DNA of 39,138 nucleotides from positions 1 through 39,138 of the forward strand of contig JAFMJP010000006.1 in NCBI GenBank assembly GCA_017853375.1, read 5' to 3'. Positions 1-39,138 of this stretch are shown here, piece after piece. The translations under genes and the position numbers were made by a program. The first letter of the stretch is position 1. Each line of letters starts with the position of its first letter. Source of the stretch: Actinomycetota bacterium (GTDB lineage Bacteria; Actinomycetota; Acidimicrobiia; Acidimicrobiales; Ilumatobacteraceae). The notes beneath the pieces were generated by a model. That model was not told where the DNA came from. It saw only the letters and a program-made list of their open reading frames with translations, and made no database searches.

Positions 1-161
1 ACCTCGAAGGTGGCACGGTGCTCACCAAGGCGCCAGACGCCGAGGCGTACACCAACGACATCGTGACGAAGGCACTCGACATCCTCGCGGGTCTCGGTGT
101 TGACACGTCCGGTTCGTCGTATGCACCAATCGAAGTCACCCTCAACGAAGGTGGCAACTAA
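1..161 (+). CDS. C-terminal fragment of a protein (…LEGGTVLTKAPDAEAYTNDIVTKALDILAGLGVDTSGSSYAPIEVTLNEGGN*), possibly an ABC transporter substrate-binding protein
   Basis: Open frame from window start to TAA at 159-161; family guess from sequence feel only. Confidence 0.45.
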   Translation, partial: LEGGTVLTKAPDAEAYTNDIVTKALDILAGLGVDTSGSSYAPIEVTLNEGGN

Positions 162-205
162 GCAAGTTGACGAATTGCAGCAGTAGTTGCTGCGAAAGTC
201 GCACT

Positions 206-241
206 CGAGGGTGCGGGTTGCGAAAGCAGCCCGCACCCTCG
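206..241 (+). terminator. Strong intrinsic-terminator-like hairpin with GAAA tetraloop
   Basis: CGAGGGTGCGGGTTGC-GAAA-GCAGCCCGCACCCTCG: 16-bp stem (one G-U), followed by GTGTTTGT; 45 nt after the upstream stop. Confidence 0.85.
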
Positions 242-276
242 GTGTTTGTGGGCGCAGTCGTGACAGACTGCAGATC

Positions 277-927
277 GTGAACGATGCCCGAGAGCATTGG
301 GATACTGCGTACGGGACGAAGTCGGTCGATGAACGCTCATGGTCGAGCGACGCCGAAACCTCCCTCCGACTGATCATTCGCCATGCGCCACAGCGTCATC
401 GGTCGATCGTCGATGTCGGCGCAGGGGCATCGCCGCTCGCCATGCGGCTGATCGCCGAAGGTTACGTCGACATCACGGTGGTGGACATTTCCCAGCGCGC
501 CCTTGATGAGGCCCGCGATTCGTCACCGCAGTCGTCGGTGGTGGTGTGGGTATGTGCAGACGTGCGTTCATGGGAATCCGGACGAACCTTCGACGTGTGG
601 CACGATCGTGCCGTATTGCATTTTTTGACGGACCCTGCCGATCGATTGGCGTATGCGCAGCGGGTTCAACAGTCGTTGAGCGACGACGGAATCCTCATCG
701 TTTCATGTTTTGCCGAAGACGGACCAGAGACGTGCTCGGGCTTGCCGGTGACGCGCGCATCACATCAGCAACTCGAGGAACTGTTCGGTGATGGTTTTGC
801 GGTGCTGGAAAAGTTCCGCGAAATTCACACCACCCCGTGGGGCAGTGGACAGCCGTTCAATTGGTTGGTGCTGCGCCGCAACTCGGCGCAGGAGCGACGA
901 GTGAGCAGGTGGCGTCAGCCGACGTAG
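277..927 (+). CDS. Class I SAM-dependent methyltransferase
   Basis: VDVGAGASPLAMRLIAEGYVDITVVDIS motif I region; GTG start at 277 (…VNDAREHWDTAYG) preferred because the ORF-track start at 187 lies upstream of/inside the terminator hairpin. Confidence 0.8.
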   Translation: MNDAREHWDTAYGTKSVDERSWSSDAETSLRLIIRHAPQRHRSIVDVGAGASPLAMRLIAEGYVDITVVDISQRALDEARDSSPQSSVVVWVCADVRSWESGRTFDVWHDRAVLHFLTDPADRLAYAQRVQQSLSDDGILIVSCFAEDGPETCSGLPVTRASHQQLEELFGDGFAVLEKFREIHTTPWGSGQPFNWLVLRRNSAQERRVSRWRQPT

Positions 928-2258
928 TACTTGTCGGCGATGTTCAATGCCTCGTCGATGATGGCGAGACCCGTACGTAGGTCGGCCTCACTCGTGGTGC
1001 ACGGTGGCACCACATGGATTCGATTGAAGTGGGTGAATGGCCACATGCCTTGTTGTTTGCAGAACGCGACGATTTCTGCCATCGGCTTGGCGTCGGCACC
1101 CGATGCGTTGAACGGCACGTACGGTGCACGAGTATCGCGGTTCTTGACGAGTTCGATCGCCCAGAACATTCCGAGGCCACGGACGTCGCCAACCGACGGA
1201 TGCTTGTCCTTCAGGCGGTCAAGTTCGGGGGCGACGACGTTCTCGGCCATCTTGCGCACGTGCTCGAGCACCTTCTCTTCCTTGAAGATGTTGATCGATG
1301 CAACTGCGGCAGCGCAGGCGAGTGGATGACCCATGTAGGTGAGGCCACCCGGGTAGACGCGTTCCTTGAAGGAGTCGGCGATCTTCTGGCTGATGACCAC
1401 GCCGCCGAGTGGTACGTATCCGGAGTTGACTCCCTTGGCAAAACAGATGAGATCCGGCGTGACATGCCACTTGTTCACGGCGAACCACTCGCCGCAACGG
1501 CCGAAGCCGGCCATCACTTCGTCGCACATCATGACGATGCCGTACTTGGTGCACAAGTCACGGACGCCCTGCAGGTAGCCCTCTGGTGGAACCAGAATGC
1601 CGTTGGTGCCGACGACGGTCTCCATGCCGATCATTGCAACGGTGTGCGGGCCTTCCACCATCAGTACGTCTTCGAGGTGCTGGAGTGCACGCTCACACTC
1701 TTCTTTTTCGTTCGAGGAGTGGAATGCCGAGCGGTACGGGTACGGACCCCAGAACTTCACGGCGCCAGAAGCACCGGTTTCATTGGGCCAGCGACGCGGA
1801 TCACCGGTGAGGGCAATGGCACCGGACGTGGAACCGTGGTACGAGCGGTACATCGTAAGGATCTTGTGGCGACCCGTGTGCAGTTTGGCGAGTCGAACCG
1901 CATTCTCGGCTGCTTCGGCACCACCGTTGGTGAAGAACACCATGTTCAAGTCGCCTGGTGCAACCTCTGCGATGAGTCGTGCGGCTTCCGAACGCATGTC
2001 GTTGGCGTGGAATGGTGCGATGGTGCACATCTTCGCCGCGTAATCCTGGATGGCTTGTACGAGCTTGGGGTGTTGGTGGCCGATGTTGACGTTCACCAGC
2101 TGACTGGAGAAGTCCAGGAACTTCTTGCCGTTGGAGTCCCAGAAGTACGAACCCTCGGCCTTGACGACGTCGACGGGATCAATCAGACCTTGTGCCGACC
2201 ACGAATGAAACACGTGTTTTCGGTCGTCGAGATAGGCCTTGGTTTTCTCACTGGTCAT
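915..2258 (-). CDS. Class III pyridoxal-phosphate aminotransferase (aspartate aminotransferase family)
   Basis: FFTNGGAEAAENAVRLAK, YHGSTSGA, CDEVMAGFGRCGEWFA and FAKGVNSGYVPLGG motifs. Confidence 0.9.
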   Translation of the reverse strand: MTSEKTKAYLDDRKHVFHSWSAQGLIDPVDVVKAEGSYFWDSNGKKFLDFSSQLVNVNIGHQHPKLVQAIQDYAAKMCTIAPFHANDMRSEAARLIAEVAPGDLNMVFFTNGGAEAAENAVRLAKLHTGRHKILTMYRSYHGSTSGAIALTGDPRRWPNETGASGAVKFWGPYPYRSAFHSSNEKEECERALQHLEDVLMVEGPHTVAMIGMETVVGTNGILVPPEGYLQGVRDLCTKYGIVMMCDEVMAGFGRCGEWFAVNKWHVTPDLICFAKGVNSGYVPLGGVVISQKIADSFKERVYPGGLTYMGHPLACAAAVASINIFKEEKVLEHVRKMAENVVAPELDRLKDKHPSVGDVRGLGMFWAIELVKNRDTRAPYVPFNASGADAKPMAEIVAFCKQQGMWPFTHFNRIHVVPPCTTSEADLRTGLAIIDEALNIADKYYVG

Positions 2259-2287
2259 GTGGAAAGCCTACTTAGCGTGGCGTTGCG

Positions 2288-3568
2288 CTACGGGTGCAAG
2301 CCACGCAGCTGGTGTGCGTCGGCGAGTGCCTTTACGCCCAGGACCGAAGCTGCGCGGCGGTACGAGAGTTCGTGCTCCTGTGAGAACGCATGGAGCCGCT
2401 TGAACACCGAACGCATCGTCGACACCACCGAGGCATTGACTTCGTCCTCGTCCCACTGCAGGTGTGCGTAGTTCTGGCACTGTTCGAGGTACGAGCAGGT
2501 GACGCCACCTGCGTTGGCGTAGATGTCGGGCACCACGATGACGCCTCGATCATTCAAGATGTCGTCGGCGGCCGGAGTGAGGGGGCCGTTCGCACCTTCG
2601 ATGACGTACTTTGCGGTAAGGGTCTTGGCTTCGCGTACGTCCACCGCGCCACCGAGTGCGCACGGCATGGCGATATCGGAGGGGAGTGCGAACACGTCGG
2701 TGGAGCGCTCCACGCCACGTGCGATGACTTCGCCCACACCTGCATCGACCACGCTGCCGACGCCGCGCTGGGTTGCGCGCACCAGCGCCGTGATGTCGAG
2801 GCCCTTCTCACTGGCAATGACGCCACCGACGTCGGAGATTCCTACGATGCGTGCTCCCCATCCAGCGGCAAGTTGTGCCGCCCACATGCCGACGTTGCCA
2901 AAGCCTTGAATCACGATTCGCTTGCCTTCCAGTGACGTGCCTCGTGCCTGGCAGACCAACGACGCAGCTTCCACCACGCCGCGTCCCGTTGCCGAGTCGC
3001 GTCCGAGTGATCCACCGAGTGCCAAGGGTTTACCGGTGACCACCCCGGGCACTGCGTGTCCGACGCCGATGGAGTACTGATCCATGACCCATGCCATCAC
3101 TTGGGCGTTGGTGCCAACGTCGGGAGCGGGGACATCCTTGTCGGGACCCAGGAAGGCGAAGATCTCCGACACATAGCGACGGGTCACACGCTCCAACTCA
3201 CGCGGGCTCAACGACTTTGGGTCGATGGCAATTCCGCCCTTGGCACCGCCAAGCGGGAGGTTCATGAGTGCGGTCTTGAGCGACATTGCGGCAGCCAGCG
3301 AAACCGTTTCGTCACGATTCACCGAAGGGTGATAGCGAAGACCGCCCTTGCCCGGTCCGCGGGTGATGTTGTGCTGCACGCGCCACCCGGTGAAGCGAAC
3401 GCGGGTTCCGTCGTCACGCCGAATGGGAATCGACACCTCCAGCACTCGCCGCGGGGCGATGAGGTTCTCGATGACGCCGTCCTCGAGCTTCAGCCACTCG
3501 CCGGCCTCGCGCATGCGGTACTCCACCGAGGTGAGTGCCTGGTCGGCCGAGGGGTCTGTTGCTGTCAT
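2288..3568 (-). CDS. gdhA: Glu/Leu/Phe/Val dehydrogenase (glutamate dehydrogenase)
   Basis: GPGKGGLRYHPSVNRDETVSLAAAMSLKTALMNLPLGGAKGGI; ATG at 3568 (MTATDPSADQ) preferred over 3625. Confidence 0.9.
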   Translation of the reverse strand: MTATDPSADQALTSVEYRMREAGEWLKLEDGVIENLIAPRRVLEVSIPIRRDDGTRVRFTGWRVQHNITRGPGKGGLRYHPSVNRDETVSLAAAMSLKTALMNLPLGGAKGGIAIDPKSLSPRELERVTRRYVSEIFAFLGPDKDVPAPDVGTNAQVMAWVMDQYSIGVGHAVPGVVTGKPLALGGSLGRDSATGRGVVEAASLVCQARGTSLEGKRIVIQGFGNVGMWAAQLAAGWGARIVGISDVGGVIASEKGLDITALVRATQRGVGSVVDAGVGEVIARGVERSTDVFALPSDIAMPCALGGAVDVREAKTLTAKYVIEGANGPLTPAADDILNDRGVIVVPDIYANAGGVTCSYLEQCQNYAHLQWDEDEVNASVVSTMRSVFKRLHAFSQEHELSYRRAASVLGVKALADAHQLRGLHP

Positions 3569-3611
3569 CGTTCTGCGTGGCTCCGTTGCCACTTGACAAA
3601 ATGTTAGACGA

Positions 3612-3662
3612 ACCAAAGAAAACATTCTGGAAACACTTCACACATGGGCGTGAAACTTTGGT
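3612..3662. promoter_or_regulatory. Nested dyads in the gdhA/amtB divergent promoter; possible GlnR-type site
   Basis: ACCAAAG (3612-3618)/CTTTGGT (3656-3662) enclosing TTCAC (3637-3641)/GTGAA (3650-3654); two GAAAC boxes 22 bp apart (3630, 3652). Confidence 0.4.
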
Positions 3663-3732
3663 GATTTAAGGTCGTCAGCGCTGAGCCAACGTCGTCTCTG
3701 CGCAATGATCCACTACGCGAACGGAGAGAGCA

Positions 3733-4926
3733 ATGGACAGTGCAGGTTTGGTTTGGGTGTTGGTGTCGTCCGCACTCGTGTTGTTCATGACGCCTGGCTT
3801 GGCGTTTTTCTACGGGGGCATGGACCGACGTCGCAACGTCCTCAACATGCTGCTCATGAACTTCTACTGCGTTTTGGCGGTACCGGTGCTCTGGATGGTG
3901 CTCGGCTACTCGCTCGCACAGGTTCCATTCGAGAATGACTTCATCGGTGGCTTCGATTCGTTCTTGCTGAGCGACATCACGGCAGCCGGGGACGGCTCGA
4001 CATTGGCAACGATCGCCTTCCTGGGGATGTTCGCTGCAATCACGCCCGCACTCATCTCGGGTGCCGTCGCAGGACGAATGAAGTTCAGCGCGTGGGCAAT
4101 CTTCGTGCCGGTTTGGCTGTTCGTCGTGTACGTGCCGGTGTTCAAGTGGGTGTACGGCGGATGGTTGGGCCAGCGCGGTTCGCTGGACTTCGCCGGCGGC
4201 ACTGCAATTCACGTGAACGCGGGAATTGCGGCACTCGCCGCGGTGCTGGTGCTCGGGAAACGCAGGGTCGACCCATCCCCACCGCATTCGATGCCTCTCG
4301 TGATGATCGGGACGGGAATTCTGTGGTTCGGCTGGTTTGGTTTCAACGCCGGCTCAGCCTTGGCCGCAACCGGACAAGCCGCCCAAGCATTCATGAACAC
4401 CTTCCTCGCGGGAGCAGCTGCAGGTCTTGCGTGGATTCTCGTGGAGTGGATGCGAGACGGACGTCCGTCGAACCTTGGCGCAGCCTCTGGCATCGTTGCC
4501 GGACTCGTCGCAATCACACCTGCAGCCGGCTATGTATCCGGTGGTGCTCCACTGGCGATTGGCGCAATTGCCGGGGCGTTGTGCTGTTATGCGGTGCGAC
4601 TGAAGAACAGGTTGGGATACGACGACGCGCTCGACGTGGTGGGAGTCCACTTCGTCGGTGGTCTCGTCGGGTCGTTGCTCATCGGATTCTTCGCCAACCC
4701 GTCGTTCTTCGAGGGCAGCTTCAGCGAAGGAATCTTCTATGGCGGGTCCGCCGATCTGCTCATCGAACAGGCATTGGCCAACGGAGTCGCCATCGTGTGG
4801 TCGTTCATCCTCACGTTCGTCATCATGAAAGTGCTGGCCGTAACGGTCGGAGTTCGAGCCGAAGAACAGGCCGAACTCACCGGATTGGACCTCGCGTTGC
4901 ACTCAGAAACCGCATACCACGACTAA
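3733..4926 (+). CDS. amtB: Ammonium transporter
   Basis: Amt family: MTPGLAFFYGGMDRRRNVLNMLLMNF, GGTAIHVNAGIAALA, FGWFGFNAGSALA; GGAGAG upstream of ATG. Confidence 0.95.
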   Translation: MDSAGLVWVLVSSALVLFMTPGLAFFYGGMDRRRNVLNMLLMNFYCVLAVPVLWMVLGYSLAQVPFENDFIGGFDSFLLSDITAAGDGSTLATIAFLGMFAAITPALISGAVAGRMKFSAWAIFVPVWLFVVYVPVFKWVYGGWLGQRGSLDFAGGTAIHVNAGIAALAAVLVLGKRRVDPSPPHSMPLVMIGTGILWFGWFGFNAGSALAATGQAAQAFMNTFLAGAAAGLAWILVEWMRDGRPSNLGAASGIVAGLVAITPAAGYVSGGAPLAIGAIAGALCCYAVRLKNRLGYDDALDVVGVHFVGGLVGSLLIGFFANPSFFEGSFSEGIFYGGSADLLIEQALANGVAIVWSFILTFVIMKVLAVTVGVRAEEQAELTGLDLALHSETAYHD

Positions 4927-4943
4927 TTCACCAGAACCGATAG

Positions 4944-5362
<419 letters not shown>

Positions 5363-5368
<6 letters not shown>

Positions 5369-5887
5369 CTTGCGTCGTTCGCGACGAGCAGCTCGCTTGG
5401 CTTCCTGCTCGGCAGCGTCGGGCTTTGCCCGCGCCACCGGGGCAGTCGTCGGAATCTTGAAACGATCATCCTCGTTCACGAGGCGGCGAAAGCCACCGAG
5501 TGCCACCGAGTACTGCACGGCCATGAGGCGTACGGCGTCGAGCGTGAACTTTTCCATGGCGTCCGGAATGACGGTTTGCAAGTCTTCGTACGACGGATCG
5601 TCGCTGGCCTCGCCGAGGGTATCGACGAAGTACTCGGTGCATGGTTCGCTGAGCAATACGCCGGCATCGATGATGGCCTTGCGGGCCACCATGCCGGTGC
5701 GAATACTGGCAGCAAGTGTGCTGGCGTCGTCGTACGCTCCACGGCGCAAACCCACACCTCGAGCGAAGGGATCTCGCAACTGCTCGGGCAATGCGAGCGC
5801 CAGGGCAGTGAGCGAATCATCAGAAATCGTGTTGAAGACGGCGACGTATCGCCGTTCAACAAGGATCTGATCACGGGCAAGGTTCAT
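5363..5887 (-). CDS. Conserved hypothetical protein with basic C-terminus (…RRERRKR)
   Basis: Long ORF convergent with glnB; ATG at 5887 (MNLARDQ) or 5893. Confidence 0.65.
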
Positions 5888-5904
5888 GGGCACGATGAAT
5901 CAAC

Positions 5905-5919
5905 TCTTGACAATCAAGA
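5905..5919. terminator. Short hairpin downstream of the cold-shock gene
   Basis: TCTTGA-CAA-TCAAGA perfect 6-bp dyad between the csp stop (5952) and the next gene on the same strand. Confidence 0.4.
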
Positions 5920-5951
5920 CGAGAGACGACGGGGCACTACCCCGTGGCAAT

Positions 5952-6155
5952 TCAGCTGATGGCTTTGACGTTGTGCGCTTCGACACCCTTGCGGCCTTGA
6001 CCGAGTTCGAACTCGACCTGTTGGCCCGCAACGAGAGTGCGGCGCCCGGTGCCTTCGATGTTGGAGAAGTGCACGAAGACATCCTGCTCGCCATCGCGAG
6101 AGATGAATCCGAAACCCTTCTCGTCATTGAAGAACTTGACGGTACCGGTTGGCAT
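5952..6155 (-). CDS. cspA: Cold shock protein
   Basis: [33 protein letters not shown]. Confidence 0.95.
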
Positions 6156-6257
6156 GATTACTCATTTCTTTGTTTGCTATTGACGTATCGAGTGATATGT
6201 CGTACCTCCACACTACTGACGAGTGCGACGGTTTCCTAGCCCTTCTCTGCATTTTCT

Positions 6258-7103
6258 CTAGCGGGTGATCACCGCCTGCAACTCACGTACTCGAAGGTGG
6301 TGGGATGTGCCCAACCGAAGGTCGGGCAGGCGGCCGGACGCACCAAGGTTGGTGCGCCAGGTCACCGACCACACCACATCCAATCGGGCGCGGAACATAC
6401 CACTGTCACGCACCGAAGAGGGAACGGGATACTCGTACACGCAGTCGGTGGTGAGTACTCGTGAGATCAGCGGCGTCCACGGCACTCCGGGGCCGTCGCA
6501 CTCCACCACCTCGCCGCTGCCATCACCCGGATGAAACTCCAGCGACTGCGGCGTGGCGGTGGTGGTCATAGTGACTATGCCACGCGGCGTGGGCACTTGC
6601 GCCGTCACCGACACCGGCACCCACAGAGCGGGGTGCACCCAAAACCATGTGGGGGTTTTCACGACACCGCGGGTGGGCGGGGGCGAGAACGACTGATCCA
6701 AGAGCGGCACGCGCTCGCGCACCACGTCGCGTGACGACTCGGCGATGGTTTCGGTACTCACTTCCGGAACCCAGACCAGCAGTGAGGTCTCTTCCTTGGT
6801 GCATTCATGCAGCACCCATGTGGTGCCGTTCCATTCGCGTGTCGTGGCGCCGGTGCGACCACCGAGACCGTACGTGGGAATGGGCAAACTCCAGTCGCAC
6901 TTGGTGAGCGAGTGTTGGGAGTTGTAGGAAATCCCGGCGAAGATATGGTCACCGTCGACTCCCGCTTCACTTGCGTGCACCGCCGGTACACGCGGTGCGG
7001 GCAACGGACCGATCAGCACCAGCGCAAGAATTACCCACAACGTCTTTGCCGACGGAAACGCCGCGCACCACACCCGGCGCATCAAGTGCATCGAGCGTGT
7101 CAT
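6258..7103 (-). CDS. Secreted/membrane-anchored protein of unknown function
   Basis: N-terminal hydrophobic segment (LWVILALVLIGPLPAP), then extracytoplasmic domain with PTWFWVHPALWVPV and CDGPG…DCVYEY; ATGA overlap with the upstream gene. Confidence 0.65.
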   Translation of the reverse strand: MTRSMHLMRRVWCAAFPSAKTLWVILALVLIGPLPAPRVPAVHASEAGVDGDHIFAGISYNSQHSLTKCDWSLPIPTYGLGGRTGATTREWNGTTWVLHECTKEETSLLVWVPEVSTETIAESSRDVVRERVPLLDQSFSPPPTRGVVKTPTWFWVHPALWVPVSVTAQVPTPRGIVTMTTTATPQSLEFHPGDGSGEVVECDGPGVPWTPLISRVLTTDCVYEYPVPSSVRDSGMFRARLDVVWSVTWRTNLGASGRLPDLRLGTSHHLRVRELQAVITR

Positions 7104-7750
7104 ACGTTGCAGAACTTTTCTGCGGGTGATCGGCGTTCGATTCGTCTCGACCACAGGCGCCACGTGTCGTCGTTGCGGGCCAGTACCCACTCCACGCGAC
7201 GCGTCCACACCGTGGCGTCCAGGATGATGTCGCCGATCTCGGTGTCGGCCATGCTGGCATCGAAGAAGATCCGCGTGTCGTATTCACATGTGACGAGTCG
7301 AACCCGGTCGTTGCTCGATGCGGAAATGGACTCGATGCGCCACTCCAACGTGCCTTCGTTCGGTTTGGTGCGGAGTTGCTCGGTTGCGTAGTACGCGAGT
7401 GCATCTGCGAGCCGCGCGCGTTCGGGGGACTCGGGAGCAGTCGACAGTGAAACGTCGCAATTGCTCGGGCGGTGGAAGCACTTCGTCCAATCGGAAATGA
7501 GCGTCGTGAATCGCAGCTCCATTGCCGCAGCATCGAAGGTGCGATCGGTGTTGCCGACCATCTCCGGCGATGCCGAGGTGACTGTCGGTTCAGCATCGAT
7601 TGCAGTGGCTGTTGCGTCGTTGGTGACCGTTACCGGATCGGATTCGGCTGGCTCACCTACGTCAAAACTGAGTTCCGTTGGGGAAGCGCAACCCGTGAGC
7701 AGCGCTATCGCAATGAATGTGGCCATGTACCGCCGTGGACGACGCGACAT
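7100..7750 (-). CDS. Putative lipoprotein of unknown function
   Basis: MSRRPRRYMATFIAIALLTGCAS lipobox; AAGGAG Shine-Dalgarno upstream of ATG 7750. Confidence 0.65.
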   Translation of the reverse strand: MSRRPRRYMATFIAIALLTGCASPTELSFDVGEPAESDPVTVTNDATATAIDAEPTVTSASPEMVGNTDRTFDAAAMELRFTTLISDWTKCFHRPSNCDVSLSTAPESPERARLADALAYYATEQLRTKPNEGTLEWRIESISASSNDRVRLVTCEYDTRIFFDASMADTEIGDIILDATVWTRRVEWVLARNDDTWRLWSRRIERRSPAEKFCNV

Positions 7751-7871
7751 GAGTGGCTCCTTGTCTGGGATAGTGGGTATTTTTCGGTACTCACCGGCAC
7801 CGACTTGGAACCAGGAGTGACTTTGCCATAGGTGTGCACGCACGTGCGAAATCGTGCGTTGAATTTCCCGA

Positions 7872-7883
7872 GAACGTGCGTTC
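7872..7883. promoter_or_regulatory. Candidate LexA/SOS box upstream of the HelD-like gene
   Basis: GAACGTGCGTTC, perfect GAAC-N4-GTTC dyad 33 nt before ATG 7917; possible -10 TAGAGT at 7896-7901. Confidence 0.5.
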
Positions 7884-7916
7884 AAGGTCCGTCGGTAGAG
7901 TTCATAAACCCCAAAA

Positions 7917-10022
7917 ATGCTCGAGCACCCCGATCTCCCTGCCGAACAGGCGCACATCGACCGCGCGTATACGGCCTTGGTCGACGCCCGTACGAGCGCG
8001 CTGGCGATCCGCAATCTCACCGAGGGCCAGCGAGGGGGCACCTTCCAGGAGCGATACGAGCGCAACTACTTCGACGAAAAGCTCGTCCAGATGTTGAACA
8101 ACCTCGATATCGGGGATGCCGCCCTGGTGTTCGGGCGAATCGATCGAACACCCGATGCGGGTGGGGATCCGGAGGCATTCCACATCGGGCGACTCGCAGT
8201 GGCCGACGCCGACAGCAACCAGCTCATCATCGACTGGCGTGCTCCGGTTGCCGAGCCGTTTTATCGGGCGACCGGTCGCGACACCATGCAGTTGGTACGT
8301 CGTCGCCACTTCATGATGGACCGTCGCACATTGGTTGCCATCGAAGACGAGTTGTTCGGCGAGAATCACCTCGGCATTGGTCGAGACGAGGGACTCGAAA
8401 CACCGAAGCTTCGTGGACAGAGCACGCTGCTTGCGGCGCTTTCCAAGGGACGTAGCGGACAGCTGGGCGACATCGTTGCCACCATTCAAGGAGAGCAGGA
8501 CGTCATCATCCGAGCGCCGAACAAGGGCGTGTTGGTCGTGCAAGGTGGCCCGGGAACCGGCAAGACGGTCGTGGCGCTGCATCGTGCCGCGTACCTGCTC
8601 TACACGTATCGCTTTCCACTCGCCGATCAAGGCGTCTTGGTAATCGGCCCAAACAGGGTGTTCCTTCGATACATCGAGCGAGTGTTGCCGTCGCTCGGGG
8701 AATCCGGCGTACGCGAGGCGGTACTTGCCGATCTGGTGAATGACGTTCGCTACGGGGCAATCGACTCGGCAGTGGCTCGTCGCGTGAAGGGTGACCTGCG
8801 CATGGTCGACGTACTGAAGCGAGCCATCCGTGCGCGCCAGCGGCCCTTGAAAGAGCAATTCGAGTTGCCCTTCGGTGGAAGCGTGCTGCGACTCGGCCCC
8901 ACTGAAACCGCTCGAGTGGTGAAGGAAGCGCAGCGCCGCACCAAACGCCACAACGAGCTGTGTCGTGCAGTGGAAGGCGAGCTGGTATCGATGCTCATGC
9001 CGAGCATGCGCGATCAGGAATACACACTGGCTACCGCGCGGTCGCGATTGCGGGAGATTCCGGAGTTTCGCGCACTGGTGTTTCGCATCTGGCCGTCACT
9101 CGGGCCGGCAGAATTGTTGCGCGACTTGTTTGGTTCCAAGGCACTACTCAAGATCGCGGGTCGCGACATTCTCGATGATTCGGAAATCGATTCGCTGTAC
9201 CGACCACGAGCAGAGTCGCTTGATGTTGCAACCTTCAGCGACGCCGATGTTGCGTTGCTCGACGAAGCCAGAAATTTGCTCGGCCCCAAGCCACGAAAAG
9301 GTGGAGTGGTGGAGGAGTCCGACGACATCGAGACCTACGGTCACATCGTGGTGGACGAGGTTCAGGACCTCACACCCATGCAGCTGCGCATGGTCGGAAG
9401 GCGCTCACTCAATGGCGCCATGACCGTGGTGGGTGACATTGCGCAAGCAACCGGACCGTTCGCTCCCGGCGACTGGAGTGATGTGCTCGCGTTGTTGCCC
9501 AAGAATCGCGACGCGAGTGTCGCAACGTTGTCGGTGGGTTATCGCATTCCGCGACAGATCATGGAGTTTGCCGGAAAGTTGTTGCCTACGGCGGCGCCAC
9601 ACCAGACACCACCCACGGCAGTGCGCGAAGGCGACGCCGAACCTCGAGTCGTGTCGAGTGCGACGTCGTCGTTGCTCACCGATGTCGTGAATGAGGCACG
9701 AACGCTGGTCGCCGACTTGTCCGATGGACGTGTGGGCATCGTGTGCCCCGATGCGCTGGTCGATGCGATCTCCGTCGCCCTTGCCGACGCCGGAGTGAAC
9801 TTCGGTCGAGCCGGTGCGTCCGGGCTCGAAGCCTCGCTCACGGTGGTGCCGGTCAGCGTGGTGAAGGGACTGGAGATGGACGGCGTGGTGGTGGTGGAGC
9901 CCACCGACATCTACGAGTCGTCCGATGCCGGCCCGCGCGGTTTGTACGTGGCACTCACGCGATCGACGCAGCGGCTGGTGGTGGTGCACTCGCGTGCATT
10001 GCCGCACGAGCTGCGCGCGTAG
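7917..10022 (+). CDS. HelD/HelR-like superfamily 1 ATPase (RNA-polymerase-recycling type helicase)
   Basis: N-terminal FQERYERNYFDEKL, HIGRLAVADADSNQLIIDWRAPVAEPFYRAT; Walker A QGGPGTGKTVVALHRAAYLLY; VDEVQDLTPMQLRMV. Confidence 0.88.
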   Translation: MLEHPDLPAEQAHIDRAYTALVDARTSALAIRNLTEGQRGGTFQERYERNYFDEKLVQMLNNLDIGDAALVFGRIDRTPDAGGDPEAFHIGRLAVADADSNQLIIDWRAPVAEPFYRATGRDTMQLVRRRHFMMDRRTLVAIEDELFGENHLGIGRDEGLETPKLRGQSTLLAALSKGRSGQLGDIVATIQGEQDVIIRAPNKGVLVVQGGPGTGKTVVALHRAAYLLYTYRFPLADQGVLVIGPNRVFLRYIERVLPSLGESGVREAVLADLVNDVRYGAIDSAVARRVKGDLRMVDVLKRAIRARQRPLKEQFELPFGGSVLRLGPTETARVVKEAQRRTKRHNELCRAVEGELVSMLMPSMRDQEYTLATARSRLREIPEFRALVFRIWPSLGPAELLRDLFGSKALLKIAGRDILDDSEIDSLYRPRAESLDVATFSDADVALLDEARNLLGPKPRKGGVVEESDDIETYGHIVVDEVQDLTPMQLRMVGRRSLNGAMTVVGDIAQATGPFAPGDWSDVLALLPKNRDASVATLSVGYRIPRQIMEFAGKLLPTAAPHQTPPTAVREGDAEPRVVSSATSSLLTDVVNEARTLVADLSDGRVGIVCPDALVDAISVALADAGVNFGRAGASGLEASLTVVPVSVVKGLEMDGVVVVEPTDIYESSDAGPRGLYVALTRSTQRLVVVHSRALPHELRA

Positions 10023-10093
10023 CCACGCACACCATCAGACGCGTAGCCACGCGCACGAGTTCACGCGTCCGCGCGACGGTGTTGCTACGCGTC
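10016..10093. repeat. Stop-codon-bearing direct and inverted repeats at a convergent gene junction
   Basis: CGCGTAGCCACGC at 10016-10028 and 10040-10052; GACGCGTAGC 10038-10047 / GCTACGCGTC 10084-10093 perfect 10-bp inverted repeat. Confidence 0.9.
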
Positions 10094-10522
10094 GAGGGAG
10101 GTCAGTGCCAACCTCAGGAACGATTTTGCTTTGTCGGCATCGGCTGGGCGATTGCGCTCCACCGAACTGCGAGCCAGTTCGATCACCCGACGAAGGTCGT
10201 AGGTGAGCTGGTCGGCAAGTTCGCCGTATTGCGCCACGATGAGTGGCTCGGCAAATGACCAGGCTTCGTTGATCCGGTCAAGATGCAGGCGAGCCTCGTC
10301 GCGGTCATTGTTGAACGTTGCACGGCTGAGTGCGGTCACTTCATCGCGCAGCACCTGGGCGAGTTCGTCGAGGCTGGCGGTGGAGAGATCGGTGGAAACC
10401 GCAGCTGCCTCGCTCGGCGACAAGGTGGTGGGAGGAGTGTCGAGCTCCACCACCTCGGTTGCACAACTGCTTGCAAGTGCAGCGATGCCGACCACGGCCA
10501 CGATGAGGCGCATCGGACTCAT
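10085..10522 (-). CDS. Putative lipoprotein of unknown function
   Basis: MSPMRLIVAVVGIAALASSCATE lipobox-like; ATGA overlap with the upstream regulator. Confidence 0.65.
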   Translation of the reverse strand: MSPMRLIVAVVGIAALASSCATEVVELDTPPTTLSPSEAAAVSTDLSTASLDELAQVLRDEVTALSRATFNNDRDEARLHLDRINEAWSFAEPLIVAQYGELADQLTYDLRRVIELARSSVERNRPADADKAKSFLRLALTSLDA

Positions 10523-11187
10523 AATGTGACGAGCAAGCGCGCACCGACGAATTCATCGAGAGTGGCGTCACGGTCCACCACATCGTGCACCGTAAGACGG
10601 GTGGAACCAGGGCGACGGTCGCGCAACGTGCACTGGCGACCCGGAATGATTTGGTGCAGCTCCAATTGTTCGAGTGCGCCATCACGTTCTTCTACTTCCT
10701 CTGGAATACGCACCAGCGTGAATCGTGCTCCCACGGCAACTTGTCCGAGGGGAGTCACCGCCAGTCCCGATGTCGGGGAACCCGGAATGGGGTTTCCGTG
10801 CGGGCATGTGGACGGATTGCCGAGCAGACGTGCAAGACCCTGCTCGACGTCGTCGCTGATGACGTGTTCCCACTTGCATGCTTCGTGGTGGGCGCGTGCC
10901 CAGGGAAGACCGATCACATCGGTGAGAAAACGTTCGGCCAGACGGTGGCGCCGCACGATTCGGTTGGCAAGTTCCTCACCGGTGGCACTGAGGGCGAGAT
11001 GAGTGGAATCCACCTGCAGCAGCCCGGCGGCCTCCATGCGCTTGACCATCTCCGATACCGAGGCGCGTGACACGTTGAGGCGCTCGGCGAGGCGAGCTTG
11101 GATGATTTCTGCGTTGTCTTCCCGCATCTCGTAGATGCACTCGCAGTATTCCTCGAATGCTGGATGGTGTTCACCAGCCACGGGCAT
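10519..11187 (-). CDS. DtxR/IdeR/MntR-family metal-dependent transcriptional regulator
   Basis: EYCECIYEMREDNAEIIQARLAERLNVSRASVSEMVKRMEAAGLLQ, HRLAERFLTDVIGLPWARAHHEACKWEHVISDDVE, FeoA/SH3-like C-terminus. Confidence 0.9.
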   Translation of the reverse strand: MPVAGEHHPAFEEYCECIYEMREDNAEIIQARLAERLNVSRASVSEMVKRMEAAGLLQVDSTHLALSATGEELANRIVRRHRLAERFLTDVIGLPWARAHHEACKWEHVISDDVEQGLARLLGNPSTCPHGNPIPGSPTSGLAVTPLGQVAVGARFTLVRIPEEVEERDGALEQLELHQIIPGRQCTLRDRRPGSTRLTVHDVVDRDATLDEFVGARLLVTL

Positions 11188-11233
11188 GGCGCTCAGCGTA
11201 CCGAGAAGCACACCGAGTAGGTACTCTTCGGCG

Positions 11234-14200
11234 GTGGCCACGGAGTCGGTTCTCGAGCGTTTTTCACCTGCAGTTCGCGCATGGTTCGAAGCGTCGTTCC
11301 CGTCAGCAACTCCCGCACAAGCGGGAGGATTTGCGCACATTCTCTCCGGCGAGCACACGCTCATCTCTGCGCCGACCGGAAGTGGCAAGACGTTGGCGGC
11401 GTTCCTCGTGGCAATCGATCGCCTGGTGACACTCGAAGTCCAGGAGCCTTCGACGACGCGCGTGCTCTACGTATCGCCGCTTCGTGCACTTGCGTTCGAC
11501 GTAGAGAAGAACTTGCGTGCACCGATCGTCGGCATTCGTCACGCGGCCGAACGTTTGGGAGTCTCGTTTCGTGAGCCGACTGTTGCCATGCGCACCGGCG
11601 ACACCAGCGCACGTGATCGTCAACGAATGCTGAGAAATCCGCCCGACATCCTCATCACCACTCCCGAGAGTTTGTACCTCATGCTCACCTCGTCGGCGCG
11701 TACGACGCTGGCGAACGTCGACACGATCATCATCGACGAAATTCATGCGATGGCGGCCACGAAACGCGGCGCACACCTGGCACTGTCACTCGAACGACTC
11801 GAAGAACTCACGGTTCGTCGCCCACAACGCATCGGATTGTCGGCCACCCAGCGGCCGCTCGAGGAAGTGTCACGATTCCTCGGTGGATTTTCCGACGGCG
11901 TCCCGCGGCCCGTTGCGATCGTCGATGCCGGTGCACGCAAGACATTGGAAATCGAAGTGGTGGTTCCCGTGGAAGACATGGGGGAGTTGGGCAAGGTGAC
12001 CCACGAGTTGCGCAGCGGTCCTGCCTCCGCAGCCGCCGTCGAGCGCCGTACGAGCATCTGGCCGAGCATCACGCCGAGGATCCTGGAATTGGTGCAGCAA
12101 CATCGCAGCACCATCATCTTTTGTAATGCACGACGCGGTGCCGAGCGTCTGGCCGCCCAGCTCAACGAGTTGGCATCGGACCTCGGCTTGGGTTCCGCGG
12201 ACTACGTGAAAGCGCACCATGGTTCGTTGGCACGCGAACAACGCATCGTCATCGAAGACCAGCTGAAGCAAGGGCAGCTGCGGGCCATCGTTGCAACCAG
12301 CAGTTTGGAATTGGGCATCGACATGGGTGCCGTCGACTTGGTCATTCAAGTGGAGTCACCTGGTGCCGTGAGCCGTGGTCTGCAGCGCATCGGTAGGGCC
12401 GGCCACAGCGTGGGCGAGGCCAGTCGTGGAAAGGTATTCCCGAAGCACCGGCATGACTTGCTCGAGGTAGCCGTTGTTGCAGAGCGAATGATGAATGCGG
12501 AAATCGAGTCCACGCGCTATTTGCGCAACCCACTCGACGTGCTCGCGCAACACGTCGTCGCGCATGTGGCGATGCACCCCGATTGCAGCGTCGACGCCCT
12601 CACCACGATGATTCGTCGTTGCGCAAACTTTGCGGAGTTGTCCGACGAAGTGCGCAACAACGTGCTCGACTTGTTGGCAGGTCGCTACCCGAGCGAAGAG
12701 TTCCGCGACTTGAAGCCACGCATCGTGTGGGATCGCATCGCCAACACGTTGCGTGCTCGCGACGGGTCACAGCGGCTCGCAGTCACCAATGGCGGCACCA
12801 TCCCCGATCGTGGAATGTTCGGTGTGTTCCTCCCCGACGGCACACGCGTGGGTGAACTCGACGAAGAGATGGTGTACGAAACACGCCCGGGGGAAACCTT
12901 CGTACTTGGTGCATCAACATGGCGCATTGAAGACGTGTCGTTCGACCGCGTCATCGTGAATCCTGCTCCCGGCGAGCCGGGCAAGATGCCGTTTTGGCAC
13001 GGCGATCGACTCGGGCGACCGTTGGAGCTGGGCCGTGCAGTCGGGGCGTTCTTGCGGACCATTCGTGACGTACAAACCGCCGGAGGGGCGGAGCACACGC
13101 TCACCTCGCAGCACTGCCTCGATCCGTTGGCAGCGCGCAATCTTCTTCAGTACATCAACGAGCAAGTGGAGGCCACCGGCGCGTTGCCCGATGATCGCAC
13201 CATCGTGATCGAGAGATTCCGCGACGAGATCGGCGACTGGCGAATATGCATCCACTCGCCCTTCGGTACTCCGGTTCATGCCCCATGGGCGATCGCCATC
13301 GAGCGGCGCTTGCTGGAGCGGCTCGGTATCCCGATCGAAACCATGTGGGGAGACGATGGCATCGTGTTGCGGTTACCGGAGGCAGTCGACCGCATACCCG
13401 TGGAAGAACTCTTGATCGATCCCGACGACATCACCGATGCGCTGGTTGCGGCAGTACCGCAAACCGCGTTGTTCGCAGCGCGATTCCGTGAGTGTGCTGC
13501 GCGTGCCTTGTTGTTGCCTCGTCGTCGACCCGACCAGCGGACACCGTTGTGGCAACAGCGTCAACGAGCCGCCGATCTCCTGGCGGTAGCCGCGAAGTAC
13601 CCGACGTTTCCGATCTTGTTGGAAACCAGTCGTGAGTGTTTGCAGGACGTGTTCGACGTGCCCGCCTTGCGGGACGTTCTCATGCAGTTGCGTTCACGAT
13701 CCATTCGGTTGATCAGTGTTGACACCCAGAAAGCCTCACCGTTTGCGCAGAGTCTGCTCTTCAACTGGATTGCTGCATACATGTATGAAGGCGATGCTCC
13801 GTTGGCCGAGCGTCGAGCGGCCGCCCTGGCGCTCGATCGAGATTTGCTCAACGACCTCCTTGGTTCGGAAGAGTTGCGCGAACTGCTCGACGGCGAAGTG
13901 TTGGCGGACATCGAACTCGAATTGCAGCACGTCGCCGAGTCGCGTCGCGCACGAACATGCGACGAGGTTCACGACGTGCTGCGTCGCGTCGGTGACCTCA
14001 CCATGGATGAGCTGTCGCTGCGCTGTGACGGCAATGTCGCGGAATGGACCACCGAATTGGTGGGGCAACGACGCGTCATCGAAGTAGTCGTGGCCGGCGA
14101 GCGACGGTTCGTTGCCGCTGAGGACGCCGGCCGTTATCGCGACGCCCTTGGTTGTGCCTTGCCACTCGGATTGCCGCAGGCATTCACCGAGCCGGTGGAT

Positions 14201-15760
14201 TCGCCACTGTTGGAGCTCGTGGCGAGGTATGCGCGAACCCATGCGCCATTCGTAGCGCGTGACGTGGCGCAGCGATTCGGAACGGCCGTGGACCGTGTCG
14301 TCGTGGTGCTTGCACAACTCGAAGCAGCACACCGAGTGGTGCGCGGAGAGTTTCGACCCTTCGGCACCGAGCGTGAGTGGTGCGACACCGAGGTGTTGCG
14401 CCTTGTGCGCCGCAGATCACTTGCCAAGTTGCGAAAAGAAGTCGAACCGGTGGACCAGCAGACGTTCGCCCGTTTTCTTGCCGAGTGGCACGGCGTCACG
14501 GCGCCAACGCATGGTGCCGATGCACTCGGAGAAGTGCTGTCGACCTTGTCGGGTTCGGCACTCGTGGCGTCCACGTTGGAAACGGACGTGCTTCCATTGC
14601 GTGTACGTGGTTATCGGGCATCGATGTTGGACGAACTGTGCACCAGCGGCGAAGTGGTGTGGGTTGGTGCAGGTTCACTCGGCGGCAACGACGGACGAAT
14701 CCGCTTGTTCTTCGCCGATCAGCTCGGTTCCCTTCTTCCTGCACTGGAACCACTCGAAGCACCGCAGGGCGGTGTGCACGACCAGATTCGCGCTGCGCTC
14801 GCACAGCGTGGTGCGTGCTTTTGGAGCCAGCTCCGTGCCGGTGTACGCGGCGCAACGGATGCGGAATTGCTCGCTGCGCTCTGGGACCTGGTGTGGTCGG
14901 GCGAAGTAACCAACGACTCCCTCGCAGCGCTGCGTGCAGTGTTGCTTGGCGCACAAAGCGGAAAGAGCGCACGAGCACTTCCAACGACGGGTGCCAGTCG
15001 ACGTGCTGCGGCGCGTTTGGTGCGCCCACGACATATACGTGGTGGTAACTCGAGTCGAGTTGGTCCACCGTCAGCCCAGGGACGATGGAGTCTGGTCTCT
15101 CAGTTGGTGGAACAACAGTCCACTGCCACCCAAGCACTGCACGCAGTGGCAATGCAACTCCTGGAGCGTCACGGCGTGGTGACTCGCGAAGCGGTGCTGG
15201 CAGAGCATGTGCGCGGCGGTTTCGCTGGCGTCTATGGGGTGCTGAAGGCTTTGGAGGAGCGCGGCGCCGTTCGTCGCGGATATTTCGTCGACGGCTTGGG
15301 TGCCGCCCAATTCGCAGTGCCCGGCGCAGTGGATCGTTTGCGGGCCTGCAAAGACCCGAACCTGGCGACCGAGCAAGGACCCGGCACCGTGGTGGTGCTT
15401 GCAGCCACGGATCCCGCACAGCCGTATGGGGCGAGTCTTGATTGGCCGGCGACGAGCGGCCGACCCACGCGAAGTGCCGGCGCATTGGTCTTGCTCGAGG
15501 AGGGCGAGGTGCTCGGCTGGTACGACGTGCGCAGTCACCACTTGGTCACGTTTGCCCGAACCTTTGAGCACGATGGTGTTTCCGTGTTGGCGGATGCACT
15601 CGGCAGCTTGGTAAAGGATGGACGTACGAAGAGTGTCGAGGTGCGAAAAATCAACGGCACGGCGTGTGACGACGCGGCGCCAACCACGGTGCAGGTGGTA
15701 GCGATGCTCGAACAGCATCGATTCGTGCGCGGCTATCGCGGGTTGGTGCTTCGCGACTGA
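11234..15760 (+). CDS. lhr: Large Lhr-type ATP-dependent superfamily 2 helicase
   Basis: FAHILSGEHTLISAPTGSGKTLAAFL, DEIHAMAATKRGAHLALSLERL, QRIGRAGHSVGEASRGKVFP, DUF1998-free Lhr-like long C-terminus; GTG at 11234 (MATESVLERFSP). Confidence 0.93.
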   Translation: MATESVLERFSPAVRAWFEASFPSATPAQAGGFAHILSGEHTLISAPTGSGKTLAAFLVAIDRLVTLEVQEPSTTRVLYVSPLRALAFDVEKNLRAPIVGIRHAAERLGVSFREPTVAMRTGDTSARDRQRMLRNPPDILITTPESLYLMLTSSARTTLANVDTIIIDEIHAMAATKRGAHLALSLERLEELTVRRPQRIGLSATQRPLEEVSRFLGGFSDGVPRPVAIVDAGARKTLEIEVVVPVEDMGELGKVTHELRSGPASAAAVERRTSIWPSITPRILELVQQHRSTIIFCNARRGAERLAAQLNELASDLGLGSADYVKAHHGSLAREQRIVIEDQLKQGQLRAIVATSSLELGIDMGAVDLVIQVESPGAVSRGLQRIGRAGHSVGEASRGKVFPKHRHDLLEVAVVAERMMNAEIESTRYLRNPLDVLAQHVVAHVAMHPDCSVDALTTMIRRCANFAELSDEVRNNVLDLLAGRYPSEEFRDLKPRIVWDRIANTLRARDGSQRLAVTNGGTIPDRGMFGVFLPDGTRVGELDEEMVYETRPGETFVLGASTWRIEDVSFDRVIVNPAPGEPGKMPFWHGDRLGRPLELGRAVGAFLRTIRDVQTAGGAEHTLTSQHCLDPLAARNLLQYINEQVEATGALPDDRTIVIERFRDEIGDWRICIHSPFGTPVHAPWAIAIERRLLERLGIPIETMWGDDGIVLRLPEAVDRIPVEELLIDPDDITDALVAAVPQTALFAARFRECAARALLLPRRRPDQRTPLWQQRQRAADLLAVAAKYPTFPILLETSRECLQDVFDVPALRDVLMQLRSRSIRLISVDTQKASPFAQSLLFNWIAAYMYEGDAPLAERRAAALALDRDLLNDLLGSEELRELLDGEVLADIELELQHVAESRRARTCDEVHDVLRRVGDLTMDELSLRCDGNVAEWTTELVGQRRVIEVVVAGERRFVAAEDAGRYRDALGCALPLGLPQAFTEPVDSPLLELVARYARTHAPFVARDVAQRFGTAVDRVVVVLAQLEAAHRVVRGEFRPFGTEREWCDTEVLRLVRRRSLAKLRKEVEPVDQQTFARFLAEWHGVTAPTHGADALGEVLSTLSGSALVASTLETDVLPLRVRGYRASMLDELCTSGEVVWVGAGSLGGNDGRIRLFFADQLGSLLPALEPLEAPQGGVHDQIRAALAQRGACFWSQLRAGVRGATDAELLAALWDLVWSGEVTNDSLAALRAVLLGAQSGKSARALPTTGASRRAAARLVRPRHIRGGNSSRVGPPSAQGRWSLVSQLVEQQSTATQALHAVAMQLLERHGVVTREAVLAEHVRGGFAGVYGVLKALEERGAVRRGYFVDGLGAAQFAVPGAVDRLRACKDPNLATEQGPGTVVVLAATDPAQPYGASLDWPATSGRPTRSAGALVLLEEGEVLGWYDVRSHHLVTFARTFEHDGVSVLADALGSLVKDGRTKSVEVRKINGTACDDAAPTTVQVVAMLEQHRFVRGYRGLVLRD

Positions 15761-15796
15761 ACATTGGCGCCGAAGAAACGGCGATTCGATGTCGAG

Positions 15797-16381
15797 TTAT
15801 TGCGGTTCGATGCCGCGTAGTCCGGCCCACGCGAGATTCGCGAGTTGTGAGCCAACGCGTGTGGGGTCGAACGTTTCGCCACTGGCGATGAGATAACGAC
15901 TGACGCCCTCGGACATTCCCACGAGTGCATACGCCAACCGTCGCTGGTGTTCGCGATCGAGTCCTGCGTCGATCAGTGGCGCAATGGCTTCGGTCACGAG
16001 ACGCTCCACGTTGCGGACTGCGGTGGCAAACTCTTCGTCGTTGCGCGAACCACTTCCGAACAACACCACGAAGGCATCCTGATTGGCCGACATCCACTCG
16101 AAGTAGGCGATGATGCCACGCTCGGTTTGTGTGCGACCGTCCGGTGCGTTGGCAGTGGCGTCACCGATTGCTTGGAGCATGTTTGCCGCCAAGTCGTCGA
16201 TGAGCGCAAGGTACAAGGCACGTTTGGAGTCGAAGTGTTGGTACAACACGGGCTTGGTGACCCCGCCCGCTTCCGCGATGTCGTCCATTGACGTGGTGTG
16301 GTATCCCTTTTCCGCAAACTCGTGTCGCGCAACCGCAAGTATGAGCGAGCGTCGTTCGGCGGCAGGAAGTCGCAGACTCAC
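15797..16381 (-). CDS. TetR-family transcriptional regulator
   Basis: RRSLILAVARHEFAEKGYHTTSMDDIAEAGGVTKPVLYQHFDSKRALYLALID. Confidence 0.93.
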   Translation of the reverse strand: MSLRLPAAERRSLILAVARHEFAEKGYHTTSMDDIAEAGGVTKPVLYQHFDSKRALYLALIDDLAANMLQAIGDATANAPDGRTQTERGIIAYFEWMSANQDAFVVLFGSGSRNDEEFATAVRNVERLVTEAIAPLIDAGLDREHQRRLAYALVGMSEGVSRYLIASGETFDPTRVGSQLANLAWAGLRGIEPQ

Positions 16382-16704
16382 GATGTCGGCTTGTGCTCGC
16401 CGGACACGACCTGTGGTTGTTGGTTTGCGGCTGCCTGCTGATCTTCACGGCGTGCTGCGCGAATGCCATAGGTAATCACGATCGCGGGAGCCAGGATGAT
16501 GGAACCCACCACCAACGCCACGCCACTCACGAAGTGCATCGCTGTCGTGAACGACGTCCACAGTCCACCGAAGAATGCCGCCACGGAAACTGCGTACAAC
16601 CCGTAACCCGTTCGCGACGCGACCTTGTTCCAGCGATCGATCCGGTTTCGTCGCACGACGACCGGGTCGAAGTCGTTTTCGGAATGCAACTGTGCGGAGT
16701 CCAT
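16378..16704 (-). CDS. Small membrane protein of unknown function
   Basis: Two hydrophobic stretches; GTGA overlap with downstream tetR. Confidence 0.65.
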   Translation of the reverse strand: MDSAQLHSENDFDPVVVRRNRIDRWNKVASRTGYGLYAVSVAAFFGGLWTSFTTAMHFVSGVALVVGSIILAPAIVITYGIRAARREDQQAAANQQPQVVSGEHKPTS

Positions 16705-16716
16705 GAGACAAAAATC

Positions 16717-16726
16717 AATCTAGGCT
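16717..16726. promoter_or_regulatory. Overlapping divergent -10 elements (ccmA / small membrane protein)
   Basis: AATCTAGGCT: TAGGCT on + (16721-16726), TAGATT on - (16722-16717). Confidence 0.45.
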
Positions 16727-16749
16727 GAGGTTCTATCAACAGCGAATCA

Positions 16750-17448
16750 GTGGCGTCTTCTGTGGCTAGTGACACGGCAAAAGCGGGCAGCGATGCGGCC
16801 ATTCTGCTCAGCGGCGTGGTGGTGGCACTCGGTGGGTTTCCTGCGCTGGCCGGAGTCGATCTGGCGGTGCGCAGCGGCGAGCTCGTTGCCTTGCGCGGTG
16901 CGAACGGCACCGGTAAGTCGACGCTCCTTCGATTGTGTGCAGGCTTGACGCCGCTCACGCGCGGAAGCGCACGCGTGTTGGGCGTCGACGTGGCAACACA
17001 GCGTGACACCGTACGGTCGTTGGTCGGACTGCTCGGACACGACAACGGTTTGTATTCCGACCTCACCGCACGAGAGAACGTTCAGTTCGTTGCGCATCTC
17101 GTGGGAGCCGGCACTTCCGATGTGGACGCCGCGCTCGATCGACTCGGTGTCGATGCACGAGTTGCTGCGACTCGCGCCGGTGCGTTGTCGGCAGGGCAGC
17201 GTCGTCGTACGGCCTTGGCTTCGTTGGTGGTGCGACGAGCGCAACTGTGGCTGTTGGACGAACCACACGCGGGTCTGGATAGTGCAGCACGAAGCGAACT
17301 GGACGGCATCCTGCGCGAGGCCACTCGTAGCGGTGCCACCGTTGTGTACACCACGCACGAGTCGGATGCCCTCGGCGCAACCGTTCCGCGCACGATCACG
17401 CTGACGAGCGGAGTCGTTGCACGCGACGTCATGGAGCACTCACGATGA
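16750..17448 (+). CDS. ccmA: Heme exporter ABC ATP-binding protein CcmA
   Basis: LRGANGTGKSTLLRLCAGLTPLTRGSARVLG, LSAGQRRRTALASLVVRRAQLWLLDEPHAGLD; followed by ccmBCDEFGH. Confidence 0.9.
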   Translation: MASSVASDTAKAGSDAAILLSGVVVALGGFPALAGVDLAVRSGELVALRGANGTGKSTLLRLCAGLTPLTRGSARVLGVDVATQRDTVRSLVGLLGHDNGLYSDLTARENVQFVAHLVGAGTSDVDAALDRLGVDARVAATRAGALSAGQRRRTALASLVVRRAQLWLLDEPHAGLDSAARSELDGILREATRSGATVVYTTHESDALGATVPRTITLTSGVVARDVMEHSR

Positions 17449-18125
17449 ACACGGTGCTGGCCATCGCCAGGAAGGATCTCACCATTGAATGGCGGACCCG
17501 CACATTGTTGGCTCGTGTCGTGCCGTTTGCATTGCTGGTGTTGGTCTTGTTCGCCGTGGCACTCGACAGCGAGCCGCTCATTCTGCGTGCTGCTGCGGGT
17601 CTCGTATGGCTGGCCATGCTCTTTGCAACAATGTTGCTGGTGCAGCGGTCATTCGACCTGGAGACTGCCGATTCGGCACTCGACGCACTCCTTGGTTTCG
17701 TTTCGTCATCGTCGAAGGTGTTCTTTGGCAAGGCACTTTCCTTGTTTGTGCAACTGTTCTCGCTTGCCGTGGTGCTCGTGTGCGCGGCGGTGGTGTTGTA
17801 CGGGGCACGTGTCGAGGGCGGCGGCGTGGTGCTGTTGGTCACGGTGCTGCTCACGGCGACCGTGGGGCTGGCTCTCGTCGGTACTCTCTATGGCGTTGTG
17901 GTTGCCAACATGAACGGTCGCGACTCCTTGTTGCCGTTGCTCGCCCTGCCGGTGCTCGCACCCTTGCTGATCGGCGCAACACGGGCCACCGAAGCGGCGT
18001 TTGGCAGCGACACGATCGATGTATCCAACGGTTGGGCTTGGGCGGCACTCTTGGCGGTGTATGCGGTGGTCTTCGGTTCGGCGGGAGCTGCGGCGTTTGC
18101 GCCGTTGGCGCAGGGTGATTCGTGA
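17445..18125 (+). CDS. ccmB: Heme exporter permease CcmB
   Basis: IARKDLTIEWRTRTLLARVVPFALLVLVLF, ATG overlaps ccmA stop. Confidence 0.88.
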   Translation: MNTVLAIARKDLTIEWRTRTLLARVVPFALLVLVLFAVALDSEPLILRAAAGLVWLAMLFATMLLVQRSFDLETADSALDALLGFVSSSSKVFFGKALSLFVQLFSLAVVLVCAAVVLYGARVEGGGVVLLVTVLLTATVGLALVGTLYGVVVANMNGRDSLLPLLALPVLAPLLIGATRATEAAFGSDTIDVSNGWAWAALLAVYAVVFGSAGAAAFAPLAQGDS

Positions 18126-18126
18126 C

Positions 18127-18864
18127 ATGACCACGGGTACCGCAGCCACCCGAGTGCTCGGCGTGCTCGCCATCATCACGACCGCATGGGTGGTCGTGAG
18201 TGCCTTTTTCCTCACGCCGGCCGACGTGGTGCAGGGCGACTCGGTGCGCATCATGTACGCACACGTACCTACGGCGTGGATTGCCTACCTTGCATTCGTT
18301 ACCACTGCGGTGGCGTCGGGTTTTTCGTTGGTTCGCAAACACCGCACCCTTGGATTCGATCGTGTTGCAGGGGCATCGGCCGAGGTTGGCGTGTTGTTCA
18401 TGGCGATGACCTTGATCACCGGCAGTTTGTGGGGACGCATTACATGGGGAACGTTTTGGCAGTGGGATCCGCGCCTGACCACCACCCTGTTTCTCTTCGT
18501 CACCTACGTTGGATATCTCGCAATCCGACGAGTAGACGTCGATCCCGTGCGACGCGCCCGACGGAGCTCGGTGATTGCACTGTTGGCGGTATTGGAGATT
18601 CCACTCGTTCATTTTTCCGTGGTGTTGTGGCGTTCCTTGCACCAGGAGGCCAGCGTCTTGAACACCGACGGAGACGTTCGGCTGGATGGTCTCATGCTCT
18701 TCACGCTGTTTTCGGGTGTGGTGGCATTCACCTTGATGTTCGTTTGGCTCGTGATGCATCGTCAGCGGCTCACTGCGTTGAGCGATTTGGAGCGAGTGGT
18801 CGGTTTGGACGCGGCAATCAGCGCACGTCGTGCCGAAGGTGTGAGCGGGATCCACGCAACATGA
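18127..18864 (+). CDS. ccmC: Heme transporter CcmC
   Basis: RIMYAHVPTAWIAYLAF, WGRITWGTFWQWDPRLTT WWD-type motif, LVHFSVVLWRSLHQ. Confidence 0.93.
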   Translation: MTTGTAATRVLGVLAIITTAWVVVSAFFLTPADVVQGDSVRIMYAHVPTAWIAYLAFVTTAVASGFSLVRKHRTLGFDRVAGASAEVGVLFMAMTLITGSLWGRITWGTFWQWDPRLTTTLFLFVTYVGYLAIRRVDVDPVRRARRSSVIALLAVLEIPLVHFSVVLWRSLHQEASVLNTDGDVRLDGLMLFTLFSGVVAFTLMFVWLVMHRQRLTALSDLERVVGLDAAISARRAEGVSGIHAT

Positions 18865-18995
18865 AGGATCTCGGTTTCATTCTCGCCAGCTGGGTCATGA
18901 CGTTGGGTTCCATTGGAGTGCTTGCACTCGTCACGTTGCGTCGCGCCCGTGAACTTTCATCCCGGGTTCCCGACGAACACAAGCCATGGGTGTGA
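18861..18995 (+). CDS. ccmD: Small single-TM protein in CcmD position
   Basis: MKDLGFILASWVMTLGSIGVLALVTLRRARELSSRVPDEHKPWV; ATGA overlap with ccmC; missed by the ORF track. Confidence 0.75.
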   Translation: MKDLGFILASWVMTLGSIGVLALVTLRRARELSSRVPDEHKPWV

Positions 18996-19002
18996 GGTAA
19001 CG

Positions 19003-19461
19003 ATGGACCTCACGCCTCGCAGTGCCCCCGAGCCAAAGCGATCGTCGCGTCGTGTGCTGCCGATCGTCGTTGCAGTGCTCGCCTCGGTGGCTGGATTGGC
19101 GATCGTGGTCATGTTCCTCACATCATCGATCGATTACTACTGCAATGTCGACGAGGTCGGGGTGCGTGAAGGTTGTGACGACACGCGTCGCGTGCGCGTC
19201 CAGGGATCGGTTGACGAGGGAAGTTTGCAATCGCGAGCAGGCAATACCTCTTTCGTGATGTCGTTCAACGGAGTATCGCTGCCGGTCGACTACGAAGGCG
19301 AGCCGGGCGGCGTGTTTCAGGAGTGCATTCCGGTGGTGGCGCACGGCAGGATCGTTGACGGAGTGCTCATGGCTACTCGCATCGAGGTGAGACACTCCAA
19401 CGAGTACGAAGCGGAGAACGCCGACCGACTCGAAGAAGCCGAGAAGTCGGCATGCTCGTAG
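19003..19461 (+). CDS. ccmE: Heme chaperone CcmE (variant)
   Basis: TM anchor, OB-fold region, VEEG-like VDEGSL, candidate heme-binding HxxxY in EVRHSNEY. Confidence 0.82.
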   Translation: MDLTPRSAPEPKRSSRRVLPIVVAVLASVAGLAIVVMFLTSSIDYYCNVDEVGVREGCDDTRRVRVQGSVDEGSLQSRAGNTSFVMSFNGVSLPVDYEGEPGGVFQECIPVVAHGRIVDGVLMATRIEVRHSNEYEAENADRLEEAEKSACS

Positions 19462-21404
19462 CCAGCCTGACGGCACAGTTGGGGCGGGCTTTCCTGCTCG
19501 TTGGTTTTCTCGCGGCGTTTTTCGGCGCTTTTGCCGCTGCAGTTGGTGCGCGCCGCAGTGATGTAAAGACGTTGCGGTTGGTGCCGCGTTTCGTCGTGCT
19601 GTCGGTGGCCATGGCAGCTGCGGCTTTCGCCGTCATGGAGTGGGCGATGATCACACGAGATTTCTCGTTGCTGTACGTACAGAAAGTGGGGTCGTACTCC
19701 ACGCCTGCGCTGTACAACTTTGCCGCAGTGTGGAGCGCACTCGAAGGTTCCATTCTGATGTGGGTGTTGGTATTGGCCGGCTACGTGGCTGCCGTCGCGT
19801 GGTGGATGCGCAAACGATTCACCGAACCCCTCGTTGGGTGGGCACTCGCGGTGTTGTTGGCGGTGCTCGCGTACTTCTTCTTGTTGTCCTTTGGTCCCGC
19901 CAATCCTTTCGTCATTGGTCCACCTGGCGTGCTCGATGGACCCGGTCCGAATCCGCTGCTGCAAAACCACGTACTGGTGATGTTCCACCCACCGATCCTT
20001 TATCTCGGATACGTCGGAATGACGGTGCCGTTTGCATTCGCAATCGCAGCATTGATTGCCGGCAAAGTGGAGGACGGCTGGTTGCACATCACTCGTCGGT
20101 GGACGGTGGCTGCATGGGGATTCCTCACCTTTGGCATCGCTCTCGGTGGATGGTGGAGTTACGAGGTGCTCGGCTGGAGCGGTGTGTGGGCGTGGGATCC
20201 GGTGGAAAATGCCTCGTTGTTGCCTTGGATAACCGGAACCGCCTACATCCATTCGGTGATGGTGCAGGAGCGACGTGGTCTCCTGCGAGTGTGGAATGTT
20301 TCGTTGCTCATTGCCACGTTCAGCCTCACCATCCTGGGAACGTTCCTTACGCGCTCGGGGGTGTTGAACAGTGTTCACGCATTTTCCGAGAGCGATATCG
20401 GCCCGTGGCTGCTTGCGATGTTTGCCGTGGTGGTGGCAGTGTCGCTGGTGTTGGTATTCCTGCGTGGAGATCAACTTCGAGCAACAGGAGTCGTCGACTC
20501 CGTCTTTTCCCGCGAAGGTGCATTCTTGGTGAACAACGTGCTGTTTGCGGTGTTCGCATTCGTGGTGCTGCTGGGGACGGTGTTCCCACTCATCGTGGAA
20601 GCAATTCAGCAGCGACAGATCGTGGTGGGAGAACCGTTCTTTGATCGGCTTACCATTCCGATCGGGCTGACGATGTTGTTCATCATGGCCGTGGCACCAG
20701 TGCTTCCTTGGCGTCGCGATGGTCGTGAATTGCTTTCGCAGCGCCTCCTGGTGCCTGCGTTGATGGGTGTTGCGTCACTGGTGTTTTCGGTAGCAGTGGG
20801 GGCGACCGGGCTGGCGCCATTGTTGGCGTTCGGACTCGGTGGCTTTGCAGCGGGCAGTGCGCTGCGCCACTTGGTACGTGCGGTCCGGGTACAGCGCCTG
20901 CGCGGATTCGTCGGGAGAGCCAACGGTGGCATGGTGGTGCACCTCGGAGTGATTCTGATCTGTGTGGCGCTGGCGGCGTCGAACTCCTTCACGCGGAGCC
21001 AAGAAATCGATTTGGTCACCGGACGAGTCGCGAGTTTTGCTGGTCACACCTTCGAGCTCATCGACATTGTCGAAGAACGCGATGAGCGCAGCACCTCCGT
21101 GCGAGCACTGGTGAGCGTGGACGGGGGACAGGCGTACGCGCCGTCGATCACGAAGTTCACGCGCATCGGCATGAACGTCGGAACTCCGTCCGTGCGCACG
21201 AGCTTTACTCACGACGTGTATCTCACGCTGGAGCCACCCGTGAGGCAAGACTCCGGGCAGGCACGAATCAAGGTATTCGTCAAGCCGATGATCTTGTGGT
21301 TGTGGATTGGCACGTTCGTGATGGCGTTCGGCACGCTGCTTGCCGTACTACCCGGTCGTCGCAGGTCGATCCACGAGATTCGCGACGAGGTGGTCGACCG
21401 ATGA
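19452..21404 (+). CDS. ccmF: Cytochrome c heme lyase subunit CcmF
   Basis: SALEGSILMWVL, MFHPPILYLGYVGMTVPFAFA, GGWWSYEVLGWSGVWAWDPVENASLLPWI. Confidence 0.96.
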   Translation: MLVASLTAQLGRAFLLVGFLAAFFGAFAAAVGARRSDVKTLRLVPRFVVLSVAMAAAAFAVMEWAMITRDFSLLYVQKVGSYSTPALYNFAAVWSALEGSILMWVLVLAGYVAAVAWWMRKRFTEPLVGWALAVLLAVLAYFFLLSFGPANPFVIGPPGVLDGPGPNPLLQNHVLVMFHPPILYLGYVGMTVPFAFAIAALIAGKVEDGWLHITRRWTVAAWGFLTFGIALGGWWSYEVLGWSGVWAWDPVENASLLPWITGTAYIHSVMVQERRGLLRVWNVSLLIATFSLTILGTFLTRSGVLNSVHAFSESDIGPWLLAMFAVVVAVSLVLVFLRGDQLRATGVVDSVFSREGAFLVNNVLFAVFAFVVLLGTVFPLIVEAIQQRQIVVGEPFFDRLTIPIGLTMLFIMAVAPVLPWRRDGRELLSQRLLVPALMGVASLVFSVAVGATGLAPLLAFGLGGFAAGSALRHLVRAVRVQRLRGFVGRANGGMVVHLGVILICVALAASNSFTRSQEIDLVTGRVASFAGHTFELIDIVEERDERSTSVRALVSVDGGQAYAPSITKFTRIGMNVGTPSVRTSFTHDVYLTLEPPVRQDSGQARIKVFVKPMILWLWIGTFVMAFGTLLAVLPGRRRSIHEIRDEVVDR

Positions 21405-21937
21405 GGCTCGCGCGAGTCGGGGCGCTGGGCGTGGCCGTGGTGATGGTTGGCTTCGTGGTGTTGCTGCTGCAGACCGACGGTGAGACCGGCGTCGGCGCAC
21501 GATCTCCCTTGTTGGGTCAGCCGGCTCCGGCGGTGGTCACGAGCACGATCGATGATGAGTCGTTCGATCTCGCCCGTCGCAAGGGGTCTTGGGTGGTGCT
21601 CAACTTCTTCAACTCGACCTGCGTTCCCTGCATTGCGGAACACCCCGCGCTTCTTGCGTTTGCGAACAGTGAGGCATCTCGCGCCGACGGTGCAGAGATG
21701 TACACCGTGGTGAACGACGACTCCGATGATGCAGTGCGTGCATTCTTTGCCGCTAACTCCGGCAGCTGGCCCAAACTTCGAGACGGTGACGGCGCAATCG
21801 CGGTGGCATTCGGTGTTGCCAAGGTTCCGGAAACTTGGATCATCGACCCGAACGGTTTCGTTCGTCTCCGCATCATGGGTTCGGTGGTCGAAGGCGTGTT
21901 GGAAGATCAGCTTGCGTCACTGCGGGCGAGCGGATGA
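21401..21937 (+). CDS. ccmG: Thioredoxin-like thiol-disulfide reductase CcmG/DsbE
   Basis: GSWVVLNFFNSTCVPCIAEHPAL, GVAKVPETWIIDPNG; ATGA overlap. Confidence 0.9.
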   Translation: MRLARVGALGVAVVMVGFVVLLLQTDGETGVGARSPLLGQPAPAVVTSTIDDESFDLARRKGSWVVLNFFNSTCVPCIAEHPALLAFANSEASRADGAEMYTVVNDDSDDAVRAFFAANSGSWPKLRDGDGAIAVAFGVAKVPETWIIDPNGFVRLRIMGSVVEGVLEDQLASLRASG

Positions 21938-22908
21938 CCCCGGTGTCGTTGCCTGCGATTCGAATGACCCGCCCGGCCCGGCGTCTGTCGTGGGCCGTCA
22001 TCGCGATCGTCACGGTTTCGATGCTGGTGTTGGGATCCCTTCGTGACAGCGGACCGCTCACTCAACAGGACCGAATCGATTCGGTCACCAAGCGAATCGC
22101 CTGTCCGACATGCGACGGTGAGAGTGTGTTCGTATCGCGTGCATCTGCGGCGCAGGCGATTCGTGCCGAAGTGGCACGACAAGTGGGTGATGGGGTTCGT
22201 ACCGACGATGAGATCGTTGCGTACATCGCCGACCGATTCGGTGGCGAGGTGTTGCTCGTGCCACGCGGCGAAGGGTTGGACGCGGTCATCTGGATCCTGC
22301 CCGTATTGGTTGCGGTGGTATTGGTCGTCGGTCTTGCTGCAGCGTTCCGACGCAGCCGTGGCGTACACGAGGGTGTGGTAAGTCGTCGTCGCTCGTGGTC
22401 GATTGGTCTTGCGGTTGCCGTCGTCGTGGGCGTTGGCGGTGGTGTGCTGGTCGCGCGGCAAGCGGGTCAGCGCCTTCCGTTGCAAACTGCCACGGGTGGG
22501 ATCGAGGACAGCACGGCGTCGCTGTTGGCACAGGCGCGGCTTGCGGGGGCATCCGACGTGACCTCGGCGATCGAGTTGTACGGACGAGTCTTGGAAACCG
22601 ATCCCGACAATGTAGAAGCCATCACGTATCGCGCATGGCTGATCATGCTGTCGGCACGACAGTTCGACGAGTCGCTGCGCAACCAGGCGTACGCATCCAC
22701 CATTACTGCACTGGGGCGCGCGATCGAACTCGAACCCGGTTACCCGGATGCCATGTGTTTCCTCGGCATCGTGGTGTTTCGTGATGGTGGAGATGCGGCA
22801 TCGGCGAAGGAGTTCATCGATCGTTGCCTGGACCGCGAGCCACCCGCAGAGGTCCGCGGGTTGGTCGAATCGCTGCAGAAAGAAGTCGACGCCGCTCTCG
22901 GCGAATGA
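21934..22908 (+). CDS. ccmH: CcmH-type protein fused to a TPR (CcmI/CycH-like) domain
   Basis: RIACPTCDGESVFVSRASAAQAIRAEVARQVGDGVRTDDEIVAYIADRFGGEVLLVP, then TM and TPR-like region. Confidence 0.88.
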   Translation: MTPVSLPAIRMTRPARRLSWAVIAIVTVSMLVLGSLRDSGPLTQQDRIDSVTKRIACPTCDGESVFVSRASAAQAIRAEVARQVGDGVRTDDEIVAYIADRFGGEVLLVPRGEGLDAVIWILPVLVAVVLVVGLAAAFRRSRGVHEGVVSRRRSWSIGLAVAVVVGVGGGVLVARQAGQRLPLQTATGGIEDSTASLLAQARLAGASDVTSAIELYGRVLETDPDNVEAITYRAWLIMLSARQFDESLRNQAYASTITALGRAIELEPGYPDAMCFLGIVVFRDGGDAASAKEFIDRCLDREPPAEVRGLVESLQKEVDAALGE

Positions 22909-22932
22909 TTCGGCGATTGCCCGACCGAAAAC

Positions 22933-23412
22933 TCAGTCGTCGCTCGGTGGGGGCCATGCGTGTGCTTCGATGAAGCGGTTGTCGACGCGCTCCAATACCC
23001 ACACGCTGCCTTTGCCCCACTGTGGAGCGCCAGTCAGCCGCATTCCACCCGCAGCAAGACCATTGACGATGGCTGGAATCACGTCGCCATGACTACAGAG
23101 CACGGCGCGATCCGCGACGCCGTACAGCAGGTCGAACAAACCGGTGTCGACCTGCACGTGATCGCTGCCGAACTCCGCCAGTCGCTGGTCGAGCGTTACT
23201 CCGGTGTCGATTGCAACGGCGAGTGGTTCGACGGTTTCGATACACCGGCGATACGGACTCGACAACACCACGCTGGGTGAAATCGCAGCGAGGCGTTTGC
23301 ACAGGTCGATGGCCTGTCTGTATCCAGAGGTGGTGAGTGGACGATCAATGTCGTCACCGTCGAAGTCGTTGCGCGAACCGGCTTTGGCATGTCGCACGAG
23401 ATACAAGGGCAC
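22933..23412 (-). CDS. SixA-like histidine phosphatase
   Basis: PLYLVRHAKAGSRNDFDGDDIDRPLTTSG, VVLSSPYRRCIETVEPLA, VLCSHGDVIP; GTG start. Confidence 0.88.
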   Translation of the reverse strand: MPLYLVRHAKAGSRNDFDGDDIDRPLTTSGYRQAIDLCKRLAAISPSVVLSSPYRRCIETVEPLAVAIDTGVTLDQRLAEFGSDHVQVDTGLFDLLYGVADRAVLCSHGDVIPAIVNGLAAGGMRLTGAPQWGKGSVWVLERVDNRFIEAHAWPPPSDD

Positions 23413-23489
23413 CGCGGCAACCTAGTGGGCAAAGGTAAACAATCGGGTAGCGCCAGTACCCCCGAGCCCGCGTCGTGGCACACTGTGGC

Positions 23490-24101
23490 GTGGGCTTTTT
23501 CGACCGCAACCGTGCAGAAGTAGAAGCCAAGGGTTTCGACCCCAAACGCCTTCCGCCAGGTCAGTACCTCACCGAGCGTTTCCCCGTCTTGCACGTTGGT
23601 GATGTGCCGACGTATGCCCCGGGCGAGTGGTCGTTGCAGATCGGCGGAGCGGTATCGGCACCGTTCACACTCGACTACGAACAGTTGTTGTCGCTGCCGT
23701 CGGTGACACTCACCACCGACATCCATTGCGTCACAAAGTGGTCGAAGTTCGACACGGTCTGGAAGGGAGTTCGTGTGCGCGACTTGTTCGAGCGTGCCGG
23801 AATCCGTTCGGGTGCCACGCACGTGATGGCACATGCGGAGTACGGATACACCGCCAATTTGCCGCTTGCCGACGCCACTCGCGACGATTCACTCGTTGCA
23901 TATCAATATGACGGTGCCGATATCGAACCGATTCACGGTGGGCCTGTGCGGCTCTTCATTCCGCACCTGTACTTTTGGAAATCCGCCAAATGGTTGCGTG
24001 GGCTCGAAGCCACCACCGAGGATGCGCCGGGATTCTGGGAGCAGAACGGCTACCACATGTACGGCGATCCGTTTCTTGAACAACGTTTTTGGGGCGACTG
24101 A
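23490..24101 (+). CDS. Sulfite-oxidase-like (YuiH/MsrP-type) molybdopterin oxidoreductase
   Basis: DIHCVTKWSKFDTVWKGVRVRDLFERA, GGPVRLFIPHLYFWKSAKWLRGLE. Confidence 0.9.
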   Translation: MGFFDRNRAEVEAKGFDPKRLPPGQYLTERFPVLHVGDVPTYAPGEWSLQIGGAVSAPFTLDYEQLLSLPSVTLTTDIHCVTKWSKFDTVWKGVRVRDLFERAGIRSGATHVMAHAEYGYTANLPLADATRDDSLVAYQYDGADIEPIHGGPVRLFIPHLYFWKSAKWLRGLEATTEDAPGFWEQNGYHMYGDPFLEQRFWGD

Positions 24102-24102
24102 G

Positions 24103-24115
24103 CCTGCGGTGCAGG
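24103..24115. terminator. Hairpin two bases after a stop codon, convergent junction
   Basis: CCTGC-GGT-GCAGG, outer GCGA/TCGC pairing places the TGA in a bulge. Confidence 0.45.
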
Positions 24116-24132
24116 TCGCGTGCGACGGTGCG

Positions 24133-24882
24133 CTAATTGATCCCGTCGTGCAGTGTGGTTTCGCAAAAGCGATCACCTTGCGGTAGCGATGCCGATGTCT
24201 CGGGTGAGGTTTCGCCGTACAAGGCGTCCAACATGCCCTTCACCATGCCGCGATCCACGGCACAAATCACCGGATGTTCGATGGCGACATCACCGAACGG
24301 GCAGTGGTTGTTGATGATTCGCAATTTGTTCTGACGTTTCTCGGCATGCGCAGCAAAGCCGTGCGCGGTGAGTGCGTCGGCGACCTTCTGAAGCGCCGAG
24401 CGCAACGAGCGTTGACCGGCTACGACGTCATCACCGGTGAGCCCCGCCGCCATTGCTTGTCCGTATTTTCGACCGACTTCTTCGGCCATTGCCTCGGCGG
24501 CGTCGCGCGGCAGGCGCTCAAGTGCCTCCCCCAAGAGGGAGAGTACGAGATCGTCACTGCGAACGGGGAACTGCATCGGTTCAGCCGACATCACCGGGCG
24601 GTATCGCTTGGATGGGCGTCCTGCGCCGGCGTGTTCTGCGCGCACCACTTCCACTTCGAGATAGCCGCCTGCTGCGAGTTTGTCGAGGTGATGACGTGCC
24701 ACGTTGGGATGGACTTCGAACTGCTCGGCCACTTGGGTGGCAGTGACACCCTCGTTGGCGTCGCGAACGTATAGATACACGGCTCTGCGGGTGGGGTCGC
24801 CGAATGCCGACGTGATCGCCGATACTTGTGATGCGAATGCGCCACCCGTCACGCTGTTCGCCGCGGCCTTGTTGCGCGTCAC
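24133..24882 (-). CDS. SufR/ArsR-like HTH regulator with a cysteine (Fe-S ligand-like) C-terminus
   Basis: SAFGDPTRRAVYLYVRDANEGVTATQVAEQFEVHPNVARHHLDKL; C-x12-C (HCPFGDVAIEHPVIC) plus a later C; GTG start. Confidence 0.83.
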   Translation of the reverse strand: MTRNKAAANSVTGGAFASQVSAITSAFGDPTRRAVYLYVRDANEGVTATQVAEQFEVHPNVARHHLDKLAAGGYLEVEVVRAEHAGAGRPSKRYRPVMSAEPMQFPVRSDDLVLSLLGEALERLPRDAAEAMAEEVGRKYGQAMAAGLTGDDVVAGQRSLRSALQKVADALTAHGFAAHAEKRQNKLRIINNHCPFGDVAIEHPVICAVDRGMVKGMLDALYGETSPETSASLPQGDRFCETTLHDGIN

Positions 24883-24886
24883 GCGA

Positions 24887-24895
24887 TTAGCCTAA
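24887..24895. promoter_or_regulatory. Symmetric bidirectional -10 / possible operator between SufR-like regulator and mrp
   Basis: TTAGCCTAA: TAGCCT on + and TAGGCT on -, in a 22-bp divergent gap. Confidence 0.6.
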
Positions 24896-24904
24896 CGAGC
24901 GCAC

Positions 24905-26047
24905 ATGAGCACACTGACACCCGAAATCGTTATTGAGGCGCTACGTCCCGTTGAAGATCCCGAGTTGCACCGTTCGATCGTGGATCTGAACATGGTTCGT
25001 GACGTGATGATCAACGAAGGTGTGGTCTCGCTCACCGTCACGCTCACCATTGCAGGTTGTCCGTTGCGTAACGAAATCCAAAATCGCGTGAACGGTGCAA
25101 TTCGTCCACTGTCGGGCGTACGCGACGTGCAATTGAACTTCGGAGTCATGACGGACGACGAGCGTGCTGCATTGCGGGAAAAACTTCACGGCTCACCTGG
25201 CGCCACTGCCGGAAGTGCTCCGGCGCAGGGACACGCACAGGGTCGGGCCATCTCGTTTGCGCAGCCTGGTTCCAAGACGCGCCCGCTTCTCATTTCGTCG
25301 GGCAAGGGCGGAGTCGGCAAGAGCAGCGTCACCACCAACTTGGCGGTCGCCTTGGCGGCGGCGGGCCACACGGTTGGCGTGGTGGACGCCGACATCTACG
25401 GCTATTCAATTCCGCGCATGCTTGGCGCCGATCGTGATCCCGTCGTCATCGATCAGATGTTGCTTCCGCCGGAGAGCTACGGCGTTCGCTGCATCTCCAT
25501 CGGGTACTTCGTTCCGGAAGGTCAAGCGGTGGTGTGGCGCGGTCCGATGCTGCACAAGGCTTTGGAGCAGTTCCTGACCGATGTGTATTGGGATGAGCCG
25601 GAGTTCTTGCTCATCGACATGCCACCAGGTACGGGTGACATCGCATTGAGTTTGAGCCAGTACCTGCCGCGTGCCGAGGTGTACGTGGTGACCACTCCAC
25701 AGGAGGCCGCACAAAAGGTGGCTCGACTTTCGGCGGCGATGGCCAAAAAGGTGAACATGACCGTGCGAGGTGTCATCGAGAACATGTCCTGGTTCACCGG
25801 TGACGACGGCAAGCGCTATCAGTTGTTCGGCGACGGCGGCGGAAAGATGCTGGCGGAGGAACTCGGCGTTCCGTTGCTGGCCCAGATTCCGCTGGTGAAC
25901 CAGCTGCGCGAGGGCGGCGATGACGGCAAGCCGATAGCGGCGGTTGCCCCACAGAGCGAGGTTGGTCAGATTTTCGCCGAACTCGCCAAGAAAATCGTGG
26001 AGATGCGTCCCAAAAAGGTCTTCAGTCAAGCGCTGAAGGTGAACTGA
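24905..26047 (+). CDS. mrp: Mrp/NBP35-family Fe-S carrier ATPase (N-terminal MIP18-like domain)
   Basis: LRPVEDPELHRSIVDLNMV; ISSGKGGVGKSSVTTNLAVALA; MPPGTGDIALSLSQYLPRAEVYVVTTPQEAAQKVA. Confidence 0.95.
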   Translation: MSTLTPEIVIEALRPVEDPELHRSIVDLNMVRDVMINEGVVSLTVTLTIAGCPLRNEIQNRVNGAIRPLSGVRDVQLNFGVMTDDERAALREKLHGSPGATAGSAPAQGHAQGRAISFAQPGSKTRPLLISSGKGGVGKSSVTTNLAVALAAAGHTVGVVDADIYGYSIPRMLGADRDPVVIDQMLLPPESYGVRCISIGYFVPEGQAVVWRGPMLHKALEQFLTDVYWDEPEFLLIDMPPGTGDIALSLSQYLPRAEVYVVTTPQEAAQKVARLSAAMAKKVNMTVRGVIENMSWFTGDDGKRYQLFGDGGGKMLAEELGVPLLAQIPLVNQLREGGDDGKPIAAVAPQSEVGQIFAELAKKIVEMRPKKVFSQALKVN

Positions 26048-26065
26048 CCTGACACACTGGTGACC

Positions 26066-26302
26066 ATGGACCTACGTATCGGAGTCACCCACTCACCACG
26101 AGACATCAGTCTCGAGATCGAGAACGACGAAAAGTCGCGCCTTGCAGCACACAAGGCGGTGGAAGAAGCACTCGCCGGCAAAGTGGAGGTGCTGTGGTTG
26201 ACGGACAAGCGTGGACGTGAAGTCGCCGTACCAGCCGAAAAAATAGCCTTCGTGGAATTCGGCGCCCCGGACGGCGAGCGTCGACTGGGGTTCGGAGCCT
26301 GA
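26066..26302 (+). CDS. DUF3107 family protein
   Basis: MDLRIGVTHSPRDISLEIENDEKSRLAAHKAVEEALAG…KIAFVEFGAPDGERRLGFGA. Confidence 0.85.
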   Translation: MDLRIGVTHSPRDISLEIENDEKSRLAAHKAVEEALAGKVEVLWLTDKRGREVAVPAEKIAFVEFGAPDGERRLGFGA

Positions 26303-27255
26303 CGCTTCGAGCGTTACTTTCCCGACGACTCGTCTTCGTCACGGGAAAAGGTGGCGTCGGCAAGTCCGCCGTTGCTGCGGCATTGGCGAAGGTCGCCGCC
26401 AGCCAGGGCAAGCGTGTACTCGTGTGCGAAATGGACGACAAAGGTTCGCTCGCCGCATACCTGGGACGAGGCGACTTGGCGTTTGCGCCGACGGAAGTGT
26501 CGCCAAACGTGTTCGCCATGGCGATGAACACCGAGGACTCTTTGCGGGAGTACATTCGCCTGTTCTTGAGAGTGCCGGTGATCGGCAGCTTGACGCCACT
26601 TTCGCGGATCTTCGACTTCGTTGCCAATGCGGCACCCGCGGTGAAGGAAATTCTGGCGGTCGGAAAGCTGTGCTACGAGGTGCGCGAACGCAACTACGAC
26701 ATCGTGATCGTGGACTCTGAAGCAAGCGGACACTTCGTTGCCCAGGTTTCGGCGCCGGATGCCCTCGCGACCTTGGTGCGAATCGGCATCGTGGCCGACC
26801 AAACCAAGTGGATGAGCGACCTTCTGCATGACCCTGCGGTATCCACCGTGTTGGCAGTGGTGACTCCAGAGGAGATGCCCGTGGTGGAGACCATCGAGCT
26901 ACGCGACCGTTTGGCAAGGGCTACGCCGATCGACTTCGCCGGCGTCGTCATCAACCGGATGCCGACGGCACTCGTGGACACGGCGCTCCTGACGGCAGCA
27001 CGCGAGATGAGGAGCGCGGCTGAAGCCGGTGGTTCCGGTCCTGCCGTCGGCTCTCTGGCATCAACCATCGAAGTGTGTGAGTGGTTGCTCGAGCGTCGTC
27101 GCAATGCCGAACATCACGCAAATCGCCTGGCCGATGCCTTGGAGTTGGGCAACGTGGAAACTCTCTCCGAAGCAGCAGCCGGAGCCCACTCGCCCGAATT
27201 GATCACCGAACATCTGGAACACGAGATGCGCCGCATCGTGAACGAGCACGCATGA
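26299..27255 (+). CDS. ArsA/Get3-like ATPase, first of a tandem pair; proposed CTG start
   Basis: Frame reads (L)TLRALLSRRLVFVTGKGGVGKSAVAAALAKVAASQGKRVLVCEMDDKGSLA; Walker A lies upstream of the first ATG/GTG/TTG (TTG 26383); CTG 26299 overlaps the DUF3107 TGA as CTGA. Confidence 0.82.
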   Translation: MTLRALLSRRLVFVTGKGGVGKSAVAAALAKVAASQGKRVLVCEMDDKGSLAAYLGRGDLAFAPTEVSPNVFAMAMNTEDSLREYIRLFLRVPVIGSLTPLSRIFDFVANAAPAVKEILAVGKLCYEVRERNYDIVIVDSEASGHFVAQVSAPDALATLVRIGIVADQTKWMSDLLHDPAVSTVLAVVTPEEMPVVETIELRDRLARATPIDFAGVVINRMPTALVDTALLTAAREMRSAAEAGGSGPAVGSLASTIEVCEWLLERRRNAEHHANRLADALELGNVETLSEAAAGAHSPELITEHLEHEMRRIVNEHA

Positions 27256-28370
27256 ACCCGAAACTCGACCCTCACGTGCACGACATGCTCGGGCATTCCA
27301 AGATGATCATCATTTGCGGGCCCGGAGGGGTCGGCAAAACCACTTCGGCTGCGGCGCTCGGCGTAGTGGCTGCGCGACATTTTGCCAAGCGTGTCCTGGT
27401 GCTGACGGTGGACCCCGCACGCCGTCTTGCAACCGCCTTGGGAATCGACGCAATAGGTAATGCCGAGGTGCCGGTGGATCTCCCCGACGCACAAGGAACC
27501 CTCAGCATTGCAATGATCGACACGAAGGCAAGTTGGGACGACATGATGCGGCGTCATGCCCCCGATTCATCGACGTGCGACCGCATATTGAGCAACGACT
27601 TGTACAAGACCTTGACTTCACGATTCGTGCACAGTCACGACTACGTGGTGACCGAGCGGTTGTTCGATGCTCGCGAAAGTGGAAGGTACGACCTCGTGCT
27701 GGTGGATACGCCACCGTCGCGAAGTGCGCTGTCCGTGCTGGATGCTCCTCGACGAATGGAGCAGTTCTTCTCCAGTCGACTCCTGAAGTTGTTGACTGCT
27801 CCAACCCAATCCCGATTGTTGTCCTTGGCGTCACGTCCCTTCTTCCTCGTTGCCGACCGAATTCTCGGTGCTGCTTTTCTCAGCGACATCGCAGAATTCT
27901 TCACGCTGTTTCGCACCATGGAGGCGCCGATCGTGTCACGTGCGCGTCGCGTCGGCACGTTGTTGTCCGATCCGGCGACTTCATACGCGGTGGTTACCAG
28001 CCCGGAGCCGGTGGCGATGCGGGAAGCGAAGTTTCTCGTCGATGAATTGCGGCGGAGAGACCATCGACTCGAGGTCGTCGTGGCCAACCGATTGGTGCCT
28101 TCGCGACTTGCCGCCGGGGCCGCCAACCGCGCCGACGTGCTGGTGGGTGCCGGGCAGGAGGGCGAAGGAAGCGACGACCCGTCGACCGTTGCCGTACGTC
28201 GGGCACTGGCCGGCGCCGAACGCGAGATTGCGAGCATTGCCGACCAGCATGCGGCCGCACTCGCACGCATCAACCAGTGGGGTAGCCGGGTGTTGACGAG
28301 CGAGATGCGCGGCGGAGACATCACCGACGTGGCGTCGCTGGTGGCGCTCGGCGAGTCCCTTCGCGGCTGA
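27252..28370 (+). CDS. ArsA/Get3-like ATPase, second of a tandem pair
   Basis: KMIIICGPGGVGKTTSAAALGVVAARHFAKRVLVLTVDPARRLATALG; YDLVLVDTPPSRSALSVLDAP; ATGA overlap. Confidence 0.92.
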   Translation: MNPKLDPHVHDMLGHSKMIIICGPGGVGKTTSAAALGVVAARHFAKRVLVLTVDPARRLATALGIDAIGNAEVPVDLPDAQGTLSIAMIDTKASWDDMMRRHAPDSSTCDRILSNDLYKTLTSRFVHSHDYVVTERLFDARESGRYDLVLVDTPPSRSALSVLDAPRRMEQFFSSRLLKLLTAPTQSRLLSLASRPFFLVADRILGAAFLSDIAEFFTLFRTMEAPIVSRARRVGTLLSDPATSYAVVTSPEPVAMREAKFLVDELRRRDHRLEVVVANRLVPSRLAAGAANRADVLVGAGQEGEGSDDPSTVAVRRALAGAEREIASIADQHAAALARINQWGSRVLTSEMRGGDITDVASLVALGESLRG

Positions 28371-28380
28371 CGAGCAAGCT

Positions 28381-28394
28381 GTTCCGGTCGGAAC
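28381..28394. other. 14-bp dyad downstream of the ArsA pair
   Basis: GTTCCG-GT-CGGAAC. Confidence 0.6.
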
Positions 28395-28434
28395 CCGATG
28401 AACGGCAAGATCGGAGCCCGGTGAACGGCAAGAA
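28389..28434. repeat. Two-copy imperfect 23-bp tandem repeat upstream of the PdtaS-like gene
   Basis: CGGAACCCGATGAACGGCAAGAT / CGGAGCCCGGTGAACGGCAAGAA, 3 mismatches. Confidence 0.9.
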
Positions 28435-28446
28435 TGGGGCTGCACC

Positions 28447-29958
28447 ATGCCAACGCTCCTCGAGCTCACCAGTGAACACACGGCACTGTCGGATGACGAG
28501 GTCGTGCACCTCACGTCGCTGATTTCCGAATGGGGAATGCTGGCCGATTTTTCTTTCTCGGACTTGTTGTTGTACGTACCCGTTGCATCAGCCGGCGGGA
28601 CGAACTGGTTGACCGCATCCCAGGTACGAGCAGCAACTGGTCAGACCCTCTATCAATCCGACTTGGTGGGCGAGTATGCCGACGACACCGATCGTCCGTT
28701 CATTGCTGCAGCAGCACAAAGCGGGCAGATACAGAAGGGTGAAATCACCTTGCCCTACCTCGAAGCCCCGGTGAACATGACCGCCATTCCGGTGATGCAT
28801 GAAGGCAAGACGATCGCGGTGTTGACGCGCGAAGTATCGACGGTGTCGGGCCGTCGTCCTGGTCAACTTGAGCGCACGTATCTGTCGATATTCGACGACT
28901 TTGCCAACATGATTGCAACGGGTCTCTTCCCGTACGCGGGTCGCGTCGCCGACTCCAGCGTGGCGCCGCGCGTGGGTGACGGTGTCATCGTTCTGGACGG
29001 GAGCGCGCGAGTACGTTACGCCTCGCCGAATGCCGTCTCGGCGTTGCACCGGATTGGAATCCGCGCAAACGCAGTTGGTCAGAGTCTCGCCGAGTTGGGG
29101 TTCGCCCAGGACGCTGCACGCGTCTCCTTCGAGCGTCGAGAACCGGTGGTGGAGGAGCTCGACCAAGAGCACGATGTCACGCTCCTTGTTCGCTCCATTC
29201 CCATCCTGAAGCGTGGTGCGCGGGCCACGAACGTGATCGGCGGAGTGGTCTTGATGCGCGACGTCTCCGAACTCCGTCGTCGTGATCGCCTGATCCTCAC
29301 CAAGGACGCCACCATCAAGGAGATTCACCATCGCGTGAAGAACAACCTGCAAACCATTTCGTCGTTGTTGCGTTTGCAGGGCCGCCGTCTGTCTTCCGAC
29401 GAGGCAAAGGATGCCATCGCTGACTCGGTGCGTCGTATCCGCACCATCGCATTGGTGCACGAAACGTTGTCGCGCGAACCGGGTGAGGACGTTGCATTCG
29501 TCGAGATCGTTCGTCCGCTCATCCAGCTGTCGCAGGAGAGTCTGCAGTCAAGTGACCGACCGGTTCGATTCGAAGTTCGTGGTGACGGAGGTCGGCTTCC
29601 CGCAACCATCGCCACGCCGCTGTCGGTGGTGATCTTGGAGTTGCTGCAGAACGTGGTCGACCATGCCTTTGGCGACAAGCGCCGTGATGGAGTCGTGCGA
29701 GTGTTCCTGGCGCGCGATACCGACGATGACGCGCTGCATATTCGCGTCATCGACAATGGTGTGGGAGTCGATGAGCAGTTCGATATCTCTCGTGCAACGG
29801 GCCTCGGCCTGTCGATCGTGCGAACGCTGGTCACCACCGAACTCGGCGGCACGATCTCCATGCGCCCGGCGAGCAATGCCGACTTGGTCGACGCTGCGCT
29901 CGACGATGGGAGCGGCCAAGTGGGAACCGTGGTGGATCTACGAATCCCTACCGAATAG
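28447..29958 (+). CDS. pdtaS: PdtaS-like sensor histidine kinase (HisKA_2)
   Basis: TKDATIKEIHHRVKNNLQTISSLLRLQGRRL; HATPase VVILELLQNVVDHAFGDK, GLGLSIVRTLVTTELGGTI; adjacent to whiB. Confidence 0.9.
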   Translation: MPTLLELTSEHTALSDDEVVHLTSLISEWGMLADFSFSDLLLYVPVASAGGTNWLTASQVRAATGQTLYQSDLVGEYADDTDRPFIAAAAQSGQIQKGEITLPYLEAPVNMTAIPVMHEGKTIAVLTREVSTVSGRRPGQLERTYLSIFDDFANMIATGLFPYAGRVADSSVAPRVGDGVIVLDGSARVRYASPNAVSALHRIGIRANAVGQSLAELGFAQDAARVSFERREPVVEELDQEHDVTLLVRSIPILKRGARATNVIGGVVLMRDVSELRRRDRLILTKDATIKEIHHRVKNNLQTISSLLRLQGRRLSSDEAKDAIADSVRRIRTIALVHETLSREPGEDVAFVEIVRPLIQLSQESLQSSDRPVRFEVRGDGGRLPATIATPLSVVILELLQNVVDHAFGDKRRDGVVRVFLARDTDDDALHIRVIDNGVGVDEQFDISRATGLGLSIVRTLVTTELGGTISMRPASNADLVDAALDDGSGQVGTVVDLRIPTE

Positions 29959-29966
29959 TCACCACT

Positions 29967-29981
29967 TCACGTTGAACGTGA
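29967..29981. terminator. Perfect 15-bp palindrome between convergent pdtaS-like and whiB
   Basis: TCACGTT-G-AACGTGA, 8 nt after the pdtaS stop; could be terminator hairpin or operator. Confidence 0.45.
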
Positions 29982-30010
29982 CGCCCGACGGTGGCGCTCG
30001 TCAGTGCAAT

Positions 30011-30307
30011 TCAGGCGATGCTGGCGCGGCGGGCCGCAGCCGCACGACGTCGCATGTCGCGACGTTCTTCTTCGCTGGTGCCGCCCCAGACGCCACAGTC
30101 TTGATTGGTGGCGAGTGCGAACTCGAGACATTCCTTGCGTACACCGCAGTCGGCGCACACTGCGCGAGCTCGCACGAGCATGCGCGTCGCTTCACCGGTG
30201 TTGCCGATGGGGAAGAACATGTCGGGGTCGATGTCTCTGCAGTTGGCGTTCACTCGCCAGGAGTAATCAGCGGAACCAAGGGCGAGGCTTTGAGCGAGGA
30301 TGGACAT
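30011..30307 (-). CDS. whiB1: WhiB-family Fe-S transcriptional regulator (WhiB1-like)
   Basis: NCRDIDPDMFFPIGNTGEATRMLVRARAVCADCGVRKECLEFALATNQDCGVWGGTSEEERR. Confidence 0.88.
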   Translation of the reverse strand: MSILAQSLALGSADYSWRVNANCRDIDPDMFFPIGNTGEATRMLVRARAVCADCGVRKECLEFALATNQDCGVWGGTSEEERRDMRRRAAAARRASIA

Positions 30308-30310
30308 GCG

Positions 30311-30370
30311 GGCGTCAGGCTAAGTGGCGAAAGGGCAGAACGCAAGGGGCAAATTCGCTACCCTGACGCC
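30311..30370. promoter_or_regulatory. Inverted-repeat-flanked divergent promoter region (whiB / GDPD)
   Basis: GGCGTCAGG 30311-30319 and CCTGACGCC 30362-30370; each arm abuts a -10-like box (TAGCCT on -, TACCCT on +). Confidence 0.6.
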
Positions 30371-30411
30371 TGGGGCCGACTGAGCGCCCATCACACGAGA
30401 GCCCCACGAAC

Positions 30412-31116
30412 ATGCGCACAACCACCCAAGTGATGGCACACCGCGGAGCCTCAAAGGCTGCCCCCGCAAACACCATCGAGGCCTTCGCCCTCGCGCGGCG
30501 AATGGGTGCCCATGCAGTGGAGCTTGATGTGCGCCAATGTGCAACTGGTGAATTGGTGGTGCACCACGACCCGACGCTGAAGGATGGTCGAATCATCGCG
30601 CACGTGGCGGGCAACCAGTTGCCGGATTTCGTCCCCACGCTGGACGAAGCCCTCGATGCCTGCGGTGACATGTGGGTGAACGTCGAAGTGAAGAACCATC
30701 GCACGGAACCCGACTATGACAGCGCGGATACCCGTGCCTTGGCGGTGCTGGACGTGCTGCGTCGTCGTGTGGGTCAACACGGAGATTCCGGGCGTTACCT
30801 GTTGTCGTGCTTTCGGCGAAAGACGGTGGACCGTGTGCACGAGGCATGGCCGGAACTTCCAACTGCTTGGCTCACCGTGAGTGTGGGAAATGCCGACGAA
30901 CTCGCTCGCGAGTTGGCGTCAGCCGGACACGTTGCCGTTCATCCGGAAGTAACGCGGGTGACTCGCGAAATGATCGAAACATTTCATGCACACGGAGTGC
31001 AGGTGAACACGTGGACCTGTGACGACCCTGTGCGTATGCGGGAGCTCATTGCATGGGGAATCGATGGCATCTGCACCAACGTGCCGGATGTGGCGCTCGA
31101 ACTCTTGCGCGGCTGA
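30412..31116 (+). CDS. Glycerophosphodiester phosphodiesterase
   Basis: MAHRGASKAAPANTIEAFALARRMGAHAVELDV…LVVHHDPTL. Confidence 0.93.
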   Translation: MRTTTQVMAHRGASKAAPANTIEAFALARRMGAHAVELDVRQCATGELVVHHDPTLKDGRIIAHVAGNQLPDFVPTLDEALDACGDMWVNVEVKNHRTEPDYDSADTRALAVLDVLRRRVGQHGDSGRYLLSCFRRKTVDRVHEAWPELPTAWLTVSVGNADELARELASAGHVAVHPEVTRVTREMIETFHAHGVQVNTWTCDDPVRMRELIAWGIDGICTNVPDVALELLRG

Positions 31117-31136
31117 TTCCGCCGGTGGTGCCTTTG

Positions 31137-32060
31137 CTAGTACTCCACCAACATCGGCTTGATGAGCCGTAGTGCTTCGGCGTGATGACGAATGGTGAGT
31201 GTGGTGGTGTCATCGATGTAGTCGCCGTCGAGTTGGTATCCGAACGGCGCCGGAAAGTCGAACACGACTTGCTCGACATCCTCCACGACTTCGATGCCGC
31301 GTCGCGCCGCGATGCCGCCCTTTCGCAACGCGCTCCACAACGTCGACAGCATCAGCGGCGTGGAGAGGCGACGAAACGTGATTGCGACGAGTCGCTTCTC
31401 GAGCGACGCGGCACGCGAGAGTTCTACCGCACGCTTACCCACGTACGTGTAGGGGTTGGTGTTCAGCACGATCGTGAAGAAGCCGTTCGGAATCTTGCGG
31501 CCGTCGATCTCCACCGTGAAGTGCGGGAACTTTCGGTCGTAATCCACGAACCATGTCTTCAGCGCGGAATATGCAAAGAGCGGTTGGCCGACGAGACGTT
31601 TGAAACTGAAGGTTCGTTCCACTTGCCGTACGACTTCGGCGTCATACCCGACGCCGGCATGGAAGGTGAAGTATCGACCGTTTGCTTCCCCCAACCCGAT
31701 CGGCGCGACGAGTCCGCCATCAAGACCGGCAGTGAGCTGAGTTACCGCAGTGAGTGGATCGTTTGCCATGCCCAGTGATCGAGCGAACACGTTGGTAGAG
31801 CCTCCCGGGAGTACCCCGAGTGCCGTGGTGCTTCCGGCCAGACCCGTGGCAACCTCGTTGAGGGTGCCGTCGCCGCCGAAAGCGATCACTGCATCGAGCC
31901 CGCGGGTGACCGCGTCGGCTGCGAAGCGGGTGGCGTGACCCCGCTCGCTGGTTTCCACCACCTGCACATCGTGGTGACGGGCCAGATACTGGTGGACCTG
32001 CACGGTGTTGCGGGGGGTCACCGAGGTGGCAAAGGAATTGACAATGAGCAGGATTCGCAA
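31137..32060 (-). CDS. Diacylglycerol kinase/lipid kinase (YegS/DagK) family protein; TTG start
   Basis: MRILLIVNSFA, VIAFGGDGTLNEVATGLAGS, LGVLPGGSTNVFARSLG; TACCGT -10 box 8 nt before TTG. Confidence 0.9.
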   Translation of the reverse strand: MRILLIVNSFATSVTPRNTVQVHQYLARHHDVQVVETSERGHATRFAADAVTRGLDAVIAFGGDGTLNEVATGLAGSTTALGVLPGGSTNVFARSLGMANDPLTAVTQLTAGLDGGLVAPIGLGEANGRYFTFHAGVGYDAEVVRQVERTFSFKRLVGQPLFAYSALKTWFVDYDRKFPHFTVEIDGRKIPNGFFTIVLNTNPYTYVGKRAVELSRAASLEKRLVAITFRRLSTPLMLSTLWSALRKGGIAARRGIEVVEDVEQVVFDFPAPFGYQLDGDYIDDTTTLTIRHHAEALRLIKPMLVEY

Positions 32061-32206
32061 GCAATTTCACGGTACCTGGCTGGGCTCCTCCACTCGGACT
32101 GGCTGCCATCGTGGCGGCGCGGCATGGACGCAGGTCACACGTGCCGTACCCACGACTTCGTCGACCGATTCTGTGTTCAGGTGACCGAGCGGTAACAATG
32201 AAGGTC

Positions 32207-32983
32207 ATGAAAATCGTCGTCTGCGTGAAGCAAATCCCAGATCCCGCCACGCCGGGGTCGCTCGACTCGGCCACCAACGCGCTGAAGCGTGACGGCAAAC
32301 TCATCTTGGATGACTCCGATGCCTATGGCGTCGAGATGGCATTGCAACTCGCCACCGCCGCCGGTGGAGGCGAAGTCAACATCGTGTCGATGGCACCGAA
32401 CAACGAAACATCCGGAATGCGCACTGCGTTGGCGATGGGTGCAGTTCGCGGAGTGCTCGTGTCCGACCCCGCACTCGCTGGCTCCGATGCCCTCACCACT
32501 GCAAAGGTGCTCGCGGCAGCGATTCAGAAAGTCGGCATGCCGGACTTGGTGATTGCCGCCACCGAGAGCACCGACGGCTACACCGGCACGGTGCCGGAAC
32601 AGATCGCCGAGGTACTCGGACTACCTTCGGTGACCTTCGCCAAGAAAGTGAAGGTCGAAGGCGGAACACTCAAGATCGATCGACAAACCGAATCCGGTTA
32701 CGACGAAGTGGAGTGCCCACTTCCCGCACTCGTGAGCGTGACCGCCGGAGTGGTGGAGCCGCGCTATCCAAGCTTCAAGGGAATCATGGACGCAAAGAAG
32801 AAAGAAATCGTCACCGTGACCGCCGCCGATCTTGGCGTGTCGCCGGTCGGTTGGTCGGGTGCCGGACAGAAAGTGGCATCGGTGACGCAAGCCGAGGCGC
32901 GCAAGGCCGGACAAGTCATCGAAGATGACGGCGAAGCATTCAACAAAATCGTGGCGTTCCTCGAAACGCTGAAGGTCATCTAA
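32207..32983 (+). CDS. etfB: Electron transfer flavoprotein beta subunit
   Basis: MKIVVCVKQIPDPATPG, LDDSDAYGVEMALQLA, ATESTDGYTGTVPEQIAEVLGLP. Confidence 0.95.
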   Translation: MKIVVCVKQIPDPATPGSLDSATNALKRDGKLILDDSDAYGVEMALQLATAAGGGEVNIVSMAPNNETSGMRTALAMGAVRGVLVSDPALAGSDALTTAKVLAAAIQKVGMPDLVIAATESTDGYTGTVPEQIAEVLGLPSVTFAKKVKVEGGTLKIDRQTESGYDEVECPLPALVSVTAGVVEPRYPSFKGIMDAKKKEIVTVTAADLGVSPVGWSGAGQKVASVTQAEARKAGQVIEDDGEAFNKIVAFLETLKVI

Positions 32984-32997
32984 GGGAGACGATCATC

Positions 32998-33966
32998 ATG
33001 ACTCTGAACAATGTGTGGGTATTCGCCCAAGGCAACAACGGAACCATCAGCAGCTTTACCGCAGAATTGCTCACCAAGGCACGCAGCCTCAGCGACAACG
33101 TGTCGGCATTCGTTGCAGGTGACGGCGCGGCGCTCGCCGACGCCCTCGGCAAGTACGGCGCGAAGAAGGTGTACTCCACGGGCGACCTCGGTGGTCGACT
33201 CGTCGGTGTTGCCGCCGCCAATGCAATGAAGTCGCAGATCGATGGTGGAGACAAGCCCGACTTGATCCTCTTCCCGCAGAACTACGACGGACGCGACGCG
33301 ATTGCGCGTTTGTCGGTCAAGCTCGGCGTCACCGTGCTCACCAACAACATCGATATCGCCGTCAACGGCGGCGAGGTGGTGGCAACGACTCCAATCTTCG
33401 GAGGCAACGTCCTGTTCGCCGCTGCCTTCACCGGTTCTGGTCCGCACTTGGCATCGTTCCGACCCAAGAGTTTTGCTGCCGAAGAGAGCGGCGGTGCCGC
33501 TGCTCAGGTGGTGGCAGTGTCGGTGCCCGACGGTGGAGCAACTGCAGCAGCCAAGGTCACCGCGGTGCATGTGGAAGAAACCAGTGGTCCCAAGCTCGAC
33601 GAAGCAAACATCGTGGTGTCCGGCGGACGCGGTTTGGGCGAGTCACAAAACTTCGGGATGGTGGAGGAGTTGGCCAAGTTGCTGCACGGTGCGCCGGGCG
33701 CGTCGCGCGCAATCGTGGACGCTGGCTGGGTGCCGTACTCCTACCAGGTTGGCCAGACCGGCAAAGTGGTGAAGCCGAGCGTGTACATCGCGGCAGGAAT
33801 CTCCGGTGCCACCCAACACATGGTGGGCATGAAGGGCTCCAAGAACATCATTGCGATCAACAAGGACAAAGAGGCGCCCATTTTTGCGGTTGCCGATTTG
33901 GGCATCGTTGGCGACGTGCACAAGGTGTTGCCGAAGTTGATCGAAGCCCTCAAAGCGCGCGGCTAG
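32998..33966 (+). CDS. etfA: Electron transfer flavoprotein alpha subunit
   Basis: [70 protein letters not shown]. Confidence 0.96.
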
Positions 33967-34002
33967 CCAAGCAACCCTGCGTTACGCCGGAGGGTATTCG
34001 AG

Positions 34003-34710
34003 CTACACCAAAGGCCAGGGGTAACGCCGGCCGCTGTCGTCGACGGGGAACTGTTGGTGGTTCAACAACCACGTCGCACGGTGGGTCAGTGCCTCCACTT
34101 CCTCGCTATCGAGGAGCGACGCAACATCGTTCGGAACCGCGTCTGCAACTCGTCGTACCGCCTCCAAGAGAGGCTCAGGGATCGCCTCACCACCGAATTC
34201 CCAGATCACGGTTCGCAACTTGAAGTCGGCAGCAAAGCACAGACCGTGATCGATGCCCCACACGTGATGGTGGGCGTCGATCAGGATGTGTCCCGATTTG
34301 CGGTCGGTGTTGTTGGAAACGATGTCGAAGACGGCGACCTTGCGAAACTGATCGTGCAACTCGGGTCGTGATTCGAACAAGGTGAAGTAGTGCTGCTCGA
34401 AGTCTGCGTCGATCAACAACTGCACAGAACCTTCGCCCAGCGGGCCGTCACGCAGCACCGTGATCGGGACGAAGTCGAAGCCCATTGCAACGGCCAAGCG
34501 GTATGCAGCAACTTCGCGGCGATGGAGCCCCGGCGCAAAATCCCACAAGGGACGCTCGCCACGCAGCGGTTTGTAGATCGCCCGACAGGACCGTTGGCCT
34601 TCGGATACCCGTACCAAGAAGGTGGCGTTGCTGCTGTACGGCATTCGCATTTCCACCTCGATGTCACCCTCGGTGAGCAGTTGCAACGTCGTCAATTCAT
34701 CTTCGGGCAT
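34003..34710 (-). CDS. SCO1664-family protein (kinase-like fold)
   Basis: YKPLRGERPLWDFAPGLHRREVAAYRLA, VFDIVSNNTDRKSGHILID, VWGIDHGLCFA. Confidence 0.88.
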   Translation of the reverse strand: MPEDELTTLQLLTEGDIEVEMRMPYSSNATFLVRVSEGQRSCRAIYKPLRGERPLWDFAPGLHRREVAAYRLAVAMGFDFVPITVLRDGPLGEGSVQLLIDADFEQHYFTLFESRPELHDQFRKVAVFDIVSNNTDRKSGHILIDAHHHVWGIDHGLCFAADFKLRTVIWEFGGEAIPEPLLEAVRRVADAVPNDVASLLDSEEVEALTHRATWLLNHQQFPVDDSGRRYPWPLV

Positions 34711-35180
34711 GCGTGTCCGTCACGATTGATGGGCAGACCGCAGAATGCACACGGCGGACGCCCGGCGCGCACGAGGCGGTCCGCGTGCTCGCAAAATGCA
34801 ACTGCCTGGGCGCGCGAGATGCGAACTCGAACGCGGCTGGCATCGAACTCGGGATCATCGTCGGGGGATATCTCCTCGAATTGCAGGATCAGATGGTCGT
34901 CGCGACGGTCGTAGGCAAGCCCGACACTGCCGAGGGCAAATGCTGCCCCGTCAGGTTCGACGAACGACGAGGCGCGAATGGATCCTGGCGACACTGCCGG
35001 AGCGTCCTCCAACGTCTTGCGCAGGAACACTGCCAGGGCAGAAATCTGTTCCTTCTCGCATTTGATGGAGAGCATGTCGCTTGCGTCACCAAATTGCAAG
35101 AAGAACGTGCGCGCACCGGGCAAGCCCACCACTCCGGCGGTGAAGGCTTCGGCGGATTCGTAGTCGCGGTAGAGGCTCAT
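34692..35180 (-). CDS. DUF3090 family protein with C-terminal zinc-ribbon-like motif
   Basis: GLPGARTFFLQFGDASDMLSIKCEKEQISAL; CAFCGLPINRDGHACPKMN; ATG 35180. Confidence 0.88.
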   Translation of the reverse strand: MSLYRDYESAEAFTAGVVGLPGARTFFLQFGDASDMLSIKCEKEQISALAVFLRKTLEDAPAVSPGSIRASSFVEPDGAAFALGSVGLAYDRRDDHLILQFEEISPDDDPEFDASRVRVRISRAQAVAFCEHADRLVRAGRPPCAFCGLPINRDGHACPKMN

Positions 35181-35196
35181 GACGGGCGGACTCGGT

Positions 35197-35829
35197 TCAC
35201 GATGGGCGTAGTTCGCGCAGCGAACCACCGGTGGAGTTGACGGTCAGCACGATCGGAGCCGTGTCGGAATAGAGAATCGCCGTCACCGAGCAAGTGGAGA
35301 TGACGATGCGTTGAAACAGGTCCAGTGGTGTCCCCATCGCGTGGGCGACTGCAGCTTTGATCGGGTCGGCATGCGAGACACACACCACGGTCTTGCCGGC
35401 ATGGCGACGACGAATCACGTCGAGTGCCCCAACCATTCGGGTTTGCATCTCCACGAAGCTCTCACCTTCGGGGAAGCGGAAAGAGCTGGGCGTTCGTTGC
35501 ACCGCAGTCCACTCCGGTTTCTTGTACAAGCGGCGTAGTGACTGTCCGGTCCACGACCCGAAGTCGCACTCGAGGAGCCCGCGTTCGATTCGCACCGGAA
35601 CGCGAAGTGCGCGACCAATCGGGGCCGCAGTCTCGCGGGCTCGCTCCAGCGGAGACGAATAGATTGCGTGAACTTTTCCGAGTTCGGCAATCCGCTCGGC
35701 TGCGTGGGCGGCTTGTTTCTTGCCGCTCTCGGCAAGGTGCAGACCTCGGGCACGACCAGGCAGCACCTTTCCGGTGGTGGGTGTGGTGCCGTGGCGGACC
35801 AAGAGAACGAGTGTCGGCTTGGCAGACAT
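35197..35829 (-). CDS. Histidine phosphatase (MSMEG_4193-type putative phosphomutase)
   Basis: LVLLVRHGTTPTTGKVLPGRARGLHLAESGKKQA, YSSPLERARETAAPIG, VVCVSHADPIKAAVAHAMG. Confidence 0.92.
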   Translation of the reverse strand: MSAKPTLVLLVRHGTTPTTGKVLPGRARGLHLAESGKKQAAHAAERIAELGKVHAIYSSPLERARETAAPIGRALRVPVRIERGLLECDFGSWTGQSLRRLYKKPEWTAVQRTPSSFRFPEGESFVEMQTRMVGALDVIRRRHAGKTVVCVSHADPIKAAVAHAMGTPLDLFQRIVISTCSVTAILYSDTAPIVLTVNSTGGSLRELRPS

Positions 35830-35870
35830 GCGTGCTCAACCTATCCCCATATCTCGTAGCGTCACCGTTC

Positions 35871-36587
35871 GTGAATACGGGGAAACGAGCGACACGCGAC
35901 ACGCACGTACGACTCCGCAAGGAGATTGAAGCTTGCCGGGCTTGTCCACGGTTGGTGCGTTGGCGCGAAACGGTGGCCCGCGAGCGCAAGGCTGCGTACC
36001 GCAATGAAACATATTGGGGTAAACCCATCGCTGGTTTCGGCGACGATGCGGCTCGGGTCGTCGTGCTGGGGCTGGCGCCAGGTGCTCACGGTGCCAACAG
36101 GACGGGGCGTGTCTTCACCGGTGATCGCAGTGGCGACTGGTTGTTTCGGGCCATGCACAAAGCCGGACTGGCGAATACTGCGGCGTCGCGATCACGAAAG
36201 GACGGTCTGGAGTTGCGGGACGCCTGGGTGACCGTCGCAGTGCGATGTGCCCCGCCCGACAACAAGCCGCTTCCACTGGAGAAGAAGAAGTGCTCCGGCT
36301 TCCTCGACCGCGAACTGGCGATGTTGCCCAACATGCGAGTTGTGGTGTGTCTCGGGAGTTTTGCGTACGTGGCAGCGTGCGAATTCTTCGGCGTGTCACC
36401 TCGTCCAAAGTTCGCGCATGGTGCGGAGGTTCACGTGCCGGCCGGCACCACTGCGGATGATTCACGCGGCGCGGTGACGCTCGTTTGTTCGTATCACCCG
36501 AGCCAACAGAACACGTTTACCGGCCGGCTGACCGAACGAATGCTCGACGATGTGTTCGCGCGGGCAACGTCACTTGCAAAGGGCTGA
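35871..36587 (+). CDS. Uracil-DNA glycosylase family protein (type 5 UdgB-like, Fe-S)
   Basis: CRACPRLVRWRE, YWGKPIAGFGDDAARVVVLGLAPGAHGANRTGRVFTGDRSGDWLF, SYHPSQQNTFTGRLT; GTG start 35871. Confidence 0.92.
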   Translation: MNTGKRATRDTHVRLRKEIEACRACPRLVRWRETVARERKAAYRNETYWGKPIAGFGDDAARVVVLGLAPGAHGANRTGRVFTGDRSGDWLFRAMHKAGLANTAASRSRKDGLELRDAWVTVAVRCAPPDNKPLPLEKKKCSGFLDRELAMLPNMRVVVCLGSFAYVAACEFFGVSPRPKFAHGAEVHVPAGTTADDSRGAVTLVCSYHPSQQNTFTGRLTERMLDDVFARATSLAKG

Positions 36588-36588
36588 A

Positions 36589-36607
36589 GCGCACCGTGGT
36601 GGTGCGC
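36589..36607. terminator. Bidirectional terminator-like hairpin between convergent genes
   Basis: GCGCACC-GTGGT-GGTGCGC, perfect 7-bp stem starting 2 nt after the UDG stop. Confidence 0.65.
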
Positions 36608-36616
36608 CGCTGACGG

Positions 36617-37801
36617 CTAATGCGCAGCGGGCGCGGTGCCGTCAGCCTTCTTCTTCGGCGGTGGCACGCCGATCTTCACCGACGTTTCGGCGAAATCCGG
36701 CCACCGTCGGCGGCTCACGACGCTGAGCAGTCGCAATAGCTTCATCGCTTTTTCGTCCGTTTGTGCCGGGCGAGCGACGACGGAGCCGTCCTTGATCATG
36801 CGATTCATCACCTCTTCGCCAAGTTCGGTACGCACGACACACAGAGTCCAATCGTTGTCTTCGCCGATACCACCGGTGGAAATGTCGGCGTGCTCGGCAG
36901 CAAAGTCGGGGCACATCTTGCAGCCCTCTCGGGTCCACTGGTGACATTCCTTGAGATCGATCTCATGGAACGAGCCATCGCGCATCCATATCTGGAACGC
37001 ACCCTTGATGTTCATCTTCACCATGTCCTCTTTGCGCAAGCCGTACTTTGCGAGAAAGAGTTCCTCAAAAATGGCATCGTCGAACGTCTTGGAACAGAGC
37101 AGACCGATGTTGAACAAAAATGGCTTGCCGATCTTTCCTGCCTTTCGCTTCCACATGATGGGTAGCACCGAGGACTGGCAGCTCATCCCCACCAACGCGA
37201 TGCGCTGCAAACCGGCTTCAGCCGCATCCTTGATGGCGAGCGTGTTCGCAGAATAGGTGTATCGGCTGCCGGATGAAGCGAGTACTTCTTCGCGAGTGCG
37301 GGCAAGACCAGGCTTGGCCTTCCAGTTGGAGCCGTCACCATCGAGAAAGCTCGTGAGTGCAGCGTCGATGTAGTCGTGCTTCAACAGCCAGATGAGCATT
37401 GCGCCGACGAACCCGCCGTCTTGACCCTTCTTGTGGGTCTCGTCGTCCGCCGCGCGAACCAGGAGAAGTTGTCGGTACTGGCCGTACATCTCATCGTCCT
37501 TGCGCATGCGACCGTGGAGATGCTCATCGGCCTCCTGTTCCCAATTACGGAAACGTGGGCACGCACGGGTGCACGTCGTGCAACCTTTCTCTCCGTGGCC
37601 GCAATTGGTGGGTCCAAGCTCTTCTTCCAGGTGGAACGGCTTGTACTTGCCTTCCTCGTGTTCGTAACCGATCACATCGTGCGGGCAGGAGATCACGCAC
37701 CCGGCACAACCCGTGCACAGTCCGGTGTTGATGACCTCTTCGTAGAGCTCTTTCCATTGTGCAGTCCAGCGGGTGCTGGCTGGTGCTTCGGCTACGGACA
37801 C
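36617..37801 (-). CDS. Coenzyme F420 hydrogenase/dehydrogenase beta-subunit (FrhB) family Fe-S protein
   Basis: LCTGCAGCVISCPHDVIGY, GCTTCTRACPRF, QDGGFVGAMLIWLLKHDYIDAAL, ALVGMSCQSSVLP, CKMCPDFAAEHADISTGGIG; GTG 37801 supported by TAGAGT -10 box 7 nt upstream. Confidence 0.88.
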   Translation of the reverse strand: MSVAEAPASTRWTAQWKELYEEVINTGLCTGCAGCVISCPHDVIGYEHEEGKYKPFHLEEELGPTNCGHGEKGCTTCTRACPRFRNWEQEADEHLHGRMRKDDEMYGQYRQLLLVRAADDETHKKGQDGGFVGAMLIWLLKHDYIDAALTSFLDGDGSNWKAKPGLARTREEVLASSGSRYTYSANTLAIKDAAEAGLQRIALVGMSCQSSVLPIMWKRKAGKIGKPFLFNIGLLCSKTFDDAIFEELFLAKYGLRKEDMVKMNIKGAFQIWMRDGSFHEIDLKECHQWTREGCKMCPDFAAEHADISTGGIGEDNDWTLCVVRTELGEEVMNRMIKDGSVVARPAQTDEKAMKLLRLLSVVSRRRWPDFAETSVKIGVPPPKKKADGTAPAAH

Positions 37802-37878
37802 GACGACAACTCTACGATGTCCGCTCGTGACTGGCGCTCGAATCGTCGTTTGGCGAGTGGTTCCGACAGAATAAGCCC

Positions 37879-39132
37879 ATGACATCCAGCATCATCACGT
37901 ATCCCCCTGAGGTCGAGGCGTTCCGCAGCGAAGTCCGTTCATGGCTGGAGGCCAATCTTCCACAGGGATGGTTCGACGAGGGCTTTGAGCTGTCGTCGGC
38001 GGCACGCAAGAAGTTCAACGACGAGTGGCCCGACAAGTTGCACAAGGGTGGCTGGATTTGCGCAACCTGGCCCAAGGAATACGGCGGCAAGGGACTCACC
38101 ACCCTGCAGGGTGTGGTGCTGAACGAAGAGTTTGCGCGTGCTCGCGCACCGATGCGCGCCGACTTCTTCGGTGACACGTTGGTGGGCCCCACGTTGTTGC
38201 AATGGGGGACTGAAGAACAAAAGAAGGAGTTCTTGCCGCAGATCCTTGCCGGGAAGATGCGCTGGTGCCAGGGATTCAGCGAGCCAAACAGCGGAAGCGA
38301 CCTTGCCAGCCTGAAGACCACTGCCGTGTTGGACGGCGACGAATGGGTGATCAACGGCCAGAAGGTATGGACGACCGGCGGTCACTACGCCGATTACTGC
38401 TTCTTGCTCACGCGAACCGATCCAACCGCGCCGAAGCACAAGGGCATCTCGTATCTCTTGGTACCGATGCGACAACCAGGCGTTGAGGTGCGCGGCATCA
38501 CGCAACCGGATGGCACCGCAGAGTTCTGTGAGGTGTTCTTCACCGATGCTCGATGCCCGAAGGACAACGTGGTGGGCGGAGTGAACAACGGTTGGAAGGT
38601 GGCCAACTCGACGCTCGCGTTCGAACGCGGCATGAGCGCCACCACGGGCTATCGCCGCTTCGAGGAGGAATATCGGTTGATGGTCGAGGCAGCAACCAAG
38701 AACGGCGCAATCTGCAATCATCTCGTCCGTCAACGCTTGATGCAGTACTACAGCAAGATCCAAATTCTCAAGTACAACGGTCTGCGTTCTCTCGGCGCGA
38801 ATCTGGCCGACAAGAAGGATTTCGGAGTCATGGCGCTGGGAGCAGCGAACAAGATGTTCTGGAGCGAGATGCACAAGAACGCAATGGAGCTTGCGCTCGA
38901 CATCTACGGCACGCACGCAATGTTGATCAACACCGGTCCTGAGTCCGGCACATGGCCGGGAGCACTCCGCGAAAAGCGTCGTGAGGGTTATCCCGTCAGC
39001 GCGATGATGTCGTCGTTCTTTTTCTCGAGGTCGGAAACCATCTGGGGTGGTACGAGCCAGATTCAACGCAACATCGTCGGCGAGCGGGTACTCGGCTTGC
39101 CAAAAGAACCGCGTCCAGCGGGAGGCGAGTGA
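37879..39132 (+). CDS. Acyl-CoA dehydrogenase family protein
   Basis: CQGFSEPNSGSDLASLKTTA, VINGQKVWTTGGHYADYCFLLTRTDP, WGGTSQIQRNIVGERVLGLPKEPR. Confidence 0.95.
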   Translation: MTSSIITYPPEVEAFRSEVRSWLEANLPQGWFDEGFELSSAARKKFNDEWPDKLHKGGWICATWPKEYGGKGLTTLQGVVLNEEFARARAPMRADFFGDTLVGPTLLQWGTEEQKKEFLPQILAGKMRWCQGFSEPNSGSDLASLKTTAVLDGDEWVINGQKVWTTGGHYADYCFLLTRTDPTAPKHKGISYLLVPMRQPGVEVRGITQPDGTAEFCEVFFTDARCPKDNVVGGVNNGWKVANSTLAFERGMSATTGYRRFEEEYRLMVEAATKNGAICNHLVRQRLMQYYSKIQILKYNGLRSLGANLADKKDFGVMALGAANKMFWSEMHKNAMELALDIYGTHAMLINTGPESGTWPGALREKRREGYPVSAMMSSFFFSRSETIWGGTSQIQRNIVGERVLGLPKEPRPAGGE

Positions 39133-39138
39133 GCAATG

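Follow-up and report, generated by a model that had tools for sequence, protein, structure and literature searches.

The window, a stretch of 39,138 nucleotides from an actinobacterial genome of the family Ilumatobacteraceae (class Acidimicrobiia), contains a gene cluster in the order Mrp – DUF3107 – BagA-like – BagB-like – PdtaS-like kinase (Table 1). The product of the gene preceding the two ATPases was identified by its match to DUF3107 (PF11305, 70.9 bits against a cut-off of 27), and DUF3107 adjoins BagA class-wide. Read from the CTG codon discussed below, the first ATPase matches ArsA_ATPase (PF02374) with 93.6 bits at a gathering cut-off of 24.3 and has an intact Walker A motif; among solved structures, the best match is Rv3679 of M. 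tuberculosis (PDB 6bs3 chain A, E=1e-21). This protein scores 131.2 bits with the BagA model NF053622, under the equivalog cut-off of 400 bits, and the downstream ATPase 245 bits with the BagB model NF053621, under the cut-off of 521. Because both stay below their equivalog cut-offs, we refer to them as BagA-like and BagB-like. Judged from its sequence, the first would be a Get3/ArsA ATPase of the BagA (Rv3679-like) type, to be called BagA-like only. With BagA/BagB (Rv3679/Rv3680; PDB 6bs3) the pair shares its adjacency, fold family and order, but it differs in these scores (131 versus 400 and 245 versus 521) and in adjoining genes for Mrp and DUF3107.

Table 1. Features of the DUF3107-BagA junction and of the further loci compared; locations without a label are positions in the window.
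Feature	Location	Strand	Remarks
Mrp/ApbC-type P-loop protein	24905..26047	+	upstream gene; PF10609 and PF01883
DUF3107 gene	26066..26302	+	ATG 26066, GTG 26060 as alternative; stop TGA 26300-26302; PF11305 match
GGGG, weak Shine-Dalgarno candidate inside DUF3107 codons	26287..26290	+	8 nt upstream of CTG
CTG, predicted start codon of BagA-like ATPase	26299..26301	+	only start candidate; conserved; reading-frame switch there
BagA-like Get3/ArsA ATPase	26299..27255	+	318 aa from CTG; PF02374, PDB 6bs3 chain A, NF053622
TTA at codon -10	26314..26316	+	TTG in some relatives; no start in window
Walker A GKGGVGKS	26344..26367	+	lost with translation from TTG 26383
BagB-like ATPase	27252..28370	+	ATG 27252 in ATGA overlap with BagA stop; NF053621
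CTG start of TypA/BipA	L330:1495-1497 (G000 contig C22); also L324-L332		CTGA overlap
CTG start of RarD-like gene (G001)	L252:15654	+	CTG in CTGA
CTG start of ABC-3 permease gene (G001)	L256 ~2336	-	CTG in CTGA
CTG start of SpoU methylase gene (G001)	L274 ~7053	-	CTG in CTGA
CTG start of PriA gene (G001)	L274 ~13794	-	CTG in CTGA
Initiator tRNA with A29-U41	L231:1498-1574	-	also L380-L383, L433-L435

The reading frame of the BagA-like ATPase is closed upstream by an in-frame stop (TGA 26218-26220), and no ATG, GTG or TTG occurs between this stop and the Walker A motif. The first canonical codon, TTG 26383, lies 3′ of GKGGVGKS, so that no canonical start precedes these essential N-terminal residues. 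An earlier note, made from the letters of this DNA alone, had described the stretch in the same terms, and the window sequence bears it out. The CTG at 26299 overlaps the TGA of DUF3107 (CTGA, -4 nt), and the only other near-cognate codon between the upstream stop and the Walker A motif is ATT 26257. A table-11 list of open reading frames with ATG, GTG and TTG starts yielded a truncated ATPase of 290 amino acids, just as the note had expected of automatic gene callers.

For comparison we used 122 distinct DUF3107-BagA junctions from the class Acidimicrobiia, with the records labelled Ilumatobacteraceae representing the window's family. A canonical start is lacking in codons -32 to -9 relative to the P-loop in 34 distinct family junctions, and each of them (34/34) carries an in-frame CTG between -4 and +10 nt from the DUF3107 stop, either as CTGA (-4), as TGAYCTG (+1) or at +2, +3 or +10 nt; where two CTGs occur, the one nearest to the stop was chosen, which favours short gaps. 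A wider count adds junctions where a TTG or GTG at codon -10 might serve as start, or where the only start lies within DUF3107; a CTG at -4 to +10 nt then fits 55 family rows, and the start is canonical in 34, mostly with gaps of 6-112 nt. The other sampled families of the order and class almost always use ATG, GTG or TTG, which generally lies 13-20 codons ahead of the P-loop; there are three exceptions at most outside the family, L067, L078 (start ambiguous) and L027 (family not assigned). The note had also suggested inspecting this junction in related genomes, and the orthologous codon is indeed GTG in L115 (GTGA) and ATG in L143, with the distance to the P-loop unchanged. In many relatives, in-frame stops precede the CTG by a few codons, and an upstream start is therefore ruled out. 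The BagB start is canonical in all relatives read at the same loci.

On a tree of the ATPase, the start state changes at least eight times, and CTG goes together with a short stop-start gap in every independent pair that differs in gap. Because only four of these independent pairs are well supported, which is below significance, we regard this association between sequences as suggestive only. In L016, L017, L049 and L053 the CTG is lost (CTA, with TAG just before it and TAA as DUF3107 stop) and TTG is found at codon -10; these four have likely switched their start. Two further records deserve mention: L048 (G085) shows one in-frame TGA within the BagA match, and L009, a record titled Bifidobacterium breve, lies on a contig clearly of the window's genus (72% identity, same junction) and is probably a mislabelled bin. 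We also considered selection for CTG acting on the C of CTGA. A C precedes the DUF3107 TGA in 58 of 59 other family junctions, whose start may lie elsewhere, even though neighbouring third positions vary, and it is common in the sampled genes generally (126 of 254 TGA stops). Since C is frequent before TGA regardless of start use, it is by itself no proof of selection for CTG, and we dropped this argument.

Exactly the same spacing of 44 nt between the DUF3107 stop and the P-loop is shared by 30 sequences, in which the substitution phase could be followed across the junction. In codons -19 to -16 the inferred changes follow the DUF3107 frame (15/20, p=2e-4), whereas in codons -14 to -11 they fall on third positions of the ATPase frame (23/33, p=2e-5). 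The phase thus turns from one frame to the other exactly at the CTG, where the coding signal of the ATPase begins. This bears on a start at the Leu codon -10 or further inside, with the CTG as a mere spacer Leu codon. Initiation at codon -10 would retain the P-loop, and some relatives do keep a possible alternative start there, which counts against the CTG: TTG in some g1 and all g4 genomes, GTG in three g13 genomes. However, this codon varies freely among relatives (TTG, TTA, CTG, CTT, CTC or CTA) and reads TTA in the window, the codons separating it from the CTG evolve as coding sequence, and the stop-to-P-loop distance is invariant in the 30 sequences. We consider such an internal start very improbable.

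The overlap of two frames at a stop codon, combined with the absence of a canonical start, would also fit a programmed frameshift or stop read-through that joins DUF3107 to BagA. Yet the relative frame of both genes takes all three offsets, with the stop at -35, -43, -44, -45, -46, -49, -53 and more positions from the P-loop. Many relatives have a separate ATG or GTG behind gaps of 6-112 nt, and several genomes show in-frame stops just upstream of the CTG. Nor is a slippery sequence evident at the DUF3107-BagA junction. Because the relative frame differs among relatives, we exclude a frameshift fusion, and joined translation of any kind appears hardly credible. The least probable explanation is an assembly error or a pseudogene, the true sequence holding a canonical start or an intact N-terminus. 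The window's genome assembly is fragmented and 87% complete, but tens of independent assemblies show the same CTGA, and the open reading frame is intact and conserved. The junction as such is kept in dozens of independent assemblies, beyond chance. Neither a sequencing error nor a DUF3107-ATPase fusion, the two findings that the earlier note had named as fatal to its reading, was thus encountered, and its proposal of CTG 26299 as the ATPase start gains support from the relatives. On this comparison, CTG 26299 is the predicted start codon of the BagA-like ATPase and is kept across relatives, and instead of reflecting a sequencing error, CTG seems to be a real start codon that this lineage maintains.

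In bacteria, CTG is regarded as a start codon that is hardly ever used. The initiation machinery strongly disfavours CUG, and IF3 discriminates against non-canonical start codons such as the AUU of infC. Two reports count against a CTG start: CUG reaches 0.86% of AUG activity in E. coli and makes up 0.024% of start codons in bacteria (PMC11497404), and a start-codon selection in mycobacteria did not enrich it (PMC4633059). On the other hand, overlapping NTGA pairs are commonly coupled via reinitiation (PMC6728339, PMC12548453), and when RRF is lacking, 70S ribosomes that stay on the mRNA restart at non-canonical codons (PMC2268962). At the junction studied here, stop and start overlap (CTGA) or, in the family's other CTG cases, lie within -4 to +10 nt. 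The best explanation, to which we assign a probability of about 0.84, is that translation of the BagA-like ATPase starts at CTG 26299, reached by termination-reinitiation from DUF3107. A ribosome ending DUF3107 at the overlapping TGA would remain on the mRNA, step back one base and restart at CUG, the nearness of the stop compensating for the weak codon. We infer that the initiator tRNA would decode this codon as fMet and that DUF3107 and BagA would be made together, BagA probably at a low level; coupling by termination-reinitiation is the likely mechanism.

Alternatively, initiation at the CTG could occur de novo, driven by a Shine-Dalgarno sequence, with DUF3107 ribosomes helping only by unfolding the mRNA. 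Anti-Shine-Dalgarno pairing is favourable in the window (-5.9 kcal/mol), and its median upstream of CTG starts is -4.55 kcal/mol compared to -1.1 when the windows in these genes are shifted as a control. However, pairing is weak in several relatives (-1.7 in L061), the GG-rich stretch forms codons for the conserved LGFG at the DUF3107 C-terminus, and in every family case the CTG lies between -4 and +10 nt from the stop. The GGGG that the earlier note had put forward as a Shine-Dalgarno sequence is present at the distance given, as a weak candidate for this role. Taken together, de novo initiation is unlikely, albeit the most serious competitor of reinitiation.

A scan for exclusive -4 overlaps in other genes covered about 1 Mb of family sequence and 200 kb of an outgroup; codon-bias gene calling was unreliable in the very GC-rich G019 and G300 and was not used. 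G001 of genus g2 gave ATG 10, GTG 8, CTG 7 and TTG 0, the window-genus genomes G009 and G048 together ATG 23, GTG 7 and CTG 3, G082 GTG 7, ATG 6 and CTG 0, and the outgroup G212 ATG 5, GTG 9 and CTG 0. Four of the seven CTG overlaps of G001 are convincing, those of the RarD-like, ABC-3 permease, SpoU methylase and PriA genes, since their Pfam domains begin upstream of the first canonical codon. Within genus g2, the CTG of PriA recurs in three genomes and that of RarD in four. All eight readable window-genus genomes, the window's own included, have a CTG start within CTGA for TypA/BipA, and residue 1 read from this CTG aligns with residue 1 of a solved BipA. In genus g4, TypA (L333-L340) mostly has no ATG, GTG, TTG or CTG between the nearest in-frame stop and the N-terminus; here the conserved start candidate is ATT or ATC, at the codon where L350-L352 have ATG. 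By these sequence criteria, CTG in stop-start junctions is a recurrent predicted start in the family, beyond a single gene, which goes further than the earlier note. Searches of open-access literature yielded no account of CTG starts for this family.

The initiator tRNA of the window's genome has the pairs A29-U41, G30-C40 and G31-C39. In all seven window-genus genomes read, A29-U41 replaces the first of the three conserved anticodon-stem G-C pairs, and all three pairs are G-C in the initiator tRNAs of the 60 other genomes read, from within as well as outside the family. According to a review, the three G-C pairs are present in all initiator tRNAs (PMC4611024), and artificial change of the middle pair abolishes discrimination against CUG (PMC11497404). 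The A29-U41 initiator tRNA may therefore ease CTG starts in the window's genus. As a family-wide cause of CTG use we rejected it: g2, g6, g18 and g25 use CTG at bagA with a standard tRNA, and the altered tRNA is therefore not needed for these starts. Of the remaining initiation machinery, the IF3 gene is cut at a contig end, and 16S was not found in the window's genome assembly. Tentatively, and with rather more doubt than confidence, we suggest that reinitiating ribosomes in this family choose their starts loosely, CTG being ordinary in overlaps of bagA, typA, priA, rarD, the ABC-3 permease and the SpoU methylase, in the window's genus alongside the A-U initiator tRNA.

Like the IF3-discriminated AUU of infC, the CTG described here would be a weak codon kept by evolution before a conserved protein, but its occurrence is bound to a stop-start overlap and extends to several unrelated genes within a single actinobacterial family. 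The junction has the same four-nucleotide geometry as the NTGA overlaps with termination-reinitiation, including mycobacterial RTGA, described in PMC6728339, PMC12548453 and PMC4633059. It also shares with such coupled pairs an upstream coding sequence that extends to the start, and the neighbouring BagA-BagB junction is ATGA. It differs in its CTG start, whereas those papers, in the parts available, treat ATGA/RTGA or unspecified NTGA; CTG was inactive in the mycobacterial tests (PMC4633059). Gene callers restricted to ATG, GTG and TTG cannot pick CTG, and CTG conserved at coupled junctions before TypA, PriA and other proteins would lead to systematic truncation in annotation. The family would also offer natural material for testing whether codons rejected by a freshly initiating 30S subunit are tolerated by a just-terminated ribosome.
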